Assembly (NCBI GenBank): GCA_020059465.1
Contig: JAGVBZ010000041.1
Location: 73,112-137,111 of the forward strand
Direction: 5' to 3'
Source of the DNA: Brevinematales bacterium
GTDB lineage: Bacteria; Spirochaetota; Brevinematia; Brevinematales; GWF1-51-8
Length of the DNA stretch: 64,000 nt
The translations under genes were made by a program, and so were the position numbers. Under the pieces are notes generated by a model, which worked only from the letters and a program-made list of their open reading frames with translations, had not been told where the DNA came from and did not search any database. Position 1 is the stretch's first letter; every line of letters starts with the position of its first letter. This document shows positions 1 to 64,000 of the stretch, piece by piece.

Positions 1-395
1 TCGACCGCGTTATTATAGAGTTTCTTTTCAGTAGATGAAAGTTCTTTTATCCGGTTCCTATCGAAAAGATTGCGAATCACCTCCGATATCTCGAGGATTC
101 TTCCGGACTTCAGCATGTCCTGATGCTTCTTATAGCGGACTTTCCAGTCTTCTTCCAGTTCGCTGGCCTCTTTCGCTATGATCTCAAAGCACTTCTTGAT
201 CTCTTTTTCATCGGACAGATAACGGAGACCTAACTGTTCCGTGTTATTGGTCGGAACCATGATTGTGGTATCAGTTAGCGGAAAGTGTATGATATAGTAC
301 TCTCTTTTCTCGCCTAAGAAATCCCTTTCCTCAAGCCCCCTAATCTCCCCCGCTCCGTGGAAAGGATAAAACACCTTATCACCCGGCACAAACAT
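1..395 (-). CDS. CarD-family transcriptional regulator (C-terminus beyond window)
   Basis: Frame open from ATG at 395 (minus) to the window edge, 131 codons seen. The protein starts MFVPGDKVFYPFHGAGEI, the hallmark of the CarD/CdnL/TRCF RNA-polymerase-interacting domain (residues 1 to about 60), followed by a charged helical region (about 65-131) typical of the DNA-binding half of CarD. Family members bind the RNAP beta subunit and stabilise open complexes, notably at rRNA promoters. Start choice: AGGAAATAAT precedes the ATG and a strong sigma70-type promoter lies 27 bp upstream. Divergent from the epimerase cluster. The missing C-terminus is due to the window boundary. Confidence 0.9.
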   Translation of the reverse strand, partial: MFVPGDKVFYPFHGAGEIRGLEERDFLGEKREYYIIHFPLTDTTIMVPTNNTEQLGLRYLSDEKEIKKCFEIIAKEASELEEDWKVRYKKHQDMLKSGRILEISEVIRNLFDRNRIKELSSTEKKLYNNAV

Positions 396-421
396 ATTAT
401 TTCCTATTATTTTCTTTAATT

Positions 422-450
422 AGTATATCTTTTTTTTTTAAATAAGTCAA
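422..450 (-). promoter_or_regulatory. Sigma70-type promoter for carD
   Basis: Minus strand TTGACT (450-445), 17-bp spacer containing an A10 run, TATACT (427-422). Predicted transcription start near 415, giving a roughly 20-nt leader before the carD ATG at 395. Confidence 0.75.
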
Positions 451-562
451 AAAGAACGGAGTATAAATATCACATTTTATAACCCAATATACCGTTACCC
501 GCTGTATTTCCAAACCGGTTTCCGCATGAGGAGTTACCGCATCCCCCCGGCGTCCGAGATAT

Positions 563-591
563 TTGATATTTTTCCATCCCCCGGCTATAAT
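563..591 (+). promoter_or_regulatory. Sigma70-type promoter for the epimerase/UbiA cluster
   Basis: TTGATA (563-568), exact 17-bp spacer, TATAAT (586-591). Predicted start near 598 gives a leader of about 30 nt before the ATG at 627, with GGGGG as the likely ribosome binding site. It can drive the whole 627-6361 run, whose first six genes are spaced by no more than about 20 bp except for the repeat-filled gap before ubiA. Confidence 0.75.
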
Positions 592-626
592 AAACCCTCT
601 TTTAATATGAATATGGGGGCACCGCT

Positions 627-1664
627 ATGAACGTCCTGATAACAGGAGGTGCGGGTTTTCTGGGTATCAATCTGATACGCTATCTCCTCAGCAAAGGAAT
701 AACCGAAATTACATCTCTTGACGTTGCGGAATTCGATTACCCTGAGAAGTCAAAAATTCATACCGTTAGGGGCGATATCCGCGATATCGGCACCGTCGAC
801 AGGGTGATGAAGCACCAGAACATCGTTATCCACACCGCCGCTGCGCTCCCGTTATACCGGAAGGACGACATTTTTTCTACCGACGTTCAGGGTACACGGA
901 ACCTGCTGGACTCAGCCCAAAAGGAAGACGTCAAGCGTTTCATCCATATTTCCTCGACTGCCGTCTACGGTATCCCCGATCACCATCCGCTCCGCGAATA
1001 CGACAAACTCGACGGGGTCGGGCATTACGGTAAAGCCAAGATCATGGCGGAGGAAGTCTGCAGAGAATACCGCCGTACCGGGATGTGCATCCCGATCATC
1101 CGCCCGAAATCGTTTATCGGACCGGAACGCCTCGGGGTGTTCGCGCTCCTCTACGACTGGGCGAAGGACGGACGGGGATTCCCGATGATCGGCAACGGTA
1201 GAAACCGTTACCAGCTCCTCGATGTGGAGGACCTCTGCGAATCGATCTACCTGTGCATGACGCTCGATCGTAAAAAAGTCAACGATACGTTCAATATCGG
1301 CGCGAAGGAATTCACGACGATGAAAGAGGATTACCAAGCCGTACTCGACGACGCGGGCTTCGGTAAAGAGATAAAGACATTCCCGGCATGGCCGCTCATT
1401 ACAGCCCTGCGTATCCTGGAATTCCTGCATCTCTCGCCTCTATACAAATGGGTATACGAGACCGCGCATAAGGACTCGTTTGTCGCGATCGACAAAGCGG
1501 AGGAAATCCTTGGTTTTAAGCCGAAGTACTCCAATAAGGACGCGCTTCTCCGGAATTACCACTGGTACCTCGAGAATCTCTCTAACTTTGAGAAAAAATC
1601 CGGTATCTCGCACCGTGTGCCGTGGAAACAGGGCATCCTCAGATTTTTTAAAATATTTTTCTGA
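627..1664 (+). CDS. NAD-dependent epimerase/dehydratase (extended SDR)
   Basis: 345 residues. N-terminal Rossmann motif GGAGFLG at 7-13, an SS-T segment at 109-111 and the catalytic pair YGKAK (Tyr134, Lys138) mark an extended short-chain dehydrogenase of the nucleotide-sugar epimerase/dehydratase or 3-beta-HSD-like type. The substrate is probably a sugar nucleotide or a lipid-linked sugar. It heads a cluster with a UbiA prenyltransferase, GtrA and a HAD phosphatase, which suggests it oxidises, reduces or epimerises a sugar on its way to a lipid-linked donor; DprE2-like use is possible but that family is usually shorter. Function class is firm, substrate is inference. Confidence 0.8.
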   Translation: MNVLITGGAGFLGINLIRYLLSKGITEITSLDVAEFDYPEKSKIHTVRGDIRDIGTVDRVMKHQNIVIHTAAALPLYRKDDIFSTDVQGTRNLLDSAQKEDVKRFIHISSTAVYGIPDHHPLREYDKLDGVGHYGKAKIMAEEVCREYRRTGMCIPIIRPKSFIGPERLGVFALLYDWAKDGRGFPMIGNGRNRYQLLDVEDLCESIYLCMTLDRKKVNDTFNIGAKEFTTMKEDYQAVLDDAGFGKEIKTFPAWPLITALRILEFLHLSPLYKWVYETAHKDSFVAIDKAEEILGFKPKYSNKDALLRNYHWYLENLSNFEKKSGISHRVPWKQGILRFFKIFF

Positions 1665-1682
1665 TAATATAAGGATAGCAAT

Positions 1683-2345
1683 ATGAATCAAAACGACGCG
1701 TCTAAGAAAAAGAAACCCGGCCTGTTTCAGGCTATCGGCGCATTTTTTAAGAAAACAGGCGTTTTCCTGACCGAGACCCGTGAACAACCCCTTGTTAATT
1801 ACCTGAAAAAAACTGTCTCAGCGGACAGGAACTCCCTCGTTTTGTACTTTCAGCCCCGATACCTCATCATCCTCAAGGTCATGCTGTTCTTCGCGGCGGG
1901 ATATTTCTTCTACGAGCTTCATCATCCGGTCGGGACTATCCTCCAGAACATCATGGGCTTTTTTAAACTGGATGAGATCTATAAATTCAAGTTCCCCGAC
2001 CCCGGCTTTTTCCAGAAAGTATCGTCCGTACTTTTCCTCCTGATACTCGCGTACTTCGGGGTATGGTTCCTCGGACGTCAGATACAGGGGATATTATCCG
2101 GCCTCGCGGTCGACCGCGCGGGAAAGAAGCTCTACTATGTCCGCAACTCGCTCGTGACAATCGACCTGTACATGTTCGCGGTACCGGAGATCGATATGAT
2201 CGTCCTGAAGCAGAATATCGCGGGACGGATTCTCAGAGTCGGGACAATAGAGCTTCGCAAGAAGTCCGGCGAACGGATCGCGATCGCGTCTATCCAGCGC
2301 GCGCCCGAGGCTATCAACTCGATATCGTCGATAAAGAATTCCTGA
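1683..2345 (+). CDS. Membrane protein with bacterial PH-like domain
   Basis: 220 residues starting 18 bp after the epimerase with an AAGGAT ribosome binding site. A basic, lysine-rich N-terminus is followed by two predicted membrane segments (about 60-80 and 110-132). The C-terminal half contains NSLVTIDLYMFAVPEID and RILRVGTIELRKKSG, a pattern seen in bacterial PH-like (bPH2/DUF304-type) domains that follow two transmembrane helices. No catalytic motif is visible. Being second in the cluster it may be an accessory or scaffold for the membrane glycosylation enzymes; this role is inference. Confidence 0.55.
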   Translation: MNQNDASKKKKPGLFQAIGAFFKKTGVFLTETREQPLVNYLKKTVSADRNSLVLYFQPRYLIILKVMLFFAAGYFFYELHHPVGTILQNIMGFFKLDEIYKFKFPDPGFFQKVSSVLFLLILAYFGVWFLGRQIQGILSGLAVDRAGKKLYYVRNSLVTIDLYMFAVPEIDMIVLKQNIAGRILRVGTIELRKKSGERIAIASIQRAPEAINSISSIKNS

Positions 2346-2352
2346 GGAACGG

Positions 2353-3864
2353 ATGAATTTAATACGCGACCATAACCGCTTTTTTACATGGCTCGCCGCG
2401 TTTTTTCTCGCGTTGCTTTATTTCCTTTTCCAGATGCATTTTATGCAGCGTTACCTCGATAACGACCAGATCGTTTACCTGAACAATATCTATAAGACCA
2501 TGAAACTCGGGTGGCTCCCGTTCTATAACCCGCATCATATCGCCTACGAAATATCCGCTGAATGGTTCGACGATTTCATACGGAACACGTGGGGCGGCGC
2601 GGGATTCACCGACTGGGTGTTCAATATCCGGCTCCGTTCGCTCGTCACCGCATGTGTCGGAATTTACTTCGCGGTACTTTTCCTGAAAAATATGACCGGC
2701 AAGCTGTTCTGGGGAATCGCCGGCGGGCTTCTGATCGGTTTTGCGCACGGATTCATGCATTACGCCGGAAAAGTCGATACGGGAATTTTTCCGGTCACAA
2801 CCATCATCCTGATCCTGTGGATCATGAGCGTCATCCAGAAATCGAAGAAACACATCCTGCCGCTCTCAATACTTGGCGGGGTAATTCTCGGCTTGAATAT
2901 CTGGTTTCACCAGACCACAGCGATAGCGTGTGTAGCGGCGGTGATCGCGGTCGCGCTTCCCCCGTACTTATTCCCCAAACGCGGCCCTCGCGGCGCGATA
3001 TCCATTGACACCCCGGAGGAAAAAGCCGAGATCGACGCGAAGCCCGCGAAGCGCTACGCCGGGGCGTTCCTGATGGCGCTTGCCGGAATCATCATCGTAA
3101 TCGCTGGATATTTCTATGCCGGAGTCACCGAATACAATCTCCCGTTCGATAAGCCCCATAAAGAGACCAAGATGGAGTACTTCCGCGCGCTCACGTTCCA
3201 GCAATGGCTGTTCTTTTATATGACGACCGGCGATTGGGGACACGGTATCAATAAATTCGATCCGGCGGGCGTGCTCTACGGATATACGTCGTCGTACCTC
3301 GCGCCTCCGTCGAAGGACTATTTCTATATCCAAAAGGCTTACCCGTTCAGATACAACCTCTCCGAGCCGGGTATCGAAAACCGGGTATCGTTCACACATA
3401 ATCAGGTCGCGTACTTCACCCTGTTCCTCCTGATCGGCACGCTCCTTTTCCTGCCGTGGATGTGGATGCGGTACGGGCGGACGCTGTTTTTTATGATGAT
3501 GACCGGGGGTATCTTTACCGCGCTGTCGGTGTACTGGGAGCCGTACTACTTCGAGTTCTGGATGGTGCCGAACATGTTCTATATGCTGTGGGCCGTCCTG
3601 CTCCTGAACGTCATCGGCGAGAAGCTCTCCCCCCTCCTGAAAAAACTATCTCAGATACCGGGGTACGCTTACGCGGTGTTCTTCCTTCTCGTCATGGCGT
3701 CGTATAACTTTACGACGTTCACCGTCCCGTTCACAAAAGACTTCCAGATACACGGGATTCCCTTGTGGGCGCGGGATAATAATTACTGGAAGAAGTTCCT
3801 GAACGACTCGGTGTATAAGAACCCGAAGAACCCGTATCAGGGTATTTATCCGGGCGGAAAGTAG
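2353..3864 (+). CDS. Polytopic membrane protein, GT-C glycosyltransferase-like
   Basis: 503 residues with a membrane segment at about 10-28 and roughly ten more spread along the chain, interrupted by a cytoplasmic-like charged stretch around 215-235. An acidic motif LDNDQ directly after the first helix, followed by HHIAYE, is what GT-C enzymes using polyprenyl-phosphate sugars show in their first periplasmic loop. No close family is recognised. Starts 7 bp after the preceding stop, with GAGGAACGG overlapping it. Context (UbiA, GtrA, EamA-like, HAD phosphatase) suggests it consumes the lipid-linked sugar made by this cluster. It could alternatively be a non-enzymatic polytopic protein. Confidence 0.5.
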   Translation: MNLIRDHNRFFTWLAAFFLALLYFLFQMHFMQRYLDNDQIVYLNNIYKTMKLGWLPFYNPHHIAYEISAEWFDDFIRNTWGGAGFTDWVFNIRLRSLVTACVGIYFAVLFLKNMTGKLFWGIAGGLLIGFAHGFMHYAGKVDTGIFPVTTIILILWIMSVIQKSKKHILPLSILGGVILGLNIWFHQTTAIACVAAVIAVALPPYLFPKRGPRGAISIDTPEEKAEIDAKPAKRYAGAFLMALAGIIIVIAGYFYAGVTEYNLPFDKPHKETKMEYFRALTFQQWLFFYMTTGDWGHGINKFDPAGVLYGYTSSYLAPPSKDYFYIQKAYPFRYNLSEPGIENRVSFTHNQVAYFTLFLLIGTLLFLPWMWMRYGRTLFFMMMTGGIFTALSVYWEPYYFEFWMVPNMFYMLWAVLLLNVIGEKLSPLLKKLSQIPGYAYAVFFLLVMASYNFTTFTVPFTKDFQIHGIPLWARDNNYWKKFLNDSVYKNPKNPYQGIYPGGK

Positions 3865-3909
3865 ACCGGCTTCGGCTTCGCTCAGCCTCCGGTCGTCGAA
3901 CCGTTTCTC

Positions 3910-4032
3910 GACATCCTGTCATCGCCTCCCGCCCTAGGCGAAAGACAAGCGGGACTCCCTCCATCCATGGAGGTTGCCCCGCTCTCTGACATCCTGTCAT
4001 CGCGGGACTCCCTCCATCCATGGAGGTTGCCC
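3910..4032. repeat. Nested direct repeats between two genes of the cluster
   Basis: A 31-bp segment occurs perfectly twice (3949-3979 and 4002-4032, period 53); each copy contains the palindrome CTCCATCCATGGAG. A second 16-bp element, GACATCCTGTCATCGC, occurs at 3910-3925 and 3988-4003. These fill the 219-bp gap between the GT-C-like gene and the prenyltransferase gene. They resemble mobile intergenic repeat sequences rather than coding DNA. Confidence 0.85.
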
Positions 4033-4083
4033 TTTTCGCGGAAATCGGATATAATATCCCATAAAATAACCGGGACGGAAAGA

Positions 4084-4953
4084 ATGCTCCAATACCTCAG
4101 GCTGATGCGTATCCCGCATTGGATCAAGAACTTCTTCATCTTGGCGCCGCTCGTGTTCTCCCTGCATTTTATGATGCTCCCGTCCATCCTGATGAGCGTC
4201 TATGCGTTCGCGGCGTTCTGTCTTGTATCGTCGTCGGTATATATCCTGAACGACCTCATCGACCGCGAGAAGGACAGGCTCCACCCGGTCAAGAAGCACC
4301 GTCCCCTCGCGAGCGGGAAGGCGTCCCCGGCGGCAGCAATCATCCTCGCGTCGGTACTCTTCCTCGGCGGCCTCGCGATCACCTACTTCATTAACCTGAA
4401 TACCCTGCTCGCGTATGCGGGATATTTCGCCGTCATACTGCTTTATTCGCTATTTATCAAGAACGAGGTCATCCTCGACGTTTTTTTTATCGCGCTGGGG
4501 TTCGTCCTGCGTGTGGTTGCGGGAGCGGCCGCAATCGGGGTGGGGCTGTCGAATTGGATATTTCTCACGACCCTTTTTATCTCGCTTTTCCTCGGATTCG
4601 GCAAACGGCGTCACGAGCTCGTCCTGATCGAGGATTCGCATAAGCACCGCCCGGTGCTGAAGGATTACAGCGTCCTCCTTCTCGATTACATGATCGTCAT
4701 TTCGGTCACGCTCACGATTATCACTTACTCCCTCTATGTGATCGACCCGGACACTATCGCGCGCTTCGGGACGCGTTCCCTGCTCTACACGCTCCCGTTC
4801 GTGCTCTACGGGTTATTCCGCTATATGTACGACATCTACCGGAAGGAAGAAGGGGGCGACCCGGCGGATATAGTCATACGCGACAAGCATATTCTCGCGG
4901 ATGTCGCGCTGTGCGGAATTCTTGTGCTGGTTATACTTTATTTCAAATTATAG
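4084..4953 (+). CDS. UbiA-family prenyltransferase, decaprenyl-phosphate phosphoribosyltransferase-like
   Basis: 289 residues when started at ATG 4084 behind GGGACGGAAAG; the frame is open further upstream but only through the repeat element. Multi-span membrane protein with the prenyl-diphosphate motif NDLIDREKD at 56-64 followed by KKHRPLASG, and a C-terminal GGDPADIVIRDKH segment. That combination matches DPPR synthases (Rv3806c type), which transfer 5-phosphoribosyl from PRPP to polyprenyl phosphate, better than quinone-pathway UbiA proteins. With the downstream HAD-IB phosphatase it could give polyprenyl-phosphoryl-ribose. Family call firm, acceptor and donor by homology. Confidence 0.78.
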   Translation: MLQYLRLMRIPHWIKNFFILAPLVFSLHFMMLPSILMSVYAFAAFCLVSSSVYILNDLIDREKDRLHPVKKHRPLASGKASPAAAIILASVLFLGGLAITYFINLNTLLAYAGYFAVILLYSLFIKNEVILDVFFIALGFVLRVVAGAAAIGVGLSNWIFLTTLFISLFLGFGKRRHELVLIEDSHKHRPVLKDYSVLLLDYMIVISVTLTIITYSLYVIDPDTIARFGTRSLLYTLPFVLYGLFRYMYDIYRKEEGGDPADIVIRDKHILADVALCGILVLVILYFKL

Positions 4954-4961
4954 GAACGGAT

Positions 4962-5384
4962 ATGAAAATAACCACCGGGATAAAATACGCCGTCTTCGCG
5001 GGGATCGCGATCGGGGTGAACTTGGGCACACAGGCTGTCGCGCTCGCGGTATATTCGGGCGATTACTCGATCTATATCGCGATGGTATTCGGTACGGGCG
5101 CGGGGCTGGTGGTGAAATATATCCTCGATAAGCTGTTTGTCTTTTATGATAAGACTCCGGGAATCGGGGATAACGTTAAAAGATTCGCGGTTTATACCGT
5201 AATGGGAATAATCACCACCGCCATTTTCTGGGGCTCCGAGCTGTTATTCGATTTCCTCATTCAGGCGGAATGGTCGAAATTCGCGGGCGGCGCGGTGGGA
5301 TTGACTGTCGGGTACACGGTGAAGTACATCCTCGATAAACGTTTCGTGTTCGTGAATAAAGAGACTGGAGCGCAAAAAGAATGA
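4962..5384 (+). CDS. GtrA-family membrane protein
   Basis: 140 residues from ATG 4962 (ribosome binding site GGAACGGAT), four predicted membrane helices. The GtrA signature occurs twice, KYILDKLFVF at about 52 and KYILDKRFVF at about 121, so the protein is an internal duplication of a two-helix unit. GtrA proteins are thought to flip or chaperone polyprenyl-linked sugars; the mycobacterial member Rv3789 is encoded close to DPPR/DPA synthesis genes. Starts 8 bp after the prenyltransferase and overlaps the next gene by 4 nt (ATGA), so the two are translationally coupled. Confidence 0.8.
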   Translation: MKITTGIKYAVFAGIAIGVNLGTQAVALAVYSGDYSIYIAMVFGTGAGLVVKYILDKLFVFYDKTPGIGDNVKRFAVYTVMGIITTAIFWGSELLFDFLIQAEWSKFAGGAVGLTVGYTVKYILDKRFVFVNKETGAQKE

Positions 5385-5722
5385 GCGGGCCGATACTTCT
5401 CGCGGTATCGATCCTGCTCGGCGCGTTCGGGCAGATACTCTTCAAGAAGGGCGTCGGCGAGGTCGCCGGCGAAGGATTCGCCTTCTATCTCGCTCTCGCC
5501 CAGAACATCTGGATCATCCTCGGGGCGGTCGCGTACGGAGTGAGCTTCATCCTGTGGATGCAGGTGCTTCGTGTCTACGACATCAGTTTCGCGCGCCCGA
5601 TCACCGCGGCGGGATATATCCTGACCTATATCCTCGCGATACTGATACTCGGCGAGGGATTCACATGGCAGCGTCTTCTCGGCACCGCGCTGATTACCGC
5701 GGGCGTAATACTCATGAGGTAA
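5381..5722 (+). CDS. Single-repeat EamA/SMR-like transporter (ArnE/ArnF-like)
   Basis: 113 residues, four hydrophobic helices, ending in the EamA-type stretch ILGEGFTWQRLLGTALITAG. Size and pattern match half-size EamA or small multidrug-resistance proteins such as ArnE/ArnF, which flip undecaprenyl-phosphate-aminoarabinose. Its ATG overlaps the gtrA-like stop (ATGA). Lying between a GtrA protein and a lipid-sugar phosphatase, a flippase role for the lipid-linked sugar is likely but not shown. Such proteins usually work as dimers. Confidence 0.7.
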   Translation: MSGPILLAVSILLGAFGQILFKKGVGEVAGEGFAFYLALAQNIWIILGAVAYGVSFILWMQVLRVYDISFARPITAAGYILTYILAILILGEGFTWQRLLGTALITAGVILMR

Positions 5723-5725
5723 CCG

Positions 5726-6361
5726 ATGAAAAAAAAGATTTCAGCGTCCATATACGATTTCGACCATACGGTTTACGACGGGGACTGCCTGATCGACTTC
5801 TGGCTATACCTTCTCCCGCGCCGCCCCCTCGCGCTATTCCTGATACCCCTGCAGTTCTTCATGGGGATACTGTTCCTCCTGCGGATTATCCGGCTCTCAC
5901 GGTTTAAATCGTTCTTCCTGTTGTTCGTGCATAGGATAAAGGCCGACCGGATGGAAAAATACCTCCGGGATTTCTGGGCGCGCCGCCGTAAGGGGATATT
6001 CCCATGGGTGCGCGACAGGCTTGCGGATGAACACCGGAACGGGCTTTACCTGATCTGTAATTCCGCCTCGCCGCGTTTCATCCTCGAACCGATGGTCGCC
6101 GAACTGGGATTCGACCTCCTGATCTGTACCGAATTCGAGGTTATCGACGGGCGGCTGACGAACCGCATGATCGGCACAAACTGCCGCGGCGAGGAGAAAG
6201 TCCGCAGGATAGAAAAATGGACTGCCGAACAGGATATCGAGCTTCGCACGGTCAACGCATACTCAGACCATCTTTCGGATATCCCGTTGTTCGAGCTGGC
6301 GGAGAACAGTTTTTTAATCAATCGCGGGAAGATCATTCCCTATCATTCCGTTCAGAAGTAA
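5726..6361 (+). CDS. HAD-IB family phosphatase
   Basis: 211 residues, starting 3 bp after the EamA-like stop. HAD motif I is DFDHTVYDGD near the N-terminus, motif II is the Ser of NSASP, motif III the Lys of GEEKVRRI, and motif IV is SDHLSDIPL, all intact. A hydrophobic stretch around residues 30-60 could associate with membrane. HAD-IB members hydrolyse phosphoserine, phosphatidylglycerophosphate and similar small phosphomonoesters. Here, downstream of a DPPR-synthase-like enzyme, the attractive substrate is polyprenyl-phosphoryl-5-phosphoribose; that is inference. Confidence 0.78.
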   Translation: MKKKISASIYDFDHTVYDGDCLIDFWLYLLPRRPLALFLIPLQFFMGILFLLRIIRLSRFKSFFLLFVHRIKADRMEKYLRDFWARRRKGIFPWVRDRLADEHRNGLYLICNSASPRFILEPMVAELGFDLLICTEFEVIDGRLTNRMIGTNCRGEEKVRRIEKWTAEQDIELRTVNAYSDHLSDIPLFELAENSFLINRGKIIPYHSVQK

Positions 6362-6395
6362 ATAGTCCCCCGACTGTGATCGGGATGACAAGCAC

Positions 6396-6539
6396 GTCGC
6401 CGCATACACTGTGGAGCGGTTAATCCTATCATAGATTGCTTCGCCTATCGGCTCGCAATGACAGCATGTCGCCGCGAACGCAGTGAAACGATCTATCCTA
6501 TCACAGATTGCCTCGCCTACCGGCCCGCAATGACAGCAT
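6396..6539. repeat. Two tandem copies of a 72-bp intergenic repeat
   Basis: Copies at 6396-6467 and 6468-6539, with a truncated third start at 6540. Each begins GTCGCCGC and contains ATCCTATCA, AGATTGC, TCGCCTA and GCAATGACAGCATG. The second copy differs from the first at scattered positions. This intergenic unit resembles the AGATTGC...GCAATGACA type of dispersed element seen in many bacterial genomes. The gap 6362-6596 holds no plausible gene. Confidence 0.8.
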
Positions 6540-6596
6540 GTCGCCCGGAGCGCTTGTCCTCCGCGAAAACGGGGGCTGCCGAAGTGTATGTTAAAT

Positions 6597-7292
6597 CTAT
6601 AGATTCCTGAAATATTCGAGTTCCTTATCGTCGAGCTTCCGCCATCGGCCGGGTTCTATACCCTCGAGGCGCACCGTCCCGATACGGACGCGGACAAGGG
6701 TCTCCACCGGCGCGCCCACCTTCCGGCACATCCGGCGAATCTGGCGGTTCTTCCCCTCCACCAGCGTGATATGGAACGAATCGGCGCTTATCCGGACGAT
6801 CCGGGTGCGGAGGGTCATCTCGCCCATAATCCGTACCCCGCCCCGGAGCTTCTCGAGCGAACCGTCGGGAATCGGCACGACGGTCTTCACGAAATACTCC
6901 TTCTCGCAGACAGACGATTCCCCGATAATTTTCTGCGGAAGCGAGGAATCGTTTGTCAGGATAATCACCCCGGAGCTTTCCTTATCGAGCCTTCCGACCG
7001 CGCGCACATTATCGGGAAGCCCCTTCGTCAGCTCATAGATATTCGGCCCTTCTTCCTCGCTCGCAGTAACCACAAATCCCGCGGGTTTGTGAAGCGCGAC
7101 CGTGATCTTTTCCGCGCGGAACTCCTCCGTATCGAACGCAAATTCCACTTTATCCTTTCGGGGGTCGATTTTCCGCCCGAGAGACGTCTCCACCGAACTG
7201 TTGACAATCACCTTACCCGCCTCGATCAGGCGGTCGGCCTCCCGGCGCGAGCAGATTCCCTGCGACGCGATCCATTTATTCAGGCGAATCAT
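6597..7292 (-). CDS. 23S rRNA pseudouridine synthase, RluB/RluF/RsuA family
   Basis: 231 residues from ATG 7292. N-terminal S4 RNA-binding domain (RLNKWIASQG then CSRREADR), catalytic-domain motif AVGRLDKESSG with the nucleophilic Asp, and NRQIRRMC near the C-terminus, the arrangement of RluF/RluB, which modify the 23S peptidyl-transferase region. An in-frame ATG at 7316 would extend it by 8 residues, but the only good -10 (TATAAT, minus, 7327-7322) would start transcription at about 7315, so the inner ATG is preferred. Divergent from the 7392 gene. Confidence 0.85.
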   Translation of the reverse strand: MIRLNKWIASQGICSRREADRLIEAGKVIVNSSVETSLGRKIDPRKDKVEFAFDTEEFRAEKITVALHKPAGFVVTASEEEGPNIYELTKGLPDNVRAVGRLDKESSGVIILTNDSSLPQKIIGESSVCEKEYFVKTVVPIPDGSLEKLRGGVRIMGEMTLRTRIVRISADSFHITLVEGKNRQIRRMCRKVGAPVETLVRVRIGTVRLEGIEPGRWRKLDDKELEYFRNL

Positions 7293-7335
7293 CGCCCGTT
7301 CGCTAAAATATGACATCAGCTATTATAGCATAACA

Positions 7336-7364
7336 TTGATTATTTTTCCCTCTTTTTATAGAAT
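7336..7364 (+). promoter_or_regulatory. Sigma70-type promoter for the 7392 membrane protein
   Basis: TTGATT (7336-7341), 17-bp spacer, TAGAAT (7359-7364); the transcript would begin near 7371, about 20 nt before the ATG at 7392. Confidence 0.65.
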
Positions 7365-7391
7365 GATAAATCAGAGTTTTTGGAGGCTTCC

Positions 7392-8282
7392 ATGAATCAT
7401 AGAAAAAAGGGAGTTATTATTCTATCGGCTGCGGCTATGATTCTGCTGCTGACAGCATCTCTTGTCAGTATATTATCCGACGACGGCGGTAAACCCTATT
7501 TGTTTACCTCTCTCCGCGGAGAGCAGGTTGAAATATACGGGGGTCACGGAGTATATAAAAATGATAGCGTTATCAAGGCGATTCTTTTCCGGGGTTTCGA
7601 CTGGGCGAATATAGCCGTATGCCTTCCCCTGTTCGGACTGGGGCTTTTGCTTTACCTGCGCGGCAAACTGCGAGGCATTCTGCTTATGGGAAGCCTGTTC
7701 ACCTATCTGGCATATAATTATCTGATCGGGGTAATGGGGAACGCATATAATGCTCTTTTCCCTGTCTGGACGGCGCTCTTTTCCATCGGAGTATTCGGGT
7801 TAGCCCTGATCCTGAATGAAATGCCTGTTTCATCTTTACCCGGCAAGGCCGGGGACAAATTTCCGGTAAGAAGCCTATCGATCTATGTCATTACTCTTGG
7901 AGTAATCCTCGCGCTCCAATACTCATTTGAAATAATTTCATCCCTCGTCACATCCCGTCCGCCCGCCGCCCTGCAGATATATACCACCTATGAACTCGCC
8001 GCGCTGGAACTCGGAATCATGGTCCCTCTGCATCTGATCGGCGGCATACTTCTATTGCGTAAAAAAGCCGCGGGCTACCTGCTCTCAGTACTCCTATCGT
8101 TCACAGCCGCGATGACTTTTATTTCGCTTTCCGCGGGAGCCGCCATCCTGCTCTCCGCAAGCGGGAACTTTGCTTTACAGCATCCTTCGCTTGCTGATAT
8201 CATCGTACCTTCCTCGCTCGCCGTCATTGCATCGGCGTTCTCGATGGTAATATTTTTCAGGATGGGCAAACAGACTTACTGA
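7392..8282 (+). CDS. Hypothetical polytopic membrane protein
   Basis: 296 residues from ATG 7392, preceded by TGGAGG. About seven to eight hydrophobic segments: an N-terminal one that could be a signal anchor (about 8-27), an extracytoplasmic loop of about 40 residues, then paired helices to the C-terminus. No motif or family recognised. Own promoter upstream and a separate promoter for the next gene indicate a monocistronic unit. It might be a small integral sensor or transporter component; nothing in the sequence decides this. Confidence 0.55.
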   Translation: MNHRKKGVIILSAAAMILLLTASLVSILSDDGGKPYLFTSLRGEQVEIYGGHGVYKNDSVIKAILFRGFDWANIAVCLPLFGLGLLLYLRGKLRGILLMGSLFTYLAYNYLIGVMGNAYNALFPVWTALFSIGVFGLALILNEMPVSSLPGKAGDKFPVRSLSIYVITLGVILALQYSFEIISSLVTSRPPAALQIYTTYELAALELGIMVPLHLIGGILLLRKKAAGYLLSVLLSFTAAMTFISLSAGAAILLSASGNFALQHPSLADIIVPSSLAVIASAFSMVIFFRMGKQTY

Positions 8283-8346
8283 AACGGATTTTCTCTAAAC
8301 AACCGTTCTTTATATCCATACCGGTTTGAAATATACTACCGGATAT

Positions 8347-8375
8347 TTGATATAATTCCTATCCTATGTTAAAAT
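8347..8375 (+). promoter_or_regulatory. Sigma70-type promoter for the 8449 gene
   Basis: TTGATA (8347-8352), 17-bp spacer, TAAAAT (8370-8375), giving a leader of roughly 65 nt before ATG 8449. Confidence 0.6.
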
Positions 8376-8448
8376 TCCATACATCTAATGTGTTACTTAT
8401 TTATTAAGCTTGCGTAATATACATAAACAAAAATACTGGAGGCGCAAT

Positions 8449-9252
8449 ATGAAAAAGCTATTGGTGACAGCCCTGTTATCCATGATCGCCGCAGGAAGCG
8501 GATTCGCAAAACATAATCCGGCATCTTTCATGGATATCTCCCTCCGCGACTGGTATGCATTCGACTCGATGTATGACGAGTATCCGTCACCGACTACCCC
8601 CGGCCCGATGTATATCTGGGGAAAGTTTCCCAGTAATTTCCCGGAATTGACGGTAAAAGTCCGTGTGTTCGATTTTCTCTTTGCGGAGGGTTCGTTCTCG
8701 CTGATCAATATTCTGAACAGTACGATGTACCTGAACTCCCTGCAGGATAAACTGACTATAGACGGGACTGGATGGCTGATACGGGCGAATATCTGCTTCA
8801 GGGTGATCGAGAGCGATCAGGGATATCTCGACCTATACACCGGATTCCGGTATTCCACCGGTAAGAAGAATTTTTACGATTATTCCAGCGGCGGTTCCAT
8901 CGTAAATCCGGGCAACTTCGGGTACTACGCGTTCCAGATGCTGGGGCCGCAGTTCGGGATGCGCGCGCGTTTCTACTTCTGCGATATCATCGGCCTCGAT
9001 ACCTCCATTTCAGGCACCCCCTACTTTGAAAACAGTTCGGAAGTCGCAGGATGGAGTCCTACGCCTAAATTGGAACACGCGGCAGGATATAATTACTCGT
9101 TTAAGGGCGGTATTGTGTTCGATATAGACAACCTGAGCATTACCCTTGGCGGGCAATATGAGTTTCTCTACTACGCCTACGACGAACTGACCTCAAACGA
9201 TCTCACAATTCGTTACGCAGGGCCATATGTCGAGGTCGGATATACGTTCTAG
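8449..9252 (+). CDS. Secreted protein, probable outer-membrane beta-barrel
   Basis: 267 residues from ATG 8449 (TGGAGGCGCAAT). Sec signal peptide MKKLLVTALLSMIAAGSGFA, then alternating aromatic/hydrophobic strands rich in Gly, Tyr and Phe (for example GYLDLYTGFRYSTG and ITLGGQYEFLYYAYDEL) and a C-terminus VEVGYTF ending in Phe, the BAM recognition pattern. No family name can be given. Convergent with the TPR gene, ending 1 bp from its stop. Confidence 0.6.
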   Translation: MKKLLVTALLSMIAAGSGFAKHNPASFMDISLRDWYAFDSMYDEYPSPTTPGPMYIWGKFPSNFPELTVKVRVFDFLFAEGSFSLINILNSTMYLNSLQDKLTIDGTGWLIRANICFRVIESDQGYLDLYTGFRYSTGKKNFYDYSSGGSIVNPGNFGYYAFQMLGPQFGMRARFYFCDIIGLDTSISGTPYFENSSEVAGWSPTPKLEHAAGYNYSFKGGIVFDIDNLSITLGGQYEFLYYAYDELTSNDLTIRYAGPYVEVGYTF

Positions 9253-9253
9253 T

Positions 9254-10249
9254 TTACCATACGGTCGCGACGAATTTCTTATACACCGTCGTCTTGCGGA
9301 TAGCGTTAAAATCAGGGTCTTTTTTCATCTTTTTGAGCTTATCCCACGCTTCCTTCGTACCGAGTTGGCGGAGTTCCCAGAGGTACTCGACCGATTTTGA
9401 GCTATTCTTGAGAAGCGCGTACATGCAGGCGGTATTGTACAGAGCAAGTATATATTTATTATCGAACGTCAGCGCGGTCAGGAAAGAGTCGAGCGCTTTC
9501 TTATACTGCTTGAGTTTATAGTAACGGTACCCTATCCCGTTGTAAAACCGCGACAGATCGTAGCTGTTTACGATCAGATAACCGTCGGTTCCGGCTTCTG
9601 CGTATTTCTGGTTCGCTCCGATGCTATACATCACGACATAGTAATCAGCGTTATGGCTGAGGTACATCTTGGAAACAGCAGTATTCCCAGCATAAGGGTA
9701 CGGTGTTTTCGATACAGGGGAAGTCTTCTCCTGCACCTTCCACTGGTATCCTGTCGCGGGATTGACGATATAGAACGACATGATATCCGTGCCGTAACCG
9801 GAGCATTGCTTTGCAGTTCCGAGTTTATAATCGATATAAAAATCGGCGTACTTCACAGGGTGCAGTTCGGCTGTATAGTATCCGCTATCGAGCGAATACG
9901 CGACTGATCCGCTTTCAGCGGCCGGCTTTACCGTCTTCTTATTCCATACGCTGATAGTGACAATCTGCTCGGCCTGGCCCTCTTTTTTCAGCTTGAGGGC
10001 GACATATTTGCCGTCCTTAGAACCGGCGACGGGATTCCATTCATTCCACGAGTACCCGGTATCGCCGTTCCACTCCTCGACAAAACCGTCGCCGGGCTGG
10101 AGGATATTTTCCTCGACGTAATACCCGTCATCCGGAATAATCTCTTTCGACGGCGCTTCTTTCCCGGGTATTACATACTGTTCGCCGGCATACAGGAAGG
10201 CAGACACCCCCATCCCCAAGAATATCAGAATTATAAAAGTCCTTTTCAT
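9254..10249 (-). CDS. Secreted TPR-containing protein
   Basis: 331 residues from ATG 10249 behind GGAGGGTCAG. Signal peptide MKRTFIILIFLGMGVSAFLYA. Residues about 25-230 have no recognisable domain but are rich in Tyr and Gly. At about 240-300 lies a tetratricopeptide pair (YNGIGYRYYKLKQYKKAL and YILALYNTACMYALL), a protein-interaction module. The protein probably acts in the periplasm or at the surface as an adaptor. The frame extends 27 nt further upstream, but the ribosome binding site decides the inner start. Confidence 0.6.
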   Translation of the reverse strand: MKRTFIILIFLGMGVSAFLYAGEQYVIPGKEAPSKEIIPDDGYYVEENILQPGDGFVEEWNGDTGYSWNEWNPVAGSKDGKYVALKLKKEGQAEQIVTISVWNKKTVKPAAESGSVAYSLDSGYYTAELHPVKYADFYIDYKLGTAKQCSGYGTDIMSFYIVNPATGYQWKVQEKTSPVSKTPYPYAGNTAVSKMYLSHNADYYVVMYSIGANQKYAEAGTDGYLIVNSYDLSRFYNGIGYRYYKLKQYKKALDSFLTALTFDNKYILALYNTACMYALLKNSSKSVEYLWELRQLGTKEAWDKLKKMKKDPDFNAIRKTTVYKKFVATVW

Positions 10250-10317
10250 CTGACCCTCCTTGATTTTCCTAACCATAGAAATTATAACATTTTTTATAGG
10301 AAAGACAAGTATAAAAT

Positions 10318-10953
10318 CTATTTTTTCTCTTTGAGCATTCCGTATTTTAACGCATCGAATGCGAGATTGATCGATGTGATATACTCTTCACGCAGTTTTT
10401 CGATATCCGAGTCGGCATTCCACTTCTTGTTTACGTCCATTTTTAATCCCGCCATCATCCATGAGATAACCCTCAGGGAAGAGGATAGGTCGAGGCGCAG
10501 GTTATCCTCACGAACTCCCGACATAATTTTATAGAAATACTGAATTGCCTCGGAATCCATCCCATAGGTTTGAAGAAATCTCCCCATCAGCGCCTGATTG
10601 GTGTTATCAGTAAGTATCATGAAAAACCTGAAGAAACGGGGATTTCTGAAGTACAATTCAAAGGATATCTCGATTATTTCTAAAAACCGCTGAAATATAT
10701 CCTCCGACAACGTGCCCTTTTTTTTCATCATTTCGGTCATGAATTGTTTAAGCACCTCATCGATCAGAAAGAAATACAGGTCTTCCTTCGTACCGAAATA
10801 TTTAAAAAGACTCCCCTTAGCGATCCCCACCCTCTGGACTATTCTATTGGTGGATGCGTTATCGAACCCGAAATCGGAAAACTCGTCTATACTCGCGTCG
10901 ATAATGGCTTCCTGTTTTTCCGCCGGCAGTTTTTTAAATACCTGACTGACCAT
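10318..10953 (-). CDS. TetR/AcrR-family transcriptional regulator
   Basis: 211 residues from ATG 10953 (GAGAGGTAAA). N-terminal helix-turn-helix at about 10-55: IIDASIDEFSDFGFDNAS, then the recognition-helix region GIAKGSLFKYFGTKEDLY typical of TetR. The C-terminal ligand-binding half is helical, contains several Phe and Met residues, and has no assignable ligand. A 16-bp palindrome lies just upstream of its start, so self-repression is likely. The divergent neighbour is the XpaC-like gene 190 bp away. Confidence 0.85.
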   Translation of the reverse strand: MVSQVFKKLPAEKQEAIIDASIDEFSDFGFDNASTNRIVQRVGIAKGSLFKYFGTKEDLYFFLIDEVLKQFMTEMMKKKGTLSEDIFQRFLEIIEISFELYFRNPRFFRFFMILTDNTNQALMGRFLQTYGMDSEAIQYFYKIMSGVREDNLRLDLSSSLRVISWMMAGLKMDVNKKWNADSDIEKLREEYITSINLAFDALKYGMLKEKK

Positions 10954-10968
10954 TTTACCTCTCAAAAG

Positions 10969-10984
10969 ATGACCATCCGGTCAT
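10969..10984. promoter_or_regulatory. Candidate TetR operator (ATGACC-N4-GGTCAT)
   Basis: Perfect 6-bp inverted repeat with a 4-bp centre, 15 bp upstream of the tetR-like start codon. TGACC-N4-GGTCA palindromes are typical TetR-family operators in size and position. Binding by the neighbouring regulator is inference. Confidence 0.6.
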
Positions 10985-11140
10985 ACACTATTAATATACC
11001 ATCTTTTCGGGCTAATGTCAATACCCCTCATGCTATCCATCTATCCCGTTTCTTTCCATATTGCGCAAGATAGGTTAAAATATATATATCAAGGTATCGG
11101 CGGATTCATCGAAATCGCGGGCTATACAATCGAGGTAATC

Positions 11141-11767
11141 ATGAAAACAATGCTATTCGCGGTCATTATTTCAGGGGGAACTTTCCTGCTCTTTTACTTC
11201 GGGCTGTCGAACACCGGCCTTCCCATATCGTTCGGGATATCGGTCGCGGCGTTTATTGCCGCTCTTCTCGCAAGCCCGTTCCGTAAACCCGCGCCCGCAA
11301 ATAAAACCAGACCTGAAGAGAAGCCCGCCGGATCGCCCGCAAAAACCAATCAGTCCGCTCCCGACGACCTGATCGCCGAGGGCAACCGGCGTATCGCGGA
11401 AATCCTCGAGAACGCGAAACGGATTAAGAGCCAGGAGATCAAGGACAAGATCGCCGCGATTGTCGAAATATCCGGGAGAATTTTCGAGGACCTCCGGCAG
11501 GATCCGTCAGATGTCAAGAAGGCGAAAAAGTTCGTCCTGTACTACCTCGATTCCACGTCGATCATCGTGAAAAAGTACGCCGACCTCTCGAAGTATACCT
11601 ACACCAACCCTGAGATGAACTCGACCCTCAAGCGCGCCGAGAACCTGCTCGATTCCATCAAGGAGGCGTTCGAGAAACAACTCCTTGCCCTTCTGGAGAA
11701 CGACGTAATGGACCTCGATGTGGAGATCAAGACTCTGGAGAGCACGTTCAAGATGGACGGGTATTAG
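11141..11767 (+). CDS. XpaC-like (5-bromo-4-chloroindolyl phosphate hydrolysis family) membrane protein
   Basis: 208 residues from ATG 11141 (GAGGTAATC). Two close membrane helices (about 3-45), a Pro/Ala/Lys-rich linker (about 50-75), then a long helical domain with IAEILENAKRIKSQEIKDK and KAKKFVLYYLDSTSIIVKKY, characteristic of XpaC proteins, usually paired with TelA-type toxic-anion-resistance proteins; no telA is seen here. Function of the family is poorly known. The last 23 bases before its stop are repeated beyond the toxin-antitoxin pair. Confidence 0.7.
   Translation: MKTMLFAVIISGGTFLLFYFGLSNTGLPISFGISVAAFIAALLASPFRKPAPANKTRPEEKPAGSPAKTNQSAPDDLIAEGNRRIAEILENAKRIKSQEIKDKIAAIVEISGRIFEDLRQDPSDVKKAKKFVLYYLDSTSIIVKKYADLSKYTYTNPEMNSTLKRAENLLDSIKEAFEKQLLALLENDVMDLDVEIKTLESTFKMDGY
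11739..11761 (+). repeat. Left copy of 23-bp direct repeat bracketing the MntA/HepT cassette
   Basis: Lies inside the 3' end of the XpaC-like gene (encoding STFKMDG). The same 23 bases recur at 12412-12434, 673 bp downstream. Flanking bases differ (G versus A before; TATTAG versus ATTAAA after), so the identity is bounded. Confidence 0.9.
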
Positions 11768-11768
11768 G

Positions 11769-12065
11769 ATGAATAGAGCGGAAATATTATCCATCCTCCA
11801 TGCGCACCGGGAGGAACTGAGGGAACTTGGGCTGAAACGAATCGGGGTATTCGGCTCGTCGGCGCGTAACGAATCGTCCGAGGACAGCGATATCGACCTG
11901 ATGGCTGAGTTCGAGGCCGGTCGGTTAAGCTATCGCAACTATATGAAACTGTACAATTTTCTCACGGAGATTACGCATCGGAAAATCGACTTACTGACCC
12001 CCGGCGGAGTCAGCCCGTATATCAAGCCGTATATCGATAAGGAAATCGTGTATGAAGAATTATAG
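11769..12065 (+). CDS. mntA: MntA-type nucleotidyltransferase antitoxin
   Basis: 98 residues from ATG 11769, 1 bp after the XpaC-like stop. Minimal nucleotidyltransferase fold: GSSARNESSEDSDID fits the GSX10DXD signature, with a third acidic residue in RKIDLL at about 75. In characterised HepT/MntA pairs this enzyme transfers AMP to a tyrosine of the HEPN toxin and so neutralises it. Overlaps the toxin gene by 14 nt, antitoxin first. The 3' end of the preceding gene (positions 11739-11761) is repeated after the toxin gene. Confidence 0.88.
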   Translation: MNRAEILSILHAHREELRELGLKRIGVFGSSARNESSEDSDIDLMAEFEAGRLSYRNYMKLYNFLTEITHRKIDLLTPGGVSPYIKPYIDKEIVYEEL

Positions 12066-12387
12066 GGAATTCCTGCGTCATATTCTTGATGAAACCGAGT
12101 ATCTTCTTAAAGAATGCCGGGGATTAACTTTCGATGTGTTTTCTAACAACGATACATTAAAGAGAGCATTCGTAAGAAGTCTGGAGATTATCGGCGAAGC
12201 GGTTAAGCAAATCCCAGATGAAATTAAAGATGATTATTCAAATATCGAATGGAAAAATCTTGCCGGGCTAAGGGATGTTTTGATTCATCATTATTTCGGG
12301 GTTGATTTTTATATCGTTTGGGACATCGTAAAAAACGAGATACCCAGACTAAGCCAAGATATCAAGGAAATAATAAATGAGGATTGA
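12052..12387 (+). CDS. hepT: HepT-type HEPN (DUF86) ribonuclease toxin
   Basis: 111 residues. The catalytic and modification motif RDVLIHHY fits RX4HXY exactly: Arg and His for RNA cleavage and the Tyr that MntA AMPylates. The rest is the all-helical HEPN fold (FVRSLEIIGEAVKQIP, IEWKNLAGL). HepT proteins cleave RNA when not modified. The gene is visibly more AT-rich than the neighbouring DUF188 gene, which suggests acquisition. Start ATG 12052 lies inside mntA. Confidence 0.88.
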   Translation: MKNYREFLRHILDETEYLLKECRGLTFDVFSNNDTLKRAFVRSLEIIGEAVKQIPDEIKDDYSNIEWKNLAGLRDVLIHHYFGVDFYIVWDIVKNEIPRLSQDIKEIINED

Positions 12388-12411
12388 TGATTTGGAGTGT
12401 TTTTTTATCAA

Positions 12412-12434
12412 AGAGCACGTTCAAGATGGACGGG
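12412..12434 (+). repeat. Right copy of 23-bp direct repeat bracketing the MntA/HepT cassette
   Basis: Identical to 11739-11761. It lies 25 bp after the hepT stop and is in frame with the following DUF188 gene, with no stop between 12384 and 13058. Confidence 0.9.
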
Positions 12435-12566
12435 ATTAAAAATACTATTTTGACACCCTTCGACATTTTCAAACTCTTTTTCCTTTGCGTCTCTGTGGCA
12501 ATATATTTTACCGCACAGTTCATCCCCGTTTCCAACGACACACCTGGAGTAAAGGAGCATACATAC

Positions 12567-13058
12567 ATGATACGGATACTCGCCGACGCCGACGCGCTGC
12601 CTGTCGCGGTCAAGGAAATCCTGTACCGTGCGGCGGAACGTGTCGGGGCGCGGCTGATACTGGTCGCCAATCAGCCCCTCGGTCACCCGAAAAGCCCCCT
12701 GATCTCATGCGAGATCGTGGCGTCCGGGCCCGACGAGGCCGACCACAGGATAGTGGAGATGACCGCCCCGGGAGACCTGATTATCACCGCGGATATCCCC
12801 CTCGCGGCGCGGGTGGTGGACAAGGGAGGAGTCGCGCTCAATCCCCGGGGCACGCTCTATACTCGCGAGAACGTCAAACAAGCCCTCGCCGTGCGCGACC
12901 TGATGAGCGAGCTTCGCGATCAGGAAATCCGTACCGGCGGCCCCGCGCCGTTCGGCCAGAAAGACCGGCAGGCGTTCGCGAACCAGCTCGACCGTTATTT
13001 GCAATTCCTGCGGGAAAGTATTATAATAACTTTGCGGGTTTCTATCGATTATTCTTAA
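12567..13058 (+). CDS. YaiI/YqxD family protein (DUF188, PIN-like)
   Basis: 163 residues from ATG 12567 behind AAAGGAG. Begins MIRILADADALPVAVKEI, with LIITADIPLAARVVDKG and LNPRGTLYTRENV, the conserved blocks of the YaiI/YqxD family. The family has a PIN-like nuclease fold with acidic residues in DADALP and TADIPLA; biological role unknown. The frame is open to 12384 through the right repeat copy, but the ribosome binding site and family length support 12567. Confidence 0.9.
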   Translation: MIRILADADALPVAVKEILYRAAERVGARLILVANQPLGHPKSPLISCEIVASGPDEADHRIVEMTAPGDLIITADIPLAARVVDKGGVALNPRGTLYTRENVKQALAVRDLMSELRDQEIRTGGPAPFGQKDRQAFANQLDRYLQFLRESIIITLRVSIDYS

Positions 13059-13074
13059 TCCGTAGGAGGATGTC

Positions 13075-13686
13075 ATGTTTTCCTTCATCGCTCAGGCATT
13101 GAAATATTGGTTCGGCGCGGTCATACGCCCGCGAAAGGTTTTCGCCGATTTTAAGGAAAACCCCGATAAGGTTTCCGTCGCCTTTATTCAAAACTTTATT
13201 TTTGCTTTCCTATATACTATTACAGCATTTTTACTTTCCATTTCGTGGATAGTCCCCATCATCAAACCATGGATGCCTATACCGGAGGCCGATTATTACT
13301 TTTCCCAGATATTCTGGACTATCCCCTGGGCGCTTGCCACATGGATTCTTCAGGGAGGTATCGCGCACCTGATATCCTTAATCGGCAGAAAGGACGCCAA
13401 CGATCTGCATTTCGAAGACGCGCTCGCTGTCACCGGGATCGCATGGATTCTGCCGGGATTTTTCCTGATGTGGATACCCGAAACCCTTATTCTGATTCCG
13501 TTTAAGATACTCCCGTCTGGGATCATCGAGACGGTGCGTTTAATGATCCTTGCACCATTATGGCAGATTGTACTGTCCGCTATCGGACTGCATGAAACTC
13601 ACCGTATCAGCTGGATTAAGGGCGCCCTTATCGGAATAATTAATGTAGGAATATATTTCCTGATGTTCCTGGCTTTTATGCGGTAA
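13075..13686 (+). CDS. Yip1-domain-like integral membrane protein
   Basis: 203 residues, start preceded by GTAGGAGG. Five predicted helices. The opening FGAVIRPRKVFADFKENP followed by alternating helices, and DALAVTGIAWILPGF in the middle, match bacterial YIP1-family proteins, whose function is unclear. 16 bp after the DUF188 gene, so probably co-transcribed with it. Confidence 0.6.
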   Translation: MFSFIAQALKYWFGAVIRPRKVFADFKENPDKVSVAFIQNFIFAFLYTITAFLLSISWIVPIIKPWMPIPEADYYFSQIFWTIPWALATWILQGGIAHLISLIGRKDANDLHFEDALAVTGIAWILPGFFLMWIPETLILIPFKILPSGIIETVRLMILAPLWQIVLSAIGLHETHRISWIKGALIGIINVGIYFLMFLAFMR

Positions 13687-13745
13687 CAGCGGTCGCTCCG
13701 GCGTTTTATCAAGGAAGCATCAGTCCGGGCATGGTCGAGGCATCC

Positions 13746-14708
13746 CTACAGCTTGAACACCAGCTTCGCGGTCTGCGAATAATCGGTATTCTTTTTCGTG
13801 GGCTGAGGATTGGTCGTATAACGAATATTCAGGTCGAACGCTAACGCAAGAATCGTGTTGATTTTAAATTCCAGCCCGGTCGTACTTTTCAGGACAAAAC
13901 GAAAGTCGCTGAAATCGTCGGCGTTCGGGATAAAATCGAGATCCTCTCTGAACGTCACCCCCTCGGCGAAGTTCCAGAAGAACCATAATCGCGCATCGAG
14001 TATCGCATGACTCTCGTCGGTACCGTTCGCGAAATAGTCCTTATACCATCCGCCGCCCGCTTCGAGGCCGAACTTGAGTTTCGGCGACGGGATATCGAAG
14101 AACCAGTACCCTGCGCCGCCGTAGAACTTAATCCCGTTATCGACAGCCGACGCGAAATCGGAACGGTAGTTGCCCTGGACAAACACGTAGAACGCCCGGG
14201 TCAGGGAATGCCCGTAACGGAGAGATATCGTCCATTTGCGGTACTTCACCTCCTCCTTATCGAGACGGTAATCGAAGTTGACGTTAAGGGTGATATCGTT
14301 GATCCACAGAAGGCTTTTATTGATCTTCAATCCCCCGTTGAGATTGAGGAGGTCGGAGTTTCCGCCGGTCAATGAAAAGCCGGTATTGATGACAAACTCC
14401 CATCCGGGCTTCCCGGTGACACGCTTCGCTTTCATTGCGGAAAGGAGGTTATCGGCCTGCGCAAGGAGAGCGTAACGCGGGTCGGTCTGCGCTGAAATAT
14501 CCTTTTTTAGCTCCGCGATCAATTGCTCGAGTTTTTGCATGAGCGGCAGAAGCTTCTCATAATCGGCCGGTTCAGAGGTTTCATCAGACTTGAATTGTGA
14601 TTCAAGAGCCTTGAGTTTTTCAGTATAACTCTGCTGCTCTCCCGTTTCCTGCGCGGCGAGAGCGGTCGGCATAATTAACCCGATAAGCATAATGATGATA
14701 AAACGCAA
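13746..14708 (-). CDS. DUF481-type outer-membrane beta-barrel protein
   Basis: 320 residues if started at TTG 14708, which follows CGGGAGGATAT and gives a clean signal peptide (RFIIIMLIGLIMPTALAAQ). An in-frame ATG at 14744 adds 12 residues but has no ribosome binding site. After a coiled region (about 30-95, KLKALESQF and LMQKLEQLIAELKKD) come regular beta strands (WEFVINTGFSLTGGNSD, YRKWTISLRYGHSL, FYGGAGYWFFDI) and a C-terminal TAKLVFKL, typical of DUF481 YdiY-like barrels. Role unknown. Confidence 0.75.
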   Translation of the reverse strand: MRFIIIMLIGLIMPTALAAQETGEQQSYTEKLKALESQFKSDETSEPADYEKLLPLMQKLEQLIAELKKDISAQTDPRYALLAQADNLLSAMKAKRVTGKPGWEFVINTGFSLTGGNSDLLNLNGGLKINKSLLWINDITLNVNFDYRLDKEEVKYRKWTISLRYGHSLTRAFYVFVQGNYRSDFASAVDNGIKFYGGAGYWFFDIPSPKLKFGLEAGGGWYKDYFANGTDESHAILDARLWFFWNFAEGVTFREDLDFIPNADDFSDFRFVLKSTTGLEFKINTILALAFDLNIRYTTNPQPTKKNTDYSQTAKLVFKL

Positions 14709-14806
14709 AATATCCTCCCGTATATTCGGTATATTACTGTCCATATCATATTTTAGCCTATCTGCTCGAAGAACGCAAAAATCGGGGAATACGCGCCCGT
14801 CCGGAT

Positions 14807-14835
14807 TTGACAGTAATCCCTCTCCGCGATACTAT
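14807..14835 (+). promoter_or_regulatory. Promoter for the HAD hydrolase gene
   Basis: TTGACA (14807-14812), 17-bp spacer, TACTAT (14830-14835). A better TATAAT sits 3 bp further but at 20-bp spacing. Divergent from the DUF481 gene. Confidence 0.55.
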
Positions 14836-14884
14836 AATACTCCTACTCCGCTTCATCCATAATAACACATAAGAGGAATGTAAT

Positions 14885-15586
14885 ATGCAGACGATTTCAC
14901 CGCGCGATTTTGTCAGGACGAAGAAGGTACTCCTGTTCGATCTGTTTCATACGCTCACCCCGCCGGAATCGTTATGGTCGGATTTGCCGTATACATCGGA
15001 ACTTCTTGGGGTCAGTAAGGAGGCTTGGTATAAACAGCTTATTGAGAATTCTATGGATCGCCTGAAGGGAATCGATAAAGACCCGTTCATATTCATCAGA
15101 CAGATGGCGCACGCGATCGATCCCGGCATCCCGGAATTTCGTATTCAGGACGCGGTAGAAAAAAGGATCGCACGCCTCCGGTGCGCGCTTGTTGGTATTA
15201 CTCCCGATGTGCAGGATACCCTGAAGAAGCTGAAGGAGTCCGGAAAACTCATCGCGCTCGTCAGTAACGCAGACGTATCCGAGATCACGGGATGGGGTTA
15301 TTCACCGATCAGGGATTATTTCGATACTGTAATTTTTTCCTGCGACGTCTGTATGGCAAAACCCGAACCTGAGATCTATCATTATGCATTGGATAAACTG
15401 CATGCCCGCGCGGAGGATGCGGTATTTATCGGCGACGGCGGTTCGGACGAACTGCGGGGCGCGAAGGAGTGCGGGATTTCCACGATCATGATCGCGGGTA
15501 ATATCCGGGATATTTGGCCGGAACAGATCGATGCGCGGCGAAAGGACGCGGATTTCGTAATCGAACAGATATCAGAATTGGTTTAA
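14885..15586 (+). CDS. HAD-superfamily hydrolase
   Basis: 233 residues. Motif I FDLFHTL keeps the nucleophilic Asp, but the usual second Asp is Phe, as in haloacid-dehalogenase-like members; motif II is VSNAD, motif III the Lys of CMAKPEPEIY, motif IV GDGGSDE. The helical cap lies at about 30-105. The motif-I change argues against a standard DxDxT phosphatase and leaves dehalogenase or another hydrolase open. Own promoter, preceded by AAGAGGAATGTA. Confidence 0.75.
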   Translation: MQTISPRDFVRTKKVLLFDLFHTLTPPESLWSDLPYTSELLGVSKEAWYKQLIENSMDRLKGIDKDPFIFIRQMAHAIDPGIPEFRIQDAVEKRIARLRCALVGITPDVQDTLKKLKESGKLIALVSNADVSEITGWGYSPIRDYFDTVIFSCDVCMAKPEPEIYHYALDKLHARAEDAVFIGDGGSDELRGAKECGISTIMIAGNIRDIWPEQIDARRKDADFVIEQISELV

Positions 15587-15608
15587 ATATTACTATCGAT
15601 AATTCTAT

Positions 15609-16988
15609 CTATCTCAGCACTTTTTTCACTAAATTCAGCGCACTATCACTGTACGGCGGGTAACGCAAAGGCACGTCGATCAGGTTCGATTTCCGCATCA
15701 CGGGCTTCAGATGCGAGAACAGCTCGAACGAGGACTTGCCGTGATACGCGCCCATCCCGCTGTTCCCGATCCCGCCGAACGGCAGTTGCGGATTGCCCGC
15801 GTGTATGATCGTATCGTTGATAGTGACCCCGCCCGACGATGTCTGACGAAGTACGGTATCAATATTCGCGCGGCTGTTCGAGAACATGTAGAGAGCGAGC
15901 GGTTTCGGGCGCGAGTTGACAAACGCGATAACTGAATCGAGGCCGGAGAATGTTTTCAGCGGCATGATCGGGCCGAATATCTCCTCGCTCATTAAGGGAG
16001 AATCGTCCTGCATTCCCTCGATAATCGTCGGCTCGATGTAGCGGGACTTTTTATCCTTCGTGCCCCCGGCGATTATCTTGCCGTCCTTCATCAGCCCGGT
16101 AAGCCTCTCGTACTGTCTGTCGTTGATAATTCGCGGGAAATCGGGACTCTTTTTCACATCCTCGCCGTAGAATTTGCGAATATACTTTCTGATTTTCTCG
16201 ACCAGCGCGTCTTTCATCGATTCATGGACAAACACATAGTCCGGCGCGATACAGGTCTGCCCGGCGTTGATAAACTTTCCCCATACGATCCGCTTTGCGG
16301 CCAAATCGATACTGGCGGTCTCGTCCACTATGCAGGGGCTTTTCCCGCCGAGTTCTAGGGTGACCGGGGTCAGGTGCGCCGATGCCGCCTGCATCACGAT
16401 CTTCCCGACTGCGGGACTGCCGGTGAAAAATATATAATCGAAATGTTCTTTCAGAAGCGCTTTATTGACTTCGATATCTCCCTGATAGACACGGATATAC
16501 TCCGGCGGGAACGCCTCGGTGACAATCCGGTCGATGATTTCCGATGTGTTCGGGGAGAACTCGGACGGTTTGACCGCGATACAGTTCCCGGCGGAAATCG
16601 CGCCGGCCATGGGGAGTACCGTAAGCGCGAACGGGTAATTCCACGGTGACATGATGAGCGCCGTCCCGTATGGCTCGTACATCCGCCAGCTTTTCGACGG
16701 GAAATGCGCGATGGGAGACCCGACATTTATATTCTTCGTCCAACGGCGTATATTCCGGATATGGCTTCGCAATTCTTCGAGCACCTGCCCTACTTCAGTG
16801 GCGTAGGTCTCGAACGCGCTTTTTTTAAAATCCGCGTGCAGCGCGTCGAATATATCTTTTTCGTGGGCGACGATTCCCTTACGGAGCTGTTCGAGAGCGC
16901 CCCTGCGGTACTCTATATTTTTCGTCTCATGCTTAGAAAAGTATTCCCTCTGCGCGCCGACAGACTTTGCTATTTCTTTCGCAGTCAT
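15609..16988 (-). CDS. Aldehyde dehydrogenase, ALDH3-like
   Basis: 459 residues, start behind GGGGGGAAAACG. Motifs: MSPWNYPF (cofactor), FFTGSPAVGK (NAD loop), LELGGKSP (general-base Glu) and NAGQTCIAPDY (catalytic Cys), then EEIFGPIMPL. The short N-terminus and the C-terminal tail match ALDH class 3, oxidising medium- to long-chain or aromatic aldehydes with NAD(P)+. Follows the alcohol dehydrogenase by 28 bp on the same strand, so alcohol to aldehyde to acid is the natural reading. Confidence 0.9.
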   Translation of the reverse strand: MTAKEIAKSVGAQREYFSKHETKNIEYRRGALEQLRKGIVAHEKDIFDALHADFKKSAFETYATEVGQVLEELRSHIRNIRRWTKNINVGSPIAHFPSKSWRMYEPYGTALIMSPWNYPFALTVLPMAGAISAGNCIAVKPSEFSPNTSEIIDRIVTEAFPPEYIRVYQGDIEVNKALLKEHFDYIFFTGSPAVGKIVMQAASAHLTPVTLELGGKSPCIVDETASIDLAAKRIVWGKFINAGQTCIAPDYVFVHESMKDALVEKIRKYIRKFYGEDVKKSPDFPRIINDRQYERLTGLMKDGKIIAGGTKDKKSRYIEPTIIEGMQDDSPLMSEEIFGPIMPLKTFSGLDSVIAFVNSRPKPLALYMFSNSRANIDTVLRQTSSGGVTINDTIIHAGNPQLPFGGIGNSGMGAYHGKSSFELFSHLKPVMRKSNLIDVPLRYPPYSDSALNLVKKVLR

Positions 16989-17016
16989 CGTTTTCCCCCC
17001 ATGGATCAGAATTCTA

Positions 17017-18198
17017 TTATAAAACTTTCATCAGAATTTTTTCCGCGTCGGCGACCGTCATATCTCGGGGATTGGTGATCAGCGCGGCCTCATTGATGGA
17101 CGCCTTCGCTATCTCGCGCACCTGCGTCGCCGTGACCCCCGCGTCTTTCAGTGTCAGCGGAAACCCGCAGAGATCATTTAAATTCCTTTGCAGCTTTCGA
17201 ATCTCATGAATTGTCCGCGTCGCCCGGACATTCACCGGAGTCTGCGCATAGATATCCTCGCCCGCGAGGGGAAGGAGAAGATCGGCGTAGTACTCCTCGG
17301 CGCGCCGAACATTGAATTCCATTACCGCCGGCAGCAGGAGTCCCATCGCAATCCCATGCGGAATATGCGCGACCGCGCCGCATGCGTGGCCGATAGCGTG
17401 CACCGCTCCGACCATGGAATTCGAAAACGCCAGCCCCGCCAGCAATGCGGCATTTGCCAGCGCGAAGACTTCCTCACGCTCTCCGTCGTTCTCCAGCGAT
17501 TTTACCAGATTCTGGCGGATCAGGTTTACCGCGGAAAAAGCATAGGCATCGCTCAAAGGATTCTTCTGGAGGCATGAATACGCCTCGACCGCATGAGATA
17601 ATGCGTCCATCGCGGTGGATGCGAGGAGTTTCGGGGGAATTGTCTCGGTCATCCGGGGATCGAGCACCGCCGCCTTCGGGAATATCAAGGGGGATACGAA
17701 CTGTATCTTCGCTTTCTTCTCAGGATCATAAATCACCGCCGCGCATGTGGCTTCCGAGCCTGTGCCCACAGTCGTCGGTACGACTATCAGAGGGACTTGC
17801 GGTGATCTCAGGCGGTCGACCCCTTCGAACTGATGAAGATCGCCGGTATCCTCGGATATCATGATATTCGCGGCCTTCGCTGTGTCGATGACCGACCCGC
17901 CGCCCACGGCGATCAGGCTGTCGCATCGCATTTCGATATACATATCCTTCGCGGCTTTTACAGTATCCATCGACGAGTCCTGGAGGATATCCTTGAATAC
18001 GGCGTCTGAGGAAATTTTCCCCGCCTTCAACGCGGAGGCGACCTTCAGCATGAGTTTCGCCTTTACTATCGCGGCGTCGGTGAGTATCAGCGGCTTTCGC
18101 GCGCCGGACTCGAAAAGGATACCCGGAATGCTTTCGAGAGCTTTTTTTCCCGAAATAATCCTGACAGGGTTGAAAAATTCATAATAATCTGGCAGCAT
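17017..18198 (-). CDS. Iron-containing alcohol dehydrogenase
   Basis: 393 residues, ribosome binding site GGATAAAAT. Type III ADH: GGGSVIDTAKA nucleotide loop, TVGTGSEAT, and metal ligands in AMDALSHAVEAY and AVHAIGHACGA. Oxidises or reduces primary alcohols/aldehydes with NAD(P). Forms an operon with the downstream aldehyde dehydrogenase; a 9-bp inverted repeat lies just upstream of the start and may be its operator. Confidence 0.9.
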   Translation of the reverse strand: MLPDYYEFFNPVRIISGKKALESIPGILFESGARKPLILTDAAIVKAKLMLKVASALKAGKISSDAVFKDILQDSSMDTVKAAKDMYIEMRCDSLIAVGGGSVIDTAKAANIMISEDTGDLHQFEGVDRLRSPQVPLIVVPTTVGTGSEATCAAVIYDPEKKAKIQFVSPLIFPKAAVLDPRMTETIPPKLLASTAMDALSHAVEAYSCLQKNPLSDAYAFSAVNLIRQNLVKSLENDGEREEVFALANAALLAGLAFSNSMVGAVHAIGHACGAVAHIPHGIAMGLLLPAVMEFNVRRAEEYYADLLLPLAGEDIYAQTPVNVRATRTIHEIRKLQRNLNDLCGFPLTLKDAGVTATQVREIAKASINEAALITNPRDMTVADAEKILMKVL

Positions 18199-18210
18199 AT
18201 TTTATCCTTA

Positions 18211-18244
18211 TGGTCACTTTAATACTCATTCGGGGAAGTGACCA
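18211..18244. promoter_or_regulatory. Inverted repeat upstream of alcohol dehydrogenase, candidate operator
   Basis: TGGTCACTT (18211-18219) and AAGTGACCA (18236-18244) are exact reverse complements separated by 16 bp, 13 bp before the ADH start codon. Spacing of 25 bp centre to centre suits a dimeric regulator on one face of the helix, or an mRNA stem in the leader. Confidence 0.5.
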
Positions 18245-18309
18245 TTGGGCATTTTATTATCAATCATGCCTTAGTTTTGTTAGAATAAATCAAATGTTAT
18301 GAACCGTCC

Positions 18310-18855
18310 TTATATTATACCGAACGGTATCGCTAATAAATATACAAATAAACGGTTTATCTGTCTGACAAAACCCATCGCCGGTAAATCGCGTATCACG
18401 CGGCGGCACATAAAACGCGGAAACAGGTAACGTACGGCAATAATGATGCATCTCGAGATCAGCATCGCCCGGGACAAATCCCCCTCGACCCCTACCTGAT
18501 GACGGGCGTAAGCGTCGGATATCCCGATCTGCGCGGTCACGAACATATACGCGGTCTCCCTGCTCTTCAGGTTCATCACGAGATCGGCGGGTCTGTCCTG
18601 CTTACCTAAAAACTGCAGATATCCATTTAATTTCTTCCATACCACAAACGGGCCTTCGGGGAGGACGGAGATCTTAAAAACAAATCCCTCCGGGAGATCG
18701 TGAAGTTCGTCGTGGATTCTTGAATCCATCTTCGAGACAGCCTGCAGCCCCCTGCCGAGCGCGTGGAGACCGAACCTGATCGCGAGATCCTTCAATGCAT
18801 AGCCCCATTTTTCAAGCGTGATGTCCCAGAACCCAGCCCGGTCGGTCGATGCCAT
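18310..18855 (-). CDS. Hypothetical protein, SCP2 sterol-carrier-like
   Basis: 181 residues, start after GGAGGAGAA. The middle (about 60-130: VFKISVLPEGPFVVW, DLVMNLKSRETAYM, HQVGVEGDLSRAM) has the spacing of an SCP2-type lipid-binding domain; the C-terminus is hydrophobic and could contact membrane. Upstream of and on the same strand as the ADH/ALDH pair, so it may deliver a hydrophobic alcohol or aldehyde. The domain call is tentative. Confidence 0.45.
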   Translation of the reverse strand: MASTDRAGFWDITLEKWGYALKDLAIRFGLHALGRGLQAVSKMDSRIHDELHDLPEGFVFKISVLPEGPFVVWKKLNGYLQFLGKQDRPADLVMNLKSRETAYMFVTAQIGISDAYARHQVGVEGDLSRAMLISRCIIIAVRYLFPRFMCRRVIRDLPAMGFVRQINRLFVYLLAIPFGII

Positions 18856-18924
18856 TTCTCCTCCATCGGATAGTATAGACGCCTTTAATTTTATGGTAAA
18901 CTTCGGGTTTCGTCAAACTTTTCA

Positions 18925-19150
18925 CCGCACTGCGTACGGTCTATTCCCATTACGTAAAAATTGCGATTCTATGATTCGTCAGCCTGCGGCAGGCGTTCAG
19001 CCGAATCATTGTCTCTGCACGACGGCTCATCCCGATGTCAAACCTTTTTACAAACAGGCATACATAGCCGCAACGAAAGATAAAACGTCATCCTGAGCGC
19101 TTGTCCCGCCAATGGCGGGATGTCGAAGGATGAGCCTGTCGAAGGATGAG
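18925..19150. repeat. Intergenic repeat elements in a 361-bp gap
   Basis: Between 18856 and 19216 no gene is seen. Around 18934 is a diverged copy of the ACTGCGTACGG element that forms the tandem array at 49711-50039, here also followed by CGTCAGCCTG. Around 19088-19150 is a second element with GTCATCCTGAGCGCTTGTC, GATGTCGAAGGATGAGCC and GTCGAAGGATGAGCC in close succession, a repeat type common in intergenic DNA. Confidence 0.65.
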
Positions 19151-19171
19151 CCTTACTCTTTTATTCATCTC

Positions 19172-19200
19172 TTGTCACTTTTAGCTTTTTACTTTATACT
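19172..19200 (+). promoter_or_regulatory. Sigma70-type promoter for the propeller lipoprotein
   Basis: TTGTCA (19172-19177), 17-bp spacer, TATACT (19195-19200), only 16 bp before the ATG at 19217; transcription would start near 19207, leaving a very short leader. Confidence 0.5.
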
Positions 19201-19216
19201 TATTGCGGAGGCGTTT

Positions 19217-20635
19217 ATGTCGAGACTTATCGTTGTCTTTATCCTGTTCATAGGTTTACTCACATCCTGCGGGGATACCAGTCTTCCCGCTAATTCGCAG
19301 GTCATGGGTTTTATTCTGTCGCCTAACTGCGCGCAGACAATGACCGTCCTGACCGAGAAGGGAAATTACTTCGTAAAAACAGGCTCGCGCCTCAGCGGCC
19401 CGTATGAGGATATCTCCGGGTTCGCGTATTCGCCGACTGGCACAGTTTCCTGCTTCATCTTTAAGAAGGAAAACAAGGACTATCTTCAGCTCGGCAATAC
19501 GATTTACGGCCCGTACCGAAAGGTATGGCTCCCCGTGTTTTCCTCAGACGACCGGAACTACGGTTTCCACTTCATACAGAATAACAAGCACTGGGTGACC
19601 GCCGGCGCGGAGACTCTCGGCCCGTTCGACGAGGCGAGCGACCCTGTGTTTTCTCCCGACGGTTCGCGGTACGGGTTCGCATACCTGAAAAGCGGAAAAT
19701 TCCATGTCCATATAGGCGCGTCCGAATTCGGCGGATACGAGCGCGCATGGATGCCGTCGTTTTCTGCCGACGGGAAACTTTTCGCCTTCCGCTTTATCGA
19801 GAACGGTTCGGAGTATATCATGATGAATTCCGGCAAACTCGGTCCGTTCGACAGCGCACGCCCGGTCATCCTCGCACCCGACTTCCATTACGGGTTCGTA
19901 TACCGCAAGGGCGGGAAATACTTCGTCCGTGTCGACGGCAACGATATCGGGGGTTACACGTTCATCTGGGATCCCACTTTTTCCGCAAACGGGAAGAGTT
20001 ACGGGTTCTATTACAATATCGGCGGAACACTGGACTCCGAGCTGGCCTGCAAAGGCGGGAAGTATTATCTCAACGTCAACGGTAAAGTATTCGGCCCATA
20101 CGATCAGGTATGGTCGCCTTCCTTCACCGCCGACGGTTCCCGTTTCGCGTTCACCGCCAAGTCAGGCGGAAAGATAACGATATATACCAACGGCCTGCCG
20201 ATGGGTACGTTCGCCGATGCGTGGACGCCGAAATTTTCCGGGAAAGGCGAATCGATGGGATATATCTACCAGAAAAACGGGTTGTATGTGGTTATCAACG
20301 GAAACAGCTTCGGACCTTACGACGACGCGGCGGGACCGGATTTTTCTGCGGACGGTTCATCATGGGGCTTTGTCTATTATAAGAATAAGAAATGGACGAT
20401 GGTGGTGAACGGTGCCGAGTACGGGGGGTTGGACGACGCGCACAGTCTTGAATTTTCACCGAACGGGAAGATGTTTACATTCCGTTCATTCGCCGGAGAG
20501 AGCCGTTTCGTCAATATCGGCGGTATGTCCTACGGCCCGTTTGAATACTACGACATTAAACCGTCAAGCGAAGGATTTACCCTAGCCTATATCGAAAGCA
20601 ATCAGGTAGTACAAAAGACTCTTACTGGTAATTAA
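19217..20635 (+). CDS. Lipoprotein with eleven propeller-like repeats
   Basis: 472 residues from ATG 19217 (GCGGAGGCGTTT). Lipobox LLTSC after a hydrophobic signal predicts lipidation at about Cys19. The rest is about eleven repeats of roughly 42 residues, each with a G-(P/G)-(Y/F) turn (SGPYED, YGPYRK, LGPFDE, GGYERA, FGPYDQ, YGPFEY) followed by FSxDGxxxGF. The FSxDG core recalls TolB/PD40 propeller blades. Likely a surface or periplasmic beta-propeller scaffold. The frame is open upstream to 19112 through a repeat, not used. Confidence 0.75.
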   Translation: MSRLIVVFILFIGLLTSCGDTSLPANSQVMGFILSPNCAQTMTVLTEKGNYFVKTGSRLSGPYEDISGFAYSPTGTVSCFIFKKENKDYLQLGNTIYGPYRKVWLPVFSSDDRNYGFHFIQNNKHWVTAGAETLGPFDEASDPVFSPDGSRYGFAYLKSGKFHVHIGASEFGGYERAWMPSFSADGKLFAFRFIENGSEYIMMNSGKLGPFDSARPVILAPDFHYGFVYRKGGKYFVRVDGNDIGGYTFIWDPTFSANGKSYGFYYNIGGTLDSELACKGGKYYLNVNGKVFGPYDQVWSPSFTADGSRFAFTAKSGGKITIYTNGLPMGTFADAWTPKFSGKGESMGYIYQKNGLYVVINGNSFGPYDDAAGPDFSADGSSWGFVYYKNKKWTMVVNGAEYGGLDDAHSLEFSPNGKMFTFRSFAGESRFVNIGGMSYGPFEYYDIKPSSEGFTLAYIESNQVVQKTLTGN

Positions 20636-20643
20636 GCTTTATT

Positions 20644-21564
20644 CTATTCGGCGGGCTTATCCTTCTTCGGCTGGTAACTTTCCAGCTTGCTCATCAGGTA
20701 CGCAATCACAAAACCAGCGATAAGCATACCTGCGCCCCATAGTATCTGGTAGATATCGACAACCGTGTTCGTTTTCGACGCGTCCAGCCCGATCTGCACG
20801 ACCGACGCGAAAATCAGCCCCAGTATGAAATAAAACGTATATGCCGGGATTTTTTTCAGCAGGATCGACACAATCCGCGAGAAGAGCAGTATCCCGATTA
20901 TCACCCCCACGCCGAAGAACGCCAGCGGGATAATCATCCGTTCGTCGGCGTAGAAAAACAGATTATGATACTCGCCCATCCCGATCAGGAGCGCGAACCC
21001 CGGAAAGTTCGGGATTACCATCGCCCCGGCGATTAAAAACCCGCAGAGAAGCATCCATAACGCATACTCAAGAGTGATCGGCGTAATCTTGATGAAGCCG
21101 AGAAACTCCGATATGACATGGATATCCGCCGCGACAAGGGGCGTTCCCTGCTTGGTAAAAAGCCCGAGTACGATCACGACCGCGATGCCCGCGATCATGA
21201 CAAGCGCCCTCGAAAATTTGAACGCCATATCGTGATGCGCCTTGAGGATGAACGGGATCGACCCGATAATCAGGCCGCCGAAGAACGCATACGTCGGGAT
21301 AGGATAAACCTTCATACTCCACAGGAAAAGTTTCGCAAAGATAAGGATCCCCAGCACAAATCCGACCGCGACCCCGCCGCCCAACGGCAGGAGGAAACGG
21401 ATATACTCCGGGCGCTTCTCTTTATTGGTGAAAAAGTTGCCGACCGCTTCGATCATGTCGTCGTACACTCCGAGGAAAAACGCGACCATCCCGCCCGACA
21501 GCACAGGCATAGGACTGGATATTCCGACGATGATTCCTTTCACGAAGTTCAATACTTTGTTCAT
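20644..21564 (-). CDS. DUF368 membrane protein (PopT-type polyprenyl-phosphate translocase)
   Basis: 306 residues, about eight to nine helices. N-terminal GIIVGISSPMPVLSGGMVAFFLGVYDDM and the later ALLIGMGEYHN match DUF368, a family reported to recycle undecaprenyl phosphate across the inner membrane (PopT). The canonical first-helix motif here is SSPMPVLSGG. Last gene of the glycerol operon, its ATG overlapping the DUF1667 stop by 4 nt; the functional link with glycerol genes is not obvious. Confidence 0.78.
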   Translation of the reverse strand: MNKVLNFVKGIIVGISSPMPVLSGGMVAFFLGVYDDMIEAVGNFFTNKEKRPEYIRFLLPLGGGVAVGFVLGILIFAKLFLWSMKVYPIPTYAFFGGLIIGSIPFILKAHHDMAFKFSRALVMIAGIAVVIVLGLFTKQGTPLVAADIHVISEFLGFIKITPITLEYALWMLLCGFLIAGAMVIPNFPGFALLIGMGEYHNLFFYADERMIIPLAFFGVGVIIGILLFSRIVSILLKKIPAYTFYFILGLIFASVVQIGLDASKTNTVVDIYQILWGAGMLIAGFVIAYLMSKLESYQPKKDKPAE

Positions 21565-21932
21565 TTTACCGCGACCTCCCCGCTTGCAAGTACATTGACA
21601 CCTGTTCCGAATACGTCAGTCATTACAATGTCCCCGCACTTGACGGGAGCGTCTATCTCCACCTTTCGGAGTTCGTCCGCGAGCCTTAGAATCATCCCCT
21701 TCGGGATGGCATGTTCCGTCCATACCGGCGCAAGAGGCATATTCCCGCCACGCACCCTGACCGTGCTCGTGACAACCCTCCGGGGATCGGCAATCTCATC
21801 CTCGACATACTTCACCCCGAGCTTGCAGACATTACCGCTTAGGCTGACAATCGACTTCCCGTCGAGTACCGTGGCAATCTCGCACCCCCTCGGGCAGTTG
21901 ATGCATACGAATTCGCGTTTTTCTTCCGGCAT
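21561..21932 (-). CDS. DUF1667 protein, partner of glycerol-3-phosphate oxidases
   Basis: 123 residues from ATG 21932 (ribosome binding site GGAG, 6-nt spacing; TAG of the upstream gene 1 bp before). CINCPRGCEI plus GNVCKLGVKYV provide four cysteines likely to bind a metal or Fe-S cluster; VWTEHAIPKGM follows. DUF1667 genes regularly stand behind GlpA-like and GlpB-like oxidoreductases, as here, and probably supply the electron-transfer third subunit in place of GlpC. Confidence 0.85.
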   Translation of the reverse strand: MPEEKREFVCINCPRGCEIATVLDGKSIVSLSGNVCKLGVKYVEDEIADPRRVVTSTVRVRGGNMPLAPVWTEHAIPKGMILRLADELRKVEIDAPVKCGDIVMTDVFGTGVNVLASGEVAVK

Positions 21933-21933
21933 A

Positions 21934-23220
21934 CTATTCTCCATCCGCCGCGCGGACATTCACAGTAATTTTCTCATCGGGACGATTCGTTTTATTATAG
22001 ATGTCCTGTATTTTTACCCTAACGCTGAGCATCTCCGCCGGACGCGCGAACGGTTTCCGGATGCGTTCGATCCGCGTATCCCCGCACATGACCTCGATCA
22101 CGGTCTTCTCCTCGATAGGCCGGGAGACCCTGAACGACAGCACGGCTTCTAATTCCTTATCATTACTGACATTGATACGATGCGGTACGACGCTGCGGAC
22201 ATTCTCGCCCGGCAGGATATCGGCCGTTTCGCCTATCTCCGCATACCCGCCCCGCGCCCACTCCGCCGCCGAACGCCCGGCGATATATCCGGCCTTGCTT
22301 ACTTCATCGGCAAGATCGTATATCGTGACGACATTACCCGCGGCGAAAATCCCCGGTATGTTCGTCGCCATCCGTTCGTCCACTCTCGGCCCGCCCGTAA
22401 CAGGATCGAGTTCGACTCCCGCGCGCAGGGACAGTTCGTTCTCAGGGATCAGCCCCACCGATAGTAGCAGGGAGTCGCATGTTATCAGAGTCTCCGTACC
22501 GGGAATCGGTTTGAGGCCCGAATCGACCTGTACGGTCTCGACCGCCTCAAGGCGTTCCCGCCCGATAATCCTGTTGACAGTCGTCGATAATTCGAGAGGG
22601 ATATCGAAGTCCCGGAGGCATTGGACATAGTTCCGGCGCAGTCCGGTCAGGAACGGCAGTATCTCGACAACCTTGACCACCTCCGCGCCCTCGATCGTCA
22701 GCCTCCGCGCCATAATCATCCCGATATCCCCGGAGCCGAGTATAACGAAACGTCTGCCGGGCATAAAACCCTCGATATTCACCAGGCGCTGGACAGTGCC
22801 CGCGGTAAACACCCCCGCCGGACGAGTTCCCGGCAGACGTATCTGAGCGCGGGTGCGTTCACGGCATCCCATCGCGAGGACGACCGCCCCGGCGTGAATC
22901 TCCTTATACCCGTTCCTATGGCTCGCGGCGTAGATAGTCAGGTCGTCCTTCAGCGCCATGACCATCGTATCATTCATGAACTCTACGCCGGTCTTTTCGG
23001 CCTCTTCGATAAAACGTTGTGCGTAAAGAGGGCCGGGAAGGTCCTGCCCGAACACGTCCGCCCCGAAACCGTTATGAATGCACTGGGGGAGTATGCCGCC
23101 CGGGCGCTCGTTGCGTTCGATAATCAGTACGCGCTTCGCGCCGTTCCGCCGCGCCTCGATTGCGGCGGCCAGCCCGCCCGGCCCCCCGCCGATAACAGCG
23201 ACGTCGTATCTATCGTTCAT
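21934..23220 (-). CDS. FAD/NAD(P)-dependent oxidoreductase, GlpB-position partner
   Basis: 428 residues from ATG 23220, which overlaps the end of the GlpA-like gene by 11 nt and follows GGATGTTAACG. FAD site VIGGGPGGLAAAIEARRNG, RPGGILPQCIHNGFG, NAD site ILGSGDIGMIMARRL and the C-terminal FAD contact GIFAAGNVV. The C-terminal 80 residues form an additional beta-rich domain. Such proteins couple G3P oxidation to NAD(P) or quinone. Frame extends 30 nt upstream without a ribosome binding site. Confidence 0.85.
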   Translation of the reverse strand: MNDRYDVAVIGGGPGGLAAAIEARRNGAKRVLIIERNERPGGILPQCIHNGFGADVFGQDLPGPLYAQRFIEEAEKTGVEFMNDTMVMALKDDLTIYAASHRNGYKEIHAGAVVLAMGCRERTRAQIRLPGTRPAGVFTAGTVQRLVNIEGFMPGRRFVILGSGDIGMIMARRLTIEGAEVVKVVEILPFLTGLRRNYVQCLRDFDIPLELSTTVNRIIGRERLEAVETVQVDSGLKPIPGTETLITCDSLLLSVGLIPENELSLRAGVELDPVTGGPRVDERMATNIPGIFAAGNVVTIYDLADEVSKAGYIAGRSAAEWARGGYAEIGETADILPGENVRSVVPHRINVSNDKELEAVLSFRVSRPIEEKTVIEVMCGDTRIERIRKPFARPAEMLSVRVKIQDIYNKTNRPDEKITVNVRAADGE

Positions 23221-24667
23221 CGTTAACATCCTTGGTCGCGCGGAATACAAACCGCGACTTCCCCCCGGACTTCGTTACTTCGGTCACCGGGATTCCCAGT
23301 TCCTCCGCGAGAAGCTCGATGACACGGGGATAATCGAACCCGCCCTGACACCGCCCCGTACCGAGCCATGTCCTCCGTTTGATCGCGTCGTAGCTCCGTG
23401 CGGGGACTATCGAACGGATAGCGGCGAGGACTTCCGCCTCGGTCACCTCCTCGCACCGGCAGATGATCCGCCCGAACGCGGGGTCGTTCTTCGTATATTC
23501 CGCGCGCTCGGCATGCGTCATATCCCGGAACACCGGACGGGAATTCCGTACGGGATTCCAGCCTTCCTTTTCACGGAGTTCGAGACCGTTCCTGCGAAGC
23601 ATATCCACCGCATACACGGCGATAGCGGGAGCGGACACGAACCCGGGCGAATCGATGCCCGCGATATTCAAAAGCCCGCGCGGTTTCACGGATGCTTCTA
23701 TAATAAAGTCGCGGTCGGGATATCCCGACGCGCGTATCCCGGCGAACTCCGCGATGACATAGCGGATATCCAGGGACGGCACGAGCCGCCGAGCGCTCGT
23801 GATCACCTCGTCCATCCCGGCGGCAGTGGTCGATACATCGTCACTGTCGTCAATCTTCACAGCGTTCGGCCCGATCATGATATTCCCGTGCACGGTAGTC
23901 GAGACGATTGTACCCTTCCCTTTATCGGTCGGCACCGGAAACAGGACGTTATCCAACGTGATTTTCTGGCGGTCGAAGATGAGATATTCGCCCCGCCGGG
24001 GGACAATATGATAATCGGGACGGACGCCCGCGAGATGCATGATCTCGGCGGAATAAACCCCCGCCGCATTGATAACCCACCGGCATTCGATATCGCCCCG
24101 GTCGGTACGGATACCCCTGATAGAATCGTTCTCTATGATAAAATCGAGAAAGGCCGTTTCCGGCCGGAATTGCACTCCGTTGGTGGCAGCGTTCTCGGCG
24201 GCGGCCAGTACGGCGGCGAACGGATCGACTACCCCGGCGGTCGGCGTCCAAAGCGCCCCCGAGACATCGGGGTTCACGAGAGGCTCCTTCTCACGAAGTT
24301 CGGCGCCGGATACTATCCGCGCCCCGGGAATACCGTTCGCTTCCGCGCGCTTAAGGAGAATATCAAGCGCGGGAAGTTCATCGTTACCTACTGCGACCAC
24401 GTAACTTCCGGTGTGTTTGACGGGGATGCCTAGCTCGTCCGCGAGGCCGCTCCACATCCGGCTGCCTTCGGAATTCAGGCGCGCCTTGAGGGTGCCGGGT
24501 TCGGGATCGTGCCCGGAGTGGAGGATCGCGCTGTTCGCCGCGCTCGCGCCGGTACCTACGTCGTCCGCGCTGTCGATCAGCAGAATATCGAGATCATAGC
24601 GCGAGAGGAAACGCGCGGTCATGCACCCTGCAATACCCGCGCCGACTATTACGATATCATACTTCAT
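23210..24667 (-). CDS. GlpA-like glycerol-3-phosphate dehydrogenase with BFD-type domain
   Basis: 485 residues. N-terminal DAO-type FAD fold (VIVGAGIAGCMTARFL, GASAANSAILHSGHD), C-terminal [2Fe-2S] BFD-like domain from about 415: IICRCEEVTEAEV and GTGRCQGGFD. Likely oxidises sn-glycerol-3-phosphate to dihydroxyacetone phosphate; L-2-hydroxyacid oxidation is a less likely alternative given glpK in the operon. Odd feature: where GlpA has CQGxFC the sequence reads CQGGFDYP, so the fourth cluster cysteine is Asp. Overlaps both neighbours by 11 nt. Confidence 0.85.
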   Translation of the reverse strand: MKYDIVIVGAGIAGCMTARFLSRYDLDILLIDSADDVGTGASAANSAILHSGHDPEPGTLKARLNSEGSRMWSGLADELGIPVKHTGSYVVAVGNDELPALDILLKRAEANGIPGARIVSGAELREKEPLVNPDVSGALWTPTAGVVDPFAAVLAAAENAATNGVQFRPETAFLDFIIENDSIRGIRTDRGDIECRWVINAAGVYSAEIMHLAGVRPDYHIVPRRGEYLIFDRQKITLDNVLFPVPTDKGKGTIVSTTVHGNIMIGPNAVKIDDSDDVSTTAAGMDEVITSARRLVPSLDIRYVIAEFAGIRASGYPDRDFIIEASVKPRGLLNIAGIDSPGFVSAPAIAVYAVDMLRRNGLELREKEGWNPVRNSRPVFRDMTHAERAEYTKNDPAFGRIICRCEEVTEAEVLAAIRSIVPARSYDAIKRRTWLGTGRCQGGFDYPRVIELLAEELGIPVTEVTKSGGKSRFVFRATKDVNDER

Positions 24668-25013
24668 CGAAATTCTGCCACCCCATATCTTTATCGAAAA
24701 CGCTCGCGACCGGCATCAGGATCACCCGAAGAATCGCTTCTTTATCGATATCGATATCCGCCTCGCGGAGCATATCGAGCATACGCCGTACCTGGTTTTT
24801 ATCTTCGCAAAGCGCGGTAATCACGATCTGTTCGCGCATCCTTTCTTCCTCGGACTTGAAAAACCCCGAAAAGAAGCTGAATTCGTCGGCGAGCGATGTA
24901 TCGAGGTCGTGACCGTCTATAGCGGTAGCCCGCGCTATCCCGACACTCTGCATGGCAAGAATGACGTCTTCTTTATAATCGGTATTCACTAATTTTAAAA
25001 ATAAAAAATACAT
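24657..25013 (-). CDS. Small PII-like regulatory protein
   Basis: 118 residues, start after AAGGAGCGCGAT. Begins YFLFLKLVNTDYKEDVILAMQSVGI, a beta-alpha pattern like the ferredoxin-like fold of PII proteins, with a long central loop (DEFSFFSGFFKSEEERM) in the T-loop position and a second beta-alpha unit (QIVITALCEDKNQVRRMLDML). No classical PII signature. Between a CPA2 antiporter and a GlpA-like enzyme, 14 bp from the former; PII-like proteins often gate a transporter encoded next door, so control of the antiporter is the best guess. Confidence 0.55.
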   Translation of the reverse strand: MYFLFLKLVNTDYKEDVILAMQSVGIARATAIDGHDLDTSLADEFSFFSGFFKSEEERMREQIVITALCEDKNQVRRMLDMLREADIDIDKEAILRVILMPVASVFDKDMGWQNFDEV

Positions 25014-25027
25014 ATCGCGCTCCTTCT

Positions 25028-26239
25028 CTAAGTTTTCGCCTGAATCTCGCCGGCTTTTTTCAAAACAGCCCGCGTCATCAGAGGTCCGACGATTTCAGTG
25101 ATAATAGTCGTCAGAAGAAGTATATTAATGACCGAAATAGAAAGAATCTTGCCGGCCTCTCCCATAGCAGGCGCGCCGAAGTCCGAGCGTATTGCGAGCG
25201 CGAGGGCTAACGCCACCCCGACCTGCGGGATCAGCGCAAATCCGATGTACCGTCTGACATTCACAGGCGCCCTTCCGACAACCGCGCCGAGCGTACCGCC
25301 GCCGATTTTACCGAAACTCCGAAGTATAAAATATCCGATCCCCGCAAACCCCACCTTCGCAATCAGGCTCAAATCGAGATGCGCACCCCCGATGATGAAG
25401 AACGACGACAGGAAAATCGGCGTATAATTCCGCACCATTTCATCGGTACGTAATACCAGCGCGGGCGAAAGGTTCACAGTGACCGCGCCGAACACCATGA
25501 CAGTCAGTAGTTCGGAAATCCCCAGCATCTTACAGACCCCAAGCTGGATGAGCAGGAATGCCGACACCGCTATGACAATCGCTTCATTGTTTCGGACATG
25601 CTTCATGATGAACGCATAGAGCGCACCCATACCGCCGCCGATCACGATCGAAAGTCCTACGGACATGAACGACGAAAAAATAATCGTCCCCCAGTTCAGC
25701 CCCGCCCCGCTGATCATCCCCTTTGCGAAGGATGCGGCAAATACATAGATAATCAGCGCCGCAGCGTCGTCGAGCCCGACAACCGCGAGAATGGTAGACG
25801 TCAGAAAGCCCTTCGCCTGAAACTGCCGGATGACCGCTACAGTTGCGGCAGGGGCTGTGGCGGACGCTACCGCGCCCAATAGAAGCGAAAAACTGACGTC
25901 GCCGCCCGATAAAAGAAGCATCCCGAAAAATACGATGATAAACGCGCCCATAGTCTCGAAAAGTACTATAAATATGATCGACTTCCCCAGCTTCTTCAGG
26001 TTATCCCACTTCAGCTCGATACCGATCAGGAACGCAATCAGGCAGAGTCCGATAGACGATATCCACTCCATCGAATCGAGCGCGCGTTCGTCCAGCAGCC
26101 TGACCAGCGAAATCCCAAGGATAATACCGATTACGACATACCCCGTCACCTCCGGAATCCGCAGGCGGTTGAAAATCAGTTTGACTAAAAAGGCGCAAAG
26201 AAGTACCGCGCCGGAGATGAGAAAGAAATATTCTATCAC
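25028..26239 (-). CDS. Cation:proton antiporter (CPA2/NapA-KefB type)
   Basis: 403 residues, about twelve to thirteen helices. LVKLIFNRLRIPEVTGYVVIG at the N-terminus, ILAVVGLDDAAALIIYVFA with the paired acidic residues of the ion site (DD) in the middle, and ALIPQVGVALALALAIRSDF near the C-terminus are CPA2 hallmarks. Exchanges Na+ or K+ for protons. No C-terminal RCK domain, so regulation would have to come from other proteins such as the adjacent PII-like and EIIA proteins. 12 bp after the EIIA gene. Confidence 0.88.
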   Translation of the reverse strand: MIEYFFLISGAVLLCAFLVKLIFNRLRIPEVTGYVVIGIILGISLVRLLDERALDSMEWISSIGLCLIAFLIGIELKWDNLKKLGKSIIFIVLFETMGAFIIVFFGMLLLSGGDVSFSLLLGAVASATAPAATVAVIRQFQAKGFLTSTILAVVGLDDAAALIIYVFAASFAKGMISGAGLNWGTIIFSSFMSVGLSIVIGGGMGALYAFIMKHVRNNEAIVIAVSAFLLIQLGVCKMLGISELLTVMVFGAVTVNLSPALVLRTDEMVRNYTPIFLSSFFIIGGAHLDLSLIAKVGFAGIGYFILRSFGKIGGGTLGAVVGRAPVNVRRYIGFALIPQVGVALALALAIRSDFGAPAMGEAGKILSISVINILLLTTIITEIVGPLMTRAVLKKAGEIQAKT

Positions 26240-26251
26240 GGTTACTCCCGC

Positions 26252-26701
26252 CTATAAACCGTTAAAACATTCGATCACCGAATCCGCCGCGGAAGCGTTC
26301 AGCAGGCGTTCCCGGCGGCTCTTACTTTTCACAAGCAGGGTAACGGTCGCCAGAATTTCGAGGTATTCCCTCTGACGTTCCAACGGGCACCCGATCAGAA
26401 ACACAATCCTTACCGGCACACGGTCGATCGAATCCCAATCGGTATCGTTCTTCAACAGCCCGGTAATAATGAAAAAGTCTTTCACTCCATCAAGCTTGGC
26501 ATGAGGAACAGCCACGCCCACCCCGATCCCCGTACTGAGGACTCGTTCCCTCTCGATCACGGCATTCTCAAACGCCTGCTCCGATGGGATTTTCCCGCGT
26601 TTGTATGCTGTCTCCACAAGCGCCTTGATGACATCCTCGCGGTTTCCGCCGTCTAAAAACACGACGCTTTCCCGTTCGATAATATCCGATATCTTTACCA
26701 T
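26252..26701 (-). CDS. PTS EIIA protein, fructose/nitrogen (PtsN) type
   Basis: 149 residues. EIIA type-2 fold with the phosphorylatable His in GVGVAVPHAKLDGV, followed by VRIVFLIGCPLERQREYLEILATV. No EIIB, EIIC or transporter is nearby, so this is likely a regulatory EIIA. PtsN-like proteins control K+ transport in other bacteria, and here the gene sits 12 bp before a cation antiporter and 3 bp after glpK. Confidence 0.85.
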   Translation of the reverse strand: MVKISDIIERESVVFLDGGNREDVIKALVETAYKRGKIPSEQAFENAVIERERVLSTGIGVGVAVPHAKLDGVKDFFIITGLLKNDTDWDSIDRVPVRIVFLIGCPLERQREYLEILATVTLLVKSKSRRERLLNASAADSVIECFNGL

Positions 26702-26704
26702 CTT

Positions 26705-28216
26705 CTACTCCAACCAATCCATCGTTCGCTGTACGGCTTTATTCCAATACTTATAATACTCTTCGCGTTTGGCGGAATCCATCGAGGGAATCCACTCTTT
26801 ATCTTTCATCCAGTTCGCGCGAACGTCGGAAAAATCCTTCCAGAAACCGACTGCGATACCCGCCGCATACGCCGCGCCGAGGGCGGTGGTTTCGGTGACC
26901 TTCGCGCGGATAATCGGAACGCCTATTATATCCGACTGAAACTGCATCAGGAGTTCGTTCCGCACCATCCCGCCGTCCACCTTCAATGCGCCGATATCAT
27001 GGCCGGAGTCCTTCCTCATCGCATCGAAGATATCGCGCGTCTGGAACGCCGTCGCCTCAAGCACCGCGCGCGCGATATGCCCTTTATTCACATAGCGGGT
27101 CAGTCCCGCGATTATTCCCCTCGCCTCGCTCCGCCAGTACGGCGCGTAAAGCCCGGAGAACGCCGGTACGAAATAGACTCCGCCATTATCGTCTACTGTC
27201 CCGGCAAGTTCTTCGATTTCGAGAGAAGACTTTATCATTCCAAGATTATCTCGTATCCATTGCACAAGCGCACCGGTGATCGCGATAGAACCCTCCAGCG
27301 CGTACACCGCCGGACGGCTGTCCCAACGGTACGCTGCGGTCGTAATCAGCCCGCAGGAGGAATGCACCGGGGCGTCCCCTGTGTTCATCAGCAGAAAACA
27401 GCCCGTCCCATAGGTGTTTTTCGCGTCTCCCGTATCGAAACATCCCTGCCCGACCAGAGCGGCCTGCTGGTCGCCGAGCGCGCCGGCTGCCGGAATCCCT
27501 TTTCCAAGAGGACTATCCGCCGATGTCACTCCGTAGAAAGCGCTGTCGATAGAAGGCCGGATAAGAGGAAGAATCGAACGAGGTACATGCAGTGCCGAGA
27601 GGAGTTCACTGTCCCAATCCAGCGTTTCGAGGTTCATCAGCATCGTCCGGCTCGCGTTGGTGACATCGGTCACATGCGCGCCGCCGTTTATCCCCCCGGT
27701 AAGGTTCCAGATAACCCAGCAGTCCATCGTACCGCAGAGAGCGTTTCCCTCATCGGCGGCTTTCCGCGCATCGGGAATATTATCGAGTATCCATCGGATT
27801 TTCGGGCCGGAAAAATATGTCGCGAGCGGAAGCCCTGTCTTGCCCCGGAAACGGTCGATACCGCCGTCACGGGCAAGATCTTTTATCAGGGTGTCGGTAC
27901 GGGTATCCTGCCAGACCACGGCGTTATAGAACGGCTTGCCTGTGCGCCTGTCCCATACGACCACCGTCTCGCGCTGGTTCGTCACCCCGACCGCGGCGAT
28001 ATCGGAACGCGCGACGCCCGAACGGATCAGGGTTTCTGCTATTACGCGCTGGGTATTCGTCCAAATCTCCATCGGGTCATGCTCGACCCAACCGGGCTTG
28101 GGAAATATCTGGCGATGCTCGAGCTGGTGGGACGCGACAGGCTGTCCGGAACGGTCGAAGAGGATGAAACGGGTGCTGGTCGTACCCTGATCGATAGACC
28201 CGATATAACCGGACAT
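26705..28216 (-). CDS. glpK: Glycerol kinase
   Basis: 503 residues, full family length. FGGY kinase with [15 protein letters not shown] at the N-terminus, [17 protein letters not shown], the ATP-site region [14 protein letters not shown] and the C-terminal [16 protein letters not shown]. Phosphorylates glycerol to sn-glycerol-3-phosphate, the substrate of the GlpA/GlpB/DUF1667 set encoded downstream. First gene of the eight-gene minus-strand operon. No glpF is seen in the window. Confidence 0.97.
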
Positions 28217-28304
28217 CCGCGCCTCCTTATCTTAGACCCGTTATTATACAACGAAATCGGAGTATGTGCAATAAGAAATTAACGGAGAACGAAAAAAGAG
28301 GGGG

Positions 28305-29063
28305 TCATTTCCCGACTTTCTCGCGGATATTTCGGAAAAATTCGATGGTTTTATCGGCAATAAAGTCCTTATCATAATCGAGGGTCGCGACATGGAAGGA
28401 ATTCTTCAGCCATATCAGTTCCTTCACCCCACTCGCGGCGTTCTGATAGGTGAATTCGGCGTTCTTCCTCGGCAGGACATGATCGTCCTCGGATTTGAAT
28501 ATCATGAGCGGAACTTTTATTTTATCATGGTCGCGTATAACTTTCTTGGCGAGTTTCCATAACTGGGCGACCCCGCCGATCGGTGTCCGGGTATAGGCGT
28601 ATTCCCGCGCGGACGGGTCTTTGATATCCCCGGCGATCGCTGGTGTGGACGGCATGATATACTTCAGCGCAGGAGAGAGCGGGATCAGCGGGCTTCCCAG
28701 CCATAGCGCATGATTGACCACCGCCGCCGCCTTGATATCGGGATAGTTCTGCGCGAAATATAGGGTAAGAGTCCCGCCCATCGACAACCCCTCCATCACA
28801 ATAAACGACGCGCGCTGTCTGAGGGCATCGAGCGAGTTATAAAGGGTATCGATCCATTGGGTATAGCTGACTTTATTCAGGTCCTGCCATTTCGTGCAGT
28901 GCCCGGGCAGGATGGGACATTCGACATGGAATCCAGCATCGGCAAACCGTTTCGCCATATAATCCTGCGACTGCGGGGTGCTGGTAAACCCGTGACTGAT
29001 GAGAACCCCGATATCCGATTTCCCGGTGTGCGAGATGGGCTTGACGTTCTGGTAAAGTTCCAT
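28305..29063 (-). CDS. Alpha/beta hydrolase, carboxylesterase/monoacylglycerol-lipase type
   Basis: 252 residues. Oxyanion region SHGFTSTPQS, nucleophile elbow GLSMGG, Asp in KSEDDHVLP and His in NSFHVATLDYD complete the catalytic triad. Closest in style to Est30-like carboxylesterases and monoacylglycerol lipases. No signal peptide, so cytoplasmic. Upstream of glpK on the same strand with an 88-bp gap; a lipase releasing glycerol would fit but is inference. Confidence 0.85.
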   Translation of the reverse strand: MELYQNVKPISHTGKSDIGVLISHGFTSTPQSQDYMAKRFADAGFHVECPILPGHCTKWQDLNKVSYTQWIDTLYNSLDALRQRASFIVMEGLSMGGTLTLYFAQNYPDIKAAAVVNHALWLGSPLIPLSPALKYIMPSTPAIAGDIKDPSAREYAYTRTPIGGVAQLWKLAKKVIRDHDKIKVPLMIFKSEDDHVLPRKNAEFTYQNAASGVKELIWLKNSFHVATLDYDKDFIADKTIEFFRNIREKVGK

Positions 29064-29143
29064 GAAGTACCCCCGATGAGTAATGAAGTATCATACCACG
29101 ATTGCGCGGAATGTCAATAGAAAATATGGATTAAGAATATAGC

Positions 29144-29836
29144 TCAGTCCCCCACAGTCAGGGCGGTCATTTTCCATCCGCCGTCCTCTCCCTTATGGAA
29201 TATCGCGCGGAAACTGTATGTGTTATAAACATACTTCCCGAATACGTAGCCGATTTTCCCGTCGGACATCATGATCTTGATCCAGTTATAGGTCTCTCCG
29301 CCCACAGTTTCCTGCTTATCGGTATACTCCATGAATACGACGAGTTCGTAGGAAAGCGAGGCGATCACCGGGCTTTTCGACGACGGCTCCTTGCGGACAT
29401 TGACGTTCTTCCCGGCGATCACATTGTCGGCGTAATATGCCCCGTCAAAGGTTTCCTTATAGACCATATTATCGAACCAGTAAGGCATAACATATTGATC
29501 GCCGTGATAGGAGCCGCCGTTTATCAGCAGGAATTCCATAATCTTCCAGAATACGATATCCTTAGGGTCTTTATCGAGCTTCCAGAACGTCAGGAAGTTT
29601 TTCCAGCCGTAGGTATAACTGCATTGGATATCGGGTGATGTAAGCGACTTCAGCGCCGCAAGGTCTTTGCTCTTGACCGCCTGATGGAGCTTCCCGATAT
29701 AAATCTTCAACTCTTTATCCTGGGACGACTGGTCTTCAGGGGTAATCACCGTTTTTTCAAATCCCGCCTGATCACCCCCAGCCCATAGCGAGACCGCAGC
29801 CAGAGCGATAAATACCGCAATTACACACTGTTTCAT
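29144..29836 (-). CDS. Secreted SH3-domain protein (paralogue A)
   Basis: 230 residues from ATG 29836 behind CCGGAGGAATCT; the frame runs 72 nt further with no signal. Signal peptide MKQCVIAVFIALAAVSLWA. An N-terminal unknown domain (IGKLHQAVKSKDLAALKSL, then FLTFWKLDKDPKD) precedes a bacterial SH3 domain at about 140-205 (AGKNVNVRKEPSSKSPVIA). Paralogous to the 31987 gene, which lies beyond the citrate synthase gene on the other strand. SH3b domains often bind peptidoglycan. Confidence 0.75.
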   Translation of the reverse strand: MKQCVIAVFIALAAVSLWAGGDQAGFEKTVITPEDQSSQDKELKIYIGKLHQAVKSKDLAALKSLTSPDIQCSYTYGWKNFLTFWKLDKDPKDIVFWKIMEFLLINGGSYHGDQYVMPYWFDNMVYKETFDGAYYADNVIAGKNVNVRKEPSSKSPVIASLSYELVVFMEYTDKQETVGGETYNWIKIMMSDGKIGYVFGKYVYNTYSFRAIFHKGEDGGWKMTALTVGD

Positions 29837-29931
29837 AGATTCCTCCGGAAATTGCTGATATACCATAATATTATATCCCCGGAACATGATAATTGCAACG
29901 AGAAACACTTCCGGTTATACTTTAATATTTT

Positions 29932-29960
29932 TTGACGGGGATAGAAAAATAAGATATAAT
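29932..29960 (+). promoter_or_regulatory. Promoter for tRNA-Arg
   Basis: TTGACG (29932-29937), 17-bp spacer, TATAAT (29955-29960). Start near 29967 leaves a 5' leader of about 43 nt to be removed by RNase P. Confidence 0.75.
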
Positions 29961-30009
29961 ATTGACCTCGAATTGACGGTGACGGGGAACTCCGTACCAC
30001 AGTTTTAAT

Positions 30010-30083
30010 GCGCCTATAGCTCAGCTGGATAGAGCGAAGGATTGCGGATCCTTAGGCCACAGGTTCGACTCCTGTTAGGCGCG
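30010..30083 (+). tRNA. tRNA-Arg(GCG)
   Basis: Complete cloverleaf: acceptor GCGCCTA/TAGGCGC, D stem GCTC/GAGC, anticodon stem AAGGA/TCCTT with loop TTGCGGA (anticodon GCG at 30044-30046), T arm ACAGG/CCTGT, discriminator G, no encoded CCA. A20 in the D loop is the arginine identity base. A GCG anticodon is unusual: most bacteria read CGN with ACG edited to ICG. Confidence 0.93.
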
Positions 30084-30092
30084 TATATCAGA

Positions 30093-30120
30093 CCCGCATG
30101 GTACTCCATGTGGGTTTTTT
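30093..30120 (+). terminator. Rho-independent terminator of tRNA-Arg
   Basis: CCCGCATGG, loop TACT, CCATGTGGG (one G-U pair), then T6. Confidence 0.85.
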
Positions 30121-30335
30121 GCTGACCGGAACGGAAAATACCAATACCCGGTAACTTGATTTTATCCGTTGGATTCGATACAATATTCTATGAGACGGCG
30201 AGCGGAAGAAGCATAGAATTTTTTTCCGCATATCCTTCGCTAAATTTCCTTTCGGTATTATACCCATTTACACTAAAATCCGTCCTTCTCAATGCAATTA
30301 TTATAAAATAGTTTTCAATCTTTATGGAGGCTGTT

Positions 30336-31766
30336 ATGGAAATCGATCTGCATAAAAATCTGGTCAAAGATACAAAGACCAACCGTCTGAGGGCGGAAGC
30401 GGACACGTATCATTTGGTGGATGTGACCGAGGGACAGTACTACCGTAATATATTTCCGTACACTGAAATCCCGAAGATTCCGTTTAATAACCGCGCAGTC
30501 CCGATGGAGACCCCGAAGGAAGTATGGATCACCGATACTACGTTCCGAGACGGTCAGCAGTCGCGCCCGCCGTACACCCCCGACCAGATTGTTACTATTT
30601 ATAAACTCCTTAATAAATTAGGCGGCCCCAACGGAATGATCCGTCAGACCGAATTTTTCCTCTACAGCAAGAAAGACCGTGAGGCGTTTGAGAAATGTCT
30701 TGCGCTGGATTATAAATATCCCGAGATCACCTCATGGGTACGCGCAAGCAAAGCGGATTTCGAGCTTGTCAAGCAGGTTGGTATCAATGAAACGGGTATC
30801 CTCATGTCGGTCTCGGATTACCATATCTTCAAGAAAATGAAGAAAACCCGCAACCAGATTATGGATATGTACCTGGGAATAGCAAAGGATGCACTGAGCA
30901 TCGGTGTCATTCCGCGCTGTCATTTCGAGGATATCACACGTGCGGACTTTTTCGGTTTTGTCGTACCGTTTACCCGAGAACTCATGAAACTCTCCAAAGA
31001 ATCGGGAATACCGATAAAAATCCGTGCATGCGATACTCTCGGTCTCGGTGTTACCTATCTGGGAACATCACTACCGAGAAGCGTACAGGGTGTAGTTTAC
31101 TCGCTCAAGGAGTATGCGGGCGTACCCCCAACCCAACTCGAATGGCACGGACATAACGATTTCCATAAGGGTCTGGTCGCAGCCGCGACAGCATGGCTAT
31201 ACGGATGCTGCGCGGTTAACGCCTCGCTGCTGGGGATCGGAGAGCGAACGGGCAACACTCCGCTGGAGGCTATGTGTATCGAGTACGCTCAGTTGTTCGG
31301 CGATACCAACGGGATGAATCTCGAAGCGATCACCGAAATCAGGGACTTCATGGAGAGAGAGACCGGGACTATTATCCCTCCCAACATGCCGTTTGTCGGG
31401 AAGGACTTCAATACCACCCGCGCGGGCATACATGCCGACGGATTACTAAAAGACGAGGAAATATACAATATATTCGACACCAAGCAGATCCTGAACCGCC
31501 CGCTCGAAGTGATGATTACCGATAAATCCGGGCTTGCCGGGATAGCGGCGTGGATCAACGTCAACTTCAATCTCGACAAGGCATCCGAGATAAAGAAGGA
31601 TGAACCGGGAGTCGCGAAGATCAGCGACTGGGTTCAGATAGAGTACGATAACGGACGGGTGACAGCTATATCCGACGACGAGCTTCTGGAACAGGTCAGT
31701 ATGCATCTTCCGGAGCTCTATAAGGCTAAGGTGGGAACTAATAAGATTTTAACGATCAAGCGATAG
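30336..31766 (+). CDS. HMGL-like carboxyltransferase-family enzyme, probable Re-citrate synthase
   Basis: 476 residues from ATG 30336 (TGGAGG, 5-nt spacing). A TIM barrel of the isopropylmalate/homocitrate synthase family: ITDTTFRDGQQSRPPYTPDQ at about 65, catalytic RACDTLGLG, metal-binding EWHGHNDFHKG and GIGERTGNTPLE. The GQQSRPPYT variant and the roughly 450-480 length without a LeuA regulatory domain fit the Re-face citrate synthases of Clostridium and Syntrophus-type anaerobes. Alternatives are homocitrate or isopropylmalate synthase; neighbours do not help. No gltA is seen in the window. Confidence 0.7.
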   Translation: MEIDLHKNLVKDTKTNRLRAEADTYHLVDVTEGQYYRNIFPYTEIPKIPFNNRAVPMETPKEVWITDTTFRDGQQSRPPYTPDQIVTIYKLLNKLGGPNGMIRQTEFFLYSKKDREAFEKCLALDYKYPEITSWVRASKADFELVKQVGINETGILMSVSDYHIFKKMKKTRNQIMDMYLGIAKDALSIGVIPRCHFEDITRADFFGFVVPFTRELMKLSKESGIPIKIRACDTLGLGVTYLGTSLPRSVQGVVYSLKEYAGVPPTQLEWHGHNDFHKGLVAAATAWLYGCCAVNASLLGIGERTGNTPLEAMCIEYAQLFGDTNGMNLEAITEIRDFMERETGTIIPPNMPFVGKDFNTTRAGIHADGLLKDEEIYNIFDTKQILNRPLEVMITDKSGLAGIAAWINVNFNLDKASEIKKDEPGVAKISDWVQIEYDNGRVTAISDDELLEQVSMHLPELYKAKVGTNKILTIKR

Positions 31767-31787
31767 AACAGTTTCAAGGGGATTTTC

Positions 31788-31816
31788 TTGCGTTTTCAGG
31801 GGATACTTATTATAAT
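31788..31816 (+). promoter_or_regulatory. Promoter for tRNA-Ser
   Basis: TTGCGT (31788-31793), 17-bp spacer, TATAAT (31811-31816), 11 bp before the mature 5' end. Confidence 0.7.
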
Positions 31817-31827
31817 ATGTTCCCCAT

Positions 31828-31914
31828 GGAGAGGTGCCAGAGTGGTCGATCGGGCCTGACTCGAAATCAGGTGTGCCCGCGAGGGTACCGGGGGTTCAAA
31901 TCCCCCCCTCTCCG
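31828..31914 (+). tRNA. tRNA-Ser(CGA)
   Basis: Class II tRNA: acceptor GGAGAGG/CCTCTCC, anticodon stem CCTGA/TCAGG with loop CTCGAAA (anticodon CGA, reads UCG), long variable arm GTGCCC-GCGA-GGGTAC, T arm GGGGG/CCCCC with TTCAAAT, discriminator G, no encoded CCA. Confidence 0.95.
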
Positions 31915-31986
31915 TAGGCTTATTATCTCAATAAACCTTTCTCGCCAAGTTTGCGTTTACGGAAAACTCTTATTGAGGATCCAATC

Positions 31987-32781
31987 ATGAATACTTTTTT
32001 TAAAAATTGGGTCGCGGTTCGGATTTCTTTATATATCTTCACTTTCATTTTTACTTTCATAAGTTACTCTTCATCCTTCGACGGTGAAGCAGTTAAAAAA
32101 TATAAAAAGACTAGTATACCTCCTATAGATGAATCATGGAAAGACCCCACCCTAAATAAATACTTAGAGAAATTAAAAAAAGCTGTAGAGAAGAAGGATG
32201 TTAACGCTCTCGTGGAATTAATATCACCTAATATTGATTGTGATCACGAATACAAACCCGGCGTCCAGAATTTTTTAAAAGTATGGAAATTAGATAAAGA
32301 TCCAGAACATTCAAGTTTCTGGGGATATATGTCCATGCTTCTCAATAGTAGCGGGGCATTTTACTCCGAAACTAAGTTTATATTGCCCTATTGGTATAAT
32401 GGGGTGGAAGAACCCTATATTATTGAGACTTATAAAGACAAAGTATTGGAGGAACTTGAAAAATTCGGTGAGCCTTTTAACGAGTTCGAATTTTATATTG
32501 TTGCGGGTAAAAATGTAAATGTTCGAGCCGAACCTTCGAGTAAAAGTAAAATTATTACCCAAATATCATATGAAGTAATATATTTAGTAGATTATTCAGG
32601 GGTTTATGAAACGATTAACGATGAAAAATATCAATGGCTAAAAGTGCGTTTGTGGAATGGAGAAGAAGGATTTATTTATGGGAAATATTTATTCAATCAG
32701 GATTTTAGTATTCGGGCAATCATAGAAAATACTGGGAATGGCTGGAAAATAACAATTATGAAAAGAAAATACTATGATTAA
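31987..32781 (+). CDS. SH3-domain protein (paralogue B), AT-rich
   Basis: 264 residues from ATG 31987 (GAGGATCCAATC); the frame also opens at a TTG at 31951. N-terminal hydrophobic signal or anchor (about 8-35), then the same architecture as the 29144 gene: YLEKLKKAVEKKDVNALVEL, FLKVWKLDKDPEHSS, and an SH3 domain with AGKNVNVRAEPSSKSKII. It has an insertion of about 15 residues before the SH3 domain. Much more AT-rich than neighbours and directly downstream of tRNA-Ser, suggesting separate acquisition of a divergent paralogue rather than recent duplication. Confidence 0.7.
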   Translation: MNTFFKNWVAVRISLYIFTFIFTFISYSSSFDGEAVKKYKKTSIPPIDESWKDPTLNKYLEKLKKAVEKKDVNALVELISPNIDCDHEYKPGVQNFLKVWKLDKDPEHSSFWGYMSMLLNSSGAFYSETKFILPYWYNGVEEPYIIETYKDKVLEELEKFGEPFNEFEFYIVAGKNVNVRAEPSSKSKIITQISYEVIYLVDYSGVYETINDEKYQWLKVRLWNGEEGFIYGKYLFNQDFSIRAIIENTGNGWKITIMKRKYYD

Positions 32782-32814
32782 TAAAAATAAAACAAAAAAA
32801 ATAGAAGTTTGAAA

Positions 32815-33348
32815 ATGAAAAACCACCTTCTCCCGCCCCTGCTGAAATCTGTCGTTCTCTGGGTACTTTACTTTGCCCTATCTTTCCTGTATAAGGCCGT
32901 GCTTACTCCGTCCGGCAATATCATCGGCCCAGCGGGGGAATCCCTGTTTCGGCAGGGAATGATCGCGTTCATCACTGCGCTGATCGCGGGCGCGGCCGAA
33001 TTCCTGATCGACCGGAAACGGATTACGAATAGCCAATCCTATCTCTTCGCGCGGATGCTTTCGATGGTATTTATCCCGTATGTATTTATGCTGATTTGGA
33101 GCTTCATCCCCGCGGTTGCGGGGAATATCAATATGGAATGGCTGAGAGTATCCTATGTAAATCTCGCCGCGTTCGCCGCGTTCTATTTCGCCGTTCTTCT
33201 GGAACGCACCCTCGAGGAAGTCGTGTTTCAGAAAGGCCTGATCATTCTCACAGTACTTTTATTTACTTTAACCCTGTTTTTCACTGTACTGCTTACAATA
33301 CAGACACCGGTGGTAAATATCTTCACCGACCCGTCGTTTTCGTCCTAA
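32815..33348 (+). CDS. Hypothetical membrane protein
   Basis: 177 residues from ATG 32815 (weak AGAAG-type ribosome binding site; an in-frame TTG lies 6 nt earlier). Five to six predicted helices, with a short charged segment FLIDRKRITNSQS between helices 2 and 3 and a final helix ILTVLLFTLTLFFTVLL. No family recognised. Base composition returns to that of the surrounding genome, in contrast with the preceding gene. Convergent with the acyl-carrier-like gene, overlapping it by 4 nt at the stops. Confidence 0.55.
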   Translation: MKNHLLPPLLKSVVLWVLYFALSFLYKAVLTPSGNIIGPAGESLFRQGMIAFITALIAGAAEFLIDRKRITNSQSYLFARMLSMVFIPYVFMLIWSFIPAVAGNINMEWLRVSYVNLAAFAAFYFAVLLERTLEEVVFQKGLIILTVLLFTLTLFFTVLLTIQTPVVNIFTDPSFSS

Positions 33349-33572
33349 ACACTGCCCATAAATTTCAGGACATCTCCCACATTCTGAAATCCGACCGCGA
33401 TTTCCGGGGGGCAGTCTACCCGGAACCGTTCCTCCAGCTCTGCGCCTATTTCCACAATCAGCAGCTTATCCGCTCCGAGATCGGCAAGCGGTACCCCTTC
33501 CTTAACTTCCGAAATATCCACACCGAGCTTTTTCGCGATTATCTCCCGTACCTCGTCAGGATTACCTCCCAT
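33345..33572 (-). CDS. Acyl-carrier-protein-like protein lacking the prosthetic-group serine
   Basis: 75 residues. Overall ACP pattern: VREIIAKKLGVDISEV, then DLGADKLLIVEIGAELEERFRV and VGDVLKFM. In functional ACPs the second block reads DLGADSL with Ser as 4'-phosphopantetheine site; here it is Lys (codon AAG on the minus strand near 33472). It therefore cannot be a normal holo-ACP. Last of a three-gene minus-strand run with a tandem ACT protein and a phenylacetate-CoA-ligase-like enzyme; a structural or regulatory role seems more likely than acyl transfer. Confidence 0.75.
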   Translation of the reverse strand: MGGNPDEVREIIAKKLGVDISEVKEGVPLADLGADKLLIVEIGAELEERFRVDCPPEIAVGFQNVGDVLKFMGSV

Positions 33573-33595
33573 TTGATCCTCCGCAAATATGAAAG

Positions 33596-34021
33596 TTATA
33601 TCGTTTTTACATCCTCCGTCTGAAGCGGTTTTATCCCAACAGCGTCCAGCTTGCCTTCGATGGAACTGTCGTCGAAACGGAAGATCATGACCGCTTTATC
33701 GCCGGTGCGTTTCGGAAGCGCATACATATACTCGATGTTGATCCCGTTTTTATCGAATAGCCCGAGAATTTTCGCGAGGCCGCCCGGCTGGTCTTCCACT
33801 TCTATCGCCAGCACGTCGGTTGGCGATACAGTATAATTCTCGGCCTTCAGGACACCGATCGCCTTTTCAGGCTCGTCCACTATCAGGCGCAGTATGCCGA
33901 AATCCGACGTATCCGCTAGCGAGAGCGCCCGAATATTGATCTTGTTATCTCCGAGCGTTTTCGCGATATGAAAAAGTCTTCCAACCTTATTTTCCATGAA
34001 TACGGAAACCTGCTTTATCAT
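33596..34021 (-). CDS. Tandem ACT-domain protein
   Basis: 141 residues made of two ACT domains: about 1-68 ([19 protein letters not shown]) and 70-140 ([19 protein letters not shown]). Stand-alone tandem ACT proteins bind amino acids and are often encoded with phenylacetate-CoA-ligase-like and indolepyruvate oxidoreductase genes. Lies 12 bp after the ligase gene. Likely an amino-acid sensor for aromatic amino-acid fermentation; ligand unknown. Confidence 0.85.
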
Positions 34022-34033
34022 TGGTCCCTCCTG

Positions 34034-35356
34034 TTAATTTAATTTACGGTTATCGATCACACGTTTCGCCTTGCCTTCGCTGCGGGCGACCGTGCGCGGT
34101 TCCACCAGCTTGACGACTACCGATATCCCGATCATCTGATGGATAGCGTGCGCGACCTTCTTCTCGGCCGCTTCCAGCCCTTTGATCTCGTCCGAGAACA
34201 GCTTATCGTTCACTTCGACCATTACAGTCAGCACATCGAGATTATGGTCGCGGTCGACGATCAACTGGTAATGCGGCGCGACCTCCTCGATCTGCACAAG
34301 GACTTCCTCGATCTGCGACGGGAACACGTTGACGCCTCGGATAATGAGCATATCGTCGGAACGCCCCATAATACGGTCGAGCCTCGGGTGAGTCCGTCCG
34401 CACGGGCAATCCCCGGGCAGGATACGGGTGAGGTCGCGTGTACGGTAGCGGATAAGCGGAATGCCCTTTTTGGTCAGCGTGGTAATCACAAGTTCGCCCA
34501 ACTCCCCGTCCTGTACATGTTCCCCGGTCTCAGGGTTGATAATCTCAGGATAGAAATGGTCGTCATAGATATGCATCCCCTTCTGTTCCTGACATTCGTT
34601 TGCGACGCCGGGGCCGATGATCTCCGAAAGGCCGTATATATTGATCGCCTTGATCGGCAGGCGTTTCTCGATCTCCATCCGCATGGATTCCGTCCATGGT
34701 TCCGCGCCGAAAATCCCGTAGCGCAGTTTCAGCGACTTCGGATCGATGCCCGCCTTTTCGATTTCCTCGGCAAGGTATAATGAATAAGACGGCGTACATG
34801 TGATCACGTCCGAGCCGAAGTCCTGCAGAACAAGGATCTGCCGCGCGGTGTTGCCCCCGGAGATCGGGATGACGCTCGCGCCGAGAAGTTCCGCGCCGTA
34901 ATGCGCGCCGAGACCGCCGGTAAACAAACCGTACCCGTAAGCGTTCTGCACAATGGATTTACGGGTAGTCCCGCCGGACATCATGGAACGCGCCATCACC
35001 TCCGACCATGTATCGATATCCTCCTGGGTGTATCCCACCACTGTCGGTTTCCCGGTCGTTCCGCTCGACGCGTGGATACGGACGATATCGTCCAACGGTA
35101 CCGCGAACATGCCGTAGGGATAGTTATCCCGCAGGTCGCCCTTCGTGGTGAACGGGAGTCCGGCGATATCGGAGAGGGATTTTATTTCGGCGGGCTTGAT
35201 GCCCGTTTCGTCGAATTTCTTTTTATAGAACGGAACCCTGTCGTATACATACGATACCAGTTCCTTCAGGCGATAGAGCTGGAGAGTTTTCCGCGTCTCC
35301 AAATCCATCGTTTCCATCTCAATATTCCATATCGGATAGGGAAAATCCTTGGCCAT
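34034..35356 (-). CDS. Phenylacetate-CoA ligase-like enzyme (PaaK family)
   Basis: 440 residues from ATG 35356 (GGAGG, 5-nt spacing). AMP-forming acyl-CoA synthetase of the short PaaK class: ATP loop [30 protein letters not shown], and the hinge/C-domain [19 protein letters not shown]. Activates aryl-acetates to CoA thioesters with ATP. No ring-hydroxylating paa genes are present, so in this presumably anaerobic organism it may act in phenylpyruvate or indolepyruvate-derived acid metabolism together with the ACT protein. Confidence 0.92.
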
Positions 35357-35539
35357 CACCGCCTCCGTTAGCATTATTTTCTACATGCGATTATCTTAAG
35401 CTCGCCTCCGAAAAATGTCAACCGCTGCGCGGGCTAATCCCGATATATAGCCGGTTACTCCTACTTCTACATAGCCCGTGATGGAGGCTCGAGCTTTCCG
35501 GGCATAGTAGAAATGCGTACCTCTCACCTGTAATAAAAA

Positions 35540-35568
35540 TTGTCAGGAGGGCGGAAATATGATAAAAT
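35540..35568 (+). promoter_or_regulatory. Promoter for the 35596 lipoprotein
   Basis: TTGTCA (35540-35545), 17-bp spacer, TAAAAT (35563-35568); the leader of about 20 nt contains GGGGAG as the ribosome binding site. Confidence 0.65.
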
Positions 35569-35595
35569 CTGTCAATAATACTTGGGGAGAATTAA

Positions 35596-36201
35596 ATGAG
35601 AATAATGCCCATAACGCTTGCGTTGTCCGTTGCGGTCGCATTGTCATCATGCCAATCCGCCGCGAAGAAGGAAACACCGAAGGTTCCGCCCGCTACGGTC
35701 GATCTGCAGGTGCTCGGCGGATGGAAGATGGGGCTTCCGGGGCCGGGGGAAAATATCTTCCAATTCGATAAAAAAGCCCCGGTGATACTCGGTCCCGGGT
35801 CAACGATGGTGCCTGACGACGGAAGCGTAAAATTTATCCCCGAGCAAATGTTTTACCCGGACAATCTCGCCCGCGCGTTGTCGAAGGTATTCAAGGTGCA
35901 TCCTACTAAGTGGGACTACAATCATATATCGATGGCCACCCTCTTCTCGTTCGCGTTCTATACGACCGAAGCGCCCGATACGAAATTGATCGGGGTGAAG
36001 ATAGATGTCGACGCGAACCTGTCATTGGAGAGCACGGTCATCTATCATCAGGACTACACGGTGACTCATGCAATACCCTATAAGCCGGGCAAGAACGGAT
36101 ACCCGTCCGATGCAGTTATCCGCCAACTGTATAACGAGGCGCTGGATAAGGTCGCGCTGTTATTCGAGGCAGACCCGTGGTGGCGGCAGAAGGTGGAATA
36201 A
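35596..36201 (+). CDS. Hypothetical lipoprotein
   Basis: 201 residues. Signal MRIMPITLALSVAVALSSC ends in a lipobox (LSSC), so it is predicted to be lipidated at Cys19. The mature part opens with a Lys/Pro-rich linker and has no recognised domain; notable segments are WKMGLPGPGENIFQFDK and a C-terminal helix VIRQLYNEALDKVALLFEADPWW. Monocistronic, with its own promoter. The following DNA (36202-37200) drops sharply in GC. Confidence 0.65.
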   Translation: MRIMPITLALSVAVALSSCQSAAKKETPKVPPATVDLQVLGGWKMGLPGPGENIFQFDKKAPVILGPGSTMVPDDGSVKFIPEQMFYPDNLARALSKVFKVHPTKWDYNHISMATLFSFAFYTTEAPDTKLIGVKIDVDANLSLESTVIYHQDYTVTHAIPYKPGKNGYPSDAVIRQLYNEALDKVALLFEADPWWRQKVE

Positions 36202-36361
36202 ATTAGTCCAACTTCACTTTTTACCGATTCTAAAAAATACGTATAAATTAGTAAAAAGATGTTTTTTATATTCATGTATTAGCTGAACTAGTTACGATGA
36301 AATCTACTCTATACCAAATTTTAGTTTCGGGTTAATGTTTTTAAAAATGGATGCCTGTATA

Positions 36362-37165
36362 TTAATAGATTCCTAACCTCTCCTCAATCATATCGGCAGG
36401 GTTAAATCCATTTAGAATAACTCTCTCTTTTTCTAAAGTCTCGATATATTTTCGAGATGATTTATATAAATTAAGAAAAACCATGATATAATGCTTCATT
36501 GCTTCCTGCTTTGTTTGATCAACATACTTATTATTGTGATGTATTTGTTTTTTGTCCTCCCAAAGCTCTATTTCAAGTGGGAGAATTATTCTCGGAATTA
36601 TTTCTAAATCTTCATGACCCCAAATGCTAAATATAAAACCATCTTCAATCATTCCCCTTTTATATAGAACTGCAAGATGGTGATAAAAAGATTTTACTAT
36701 TTTTCGTTTTTTATCTATCCCATTTTTATACTCCTTTGAATGTTTTTTATCAGCTCTTTGGTTCCAATGAAATAATAATACAAAAACTTTTGTGAATTTT
36801 TTAATACTAGAATCTAAAAACTCATTACTGATATTGTATTTCTTTTTAGCAATTTCAACACAGCATCTATAGAATTTCCATAAGTACCTAACCGCTACCT
36901 GTATTTCATCAGAAGAATACTTGTTACTTAGATATATTGAAAAATCACTGTCCTTTTGGCTTTCCTCAAGTCTATTCGCAGTTTTAGAGATACTAATACT
37001 AACGCTGATCAATATAATTGATATTACTACTGAAACAACGGTCGCTCCTGCTATAATCCAATCTGTGATATTATTTTGCTGGATTTGAATAAAGATTGTA
37101 TTAGAAGAATAATTCGATATTACGTTCGCAAATTTATCAATTGTATCGATAATAATTGTATTCAT
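36362..37165 (-). CDS. Hypothetical AT-rich single-span membrane protein
   Basis: 267 residues with an N-terminal extracytoplasmic stretch, one membrane helix at about 32-55 (IIAGATVVSVVISIILISVS), then a long, charged, mostly helical cytoplasmic domain containing FYRCCVEIAKKKY and SFYHHLAVLYKRGMIEDG. Rich in Asn, Lys and Ile because of strong AT bias, which differs from all surrounding genes and points to horizontal acquisition. No family identified; the helix-plus-cytoplasmic-domain layout resembles some defence-associated DUF4760-type proteins, but this is only a resemblance. Confidence 0.5.
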   Translation of the reverse strand: MNTIIIDTIDKFANVISNYSSNTIFIQIQQNNITDWIIAGATVVSVVISIILISVSISISKTANRLEESQKDSDFSIYLSNKYSSDEIQVAVRYLWKFYRCCVEIAKKKYNISNEFLDSSIKKFTKVFVLLFHWNQRADKKHSKEYKNGIDKKRKIVKSFYHHLAVLYKRGMIEDGFIFSIWGHEDLEIIPRIILPLEIELWEDKKQIHHNNKYVDQTKQEAMKHYIMVFLNLYKSSRKYIETLEKERVILNGFNPADMIEERLGIY

Positions 37166-37325
37166 CTATTTCACCTTCCTTAGGGTTAATAAACACTTAA
37201 AATTAAAACATGATTAAACCCCGCATAAAAACTCCTTCCCTATTCGCGTTTATTCGCGTGCATTCGCGGGTACTTTCTTACCTGCTGTTTTTTTTACTTT
37301 CTCCTTGTTAATTGTCACTTGTCAC

Positions 37326-38543
37326 TTAAAACTTCCTCCCCTCAAGGAAATACGTCTGCACCTTACCCTTGCCCTTGACCTCGATCTCCCCGCGCTTCTT
37401 GAACTGATATTTATCCTTTAGCGCGGCGTACACACTCTCCGAGCAATGCACCTTCCCGATCTCGCCGTGCGACTCCATCCGGCTCGCGGTGTTCACCGTG
37501 TCGCCCCAGAGGTCGTACGTAAACTTCTTCGTGCCGATCACCCCCGCGACCACAGGCCCCTCGCTCATCCCGATTCGGATACACAGCGGGATACCGTTAT
37601 CGGCACGGAGACGCTCCATCGATTCGATCATGTCGAGCGCCATATCCGCGGTACGTTCGCAATGGTCGCCGCATTCGACAGGAAGCCCGCCCGCGAGCAT
37701 ATAACTGTCGCCGATCGTCTTGATCTTCTCCAGCCCATACATCTCGCAGAGGATATCGAACATTGAAAATATCTCGTTCAGGATTTCGACTATTTTTTCC
37801 GGCGGGTTCTTCGCGGAGAACGGGGTAAACCCGGCGATATCCGCGAACAGGACGGTTACCGAACTGTACCTGTCGGCGATCGTGACACGCCCCTCGGACT
37901 TGCGGAGCCTGTGCGCGATCTGCTCCGGCAGGATATTCAGCAGGAGCGCGTCGGAACGGCCCAGCTCCTTATCGAGCGCCTTCTCCACCTTCGACGAGGA
38001 CTTCGAGTAGTAGTAGGACATATACCCTACCAGGAATATCAGTATCGCCCCGTTGTAATTCTCGAATATGGTCATGAATACCGGATCGAGGGTAAAAACC
38101 GGCGGGAATTGCCCGGTGTAGAGATTGAGCGCGATATAAAGAAGACAGAGCGCCGATGTAAATACGATCTTCCAGACCAGCCTGCGTGTCGGGAATAGGA
38201 AAATATAGGAAATGACCGCGATGATATAAATATGGAACCCGCTCCGCCATCCGAGGAAGTACAGCGCGAGTACGGCATGCAGAAGGATTTCGAAAAACCC
38301 GATCACCATCGCCGCGAACTGCCGCCCCCTCTGGCTGATGAAATACGCGAGAATCCATACGGCGACGGAAAAAATATTCACGATAGCGAGGGGGTATATC
38401 CCCAGCGCGAAAAAGAAGAACAGCAGGAACAGGTGCCCCGCAACCGATACGGGGATAGTGTATTTCCCCACGAGATAGACATGGAAATATTCCCGCGAAA
38501 TCCGGGGGTTTTCGAACAATTCGCGAAACAGTTCGTTATTCAT
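37326..38543 (-). CDS. Membrane-anchored class III adenylate cyclase
   Basis: 405 residues. Six predicted helices (about 20-185) and a C-terminal catalytic domain from about 205: VTVLFADIAGFTPFS (metal Asp), LEKIKTIGDSYM (Lys for adenine recognition), YDLWGDTVNTASRME (Asp of the purine-binding pair and transition-state Asn/Arg). These choices favour ATP over GTP, so cAMP is the expected product. Active as a homodimer; the membrane part may sense an unknown signal. No cAMP receptor is seen in the window. Confidence 0.9.
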   Translation of the reverse strand: MNNELFRELFENPRISREYFHVYLVGKYTIPVSVAGHLFLLFFFFALGIYPLAIVNIFSVAVWILAYFISQRGRQFAAMVIGFFEILLHAVLALYFLGWRSGFHIYIIAVISYIFLFPTRRLVWKIVFTSALCLLYIALNLYTGQFPPVFTLDPVFMTIFENYNGAILIFLVGYMSYYYSKSSSKVEKALDKELGRSDALLLNILPEQIAHRLRKSEGRVTIADRYSSVTVLFADIAGFTPFSAKNPPEKIVEILNEIFSMFDILCEMYGLEKIKTIGDSYMLAGGLPVECGDHCERTADMALDMIESMERLRADNGIPLCIRIGMSEGPVVAGVIGTKKFTYDLWGDTVNTASRMESHGEIGKVHCSESVYAALKDKYQFKKRGEIEVKGKGKVQTYFLEGRKF

Positions 38544-38682
38544 ATGCCCGCGCCCTCCTTCACATCACGACGCTTAAAGCCTATGTTCAAACGGAAAAAA
38601 TGTCAAATTAAACTTCTCCGTTTATTGCCTAACCGTCAATCTTGATATAGAATTTATTAACGATGAAAAACGGAGGGGCGAT

Positions 38683-39663
38683 ATGGCCGATCTTGCGGTA
38701 AAGTATATGGGACTGTCGCTGAAAAGCCCGCTGATAGTCGGAAGTTCCGGGCTGACGAATACTGCGGAAGATGTAAAAAAGTGCGAAGCGGCCGGAGCGG
38801 GCGCTGTAATATTGAAATCCATCTTCGAGGAGCAGATTCACTCGGAAGTCCATCAGGAAATGAAAACGGCGAATTTCGATATGCATCCCGAAGCCGCCGA
38901 GTATGTTCAGGCGATGACTCGCGACAGAAGCGTATCGAAGTATCTCTCACTGATATCCGATTCCAAGAAAGCGGTGCAAATCCCCGTGATCGCCAGTGTC
39001 AACTGTGTAAGCGCCGAAGGATGGCTGGATTTCGCGCGGAAGCTCGAAGAAGCGGGCGCCGACGGTATCGAGCTGAACGTTTTTATCTTCGATATAGACC
39101 ACCGCGACGATTCCAAGGAGATCGAGGAACGCTACCTGAAAATCCTTCGCGCCGTGAAGTCTCAGGTAAAAATCCCCGTCGCGCTGAAGATCAGCAACCA
39201 GTTCACCAATCTCGCGTCGATCATCCGGCATCTGGAATTCGACGGAGTGGACGCGGTCGTCATGTTCAACCGTTTCCTGCATAACGATATCAACCTCGAT
39301 AAAATGAAGGTGACCCCGGGGCACGGCGTAAGTTCGCCCGACGAGTTTATGGTGCCTCTCAGATGGATAGGACTGCTGTCCCACGAGACCCGCTGCGACC
39401 TCTGCGGTTCAACCGGCGTGCATAACGGCGAACAGGCGATCAAACTGATTCTCGCAGGTGCGAAAGCGGTTCAGGTCACATCCGCGCTCTATCTCCATAA
39501 GATCGAGTACCTGAAAGAATTGACCGCCCAGATCGACGCCTGGCTGGATAAGAACGGGCACAAGAGCATCAACGATATACGCGGAAAACTCTGCGGGAAA
39601 GACCCTGCGATCGCTAAAATATTCTCCCGCTTCCAGTATATGAAATACCTGATGGAACGCTAA
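38683..39663 (+). CDS. Dihydroorotate dehydrogenase-like protein
   Basis: 326 residues, start behind AAAACGGAGGGGCGAT. FMN TIM barrel with the class 1 DHOD outline: LKSPLIVGSSGLT, IPVIASVNCVSAEGW, GIELNVF, IPVALKIS, CGSTGVHNGEQA and the phosphate-binding AGAKAVQVTSALY. The active-site Cys or Ser region differs from true PyrD enzymes and the family is labelled DHOD-like; pyrimidine synthesis is not certain, as no pyr genes adjoin. Convergent with the methyltransferase gene, stops overlapping by 4 nt. Confidence 0.82.
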   Translation: MADLAVKYMGLSLKSPLIVGSSGLTNTAEDVKKCEAAGAGAVILKSIFEEQIHSEVHQEMKTANFDMHPEAAEYVQAMTRDRSVSKYLSLISDSKKAVQIPVIASVNCVSAEGWLDFARKLEEAGADGIELNVFIFDIDHRDDSKEIEERYLKILRAVKSQVKIPVALKISNQFTNLASIIRHLEFDGVDAVVMFNRFLHNDINLDKMKVTPGHGVSSPDEFMVPLRWIGLLSHETRCDLCGSTGVHNGEQAIKLILAGAKAVQVTSALYLHKIEYLKELTAQIDAWLDKNGHKSINDIRGKLCGKDPAIAKIFSRFQYMKYLMER

Positions 39664-40853
39664 CCGGTCTTACGCGCGATAATCCCCTTCAGGTATTCCG
39701 ATTCGGGATAGGCCAGACGCATCGGGTGGTCCTCTGCCTGGGTCAGGTATTCGATAATCTGCATCTCGCACCCCGCGTCGGTCGCCGCCCACGCGAGCGC
39801 CATTTTCAGGTCGCGCGCAGTGACTCCTCCCGAGCATGAGAATGTCGCAAGTATGCCGCCCTCCGCGAGAGACTTGATGCCGTGCAGGTTCAGGTCTTTA
39901 TACGCCCGCATCGCTCTCGCCAGAGACGCCTTAGTCGGCGCGAACTTCGGAGGGTCGAGTATCACCAGATCGAACTTTTCCCCGTTATCACGGTAATCCC
40001 GCAGCAGTTGGAATATGTCCGCCTCGACCGTACGCACCTTCGCGGGGTCGAACCCGTTCAGCCCGATATTCCGTCCGAGCAGTTCGAGCGCCTCATGCGA
40101 CGAATCGGCGGCGACAACACTTTCCGCTCCGCCTGCCAGACACCCCATCGTGAATCCCCCCGAATAGCAGAAACAGTCCAGCACACGTTTTCCGCGCGCA
40201 TACCCTGAAACAATCCGGCGGTTATTCCGCTGATCGGCGTAAAACCCGGTCTTCTGCCCGGAACGCAGGTCGGCGTAATACTTCATCCCGTTCTCCCTGA
40301 CAATCAGGTCATCGGGCGGGGATTCGCCGAAAACAGCGCCCGATTGGTCGCTGACGCCCTCGAGAGCAAGAAGTTCGTTATCCGCGCGGGAATAGATACC
40401 TTTCGGTTTAAGGACTTGAACTAAAATATCGATCAATTCGGACTTGATACGGAGCGCGCCTGCGGTCAGGAATTGCGTCACGATATACCCTGCGTAATAA
40501 TCGGCAATCAGCCCCGGAAGCCCGTCGGCCTCCCCGAAAACCACCCGGAACGCGTCGGTATCCGCAGACCGGAACAACTCCCCGCGCCGCGCGGCGGAAC
40601 GTTCGATCATACCGCGCCACCATCCGGTATCGATAGCGCGCCCTTCGTCCCATTCGAGCAGGCGCAGGGTTATTTTAGAACGGGGGTTGCAGGCGCCCCA
40701 CGCGACAAATTCGCCGCGCGAATCGGCCACACGTACGGTCTCGCCCGGTTCTATGGACTCTTTCGGGAGATTGACCGCGCTCGCGAAGAGCCACGGATGC
40801 CGCTGGAGCGCGGAGCGTTCGCGCCCCGGCCGCAATTTGACTGTTTTTATCAA
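39660..40853 (-). CDS. 23S rRNA m5C methyltransferase, RlmI-like
   Basis: 397 residues. N-terminal PUA domain (residues 1-75, RHPWLFASAVN and DSRGEFVAWGACNPRS), an insertion domain, then a SAM-binding Rossmann fold: VLDCFCYSGGFTMG, DSSHEALELLGRN, and the catalytic motif LVILDPPKFAPTK, with a second Cys motif ATFSCSGGV. This matches RlmI/YccW, which methylates C1962 of 23S rRNA in E. coli. 10 bp downstream of the HD-GYP response regulator. Confidence 0.88.
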   Translation of the reverse strand: MIKTVKLRPGRERSALQRHPWLFASAVNLPKESIEPGETVRVADSRGEFVAWGACNPRSKITLRLLEWDEGRAIDTGWWRGMIERSAARRGELFRSADTDAFRVVFGEADGLPGLIADYYAGYIVTQFLTAGALRIKSELIDILVQVLKPKGIYSRADNELLALEGVSDQSGAVFGESPPDDLIVRENGMKYYADLRSGQKTGFYADQRNNRRIVSGYARGKRVLDCFCYSGGFTMGCLAGGAESVVAADSSHEALELLGRNIGLNGFDPAKVRTVEADIFQLLRDYRDNGEKFDLVILDPPKFAPTKASLARAMRAYKDLNLHGIKSLAEGGILATFSCSGGVTARDLKMALAWAATDAGCEMQIIEYLTQAEDHPMRLAYPESEYLKGIIARKTG

Positions 40854-40863
40854 TGATTATTCC

Positions 40864-41919
40864 TTACCGCCTGTCGAGATAACGCAGGTAGATTTTTTCT
40901 TTATCGTCGAGGAAGAGGTCGAGCAGTTCAGGCTGGAACGCCTTGCCGCGTTCATCCCGCATGATCTGCATCGCCTTTTCGACCGGCATCGCCGGGCGGT
41001 ACGGCCTGTCCGACGTGATCGCGTCCCAGTAATCGGCGACAGTAACAATTCGCGCGACTAACGGTATCCGGGTGCCCGATAGTCCGTCGGGGTATCCGTT
41101 TCCGTCCCAACGCTCCTGATGGTGATAGGCGATCATGTACGCGACCTCGATATCCTCGAGCTTGGAAAGGATATTTCTGCCGAATACCGGGTGCATCTTG
41201 ATATGTTCGAATTCTTCAGGCTCCAGTTTGCCCTGTTTATTCAGCACCGATTCCCGGACGCCAATCTTTCCCACATCGTGGACGATCGCGCCCAGATAGA
41301 GGTCGTTTAGTTCCTTGCCGGCGATCCCGTACATCGCGGCAAGGTCCCTCGAGAACAAGGCGACACGTTCCACATGACGTCCCGTATATGGATCCTTCGA
41401 TTCAATCGCGGTGGCGAGCACCATCAGGAAATCCTCCAACTGCTTCTCGGCCTTATCCCGCAGGAGTACCGCGTGATCGCGCTCCTTCTGGATAATCAGC
41501 GTCTGTTCGTTCACCAGTTCCTCGAGCGAATCCCGGTAACGCTTCAGTTCGATATGCAGTCCGATTCTCTGGCGGGCGAGCGGGATACTGAACGGTTTGG
41601 TGATATAGTCCACCGCGCCGACGTCGAATCCGAGCGTCTCGTCCTGCTCCTCGCTCATCGCGGTAACAAATATAACAGGTATCTTCTTTGTCGCGGTGTC
41701 GGACTTGAGCTTCCGGCATACCTCGTATCCGTCCATCTCCGGCATCATGACGTCCAGCAGGATAATATCCGGCTGTTCGGGATTGCGCACCAGTTCGAGC
41801 GCTTTTTTTCCGCTCTGCGCGACGGATATTTTATAATCGTCCTTCAACGCATCCGATAGGACTTTAATGTTGATAGGGGTATCGTCTACAATTAAAACAC
41901 GGGCTTTTCGTTCTTCCAT
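40864..41919 (-). CDS. Response regulator with HD-GYP cyclic-di-GMP phosphodiesterase domain
   Basis: 351 residues from ATG 41919 (GGAGGAACA); the frame continues 108 nt upstream into the neighbour. Receiver at 1-125 (VLIVDDTPINIKVL, phospho-Asp in IILLDVMMPEMDGYE), a linker helix, then HD-GYP at about 160-345 with IVHDVGKIGVRES, HPVFGRNIL and HHQERWDGNGYPDGL. Degrades c-di-GMP when activated, linking the upstream kinases to c-di-GMP levels. 11 bp after the receiver-kinase gene. Confidence 0.93.
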   Translation of the reverse strand: MEERKARVLIVDDTPINIKVLSDALKDDYKISVAQSGKKALELVRNPEQPDIILLDVMMPEMDGYEVCRKLKSDTATKKIPVIFVTAMSEEQDETLGFDVGAVDYITKPFSIPLARQRIGLHIELKRYRDSLEELVNEQTLIIQKERDHAVLLRDKAEKQLEDFLMVLATAIESKDPYTGRHVERVALFSRDLAAMYGIAGKELNDLYLGAIVHDVGKIGVRESVLNKQGKLEPEEFEHIKMHPVFGRNILSKLEDIEVAYMIAYHHQERWDGNGYPDGLSGTRIPLVARIVTVADYWDAITSDRPYRPAMPVEKAMQIMRDERGKAFQPELLDLFLDDKEKIYLRYLDRR

Positions 41920-41930
41920 TGTTCCTCCGG

Positions 41931-43046
41931 TTACAGTACGGGAATACTGAAATAAAACACGGAACCGCCCCCATCCCCCGATTCCACCCAAATCTTTCCG
42001 CCGTGGCGTTCTATTATTTTCCTGCATAGCGCGAGGCCGATCCCAGTACCTTCATAACCGTCCTCGGCGTTCAGCCTCTGGAACGGTATAAACAGCCGTG
42101 AACGGTCTTTTTCATCTATCCCGATACCGTTATCGGCGACCGAGAACAGCACCCCGTCGTCGATCGTCTTCCCCCCGACAGTAATCACTGGCTTGACCCC
42201 GGGAGCGGTAAACTTCAGGGCATTCCCGATCAGGTTCTGGAATACGCGGATGATCTGGAGCTTGTCCCCGCGCAACCGGGGTAATTCCCCGATGATGATC
42301 TCCGCGCCCGTCTGCTCGATCCTCGCGCTGAGGTTCATCGTCGCGAGCCGCAGCACGTCTTTCATATCGAGTTCCTCGAACTCGGCGGCCTGCCTCTGGA
42401 TGCGCGAGTACCGGAGGAGATCGGCGATCATCCTGTCCATCCGCTGTACCGCTTCGGTACCGTATTTTATATAACCAGCGCTATCGGATTCCAGACCCGC
42501 CGCAACGCTTTTTTCGAGCAAAGTCAGGTAATTCATCACTACCCTGAGAGGTTCGCGCAGGTCGTGCGATACGGCATACGCGAAACTCTCGAGGTCCTCG
42601 TTGGAATCGCGCAGTTTCAGGTTCAGGCTCGCAAGCTCGCGGTTCCGTTCCTCCAGCGACTTCCGGTAGGTGTTCAGGTCGAGATGCGTCCGTATCCTTT
42701 TTCTCAGTACCGGGACGCTGAACGGTTTTATGATATAATCGACCGCGCCCAGATCGAACCCGCGCGACTCGTCTTCCTCTTTCGTCATAGTAGTGATGAA
42801 GATCACCGGGATATCCGCCGTACGGGCGTCGGATTTAATGCGCCGGCATACCTCGTAGCCGTCCATATCCGGCATCACGATATCGAGCAGGATCAGATCG
42901 GGAAGGCCGCCCTCCGCGAGTATTGCGAGAGCCTCGCCGCCGTCCCGCGCGATCCTCAAGCGGTAATCCTTCTTCAGGGTTTCGCTTAATATACGGAGAT
43001 TGACCTGAGAATCCTCGACAATCAGGATACTCTGCATATCCCCCAT
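41931..43046 (-). CDS. Receiver-histidine kinase hybrid (REC-HisKA-HATPase)
   Basis: 371 residues from ATG 43046 (GAGG, 5-nt spacing). N-terminal receiver (phospho-Asp in LILLDIVMPDMDGYE), a coiled linker (about 125-155), dimerisation and phospho-His domain in AYAVSHDLREPLRV, and a complete ATPase domain (NLIGNALKFTAPG, VADNGIGIDE, GTGIGLALCRKI). No membrane segment, so a soluble kinase whose activity depends on phosphorylation of its own receiver, probably by the large kinase upstream. Confidence 0.92.
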   Translation of the reverse strand: MGDMQSILIVEDSQVNLRILSETLKKDYRLRIARDGGEALAILAEGGLPDLILLDIVMPDMDGYEVCRRIKSDARTADIPVIFITTMTKEEDESRGFDLGAVDYIIKPFSVPVLRKRIRTHLDLNTYRKSLEERNRELASLNLKLRDSNEDLESFAYAVSHDLREPLRVVMNYLTLLEKSVAAGLESDSAGYIKYGTEAVQRMDRMIADLLRYSRIQRQAAEFEELDMKDVLRLATMNLSARIEQTGAEIIIGELPRLRGDKLQIIRVFQNLIGNALKFTAPGVKPVITVGGKTIDDGVLFSVADNGIGIDEKDRSRLFIPFQRLNAEDGYEGTGIGLALCRKIIERHGGKIWVESGDGGGSVFYFSIPVL

Positions 43047-43058
43047 CGCAGCCTCGCG

Positions 43059-43430
43059 TTAAAGAATTATTTTACTGATCCGTTTTTTCAAATCGGGGAT
43101 ACTGAACGGCTTGAAAACAAAGTCGGCGGCGCCCAGTTCGCGCCCCTTTTTCTCGTCCGCGCCCTTCTCCATCGCGGTGATAAACATCACGGGTATACCC
43201 GACGTAGCCGTATCTGACTTTAACCGTTTGCATACCTCGAAACCGTCCATCCCGGGCATCATGATATCCAGCAGGATCACGTCCGGCGAGTTCTCTCCAC
43301 GCGCAAGTTCCAGTCCGCGTTCCCCGTTCGGCGCGACCAGAATACGGTATATGTCCTTCAGCGCGTCCGAGAGTATTTTTATATTGAGAGGCGTGTCGTC
43401 GATTATCAGAACCGTTTTTCTATCGCTCAT
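43059..43430 (-). CDS. Stand-alone receiver-domain response regulator
   Basis: 123 residues, receiver only: [14 protein letters not shown], phospho-Asp in [15 protein letters not shown], the Thr/Ala of VMFITAM and the Lys of DFVFKPFS. No output domain, so it works as a phosphate shuttle or by protein contact. Its start overlaps the stop of the giant kinase by 4 nt, hence translational coupling, and it precedes two more receiver-bearing genes. Confidence 0.93.
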
Positions 43431-46400
43431 TTTTCATCACCCCACTCGACCCCGATTTTATACCCCAACTCCAGCAGAAGTTTTTCCGCTTCGTCGAAAC
43501 GGTAATTCGATATATGCTTATTCAGACGGGTATAGTACTCCGAGTATTCCGAACGGAGCATGTCCTTTTCGATGCTTTTCATAACAGTCTCTACATCCAA
43601 ATCGCCCGCGCGAAGAAGCCTGCGGAGTTCGAGCAAGACCGGCCTGAGTTTATCGGCATCGATCTTCGTATCGCGGTGTGAGTCAACGGCCTGCGGCGAC
43701 CGGCTGAAAAACTGTTCGATCGCGCTGATAACGATACCCAAATCCTTCTCGACCTTCTGAACCAATTCTCTATAACGCTCCTGTTCGCCGTTCTTGAACG
43801 CTTCATCCAGTTCGCGCGCGGACAGGTAGAGGTCGGACGCCCCGATCGCGCCGGCCACTCCCTTCAGGGTGTGAGCCAAACGGTGGGCGGATTCTTTGTC
43901 GTGCTTCTTCAACGAATCGCGTATCTTATCGGCAAAACCCTTGTTCTCCTGCAGGAAGTCCTGTAAAAGTTCGAGATAAAGTTCCTTGTTATTCTCCAGC
44001 CGTTTCAGAGCGGATATAATATCGATCCCCTGCAATTCTGACGGGAAGTGCCCGTTGCCCTGCGCTGCAGTCTTCTCCGCCTCGGCCTGTTCCAATCCGC
44101 CGGGCTCGATCCACTTCTTCAATACCGAAAACAGTTCTTCTATATGTATCGGTTTGGAAATATAATCGTTCATCCCGGCCTCGAGACATTTCTCCCGGTC
44201 TCCCTTCATCGCGTTGGCGGTCATCGCTATAATCGGGATATCGATGAAGCGCGGGTCCTGCCGTATCCTGCGGGTGGCCTCGAATCCGTCCATTTCCGGC
44301 ATCTGCACATCCATCAGGATCGCATGGTACGGCTGGTTCTTGACCGCTTCGACAGCCTCGATCCCGTTGTTGGCGATCTCGACATGGACGCCGGACTGCG
44401 AAAGGATCTCGGTCGCAACCTTCTGGTTGATCCGGTTATCCTCGACCAGCAGAACCCTCGCACCGCTCACAAAAGAACGGGTTAACGACCCGCGGGTCAG
44501 CATATTATCCCTGCTAAGGCTCTTCCGCTCCGCAGCGCCCGAAAAAAGATCGATGATGATATCGAATAACTGGGACTGCTTGATCGGTTTGAACAGGAAC
44601 GCGTCAATACCGATATTCTTGGCCTCATTGATCTCGCGTACGCTTCCGAACGCGGTCATCAGAATGACGGGGATTTTCCCCCATTTATCATTATTTTTTA
44701 TTTCTTTCGCAAGCTCAATTCCGTTCTGCCCAGGCATCTTCCAGTCGATCATCAGGAGACCGAATTGCCTGCCCTTCTTACCAGAGCGTTTTTTTAGTTC
44801 GTTCAGGGTATCCGCGCCGCCCGATACGCTCAACGTTTTAAATCCGAACGACGACAGCATCTGGGAAAGCACGATCCGCGTCGCTGCGTTGTCGTCCACT
44901 ATCAGCACATTCAGGTCTGAAAGTTCTTTCGGGAGGACTAAACCCCTCGTTTTGCCCTTCTTCTGGAGTTCGGCGGCTATAGTAAAATAGAATGTCGAGC
45001 CTTTGCCTTCTTTCGATTCTACCCCGATCTCCCCGCCCATCAGCTCTACAAGGCTTCTGCTGATCGCGAGTCCCAACCCTGTCCCACCGAATTTCCGGGT
45101 GGTCGAACCGTCGGCCTGCGTAAAAGACTCGAAGAGTTTGTTAATTTTTTCCTGTGAAATTCCCATTCCAGTATCCTCGATCGAAAAAAGAAGCTGTACG
45201 ACATTATCATACTGTTTCTTGAGTTCGACACGGATAATCACTGAGCCTGAGTCGGTAAACTTAATCGCGTTGGATACCAGATTGATAAGGATTTGGCTGA
45301 TGCGCAGCGGATCGCCGAGAAGCAGCATCGGGACGTCCTTATCGGCGGAGATAATCATCTCGATATCTTTTTCAATCGCGCGGGTACGGAACATATCGAT
45401 TATCTGATCGAGTATTTCCGAGAGGTTGTACTCGGTCTGTTCCAGTTCCATCTTTCCCGCTTCGATCTTGGAAAAGTCGAGGATATCGTTGATGATCTGC
45501 AGTAAGGATTGAGAAGACCCGCGTATAATAGAAAGGTACTCCGCAAGCTTCTGATCGAGATCGTTGGTCAGCGCGAGTTCGGTCATACCGATAATCGCGT
45601 TCATCGGCGTACGGATCTCGTGGCTCATATTCGCGAGGAATTCGCTTTTCGCCTTAGTGGCGGCCTCGGCTTCTTCCTTCGCTGTGCGGAGTTCGTTTTC
45701 CGCGCGAACCCGTTCGGTGATATCGAACGCAAACGATGTGATACCGATAATCTCGCCCTCGTCGGTGAGAATGGGGCTGTGAATATTCTCATAGTACACG
45801 CATTCGCCGGTCTTATCCGAGTATTCGTACGGGACATACACCGCCTGCCCGCCGGGGAGTTTCCTCTCGTAAAATGCTTCGATTTCAGTGACACTTTTCC
45901 CCGAAAGAACCAGGTCAATCCCTTTTTTCACGCTTTCGCGGGCCGCGGAATCGGGAAGCCAGTCGAGCTGAGAAATGCCGATTTTGGGATGCATCTTCCA
46001 CAACTTCCAAGTCATTTCTTCGTGCGCTTTATTATACAGAATGTATTGATAATTTCTGTCGAGCGACGATATACTGACATTTTCCGCGCTCTCAAGTATC
46101 GATTTCTGAAGCGCCATATACTGCCGGACTTTATCTTCGGCGTTTTTCCGTTCGGTAATATCCATCTGCATCGAGGTAAAGTTGGTAATCTTACCCATAT
46201 CGTTCTTAATCGGATAGATATAACTGTCAAGCCAAGTGACCGTTCCGTCCTTCTCGAATTTCATTTCATCGCGGTAGACGTTCCCGGACAACACGGTTTC
46301 TTTGATCGCGGGATCGAGTTTATCGAGATCGAGACGTTTCAGTTCCCCGTCCTCTTTAAAAAATTCGCCCGATTTTTCAAGGAAGCTCGGATTGATATAT

Positions 46401-49400
46401 TCGAAATTACCGTCAAGGTCGAATATAGCAATACAGGACGGGCTGTATTCGATAACCTGCGAGAGCTTGATCAACTCCTGTTCCGCTTCGTGCCGGGAAA
46501 TCGCCTCCCCGAAAGCGCCCGCGACAGCGGATAATAACGATTCATCCGCAGTCGACCAAGTCCGTTCCGTTGTACAATCGTTGAATCCGACGAAACCCCA
46601 GAAATAATCTTTTATCTGGATCGGTACCGCAAGAAGCGATTTTACGCCGAAGGACGCATAATTCTTCCGTTCGCTGTCGGGCAGGTCTTTAATTAAAACA
46701 TCGATAAAACCGCCTTTGGAAAGCGTATCAATCCATTCGTTGGAAAAACATTCATGGGTGACACGTCCCATATCCGGGATGCTGCCGATTTTCTCGATTC
46801 CTTCGGCCGTCCATTCGAAACGGAGCGACATAAATTTTTCACCGTTCTCGGTATGCTCGTTCTGGAAAAGGTACACCCTATCCACCTCCGTACACCGGCC
46901 GATACTGCCCAACGAGCTTTCGATCGCCATCTCGAAATCGGGATTGGTTACCAGTTCCAGCATCGCCCGCGAAACCCCCTCGAGCACCTTATCGCGATGT
47001 ACCAATTCTTCAGTGGCACGGCGTTTCTCGGTAATATCGCGCACCGTTCCCAGAAACGCTTCCTTTCCCATATAATCGATACGGGCGGACGAGATATACA
47101 ATACCGTCCTGGTTTGAGACAGATTGTTCTTCAGCATAACATTATACTCGCAGAATCCTTCCATCATACAGACATGCTCATGCTCGAAAACATTCCCTGA
47201 GCCGTCTTCCGAATAAACAAAATCGTTAATATTATGGCCGATCACCTCTTCGAGGGGCTTGCCGATCATCTTTATAAACGATTGGTTTGCGAACTGGATT
47301 TTATCATCGATAATAATAAATACGCCTTCCTGGATATTCTCGATCAGCGTACGGTACTGCTGTTCGGAGTTCTTTAGCGCCTCCTCCATATTTCGCTGTT
47401 CGGTTACATCGTTGCAGAATCCCTCGAAATACTCAGGTTCCCCGTTCTCGTTCCGTTTCAGCCGGAGTATCAGTTCGCCGATCAGCGCCTTTCCGGTCTG
47501 ATGGATAAACTTCTCTTCGGTAGTCGTCCAGACATCGCGATTAGAAAGTACATCGTTGAAGAAACGGTCGCGCGATTCCTTATCGGCGTAAAGCTGTTCC
47601 CGGATATCGGTGATACTCTCGATCAGATGATCGGGGGTATCGTACCCGAATATTTTAGCAAAAGTGGGGTTTACTTTTAAGAATTTCGAGCTGTCCGGCA
47701 GAGATTGGAAAATACCGACCGGCGCGTTTTCAAAAATACTGCGGAAACGTTCCTCAGATTCGGCCATCTCCATTTCCATCCGTTTCCGTTCGGTGACATC
47801 CCGGACTGTCCCCAACACGGCGGGCCTGCCGTTGTAGGTAATCATCCTTGAATTCATAGACATATATTTCCGCTTGGGGTTTTCGCCGAGGGACATACCG
47901 ACGAATTCCATTCCCTCTATAGCGGAATCCCCGCTTTTTCCCTCGAATGTCATTCTCATGAATTCTTCACGGCTCTCAGGCGCAATCACATCGATCACAT
48001 TCACCGTGTATAGACGTTCCTTCGCAGTTTCGGTGATTCTGGCAAACGCCTCGTTGACAAACACGAATTTTTCGTCGTCGACAATAAACACCCCCTCCTG
48101 CAGATTTTCCACCAGCACACGGTACTTCGCCTCGGATTCCCGCAACGCGGCTTCGGCGGATTTCCGGTCGGTAATATCGAGCATCGCGCCGATCGCGCCG
48201 TCCGGCGTCCCGTCCGCGTTATAGATGAGCGAACGGTTATAGAGAATCGTATGAACTTTGCCGTCGCGAAGAAGAGTCTCGGCTTCCAGCGTATCGTTCG
48301 CATGGCTGTCATCCCACACCACGGCTTTAGTATAATCAACGTCGGTCATTATTTTTATTTTCGCTTCCGCGAGTTTTTCCTCGACACTTCTCCCGATGAT
48401 TTCTTCATGCGTCATCCCAAGAAGATCGAGGAAGGCGGTATTGCAGAAAAGAAACCGCCGTTCGGTATCGCGGTAATAAATCGGGATCGGGATCGCGTCG
48501 ATAAATTTCTGACGGAATTTCAGGTCGGCTTCGATCTTCTTCTCTATCTTAATCCTTTCCTCAATCTCGTTCTGGAGGTCGGCGTTCAGTTCCTGTAGTT
48601 CCTTTGTACGTTCCTGCACCCTCAATTCGAGATCATCGCGCGCCTGCTGGAGTTTTTCTTCCGTTTTGATACGTTCGCTGAGTTCGATATTCAGCTGTTT
48701 GGTTTTTTGGATAACCTGCCGTTTGAGGGAACGGTTTATCATGATTGTGCCGAAGAGGAACGCCCCGATGCCGAGAATGATGACCAGTATGGATGAAAAC
48801 TGTTCGGGCGATACGGGCGGAGCCATTCTGCCGGTAATCCATTTATTGACCAGGCGCATGACTTCCTCATGCGAGGTAGCGACAATCGCCTTCATGAGAA
48901 CCTGATGAAGCACGGGCCAATCTTTCCGTATCGCAAACCCGTATTTTGCAAGATGATCCAGCTCGCCCGCAACCCGCAGATTCGCCAATCCCTCTTTCTC
49001 GATAAAATAATTGACTGTCGCGATGTTATCGATCATACAGTCCGCCATCCCGAAAGAAACCTTCCGCAATCCTGTGGGGACATCGAATACTTCTATCAAA
49101 ACGATACCGGGATACTTCGATTTTAAATACTGCTCCCATACCCCGTCTTTTACTACAACGACCTTCATCCCCTTGATCTTCTCCGGATTCAGGTATTCGG
49201 TGACCGTATTTTTCGTAACTATCGCCCCGGAAAGATTGATATGCGGCATGGTGAACAGCATGTGTTTTTCGAGTTCCGTCGAAAAAGCCGCCGCCGACAG
49301 CAAATCGACTTCCTTATCCCTTGCGCTTTGCAGCACACTGCTCCATGAATCGAAGCGGATAATATCGAACTTTATATCGAGTTTCTTTGCGATTAATTTC

Positions 49401-49636
49401 AGGAAATCGATCGACAAACCCTGAACATCCCCATTTTCATCATACCACTCGATAGGCGGGAACATGGGATTCGGCGCGACACGGATGACCGGATGCCCTT
49501 TAAGCCATTCCTCCTCCTCCGGCGTCAGATTCGTTAATTGAGACTTCGCGTACAATCCCGCGCCCGACAAAACGAGGATAAGACAAACACAAGCCGCACG
49601 AAACATCGATGAAAATAACATGCTTTTATTTCTCAC
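43427..49636 (-). CDS. Giant hybrid sensor histidine kinase (SBP3-PAS-GAF-HK-REC-REC-HPt)
   Basis: 2069 residues from GTG 49636 (ATG 49621 is a possible alternative). Signal peptide to about 30; periplasmic solute-binding type-3 domain about 45-268; membrane helix 281-300; coiled coil 303-375; PAS domains near 375-495, 503-620, 628-750, 760-875, then GAF 885-1050, PAS 1055-1170 and 1175-1310; HisKA with His1339 ([11 protein letters not shown]); ATPase 1445-1555; receivers with Asp1631 and Asp1776; HPt with His1922 (AHTLKGVAG); a further helical tail to 2069. A full internal phosphorelay of BvgS/EvgS style with an unusually long PAS/GAF stack. Heads the operon. Confidence 0.93.
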
Positions 49637-49710
49637 ACGCTTTCCCGAAAATCCGATTTGGGGATAACCGACATGAGAAATTATAGAAGAAAGCGCAAAT
49701 TATTGCAAGT

Positions 49711-50039
49711 ACTGCGTACGGCTAAACCCATTACGCAGTATCGAGCCAATAACAACCGTTAGCCTGCGCTCACTGCGTACGGCTAAGCCCATTACAATAC
49801 ATAGCGCTTATTGTAATCGTCAGCCTGTGATGGTACTGCGTACGGCTAAACCCATTACGCAGTATCGAGCCAATAACAACCGTTAGCCCGCGCTCACTGC
49901 GTACGGCTAAACCCATTTCACTACATAGCGCTTATTGTAATCGTCAGCCTGTGATGGTACTGCGTACGGCTAAACCCATTACGTAGTATCGAGCCAATAA
50001 AACCCGTTAGCCCGCGCTCACTGCGTACGGCTAAGCCCG
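49711..50039. repeat. 124-bp tandem repeat array with internal hairpins
   Basis: Units start at 49711, 49835 and 49959 (period 124); the third is cut at about 50039. Each unit is two related half-units, both opening with ACTGCGTACGGCTAA (49711, 49772, 49835, 49896, 49959, 50020). In the first half, ACTGCGTA and TACGCAGT form a perfect 8-bp inverted repeat; in the second, ACAATA and TATTGT pair in the first unit. Fills the 468-bp gap between the giant kinase and the 50105 gene, which has no gene. A lone relative lies near 18934. Confidence 0.92.
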
Positions 50040-50104
50040 AAATCGCGCAATCGTCATTATCGATAACCTGCCCGTAATGAAAGGATAAATACGGCAGACG
50101 CCCC

Positions 50105-50563
50105 TCAGCGGTCCGGGGATAACAATTCCTTCAACACTTTATTTTCGCACCCGTCGCGGAGAAGTTCCTGTAAAGTGAACTTCCGCAGGATCGCGCCGAA
50201 CCGCGTAGGCGTAAGGAACGGGAACTTGTCCCGCCGGATCATGCCTTCGATAGTCATCAGGAAATCCCGGATAGCGGTCGCCGCCTTGGAATGCGCTACC
50301 AGATCCATGTTCTCCCGGCGTACCGGAAGGGACTTTTTCTCCATCATTCGCTTATCCTTCATAAGCTCCGCGACAGCGAATATCAGTTTCCGCAGCGGGG
50401 CTTCCGGCAGGGTCTTTTCCGCCTTCGCGACGACGCTTTTCAGCCGCGCGGCGTCCCCGTCCAAAAGCGGCGTATCCCTGTCCTTCAGGTAATTGTCGAA
50501 TAGCCCCGTCAGGAATACCTTCTCGTCCGCGCTCATCGCGCCGATAAACCGTTCGAATTTCAT
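50105..50563 (-). CDS. Hypothetical helical protein
   Basis: 152 residues from ATG 50563 (GGGAGGC before the ATGATG pair; the upstream ATG at 50644 reads through intergenic DNA). Opens MKFERFIGAMSADEKVF; the rest is charged and mostly helical, rich in Lys, Arg and Leu, with no signal peptide or membrane helix. A conserved-looking stretch is FPFLTPTRFGAILRKFTLQELL. No family recognised. Divergent from the PPK2 gene. Confidence 0.5.
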   Translation of the reverse strand: MKFERFIGAMSADEKVFLTGLFDNYLKDRDTPLLDGDAARLKSVVAKAEKTLPEAPLRKLIFAVAELMKDKRMMEKKSLPVRRENMDLVAHSKAATAIRDFLMTIEGMIRRDKFPFLTPTRFGAILRKFTLQELLRDGCENKVLKELLSPDR

Positions 50564-50832
50564 CATGCCTCCCGGATAGTGAAAAGCAGAAAGTGAGAAG
50601 CGCAAAGTACCCTTCGGCAGGCGCAGGGTGACACTCTGCGGCAACCCCCGCCCCGTTCGGGCTGTTCAGGTGAAAACAATTATCTCCCTTTGGACTTGTC
50701 AGTTGTCACTTTTTACTTCCCATTATATAGCCAATCGTGAGGGCGTTTTTTTTACGCTTTTTTCGACATATCCGGGAATTTGATTTTCTCAATACAATGT
50801 TTTACAATAAACAAATAATGGAAGGAAGACTT

Positions 50833-52320
50833 ATGCTAAAAAATATCGACCTGACGAAGAAACTCGATAAGAAAAAATACCGTGATCTCATGGAAGAAAT
50901 GACGATCAAGCTCGCCGGACTCCAGCGCGAGGCGAAAGACCTGAATATCCCGGTCATCATCCTGTTCGAGGGATGGGACGCCGCCGGAAAGGGCACGCTG
51001 ATCAATCAGCTGATTATGCCGCTCGACCCGCGCGGGTTCAGGGTCAACCCCACGTCCGCGCCCAACGACGAGGAACGGTACCGTCCGTTCCTGTGGCGTT
51101 TCTGGACGAAAATCCCCGCCAAGGGACGGCTCGCGATCTTCGACCGTTCGTGGTACGGGCGTCTTTTAGTCGAACGGGTCGAAAAAATGATCAACAAAGA
51201 TGATGCGAAGTCCTCTATCCGCGACATTAATTCGTTCGAACGGATGCTCGCGGACGACGGATATGTGATTATCAAGCTTTTCCTTCATATATCGAAATCG
51301 ACGCAGAAAAAGCGTTTTGAAAAACTCGAACATAACCCGTCCACCAAGTGGAAGGTGACTAAAGAAGACTGGCGGAATCACAAGCAGTACGACCGTTACT
51401 ATAACGCTGCGGATGAAATGCTCGAAAACACCGATACCGCGTCGGCATCATGGACGGTCATCGAGGCGGAAGACCAGCGTTACGCGACCGCGAAGGTATA
51501 CAACACGGTCATCGAAGTCCTGCAGAAGCGGATCGACGATATACACGCCCATGAGCAGAAGAAACGTCCCACACCGGAGATCATCCTCGACCCTGTGAAA
51601 TACTCCGCGCTCGACGAGACCGATCTTTCCGTTTCGCTGGAAAAGCCTGAATACGGCGAACTTTTGAAGAAGTACCAAAAGCGAATCCGCGACCTCGAAC
51701 ATGAGATATACGAAAAACGTATCCCAGTGATCGTGATGTACGAGGGATGGGACGCCGCCGGAAAGGGCGGAAATATCCGCAGGCTCACGCAGAATATGGA
51801 CCCGCGCGGATATGAAGTGATCCCGATCGCCGCGCCGTCCGCCGAGGAACTCGCGCACCATTACCTGTGGCGGTTCTGGAACGCTATCCCGAAGGCCGGG
51901 CATATCTCCATCTTCGACCGCACATGGTACGGGCGCGTATTGGTAGAACGGATCGAGGGATTCTGTTCCGAAAATGACGGGAAACGCGCGTACCGCGAGA
52001 TATGCGAGGCCGAACACCATATCACCGATTTCGGCGCGGTAATCCTGAAATTCTGGCTCCACATCAGCCCCGAAGAACAGCTCGCCCGTTTCGAGGAGCG
52101 CCAGAAAACCCCGTACAAGCAGTGGAAGATTACCGAAGAGGACTGGCGGAACCGCGAAAAATGGGACAAATATAAGACCGCTGTAGACGAGATGATCTAC
52201 AGGACATCGACCGAGAACGCGCCGTGGACGATACTCGAGGCGAACTGTAAGTACTACGCAAGAATCAAAGCGCTGAAGACATTCATCGACGTTGTGGAAA
52301 AAGCTGTCGAACGGAGTTAA
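50833..52320 (+). CDS. Two-domain PPK2 polyphosphate kinase (polyphosphate:AMP phosphotransferase type)
   Basis: 495 residues from ATG 50833 (GGAAGGAAGACTT). Two complete PPK2 domains: about 20-240 with Walker [11 protein letters not shown] and DRSWYGRLL, and about 285-490 with [11 protein letters not shown] and DRTWYGRVL. In the tandem class (PAP) the protein moves phosphate from polyphosphate to AMP, making ADP; both loops appear intact here. Could restore ADP/ATP under energy stress. Followed 1 bp later by the GIY-YIG gene. Confidence 0.92.
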
Positions 52321-52321
52321 T

Positions 52322-52594
52322 TTGTTCTGCGTATATATTTTAAAATGCGCCGACGGGACATTTTATACCGGCGCGACGAAAGACCTCGAACGGCGGATCG
52401 CCGAGCATAACGCCGGGAAGGCGTCGAAATATACCCGTATCCGGCTTCCGGTCGAACTGCATTATACCGAAAGCACGGGCGAAAGCTGGGGCGAAACCCT
52501 GAAGCTCGAGGCGAAGATCAAGAAATACACTCACCGCCGCAAGGCCGGGCTGAAAAGCGCCGGGGAATCGCAGTCATCATCTCAAGGAGAATGA
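52322..52594 (+). CDS. GIY-YIG nuclease-superfamily protein (UPF0213/YhbQ-like)
   Basis: 90 residues from TTG 52322, right after the PPK2 stop and behind GGAG with 5-nt spacing; the open frame begins further upstream inside the PPK2 gene. Starts [25 protein letters not shown], the YhbQ-type variant of GIY-YIG with catalytic Arg and Glu/His positions (RRIAEHN). Small stand-alone members act in DNA damage responses; not a homing nuclease. The C-terminus ([11 protein letters not shown]) is low complexity. Confidence 0.85.
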
Positions 52595-52596
52595 GC

Positions 52597-53070
52597 ATGG
52601 GAAATTCTGATATCGCCGTAAATAAATTTAAAGAGGGGTATAATTGCGCGCAGTCCGTCCTATTCGCCTTCATGGATAAGCTGCCAGTTAATTCCGACAC
52701 AGGGATGAAATTATCGAACGGTTTCGGCGGCGGAATGGGCCGGAAGCAGGAGGTCTGCGGAGCAATATCGGGGGGCGTCCTCGTCATCGGATTCCTCTAC
52801 GGGAGGGGCGACAACGACGGCAGGCAGAAGCAGGAGCATGCCTACGCCGCGGTACGGGAACTGATGGATAAATTCCAGGCGGCGCATGGTTCCGTGAATT
52901 GCAGAAGTCTTCTCGACGGGTGCGAGCTCTTGACGCATGAAGGACAGGCACGTTTTAAATCCGAGAAATTATCAGAAAAATGCTGTCAATATGTCGATTC
53001 GGCAGTGAAAATATTAGAAATGCTGATTGAGAAAAATGACTTGTATAATATAGAAAATAAGACCGACTGA
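52597..53070 (+). CDS. C_GCAxxG_C_C family redox/metal protein
   Basis: 157 residues from ATG 52597 (AAGGAG, 7-nt spacing; a neighbouring ATG at 52591 is too close). Signature cysteines in GYNCAQSVLFAF, VCGAISGGVLVIG, VNCRSLLDGC and EKCCQYVDSAV. The family has a conserved C-GCAxxG-C-C layout and is usually found in anaerobes, sometimes near metal or redox genes; role unknown. Overlaps the end region of the GIY-YIG gene, completing a three-gene run with PPK2. Confidence 0.85.
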   Translation: MGNSDIAVNKFKEGYNCAQSVLFAFMDKLPVNSDTGMKLSNGFGGGMGRKQEVCGAISGGVLVIGFLYGRGDNDGRQKQEHAYAAVRELMDKFQAAHGSVNCRSLLDGCELLTHEGQARFKSEKLSEKCCQYVDSAVKILEMLIEKNDLYNIENKTD

Positions 53071-53126
53071 TAATCTATTTTCCTCCCCGCCTGTATAAGA
53101 ATACCTGTTTAATACTGTAAAAACGC

Positions 53127-53153
53127 TTGAACTTTTTCCGGGAATGCCGAAAA
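53127..53153 (+). promoter_or_regulatory. Sigma28 (FliA)-like flagellar promoter candidate
   Basis: GCCGAAAA (53146-53153) matches the sigma28 -10 consensus GCCGATAA in 7 of 8 positions; at 11-bp spacing upstream stands TTGAACTT, a weak match (4 of 8) to TAAAGTTT. No good sigma70 -10 is present at the right distance. Drives a flagellin-like gene, which supports but does not prove the call. Confidence 0.45.
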
Positions 53154-53200
53154 TTGATAGAGGTAACTTATCGTTATCTATTATCTATCCGGAGGAAAAA

Positions 53201-54112
53201 ATGAAAAAAACACTGATTTCCATGGGGGTTGTTTTATCGATTGTTATTCTCGCGGCGTCCGTGCCTGTCAATGCGAGCCAGAGTGTAGTTCCTTTCTCGC
53301 CCGAAGTGATGACAATGATTGTAAAAAATATCCAACACACCGAAGCTCTCCTTGACACCGCGCAGGATTACCTGAATCAGTACCGCGATGTTCTATGTGA
53401 AATCCGCGAGATTATGGTTCGGGGAGCGAACGGTATCTACGATGAAGGCGACCGTTGGAATTTACTAAAGAAAGTCAATGAATGCACCGGCGAATGCGAA
53501 CTTATCCTCGAGCATGCTTGGTTTAACGGTCTTCCGGTTTTTAGTAATCCCGACACAGGGGAGAGTTTCCATGTATTTCCGGTGACACTCAGCCCGGCGG
53601 AAACCACGTTTAAGATCACCATATCGTCCGAAAAATTCAATGCCGCCGCGCTGAAAATATTTACCGACAGCCTGAAACCCACCCCGCTCAGTATGGAAAA
53701 GGGTATCGCCAAGGTCGACGCACTTCTCACTGCTGTTAATATGGAAGCTGCGAAGCTGGAGGCTTTCCAGTCCCGTCTGCAGTACGCCGCCCGTTTCGCG
53801 AACATTCTTGCTAACGACGCGACGGCTGGGTCTTTGGATAATTTCTTTATTAAACTTAACCTCGATATCGACACCCGTCTGTTCACTCTTGCCGTCCAGA
53901 GCGCGAGCGGTATTTATGGTAAAGACGACCGCCAGATGCTCCAGATGGAGTTCAACGAACTGTTCGACGAACTGAAACGGATTGAGAAACTCACCGGTAT
54001 AAAGAGCCTTTTCGCCGACCTGAAAAACCCGTCCCTGCTCACCCAGAAGGACGCCGAGGAGATGATGATCCTGATGGCCGGGAAATTCGCAAGTATAAAA
54101 AAGCAGAACTAA
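53201..54112 (+). CDS. Sec-exported flagellin-like protein
   Basis: 303 residues from ATG 53201 (CCGGAGGAAAAA); the longer frame from 53144 runs through the promoter. A Sec signal peptide (1 to about 26, ending VPVNAS) is followed by a flagellin D1-like N-module: NIQHTEALLDTAQDYLNQY, then RGANGIYDEGDR and HAWFNGLPVF, matching flagellin lines such as AANGIYSAEDR and AQFNGMNML. Residues about 170-215 (KVDALLTAVNMEAAKLEAFQ, then SRLQYAA) resemble the flagellin C-terminal LGAYQNRLE block. A second GIYGKDDRQMLQMEF follows at about 250. True flagellins lack signal peptides, so this is a novel secreted relative. Confidence 0.7.
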   Translation: MKKTLISMGVVLSIVILAASVPVNASQSVVPFSPEVMTMIVKNIQHTEALLDTAQDYLNQYRDVLCEIREIMVRGANGIYDEGDRWNLLKKVNECTGECELILEHAWFNGLPVFSNPDTGESFHVFPVTLSPAETTFKITISSEKFNAAALKIFTDSLKPTPLSMEKGIAKVDALLTAVNMEAAKLEAFQSRLQYAARFANILANDATAGSLDNFFIKLNLDIDTRLFTLAVQSASGIYGKDDRQMLQMEFNELFDELKRIEKLTGIKSLFADLKNPSLLTQKDAEEMMILMAGKFASIKKQN

Positions 54113-54120
54113 AAATAAAA

Positions 54121-54147
54121 GGGGGAACGAAAACGTTCCCCCTTTTT
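54121..54147. terminator. Rho-independent terminator (probably bidirectional)
   Basis: GGGGGAACG (54121-54129), loop AAAA, CGTTCCCCC (54134-54142), then TTTTT; an A-rich run just before it supplies a U-tract on the minus strand, serving both the flagellin-like gene and the convergent lipoprotein gene. Confidence 0.92.
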
Positions 54148-54153
54148 ATGGAT

Positions 54154-54561
54154 TTATTGATCGTTATTGATCAGAATATAATACATATTATGATTATAGA
54201 CCGGGTTCTCATAAACCAGCTTCTTCACGATCAGTTTCCCGTTAATTTCCACAAACTTACCCTGATTTGGGAGATAATTGAATTTTTTATTTTTCGTTTC
54301 ATCCGCAATATAGATATCGATCTGGCTGTTTAGAGTAACTACCCAGTCAGTCATCGGCTCCGAATTTACCAATCGCAGTATCCCGATAAACTTCACGTTT
54401 TTCCCTTCCATGCTCTCCAGATCATTTTTTGAATAATTCGCCTCCTTTACAGCGGCGTATTCTTTCTGCGAGATATTCAAAATCGTAATATTCTCCGCTT
54501 TCTTTACGCCCGAACAGGAAATCAGGGTAAAACCGAAAATAATGTATAATATATATTTCAT
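54154..54561 (-). CDS. Hypothetical small lipoprotein
   Basis: 135 residues from ATG 54561 (GAGGTACTGC). Signal with lipobox LISC predicts lipidation. The mature part has LRLVNSEPMTDWVVTLNSQI and KFVEINGKLIVKKLVY, a small beta-rich pattern suggestive of an OB-like fold, but no family is recognised. AT-richer than most of the window. Same strand as the M30-like lipoprotein 57 bp upstream, with a long inverted repeat in between. Confidence 0.6.
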   Translation of the reverse strand: MKYILYIIFGFTLISCSGVKKAENITILNISQKEYAAVKEANYSKNDLESMEGKNVKFIGILRLVNSEPMTDWVVTLNSQIDIYIADETKNKKFNYLPNQGKFVEINGKLIVKKLVYENPVYNHNMYYILINNDQ

Positions 54562-54574
54562 GCAGTACCTCATA

Positions 54575-54615
54575 TTCAATACCGGATAAGGGAAAACCCC
54601 TTACCCGGTATTGAA
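54575..54615. repeat. Long inverted repeat between two lipoprotein genes
   Basis: TTCAATACCGG-A-TAAGGG pairs with CCCTTA-CC-CGGTATTGAA around a short A-rich loop, with one mismatch. In the minus (coding) direction no T-run follows, so a processing or attenuation hairpin is more likely than a terminator; the next ribosome binding site (GAGG) starts just beyond it. Confidence 0.75.
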
Positions 54616-54618
54616 TAT

Positions 54619-55950
54619 TTATTTCTGTGCCTTAAAATACTGAATATTCTGGCCGTAGTTATTTACCTGGAAAGAGACATTCGACGAATAAATCAAATAA
54701 ACTGCTCCTCCGGGTAAAAGCTGCAGCGAGGAATAAGGCAAACTGGGGGGAAACACCCCATTCGATAGCACAGAAAATAATCCGTTTTCCGATCCGTATC
54801 CGTAAATAGTCGCAGGATCCATGAAAAGGTTTGCTAAGCGAAAGCCTTTTAATATGTCGGAAAAGCTTTTAAAGTTGGTATTCTGCGACATCATCACAGA
54901 AGTCAGCCCGGCATAAGTACCGTCATTCTGCGTAATGACCATCTTGAATAACTCGTTATAGGCAGGGGCGTTATTTTTACAGTACTGCATAAATAAATAG
55001 GAAAGGGTATATGCTTCGTTCGAATTATCCCAAACGCATAACGGGTGCCCGTTTCTGATTGCAATCTGAGTGGAATTCGTAAAACAAGAGAAACGTATTT
55101 GCCCTATTGTTCCCGCGACATACTGTTCCGCCGACTCCGCCAATCCCTCGTTCAGCCAGGTATCCATCGAGGTTTTACCCATTAAATTTCTCTGTGAGAA
55201 ATTGATTAAATGCTGAAATTCGTGCGCAAGCGTACGAATCATATCCGCATTATCGGGCGGGTAAGTGACAGCATCGATCGTATTCATATAGAATACTTCC
55301 ATATTATTCCCTTGGGAAGGGATCAAATCCCCCGAAGAGAAATATCCGAATATGAAGCCCGATGCGGCCTGGATCGGATAATACAGAATTACAACTTTGC
55401 CGTTGGCATCGATATCGGATGGATTGCCGAAACCGTTGGTCATCTTCACATAAATGTTCGTATCGAAATTTGCGCCTAAATTCGTCCAATCGCCGGCGGA
55501 AAAAGCTCCTACGTTAGCGTTGGTCGCCAGATAGATAAGACATGCGGAATTCACTGTCCCGTAAACCAGATTGGCGCCTAAAAGCACTGTACCAGAACTG
55601 CTGAAATTCGTTATTACCGAGAACACCGCGCTATTAGATTCATGCGTCAGCTTAAATTGAATAGGCGGATTACTGAGAGGCGAAGGCGAATAAGCCAGAT
55701 CTTTAAATACTTTTGGAATCGGATAGTAACCCTTTGTCAATGCAGAGAGTTTTCCGAGCGGAACCCCCGTTCCGATCACTTCCCAGTTCGACGCCGCCGT
55801 TCCGCTGGAGTTGAGAACAAGAAAAACATTTCCCGGTCCAACGCTTATCGGCTGAGTAGTAGGCCCGGGGACTTCCGCCGCGGGTTGGCTTCCGCATGCA
55901 GAGATCAGCGTAAACAATGCAAACGATGCCGCCAAAGTTCTAATCACCAT
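54619..55950 (-). CDS. Lipoprotein metallopeptidase, M30 (hyicolysin)-like
   Basis: 443 residues. Lipobox LISAC after the signal; a Pro/Thr linker; an N-terminal beta domain; then the zincin motif LAHEFQHLINF at about 245 and WLNEGLAESAE about 20 residues later, the third-ligand region. That arrangement matches the M30/hyicolysin-type secreted metallopeptidases. Predicted to be anchored at the cell surface and to cleave host or environmental protein. Precedes the 54154 lipoprotein on the same strand. Confidence 0.78.
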   Translation of the reverse strand: MVIRTLAASFALFTLISACGSQPAAEVPGPTTQPISVGPGNVFLVLNSSGTAASNWEVIGTGVPLGKLSALTKGYYPIPKVFKDLAYSPSPLSNPPIQFKLTHESNSAVFSVITNFSSSGTVLLGANLVYGTVNSACLIYLATNANVGAFSAGDWTNLGANFDTNIYVKMTNGFGNPSDIDANGKVVILYYPIQAASGFIFGYFSSGDLIPSQGNNMEVFYMNTIDAVTYPPDNADMIRTLAHEFQHLINFSQRNLMGKTSMDTWLNEGLAESAEQYVAGTIGQIRFSCFTNSTQIAIRNGHPLCVWDNSNEAYTLSYLFMQYCKNNAPAYNELFKMVITQNDGTYAGLTSVMMSQNTNFKSFSDILKGFRLANLFMDPATIYGYGSENGLFSVLSNGVFPPSLPYSSLQLLPGGAVYLIYSSNVSFQVNNYGQNIQYFKAQK

Positions 55951-56015
55951 ATACCCTCCAAAATAGTAGTATTATAATAGAATACAATCACTTTTGAAAT
56001 ATTTCAATATTTTTT

Positions 56016-57230
56016 TTATTCCCCTTTCACATTCGCCATATTCTGCGCGAATATCTCATCCTTCCATTTCTGGTATTCCTCTGCGGTGATCTTCTTTTCA
56101 TTATACTTCTGGTACATCTTCGCGTAATCGGCCGACCCGAACGCGTAGTAAGAATCCTCGAGATACGCCTTCCAGACCGGCTCGAGATAATCCGCAAATG
56201 CGGGGTCTTTCACGATCGCGTTCCACAGAGCCTGCAGGTCGGTTACTTTGTACTTCGCGATCGTTTTCATCAGGCGCTGGAACGCCTCCCTGATATTGTC
56301 CCATTGATCGTACTTCTGAATATCGATTTTTTTCCCGGTATCGGTCTCGATCTGCGCCTTGATGATATCGAGGAGTACCCGTACGACCACACCCTCGCAT
56401 GCAAGCATATCTTTCTGGGTGCGGAGTTTCTTCATCGGAAGGAGTTTCCCGTTCAGGAAGATATCTATCCCCTGTGAATCGATCTTCTTCAGCGTCTTAT
56501 TGCCCCATTCGTCCCATACGAACATATTGTTCAGTACGCCGAAACTCCGGAAATACCCGAACTCCACCTGATGCCAGAACGGTATATTTTCGAGGAAATG
56601 CCCCGACTTGTACTGCGGCATCCTGAACATGAAAAATATCTCGAACAGTTCCGCGAACCCCTCGTCGAACGCAACATTCGGGTCGGTTATCGACGAGACT
56701 CCTTCGGACTGTACCTCACGCTGGGGGAAATCCGGTACGAGGTTCGCGAGTACGATATGCCCCACCTCGTGGATAAATCCCGTCTGGAACGCCGCCGTCT
56801 TTATCGATTCCTGATCGCCGTACTCATCATTGATGGGCAGGAAGAATACGGAACCCTGCGTCTTATCCCCGTCGAGCTTAAACCAGTACTTTCCGGTATA
56901 ATGCTGGACGAACGGTACGCCCACCGGAGATTTATTCCCGCACATCGCGAGGTAGAATGTTTTATTAGGTTTGGAAGATACCTGCGCAGAGTAAGCGAAA
57001 AGTTCGAATGTCTGCTTGATGACCTCGCTCGATTGGATTTCCTTAATCAGATAACCGACCTTTCCGGTATCCTTCAATGTCTGTAATACCGACGAGGGCA
57101 TTTCATCATTCGCCGGTTCGACCAGTATGAGATATTTTGAGAGGCCGCTTTTCCCGTACGCGACCATAGACGAATCGCCGTATGCGATGACTGCGATGAA
57201 CAATAGAACGATACCCGCCATTCTTTTCAT
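56016..57230 (-). CDS. Secreted zincin-like metalloprotease (HEVGH)
   Basis: 404 residues. Signal peptide MKRMAGIVLLFIAVIAYG; unknown N-terminal half; zinc motif FIHEVGHIVLANL at about 150 and FDEGFAELFEIFF about 35 residues later, which supplies the third acidic ligand. The C-terminal third is helical and Lys/Tyr-rich (YQKYNEKKITAEEYQKWK). Not assignable to a named family, but clearly a different lineage from the M30-like lipoprotein next door. Together they form a small extracellular protease set. Confidence 0.7.
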   Translation of the reverse strand: MKRMAGIVLLFIAVIAYGDSSMVAYGKSGLSKYLILVEPANDEMPSSVLQTLKDTGKVGYLIKEIQSSEVIKQTFELFAYSAQVSSKPNKTFYLAMCGNKSPVGVPFVQHYTGKYWFKLDGDKTQGSVFFLPINDEYGDQESIKTAAFQTGFIHEVGHIVLANLVPDFPQREVQSEGVSSITDPNVAFDEGFAELFEIFFMFRMPQYKSGHFLENIPFWHQVEFGYFRSFGVLNNMFVWDEWGNKTLKKIDSQGIDIFLNGKLLPMKKLRTQKDMLACEGVVVRVLLDIIKAQIETDTGKKIDIQKYDQWDNIREAFQRLMKTIAKYKVTDLQALWNAIVKDPAFADYLEPVWKAYLEDSYYAFGSADYAKMYQKYNEKKITAEEYQKWKDEIFAQNMANVKGE

Positions 57231-57320
57231 ACGCGCCTCCTGAACGGATCTAAACGCTCACCCATTCAGGATATTATACACCCATGGCGGAAATACTTCC
57301 AAATGAGACGTGGAATTATT

Positions 57321-58715
57321 TTAGTGATTGACGAATACGGACAGGGCATCCTTGCCGGTATAATTCCGGTATGCGGTGCTTTCCGTCATCTGGAATTGCG
57401 TGAGAATCGTCACACTCCCGCCCGACGGGAGAAATTTTACGAACAGGATATTATTCGAGACGCTGTCATAATAGTTTGATTCGATGATGATCTTGGGGAA
57501 ATCCGCGAAATACGTACTGAGCGCGAACATCGCGGTATTCGACCCGTATATCTGGTTATTGCAGATTGTAATATTATCCGCCTGTCCGGGAGTACTGTCA
57601 AGGAGATAGCCGAATCCCCACGATGCGCCCGCTTTCCGCTGATCGGCCGCGGCGCCCCATCCCCCGCCCATATTGGAGAGGATATTTCCCGAAAAGTCAA
57701 TACTGTTCATCTTCCCATCGGGTGATGTAATCCACAGCTCATACCCGGCATACCCGCATCTATCGATCGTATTACTGTAAAACGATAAACCTAATCCCTC
57801 GGCCGGGCTATTGATCGCCTGATAGGAAACCCCCGAGTCGTATATCTGCGAAATTTTGTTGCCGAACGCCTTGCAGTAATATGCTATGCCGAAAAACTCG
57901 ATACCGTTTCCGTAACGGGTCTGCGGCTGCCCGTCTACCTCCGCGCCGCCCATCCATTCGATATCGCATTCGGCGATATAGATATGATGCACTCCCTGAA
58001 ACTTCAAACCGTACGCGCCGCCGTATTTAAACGCCAGCCCCGCGAAGATAACGTTTGAGATGCTGTGCGCCCCCATATGCGGATAGGTGGGATTGTCGCG
58101 GTAGATCATGTGCTGTCCCAGAGCGCACTCGATATCCGAGTAGACCGACGCGGGATTTGTCGTGGAAATCAAATACAGGCTGCTGCCCGACTTGTCGTAA
58201 TAGAAATCCCCCTGCGCGCTCATCGCGGCGAAAGTCCATTTTTTCACCCCGCAGGACGATTCATTATCGAATATCAGGTTTCCCGCATCCTCGCCGAGTG
58301 CGATATTCCATTTCCATATCTGGTTGCTGACAAAAACCCAGTCATTCGTCGCGTTCAGCTCAACCGATCCGATGAATAGCGGCTTCGCCCCGCTCCCGTA
58401 CGCGCCGTATACCAGCCATCCGTTCTGAGTACCCGACTGCGGAATAATCCGTTCGCGCCATACCCCGCCCCGTTTGAACAGGATTCTGTCGCCGGGGGCG
58501 AATGTATATGCATTCACCTTCGCGACCGTCTGCCACGCTGATCCCTGTGTGAGTCCGTTATTGGTGTCGTTTCCGGCTGCGCTGTCGATATAATAGGTTA
58601 TCCCTGTATTAGTAACCGGCGCATAGTCCTGCGGGATAGAATATGTCTGCGCCGCGGGTGTAGTTCCGCACGATATACAGCACAGTACCGTCAGTACCAG
58701 AATAAGTATTCTCAT
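57321..58715 (-). CDS. Lipoprotein with right-handed beta-helix (pectate-lyase-like)
   Basis: 464 residues from ATG 58715 (AAGAGG, 6-nt spacing). Lipobox CISC. YYIDSAAGNDTNNGLTQGSA followed by WQTVAKVNA is the classic opening of PL9/beta-helix proteins, then regular Asn- and Gly-rich coils (ISNVIFAGLAFKYGGAYGL, NITICNNQIYGSNTAMF). Polysaccharide lyase or binding role is likely; the PL9 catalytic lysine was not located with certainty. Upstream of the zincin gene and separated from it by 90 bp. Confidence 0.75.
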   Translation of the reverse strand: MRILILVLTVLCCISCGTTPAAQTYSIPQDYAPVTNTGITYYIDSAAGNDTNNGLTQGSAWQTVAKVNAYTFAPGDRILFKRGGVWRERIIPQSGTQNGWLVYGAYGSGAKPLFIGSVELNATNDWVFVSNQIWKWNIALGEDAGNLIFDNESSCGVKKWTFAAMSAQGDFYYDKSGSSLYLISTTNPASVYSDIECALGQHMIYRDNPTYPHMGAHSISNVIFAGLAFKYGGAYGLKFQGVHHIYIAECDIEWMGGAEVDGQPQTRYGNGIEFFGIAYYCKAFGNKISQIYDSGVSYQAINSPAEGLGLSFYSNTIDRCGYAGYELWITSPDGKMNSIDFSGNILSNMGGGWGAAADQRKAGASWGFGYLLDSTPGQADNITICNNQIYGSNTAMFALSTYFADFPKIIIESNYYDSVSNNILFVKFLPSGGSVTILTQFQMTESTAYRNYTGKDALSVFVNH

Positions 58716-58764
58716 AGGCATCCTCTTAAATAATAAAGGGCGAATCGCTTCGCCCTTAGTGCAT

Positions 58765-58836
58765 AGCCGCCTGAGGGACTTGAACCCTCAACCTGCTGAT
58801 TACAAGTCAGCTGCTCTACCATTGAGCTAAAGCGGC
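58765..58836 (-). tRNA. tRNA-Thr(UGU)
   Basis: Minus strand GCCGCTT acceptor pairs with AGGCGGC (one G-U), D arm AGCTC/GAGC, anticodon stem CTGA/TCAG with loop CTTGTAA (anticodon TGT, reads ACN mainly ACA/ACG), T arm GAGGG/CCCTC with TTCAAGT, discriminator T, no encoded CCA. Confidence 0.93.
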
Positions 58837-58858
58837 GATCATTTTTACATAGGCAATG

Positions 58859-58887
58859 ATTATAATTTTTTTCGAGTAATTTGTCAA
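58859..58887 (-). promoter_or_regulatory. Perfect-consensus promoter for tRNA-Thr
   Basis: Minus strand TTGACA (58887-58882), 17-bp spacer, TATAAT (58864-58859). Its -35 box shares five base pairs with the -35 of the divergent lipoprotein promoter. Confidence 0.8.
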
Positions 58888-58909
58888 ATAAATGGTTTTG
58901 ATGTATACT
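58881..58909 (+). promoter_or_regulatory. Divergent promoter for the 58937 lipoprotein
   Basis: TTGTCA (58881-58886), 17-bp spacer, TATACT (58904-58909). Overlaps the tRNA-Thr -35, so the two promoters cannot be occupied at the same time. Confidence 0.7.
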
Positions 58910-58936
58910 ATTATAAATCAATCGAAGGAGAGTGGT

Positions 58937-59494
58937 ATGAAATTTATTTGGAGGGTGTGCCCGCTTGCGCTCATCATATTTCTAGGAATTACCGCCTGTC
59001 AGGAAAAAATCACTTATAATTATGTCTACCGCCCCTACGATGAAAACAACTGTCCGGATTATAATCTATATAACGTCATTTTCAGCGACGTGCGCGAAAC
59101 ATTTATTTACATTATCACCAATACCTACCCGTCGACAGGGGAGATGCTCGGGGTCGCACTTGAGGTCGGTGTAGCGGGCTACGCCTCGCAGTTCAATATG
59201 CTGGTATCGGGCAAACCGCTATTCGGATGGAGGGTGTATTTTTCCGACGTTACCCCACTTTCTTCGGATGAAATTTCTGATATAGCCAAAGGCTCGACTA
59301 AAGGCGACCTGTACAATCCGCCTACCGCGCGGTATTATGTGAAACTCGTTCAGAACTCCGCAGCCGTCTATGCCCGATTTATCATGCCCGCCCTGCATAA
59401 CTATGATTTTATCTTTACCTACGAGATGAAGGCAGGCAAATGGACGCTGACGAAGTCGGATGATCTGGGAGAAACGAAGCTCAAGAAAAAATAA
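58937..59494 (+). CDS. Hypothetical lipoprotein
   Basis: 185 residues from ATG 58937 (GGAGAGTGGT); the upstream ATG at 58892 lies within the promoter. Signal with lipobox GITAC. The mature part is beta-rich with two Tyr/Asn-rich segments (YNYVYRPYDENNCPDYNLYN) and ends in a basic tail GETKLKKK. No family recognised. Followed at 59682 by a terminator after 190 bp of gene-free sequence. Confidence 0.65.
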   Translation: MKFIWRVCPLALIIFLGITACQEKITYNYVYRPYDENNCPDYNLYNVIFSDVRETFIYIITNTYPSTGEMLGVALEVGVAGYASQFNMLVSGKPLFGWRVYFSDVTPLSSDEISDIAKGSTKGDLYNPPTARYYVKLVQNSAAVYARFIMPALHNYDFIFTYEMKAGKWTLTKSDDLGETKLKKK

Positions 59495-59681
59495 CAATTT
59501 TTGCCCTGCTCAACGCGCTTGTTAACGAACTGTTTTAGTTATTGCGATACCGCGCTACACTAGCTTTTTGAAGCGCGGCAGAAGCAATCTATTTCAATAC
59601 CATCTAAGGAATAAAACAGACTGCTTTACCGCGCTGTGTCTCGCAGCGACATAAGAACACTAAAATCCAAAGTTTGTCAAT

Positions 59682-59707
59682 AAGCCCGAAATGCGGGGCT
59701 TTTTTTA
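59682..59707 (+). terminator. Rho-independent terminator
   Basis: AGCCCG, loop AAATG, CGGGGCT with one bulge, then T7. It reaches 2 bp into the stop region of the convergent PQ-loop gene. The 59495-59681 stretch before it holds an AGAAGCAATCT element of the dispersed repeat type and no gene. Confidence 0.7.
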
Positions 59708-59977
59708 TATAACCCCGTTCTTCCTGTCCAGCCCGGCATTCCTGAAATACAGCCCGATATCGATCAATACCATGACGGCGTTCAGGATATAGAACCCGAT
59801 GACCGCATCTAAACTATAAATCGCCTTGTGTATGATCCCGCTGATATAGCCGAGGAATACGATAATCAGAAACGGCAGGCTTTTCCCTTTGCTGGTTCCC
59901 GCACGCAGCGACTTATAGATCGACACAGGCCACGCGCTCCCGAATCCGACTAGCATTCCTATCTCGAATATGCTCAT
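59705..59977 (-). CDS. Small PQ-loop/SemiSWEET-like membrane protein
   Basis: 90 residues, three predicted helices. GFGSAWPVSIYKSLRAGTSK followed by GKSLPF and GYISGIIHK is the pattern of single PQ-loop proteins, where helix 1 ends in a Pro-containing loop. SemiSWEET-type proteins of this size form dimeric sugar channels, but this subgroup is uncharacterised. It is encoded 4 bp after the D-hydroxyacid dehydrogenase on the same strand. Confidence 0.65.
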   Translation of the reverse strand: MSIFEIGMLVGFGSAWPVSIYKSLRAGTSKGKSLPFLIIVFLGYISGIIHKAIYSLDAVIGFYILNAVMVLIDIGLYFRNAGLDRKNGVI

Positions 59978-59981
59978 ATTT

Positions 59982-60929
59982 TCAGGCTCCCCGTTTGGTT
60001 TCCAGATATTTGATGATTTGGATCAATTCGTCGAAGTAAAGGTCGAAGTATTCCGCATTGATCGCGGAAGAGTGCGGTGTTATAATAACATTCGGGAAAC
60101 GCCAGAGTTTGGACGTGAGGGGTAACGGCTCCTTATCGAACACGTCAAGCCAGAATCCCGCAATCTTCGAATAAGTCACCGCCCATACGATGTCGTCCTC
60201 GCCGATGCAGTTTCCACGCCCCATATTATACAGATACGCCGTTCTTTTCATGTTTTCCAGATGCGTCCTGCCGAAAATATTATCGGTCTCACGCCCGCCG
60301 GGTAACGTTAAAACAACATGATCGGCTTCGCGGAGCGCGGGTATAATGTCATCGAAGGAGATCACCGAATCGGCGATATTATCGTTCGTGCCCTTCGATA
60401 GATCGCGCTTTACACCGATCACTTTCGCGCCGAACACCTTCAGAACTTTCGCGCATTCTCTCCCGATGTTGCCATACCCGATAATCAGCACGGTTTGACG
60501 GGTGAGCGAACGGGTATCAGCGTAAGAATCCCGTTCCCATTTTCTGTCCGTCTGGTTCTGGACAGTTTCAGGAATACGGCGGTTAAAATGCAGCATCATC
60601 GCAAGCAGAGTTTCGCGCATAATCTTCCCATGGAAACGCCCGTAGATCACGGGGGTACGTCCTGACGGGTCGGCCTCGGTCCAATCCTTTCCCGCCGCCG
60701 GTGTAAATACTGCATGGAGGAAGGGTGCCCCGACATACCAATCCTTCCGAAACTCCCACGTCACAGCGTAATCGGCGTTACGGACATGGCTAATAAAATC
60801 TTCCTGGGCGGTACATAGGGTTACATTAAACTCAGGGAAAGCCTGCCTCAGGCGGAATACCTGTTCCTCCCGAACCGTGAACGCCTTAGTGTCCGCGGAT
60901 AGGTATACGGAGATTTCTCTGAGATGCAT
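59982..60929 (-). CDS. D-2-hydroxyacid dehydrogenase family protein
   Basis: 315 residues. Rossmann motif VLIIGYGNIGRECAKVLKVFG in the middle, VVLTLPGGRETDNIF, NMGRGNCIGEDDIVWA with the substrate-binding Arg, FWLDVFDKEPLP (acidic partner) and the catalytic His in ITPHSSAI. Reduces 2-oxoacids with NAD(P)H, substrate not predictable. Lies in the same strand run as the type II/IV assembly genes (1 bp from GspF), probably a fortuitous neighbour. Confidence 0.85.
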   Translation of the reverse strand: MHLREISVYLSADTKAFTVREEQVFRLRQAFPEFNVTLCTAQEDFISHVRNADYAVTWEFRKDWYVGAPFLHAVFTPAAGKDWTEADPSGRTPVIYGRFHGKIMRETLLAMMLHFNRRIPETVQNQTDRKWERDSYADTRSLTRQTVLIIGYGNIGRECAKVLKVFGAKVIGVKRDLSKGTNDNIADSVISFDDIIPALREADHVVLTLPGGRETDNIFGRTHLENMKRTAYLYNMGRGNCIGEDDIVWAVTYSKIAGFWLDVFDKEPLPLTSKLWRFPNVIITPHSSAINAEYFDLYFDELIQIIKYLETKRGA

Positions 60930-60930
60930 T

Positions 60931-62118
60931 TTACTTCACCATCTGCGAAAGATTGAATACAGGCAGGAATAGCCCGATGACAATAATTCCTATAATCACG
61001 CCGATAAACGCAATCAGGATAGGCGTCATCACGGAAGTCAGTTTTTCCACGCTCACATCGACTTCCTTCTCATAGAAATCGGAGAGATTATCGAGCAGCT
61101 GAGCAAGTCGGCCGGACTCTTCGCCCATCGCGGTCATCTGCACAAGAATAGTCGGAATATGCGGATTCTGCTTCAACGAAGCGGTAAAGCTTTTACCCTG
61201 CGTGAGATTGTGGATAGAATCGACAATAGTTGCCTCGAACGTCTTATTATTCACAATCCCCTGAACCAGTTCCAGCGCGTCGACCAGCGTGATTCCGTTG
61301 AGGAGAAGCACCGAAAGGGTGCGGGTGAAACGCGAGACCAAATCCATTTTATAGAGAGAACCCGCAACCGGCAGAGCGAACAGGAACTTCTCGTAAACAG
61401 GCCGCCCTTTCTCTGAACGGATATATAAACGCAGTAAATATACTGTTACCGCCAGCCCGATACCGACAAAGATAAAATTCTCCTTGAACCAATCGGCAGT
61501 CGCGAGAAGCCCGGCTGTGAACTCGGGAATTTCCCCGCCGAAGCTGGAGTAGCTTTCCTTAAACTGTGGAATAATCACGGCGACAAAGAAGCCCAGCACA
61601 AGAATCGCAAACCCGAAAATGAATACGGGATAGAGCATCGCGGAGGATATTTTTTTCTTGAGTTCGTAACGTTTCTGGAGATATTTCAGTACTTCGCTCA
61701 GCGCCTGCCCAAGTTTACCGGAACGCTCGCCCGCGCGAACCATGTTTACATACAGCTCGGAGAAGACGTTCTGATACATATAAAGGGAGTCGGACAGCGC
61801 CTTACCTGTTTTCAATTGGTGCAGAACTGAGAGAATAATAATCCGAAGCTGGCTTGACGGGGCGAGTTCTTCCATCGTGATTTCCAGCGCGCGGGTCAGC
61901 GGGACACTGGCGTTGATAGCGGTCGCAAGGAGCCGGGTAAATATTATCAATTCCTCCGGCTTTACCCGTAACGAACCGCCGCTCTTCACGGGGACTACCT
62001 TACTGACAATAAGGTTCTGTTCGTACAGCATTCCGGCGACGTCTTCTTTGCGGTCGGCGTCTATAGTGCCGACCAGTTTATCGCCGCTGTTATTGAAGGC
62101 CTCATAGGTAAAGATCAT
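60931..62118 (-). CDS. Type II secretion/type IV pilus inner-membrane protein (GspF/PilC)
   Basis: 395 residues, full family length. Two repeats of the T2SSF domain, each ending in paired helices: first half LLATAINASVPLTRALEI and GKALSDSLYMY, second half LSVLLLNGITLVDALEL and GKSFTASLKQNP, with GERSGKLGQAL and GEESGRLAQLL as the signature GE(E/R)SG turns. Platform protein that works with the ATPase encoded 1 bp upstream. Pilin and secretin genes are not in the window. Confidence 0.93.
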   Translation of the reverse strand: MIFTYEAFNNSGDKLVGTIDADRKEDVAGMLYEQNLIVSKVVPVKSGGSLRVKPEELIIFTRLLATAINASVPLTRALEITMEELAPSSQLRIIILSVLHQLKTGKALSDSLYMYQNVFSELYVNMVRAGERSGKLGQALSEVLKYLQKRYELKKKISSAMLYPVFIFGFAILVLGFFVAVIIPQFKESYSSFGGEIPEFTAGLLATADWFKENFIFVGIGLAVTVYLLRLYIRSEKGRPVYEKFLFALPVAGSLYKMDLVSRFTRTLSVLLLNGITLVDALELVQGIVNNKTFEATIVDSIHNLTQGKSFTASLKQNPHIPTILVQMTAMGEESGRLAQLLDNLSDFYEKEVDVSVEKLTSVMTPILIAFIGVIIGIIVIGLFLPVFNLSQMVK

Positions 62119-62119
62119 C

Positions 62120-63808
62120 CTAATCTCCCAGCGAAACGATCTTCTCTATTTCTTCCAGAGTCGTTATCCCGTTTTTAATCAGCGTGATCCCGGAATGCCG
62201 CAGGGTCATCATTCCCTCCTGACTGGCGATCTCCCTGATCTCGAACGAGGATGCGTTCCGGAGAACCGCAGCCTTGATCGTATCGTTCAGTTTCAGTATT
62301 TCGAATACGGGTTGTCTTCCGAGATATCCGGTCTTATTGCATGACTTGCATCCCTTACCATAATATACCTTTTGTTTAGGTTTGAAGAACACTCCCAGCC
62401 CGTAGACCTTGATATCCTCCGGGGTCAATATTTTTTCAGTCTTGCAGTGCGGGCATATCGTACGAACGAGACGCTGCGCGATAATCAGGTTCACGGTGGA
62501 GGTGAGCAGGTACGGAGGTATACCCATATCGATAAAACGGGTCAGGCTGGACGCCGCATCGTTGGTATGCACGGTAGACAGGACGAGATGCCCTGTTAAC
62601 GCGGCGCGAACCGCGATATCGGCGGTCTCTTTATCGCGGATTTCTCCGACCATGATGATATCCGGGTCGTGGCGCAAAAACGCGCGAAGTCCCGCGGCAA
62701 AGGTCAAACCGATTTCGGAATGAACCTGCACCTGTGAAATTCCTCCGATCTGGTACTCGACCGGGTCTTCTATCGTCAGTATCTTATTTTCAAATTGGAT
62801 GACGTATTGAAGTACCGCGTAAAGGGTGGTGGTTTTTCCGCTTCCCGTAGGACCTGTCACTAGCACCATCCCGAACGGTTTACGGGACTCCTTCTTGATC
62901 TCGATCACCATTTCCTTCGGGAACCCGATATCCTCGAGCGAACGCATCGATTTGCCTTTATCGAGGATACGGAGCACTGCGCATTCGCCGTACACTGTGG
63001 GAATGATGGACACACGGATATCGATCTGGCGGTCGTCGTGACGGATCATGATTCTCCCGTCCTGCGGCAGGCGTTTCTCCGAGATATCAAGGTCGGCCAT
63101 AATCTTTATTCTCGATATGACCGCAGGATACATCCGAAGCTCGATATCGTCGCCCTTCAGGAGTACGCCGTCCACCCTGTACCGGAGGAGCGCGCTCTTC
63201 TCATATACCTCAAAATGCACGTCGGACGCCTTCCGTTCAATCGCAGACCGGATGGTTTCCTCGACAAAACGAACGACAGGAGAGTCGTCTTCCGAAAGTT
63301 CCTCTTTCTTCTCCTCGTGCGCGCGTTCGGGCTCCATATACTGTGCGCCCTTCATCGGGACTTTCCCGCTTCCCGCGGCGCTCGCCCGTTCGAGGTAATC
63401 GATGATTGCTCCCTCGGTAGCATATTCCACCTCGACCACACGTCCGGACATAAACGAAATCTCGTTCAGCATGCCGGTATTGGTCGGTTCGGAAACATAT
63501 ACTTTTATAGTCTTCGGGGTGACTTCTACAGGGGCGATTACTTTATTTTTACAGTAGCGTAACGGAAGATGCGAGAAAAATTCCGTTTTTGGTTCATTAT
63601 CTATACTCTCGTTGAAATGAATTCCCAACTGGGTCTGGAGGAACGAATAGAGAGTGGTTTCGTCGATCAACCCCTTCTCGCGGAGTATTTTCCCAAGTTT
63701 CTTTCCGGTCTTTAATTGGGATACCATCGCATCGCTGAGCGCTTTCGGCTCGATGATGCCGTTCTCAACCAGTATCTCTCCCAACGTTTTCTTGAATACG
63801 TTCGGCAT
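62120..63808 (-). CDS. Type II secretion/type IV pilus assembly ATPase (GspE/PilB)
   Basis: 562 residues from ATG 63808 (GGAG, 6-nt spacing; an in-frame TTG 12 nt earlier is less likely). N-terminal MshEN/T2SSE-N domain (TLGEILVENGIIEPKALSDA, then LIDETTLYSFLQTQLG), central N2 domain, Walker A GPTGSGKTTTLYA, Asp box, His-rich GHLVLSTVHTNDAASS and a four-Cys zinc motif (ICPHCKTE, CKSCNKTGYLGR). Hexameric motor driving pilus or pseudopilus extension. The MshEN domain suggests c-di-GMP binding, to be checked against its RLGxx...L motif. Confidence 0.95.
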   Translation of the reverse strand: MPNVFKKTLGEILVENGIIEPKALSDAMVSQLKTGKKLGKILREKGLIDETTLYSFLQTQLGIHFNESIDNEPKTEFFSHLPLRYCKNKVIAPVEVTPKTIKVYVSEPTNTGMLNEISFMSGRVVEVEYATEGAIIDYLERASAAGSGKVPMKGAQYMEPERAHEEKKEELSEDDSPVVRFVEETIRSAIERKASDVHFEVYEKSALLRYRVDGVLLKGDDIELRMYPAVISRIKIMADLDISEKRLPQDGRIMIRHDDRQIDIRVSIIPTVYGECAVLRILDKGKSMRSLEDIGFPKEMVIEIKKESRKPFGMVLVTGPTGSGKTTTLYAVLQYVIQFENKILTIEDPVEYQIGGISQVQVHSEIGLTFAAGLRAFLRHDPDIIMVGEIRDKETADIAVRAALTGHLVLSTVHTNDAASSLTRFIDMGIPPYLLTSTVNLIIAQRLVRTICPHCKTEKILTPEDIKVYGLGVFFKPKQKVYYGKGCKSCNKTGYLGRQPVFEILKLNDTIKAAVLRNASSFEIREIASQEGMMTLRHSGITLIKNGITTLEEIEKIVSLGD

Positions 63809-63949
63809 TCGCTTCTCCAATCCCTACTTTATTACCCTCTTCCACAGACCGTCTAACATTCTATCAGGATATGTCCATCGATTAAGGAAAACTTCGCATT
63901 ACCGCCCTTATTCTAAATCAACTTTTGTAAAATCACAAATCTATCGGCT

Positions 63950-64000
63950 TTATGAAAAACGCTGGAGAAATTTTTTAATCTTCGCACCCAACGCGCGGGT
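63950..64000 (-). CDS. Possible C-terminal fragment of an upstream gene
   Basis: On the minus strand the frame entering the window at 64000 reads TRALGAKIKKFLQRFS then stop at 63952-63950, a plausible basic C-terminus. Only 16 codons are seen, and the 141 bp that follow to the GspE start contain no gene. Whether this is coding cannot be decided from the window. Confidence 0.3.
   Translation of the reverse strand, partial: TRALGAKIKKFLQRFS

Follow-up and report, generated by a model that had tools for sequence, protein, structure and literature searches.

Few genes are known to be as mobile as those of toxin-antitoxin (TA) modules. For restriction-modification genes, insertion with a long duplication of the target was reportedly described by Nobusato et al. 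in 2000 and by Furuta et al. in 2010. The available text of two reports derives such insertion from genome comparison and describes inserts that have no transposase and lie between long direct target repeats of variable length, of the order of 100 bp (PMC3874152, PMC3031569); the inserted units are expected to undergo tandem amplification later, through crossovers between the repeats (PMC3031569). The units considered here are likewise of the addiction type, lack a transposase and are flanked by long, variable target repeats, but they are TA units (mntA/hepT, HEPN/MNT, VapBC-like and HicBA), they sit mostly at gene ends, and for mntA/hepT they were surveyed in both bacteria and archaea. In Microcystis, a ParDE-like module is found behind an orthocaspase gene between two identical 152-bp direct repeats (PMC7935541). 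It resembles our units in that a chromosomal TA pair lies immediately behind a gene and between identical direct repeats; however, it is a single case, its repeats lie outside the gene and contain inverted repeats, and the accessible portion of that report offers no reading as a target duplication (PMC7935541). Repeats flanking TA pairs in mycoplasmas are termed recombination scars in the part of the source available (PMC8562856). The literature searched, which included few subscription papers, contains only such single flanked cases and no account of target duplication as a general feature of TA units. The repeats described below connect TA modules with restriction-modification genes, where insertion of this kind had been inferred, and they bear on how solitary chromosomal TA modules enter and leave chromosomes without a transposase. 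Their best explanation, and in our judgement a probable one, is insertion with a long, variable target duplication, followed by recombination between the repeats.

The locus from which the analysis started lies in a window of 64,000 nucleotides from a Brevinematales bacterium, and all its features are on the forward strand. The sequence AGAGCACGTTCAAGATGGACGGG occurs there twice, at 11739-11761 and at 12412-12434, with a spacing of 673 bp and identity over all 23 nt; with one gap allowed, 27 of 28 positions match (GGGTATTA against GGG-ATTA). An exact match of 23 nt at this range is not due to chance. The left copy is coding sequence in the 3' end of the upstream target, an xpaC-like gene (11141-11767; PF10112, Pfam E 9.8e-36), and the right copy begins 25 nt past the hepT stop. 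The earlier note had described this repeat correctly except in one respect, the left copy being said to abut the xpaC stop codon (11765-11767), from which 3 nt separate it (GGG TAT TAG). Between the copies lie an mntA-like antitoxin gene, coding for a minimal nucleotidyltransferase (11769-12065; PF01909, E 1e-11), a hepT-like gene for a HEPN ribonuclease toxin (12052-12387; PF01934, E 5.7e-27), whose reading frame overlaps that of mntA by 14 nt, and an AT-rich spacer (12388-12411; 25% G+C). Both motifs, as defined in the available text of the work on HepT/MntA (PMC7641770), are intact: GSX10DXD of MntA reads GSSARNESSEDSDID and RX4HXY of HepT reads RDVLIHHY. With its adjacent PF01934 and PF01909 genes, the pair therefore belongs with the class I HEPN/MNT (HepT/MntA) systems, which in the same source have this gene arrangement and both motifs; how such pairs insert into chromosomes is not treated in that text (PMC7641770). 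It is a small putative addiction module, in which, judging from the motif, MntA would neutralise HepT by adenylylation. The G+C content is 53.6% for xpaC, 49.5% for mntA, 36.0% for hepT and 61.5% for the downstream DUF188 gene of the YaiI/YqxD family (12567-13058; E 5.4e-47), which bears out the remark in the earlier note that hepT is the more AT-rich of the last two. The DUF188 start, conserved in relatives, is the ATG at 12567, preceded by 'aaaggag'; the in-frame extension upstream of it (12384-12566) shows no conservation in relatives and is probably untranslated, noncoding DNA. Deletion between the repeats had been predicted to fuse the xpaC and DUF188 frames, and joining the two flanks at the repeat does give one open frame, but the joined frame would run through this unconserved and probably noncoding extension.

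In the genus, the locus was compared between this genome (G000) and three other members (G001, G002 and G003), whose xpaC orthologues are 85-87% and 68% identical to that of G000. In all four, mntA directly follows xpaC at the same junction. The 29 bases ahead of the mntA start are the same in G001 and G002 and present in a diverged version in G003, and the identity of mntA to that of G000 is 90% in G001, 90% in G002 and 60% in G003. The fate of hepT varies: in G002 it is present but interrupted, at the end of the contig, by an inserted sequence, and in G001 and G003 it is gone just past its first codons. In G001, G002 and G003 the xpaC end is not repeated, and PF10112 has no match in nine other searched genomes of the order. 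Since the xpaC-mntA junction is common to the four genus members, it is not a fresh boundary, and the pair is not one recent cassette placed between the two copies, as had been proposed. No empty xpaC site was found among these genomes; mntA is instead fixed in all four, the very outcome that the earlier note had named as contradicting its proposal. Nor does the 23-mer stand beside other TA pairs, where that note had suggested looking for it, for the 3.19-Mb genome holds no further copy with up to three mismatches allowed. What stands of the proposal is insertion that restores the 3' end of the target, because the same layout occurs at unrelated loci of this genome and in other phyla. Since all four species have mntA but one alone has the right copy, a single simple insertion fits only if recombination came later. 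For xpaC considered singly, the right 23-mer might be explained as a recent templated copy of the gene end, made by replication slippage or strand switching and unrelated to an old mntA/hepT insertion; a genus-wide junction beside an unmutated right copy confined to G000 agrees with this. Such an event would, however, leave unexplained the same layout at many other TA units, here and elsewhere, and we consider it unlikely, although not negligible.

To find comparable loci in this genome, direct repeats 250-3000 bp apart were collected over 1.88 of its 3.19 Mb (59%), and those that fell within paralogous genes, formed tandem arrays, or belonged to ABC-transporter motifs or terminators were dropped. 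At six further loci of the 1.88 Mb, target-derived direct repeats, with a sequence of their own at each locus, flank TA units. The 3' end of ntrC on contig 17 (L101:11470-12830) carries two mntA/hepT units and three repeat copies of 22-31 nt: ahead of each unit the ntrC 3' end recurs in near-identical form, and a third, decayed copy comes after them. The two units stand in the order A-B in G000 and B-A in G002 and G001 (L080:6300-7620); in G003 a single unit is present, and the second repeat has decayed. Downstream of gyrB there is a HEPN/MNT unit in an exact repeat of 44 nt. PIN/VapC pairs (VapBC-like, with no Pfam match for the VapB-like partner of either) are found downstream of an aminotransferase gene, with a repeat of 64 nt, and, on the opposite strand, downstream of a HypD-like gene, with a repeat of 71 nt that includes one indel. 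HicBA lies upstream of glyQ, where the glyQ promoter is repeated (39 nt, exact). The sixth locus, at 32.8-33.6 kb of contig C36 (L103:12819-13590), has mntA/hepT downstream of a membrane-protein gene in an imperfect repeat, whose right-hand copy could be what is left of a tandem paralogue that G001 and G002 retain; this locus was therefore treated separately. Another candidate, at C11:173845, was set aside as a member of a local repeat family. Most mntA/hepT loci in the genus have no detectable repeat, which decay could explain.

The tandem units at ntrC could be taken as a sign of a larger tandem duplication, followed by a deletion that left the second copy of the gene end by accident. But units A and B are just 33% alike and their repeats are nearly identical, and the gyrB, aminotransferase and glyQ units are single copies of unrelated families; for the other loci such a history is already largely refuted, and as an account of the whole it is very improbable. 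The repeats themselves vary with the locus, from 22 to 71 nt, and share no sequence or common core between loci, and a comparison of ten inserts by eye found no shared ends. Because repeat sequence and length differ at each locus and the inserts have no ends in common, site-specific integrases, integrons and transposons do not fit. The terminal inverted repeats of a transposon or MITE, and a target duplication of fixed length, were not seen, the length of the repeat varying and the inserts sharing no ends. An integrative element with its own site-specific recombinase and a fixed attachment site is disfavoured as well: the unit consists of mntA and hepT only, and there is no common attachment core. 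Small size, movable arrays and restoration of the gene end are features that our units share with integron cassettes and with integrative elements located at gene 3' ends, but ours have no shared recombination site or integrase, and their repeats are specific to the locus. An integrase acting in trans, which would insert modules at gene 3' ends and regenerate the gene as integrative elements do, would suit the position of the units and the restoration of the gene by one copy. It would have to act on repeats of 22 to 71 nt that are unrelated from locus to locus and lack a common core, on inserts without shared ends, in either orientation and with units that hold no integrase gene, so that we give it hardly any credence.

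Four bracketed inserts contain no recognised TA genes. They are an ORF of 354 aa that follows a bacterioferritin-like gene (L291:4339-5675, contig C19 of G000), a 409-aa ORF (L283:17984-19372, contig C8), a 179-aa ORF with a Pfam match to Borrelia_P13, which hints at spirochaete kinship of the host (L247:2311-2847, contig C29), and a DUF2283 gene with a 244-aa ORF adjoining a Fic/Doc gene. The insertion process is therefore not limited to TA units. As a rough yardstick, the probability that at least 7 of 12 inserts would be TA units is 5e-5 if one insert in ten is assumed to be of this kind.

For two of the TA loci, relatives lack the insert. In G001, G002 and G003 there is a single gyrB end and no HEPN/MNT unit, and gyrB runs through GACATCGG into GTAA (CGG-GTAA). 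In this genome the right copy continues as CGG-GTAG and the left copy as CGG-ATAA (ATAATATAG). Comparison of GTAG with the GTAA of the relatives indicates that the ancestral continuation survives in the right copy, the new stop codon being supplied by the insert. At glyQ, G001 has no hicBA, both flanks are conserved, and one promoter copy stands beside a 51-base run of N. An empty site with one copy is thus seen in relatives at gyrB and at glyQ, and not at xpaC. Insertions recur at the 3' end of the aminotransferase gene, a hot spot: G003 has a different insert of 2.3 kb with its own 47-nt repeat (L238:5043-7334, contig C77 of G003), and G002 has a third insert, without a repeat. HicBA is present ahead of glyQ in both G000 and G003, and the repeats there match at 39 of 39 positions within G000 and at 35 of 35 within G003, but at 26 of 34 between the two genomes. 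Either there were two insertions at the same place, or the copies have been homogenised by recombination. The HypD-like locus agrees, but its repeats show a single difference between species over 30 positions, and the case for homogenisation therefore comes mainly from glyQ.

Identity of the repeats within a species, as at glyQ, would also result if the unit were a circular cassette carrying a piece of the target's 3' end, which integrates by a single homologous crossover and excises and re-integrates in the same way. This would give the observed layout exactly, including r-A-r-B-r arrays and the swapped order at ntrC. To reach a new locus, however, the circle would already have to carry the gene end of that locus; no repeat sequence is common to the loci, and 23 bp is short for homologous recombination. 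As the step of insertion, the circular cassette seems to us quite improbable; the same crossover could be a later step of shuffling instead.

Insertion with target duplication, followed by recombination between the repeats, would proceed as follows. A TA unit would insert so that a stretch of the target is duplicated around it, and the end of the host gene would stay intact because one copy of the repeat completes the gene. Once in place, the two copies would keep recombining, with duplication, loss, reordering and homogenisation as the outcomes. Recombination of this sort would account for an old xpaC-mntA insertion with a perfect right copy in one species only, for the opposite orders of the ntrC units between species, and for glyQ repeats that are identical within species and different between them. 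As to the route, our guess is that a DNA fragment is captured between two points, offset from one another on sister chromosomes, at which a break or a strand switch occurs. Products with a duplicated gene end would survive and those in which it is deleted would be lost, which is also a guess.

The layout is not confined to this genus. We surveyed 80 HepT loci from 80 genomes of many phyla, 76 of which gave units that could be tested, scoring a unit as bracketed when a direct repeat with a score of at least 20 enclosed it; 560 windows shifted along the same DNA served as control. Bracketing was found for 18 of the 76 units and for 5 of the 560 shifted windows (Fisher P 7e-14). Five of the bracketed loci are doubtful, since they look like dispersed, tandem or low-complexity repeats (L142, L145, L168, L175 and L201); without them the count is 13 of 76 (P about 2e-9). 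The other 58 of the 76 units have no detectable repeat, and decay could explain this repeat-free majority. Around HepT units of other phyla the repeats are 24 to 142 nt long, and the target ends occur on either side of the unit. In a nanoarchaeon, a 57-nt repeat is the 3' end of a gene including its stop codon, a layout like that of the window; in a WOR-1 bacterium a recR-like gene is repeated over its first 69 nt, in a patescibacterium the repeat is the start of the downstream gene, and at other loci a convergent gene contributes its end. For HicA, a sample of loci from the phylum, repeat-rich array loci among them, gave no significant excess, with 4 of 30 bracketed against 8 of 106. It may be, although we hold this only tentatively and at somewhat less than even chances, that TA modules as a class have spread in bacterial and archaeal chromosomes by a shared process, free of transposase, in which tens of base pairs of target sequence are duplicated, mainly at the ends of genes, the repeats then serving as standing recombination sites for loss, amplification and reordering. 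The repeats are a readable scar, which marks the point of insertion, shows the form of the empty site and allows excision products to be searched for. With this scar at about a fifth of the mntA/hepT loci sampled across phyla, the idea is testable at large scale in existing strain collections.

Repeats of other kinds occur in the same DNA. Between the right 23-mer and DUF188, at 12482-12500, there is a half copy (CTTTGCGTCTCTGTGGC) of a genus-wide dispersed repeat. The dispersed repeat type CTCTGTGTCTCTGTGGC is present at 25 sites across the four genus genomes, and a reversed control pattern had no matches; the region around the right copy, sought as a dispersed repeat in its own right, is found elsewhere only as short fragments. 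In G001, inverted copies of the dispersed repeat flank a 133-aa ORF at the place that hepT has in the window (L027, 2560-3100). Finally, a 124-bp unit with the core TACTGCGTACGGCTAAACCCATTA is repeated in tandem at positions 49709-50040 of the window.

Follow-up and report, generated by a model that had tools for sequence, protein, structure and literature searches.

The D0 arms of flagellins form the core of the flagellar filament, and in spirochaetes, with FlaB as the core flagellin, flagella lie in the periplasm. By the accepted view, the flagellar export gate is the one route by which flagellins leave the cell. The spirochaete sheath protein FlaA (FlaA1 and FlaA2; PMC13144727) is unrelated to flagellin (PMC7065911, PMC9254593); it bears a signal peptide, and its presumed path to the filament leads through Sec and the periplasm (PMC9254593). 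In a large survey, which covered 113,285 flagellin genes, proteins were retained only if they had the flagellin domains of both termini (PMC7018530). In a literature search that left most subscription journals outside its coverage, we found no description of Sec-exported flagellins.

Here we analyzed a 64,000-nucleotide stretch of genome from a Brevinematales bacterium (the window). Because flaB (three genes), FlaA-domain (four PF04620 genes), flgL and fliA genes are present, the host genome encodes periplasmic flagella. One gene in the window (Table 1) specifies a protein for which flagellin ancestry and a predicted export by Sec are both well supported.

Table 1. Features of the gene for the putative Sec-exported flagellin-D1 protein and its flanks (window positions)
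Feature	Position	Strand	Basis or remark
σ28 -10-like box, GCCGAAAA	53146..53153	+	CCGAAAAT kept ahead of the G001, G002 and G003 orthologues
Shine-Dalgarno, GGAGG	53191..53195	+	sequence
Gene for putative Sec-exported flagellin-D1 protein, 303 aa	53201..54112	+	ORF; orthologues in three congeners; dN/dS about 0.15
Signal peptide, residues 1-25 (n-region MKK, h-region, VNA cleavage motif)	53201..53275	+	hydropathy, orthologues
N-terminal D1 hairpin copy 1, residues 37-116, with RGANGIYDEGDR and HAWFNGLPVF	53309..53548	+	PF00669 positions 57-136
D1 beta region, residues 109-145, family-specific, strongly conserved NPDTGESFHVFPVTLSPAETTFKITI	53525..53635	+	
C-terminal D1 helix, residues 162-205, with LEAFQSRLQYAA	53684..53815	+	FlaB alignment; predicted helix 162-205
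Second N-terminal D1 hairpin, residues 211-265, with ASGIYGKDDR	53831..53995	+	FlaB match
Family-specific C-terminal tail, residues 266-303	53996..54109	+	
Hairpin with A/T runs on either side, likely two-way terminator shared with convergent ORF 54154-54579	54117..54146	.	

The original prediction had read flagellin D1-type modules in this protein, and all the motifs that it named were found, far beyond chance. Profile searches, which it had proposed as a check, returned flagellins: Flagellin_N (PF00669) matched residues 37-116 (E 1e-12), the NCBIfam flagellin model PRK12802 matched residues 37-208 (1.7e-18), and a PDB sequence search aligned Leptospira FlaB1 to residues 42-199 (3.5e-11). Because of these Pfam, NCBIfam and PDB matches, we take the motifs as true homology rather than chance. 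FlgL (HAP3) has a D1-type hairpin in common with the protein, which the FlgL models of NCBIfam also match, at 1e-11 to 1e-15. An identity as FlgL was nevertheless ruled out, since flagellin models fit better: the FlgL model TIGR02550 scored 42.7 bits against a cut-off of 127.2, and PRK12802 scored higher. FlgL also has D0 and no signal peptide, and the genome's own FlgL is a separate protein of 416-423 aa.

AlphaFold2 reached a pLDDT of 61 when only family members were in the alignment, with helices that agree with the layout in Table 1, and a pLDDT of 75.8 with a pTM of 0.71 after FlaB D1 sequences were added, an addition that biases the model towards the D1 fold. Flagellins led the Foldseek results for both models, and the structural check that was to refute the prediction (a model unlike D1) did not do so. 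For the FlaB-containing model, the best four matches were three Leptospira core filaments and a Pseudomonas flagellin (E 4e-4 to 9e-4); the D1 crystal structure 5gy2_C gave a TM of 0.76 by target length.

The predicted signal peptide, MKKTLISMGVVLSIVILAASVPVNA, would be cleaved before S. Its 11-residue hydropathy peak is 2.88, compared with 0.17-1.23 in 17 FlaB N-termini, and it is retained in the orthologues (four species in all) although the sequence diverges there. Hydropathy, cleavage motif and conservation together bear out the Sec signal peptide of the original prediction. A hydrophobic N-terminus might also result from a misread start, the real product being an ordinary exported flagellin, and a longer in-frame start is indeed present at 53144. 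We give this explanation almost no credence: the sequence upstream of 53201 is devoid of D0, the Shine-Dalgarno sequence suits the ATG at 53201, and the orthologues keep the signal peptide. Thus, the true start is 53201, neither 53127 nor the ATG at 53144, and a D0 arm hidden behind the latter was ruled out by the upstream sequence and by orthologue comparison. The gene forms a small single-gene transcription unit.

Nothing in the window protein corresponds to the first 60 or so residues of FlaB (D0 and spoke), and its PF00669 match begins at profile position 57. Among 18 genomes of the class, flagellins outside this family all begin at PF00669 position 1, and FlgLs begin at positions 1-13. 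At the other end, the window protein has no PF00700 match, and FlaB alignments end at about residue 209. By these alignments the protein lacks both D0 arms, with the signal peptide standing where the N-terminal D0 would be. The middle and the N-terminal D0 had both been described as missing or replaced. The D0 part of that description was right and can be extended to the C-terminal D0; the middle is not missing, as the D1 beta region is there in altered form, with 14 of its 37 positions invariant.

The second GIYGKDDR copy noted in the sequence proved to be part of a second D1 hairpin, and the module is thus doubled. AlphaFold2 predicted helices at residues 34-76 and 82-106 in the first hairpin and at 211-235 and 241-265 in the second, which occupies the place where FlaB runs into D0. 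Residues 211 to about 265 score 15-17 s.d. over shuffles against the genome's own FlaBs, and a profile built from the C-terminal third of the protein matches FlaBs at about 1e-10. Because the second hairpin is nearer to an own FlaB (alignment score 102) than to copy 1 (51), it is not simply a recent duplicate of copy 1. Both copies contain the FlaB-like GIY..DR loop, and FN motifs are also kept. The tail that follows does not match in FlaB alignments; within the family, 20 of the 38 tail positions do not vary.

Orthologues are found in G001 (Spirochaetes bacterium GWF1_49_6; 81%), G002 (80%) and G003 (GWF1_51_8; about 50%). All three sampled congeners retain the entire architecture with intact frames, and close orthologue pairs give dN/dS values of 0.14-0.15, indicating purifying selection. 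The only named congeners found in contig searches for relatives were GWF1_49_6 and GWF1_51_8, and profile searches of 393 and 296 genomes of the phylum yielded no additional full-length family member. Across these genomes the exact architecture, which we call group Z, appears restricted to this genus.

In G001 and G002 there is, in addition, a tandem paralogue, "b" (41-44%; L035:7996-8886 and L036:8471-9364, both minus strand), that has lost the first GIY..DR loop and retained the second. Its final stretch has 90-97% DNA identity to the neighboring "a" copy, versus about 50% elsewhere; because the high identity is confined to this last stretch, it points to gene conversion in the tail. The divergence of "b" and its lost loop, along with the loss of D0 and the partial extra copy in the window protein, would fit a decaying, functionless flagellin copy that had acquired a hydrophobic N-terminus. 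The dN/dS of about 0.15 between species contradicts this, frames are intact in four of four species, and the new tail is strongly conserved. We therefore regard decay as very improbable, and a pseudogene was ruled out by dN/dS and conservation.

A σ28-like promoter had been proposed upstream of the gene. The core of its -10-like box, CCGAAAA, is conserved ahead of the gene in each of the four species of the genus, and the flaB gene on G000:C36 of the same genome is preceded by a similar box, CCGAAAAATTAA, with TAAT 16 nt further upstream. The -35 of the window gene (TTGA or TGAA) is poor. A σ28 consensus scan of the window gave four matches, none at this gene, and best-match promoter scores were no better than those of shuffles for most upstream regions, single-site statistics not being significant. 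Because shuffled sequence scores equally well in most cases, we keep the σ28 promoter as suggestive. The motif GCCGAWAA occurs 20 times in the window versus 9.5 expected from shuffles.

The gene is neighbored by genes for PPK2, a GIY-YIG protein, a C_GCAxxG_C_C protein and secreted proteins, and no flagellar gene adjoins it in the genus. Two secreted proteins are encoded nearby on the minus strand: one (54619-55950) has a predicted zinc protease domain (DUF2268, HEFQH), and the other (56016-57230) has no Pfam match and relatives that adjoin the gene in the genus. Elsewhere in the window, 43427-49636 (minus strand) encodes a 2069-aa hybrid sensor kinase in which, read by eye, a periplasmic-binding-like N-terminus, many PAS-like repeats, receiver domains and an HPt-like end can be made out.

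We surveyed 71 genomes, 18 from the class and 53 from other families, for every Flagellin_N match and read the odd ones. Weak PF00669 matches to contig-edge fragments in G027, an SbcC-like coiled coil in G101 and an FlgL-like fragment in G163 were judged irrelevant. The survey gave four signal-peptide flagellins, from which profiles were made. Group Y comprises 14 loci (L186-L199; families f8, f12, f23, f30, f32, f34 and f40) at E 2.6e-57 or better, where ordinary FlaBs end near 1e-30, and group X comprises four (L201-L204; families f26 and f33). Signal-peptide flagellins of groups X and Y thus occur in at least nine other spirochaete families, ten with group Z. Read singly, each of the 18 genes begins with a hydrophobic N-terminus (peak 2.16-3.36) that is followed by flagellin sequence; two are located close to the end of a contig or right at it, and for G224 the start was placed by eye. 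Both groups keep D0-like arms (LSSGKRI..DDPAG; SRI.DLDMAE) and have no second hairpin. In group Y, LSSGKRI..DDPAG.A and SRI.DLDMAE are hallmarks of both D0 arms, and a conserved strand-like extra segment, e.g. LFIPSGANFYVYGRG, follows the signal peptide. Upstream regions of groups X and Y show no σ28-like promoter of the kind seen here, with the single exception of L188 (2/200 shuffles).

In G200 a group Y gene and, 86 bp downstream of it in the same orientation, flgB-flgC-fliE-fliF-fliG lie within L199:5774-11999 (plus strand). The flgB operon was seen at this one locus, and no neighbors are shared generally across group Y genes; a gene cluster, C1 (by eye, cyclic-nucleotide-binding regulator-like), recurs at four group Y loci. 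Two further genes were seen: a group Y gene that is broken, with a TAG in frame and a change of frame (L200; G149:C81:4539-5343), and a gene (L119:747-1796, plus strand; G169:C31) for a 350-aa protein with two tandem flagellin D1 units, no D0 and no obvious signal peptide. In a tree with long branches, X, Y and Z are each a well-supported clade; X+Y has support of 95/97, X+Y+Z is not rejected (p-AU 0.154), and Y+Z alone is rejected (p 0.027). The presence of groups X and Y in other families suggests that the re-routing is recurrent or old in the phylum. The window protein, L120, L122, L123 and L199 match only the N-terminal flagellin domain of Pfam, and the C-terminal match of L121 is below threshold. 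Because for group Z and most of the X and Y proteins tested that domain alone gives a match above threshold, Sec flagellins may have been missed.

On balance, we favor the following reading. The window protein would be a FlaB paralogue that has left the flagellar type III export gate for the Sec pathway: the N-terminal D0 would have been replaced by a Sec signal peptide, the C-terminal D0 lost, and a second D1 hairpin and a tail gained. The mature protein would reside in the periplasm, the same compartment as spirochaete flagella, and without D0 it would be unable to enter the filament core. On the periplasmic side, its D1 surfaces may bind FlaB, whether in filaments or not yet assembled, making it an accessory protein (decorating, sheath-like or capping) analogous to FlaA that acts on the FlaB filament from outside. 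A periplasmic or surface filament protein had originally been envisaged. The signal peptide and the endoflagellate host agree with a periplasmic location; with neither D0 arm left, the protein is unlikely to form a filament itself. The absence of flagellar neighbors in the genus, the weak σ28 link and the lack of such a promoter in groups X and Y count against this accessory role.

Two other roles were considered. First, the flagellin fold may have been recruited to a job in the envelope that has nothing to do with flagella, as a periplasmic scaffold or, if the protein crosses the outer membrane, as a surface adhesin. In the window genus the neighboring genes are secreted or lipoprotein-like rather than flagellar, conservation is highest in the family-specific beta region and tail rather than in the FlaB-like parts, and cell-surface flagellin homologues are described elsewhere (titles of PDB 3k8w and 2zbi). 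We nevertheless consider such a job unlikely: every host of a Sec flagellin that we found is flagellated, one of the genes heads a flgB operon, and the FlaB-like GIY..DR loop is retained in both copies. Second, the protein could regulate flagellin assembly in the periplasm: as a soluble decoy or chaperone made of D1, it would limit or protect assembly by binding the growing ends of filaments or FlaB subunits that are unassembled or have leaked. Judging from flagellin structure, D1 without D0 would offer D1-D1 surfaces and should not self-polymerize, and the doubled N-terminal D1 hairpin could pair with FlaB; a small single-gene transcription unit would also suit a regulator. However, flagellins are believed to reach the tip of the filament through its interior, so that little free FlaB is to be expected in the periplasm, which makes this role improbable.

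If the accessory reading is right, Sec would bring a family of flagellins into the compartment of the endoflagellum. The route would be new for the flagellin fold, as would probably the role, and members of the family would be candidates for unassigned densities on spirochaete filaments. More tentatively, X, Y and Z, from at least ten families, could constitute a Sec-routed second class of flagellins that coats, caps or otherwise acts on the endoflagellar core from the periplasm. Part of the sheath would then be flagellin-derived, and the D1-only, doubled form in the window would be its most reduced version.

How does the window protein compare with known systems? With spirochaete FlaB (PF00669/PF00700) it has the D1 hairpin, the beta region and the C-terminal D1 helix in common. 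It differs in having a signal peptide for the N-terminal D0, no C-terminal D0, an added second D1 hairpin and a new tail, and neither passage through the type III gate nor a place in the core is expected of it. Measured against filament-forming flagellins, it shows the PF00669 D1 homology and, as far as can be read from its sequence, neither the D0 arms nor the absence of a signal peptide. Like FlaA, it is a spirochaete protein with a Sec signal peptide and is presumed periplasmic; in Pfam it has no match to the FlaA domain (PF04620). FcpA and FcpB of Leptospira are likewise genus-restricted, and belong to the sheath, where they contact the FlaB core or lie around it; unlike the window protein, they are not described as flagellin homologues, and neither had a chain matched in the PDB sequence search. 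In groups X and Y, as here, a Sec signal peptide precedes the flagellin N-terminal region; the window protein, in which it leads directly into flagellin homology, has the feature that defines the proposed Sec-exported class. It differs from both groups in its missing D0-like arms and its second hairpin, and the strand-like segment is found in Y alone.
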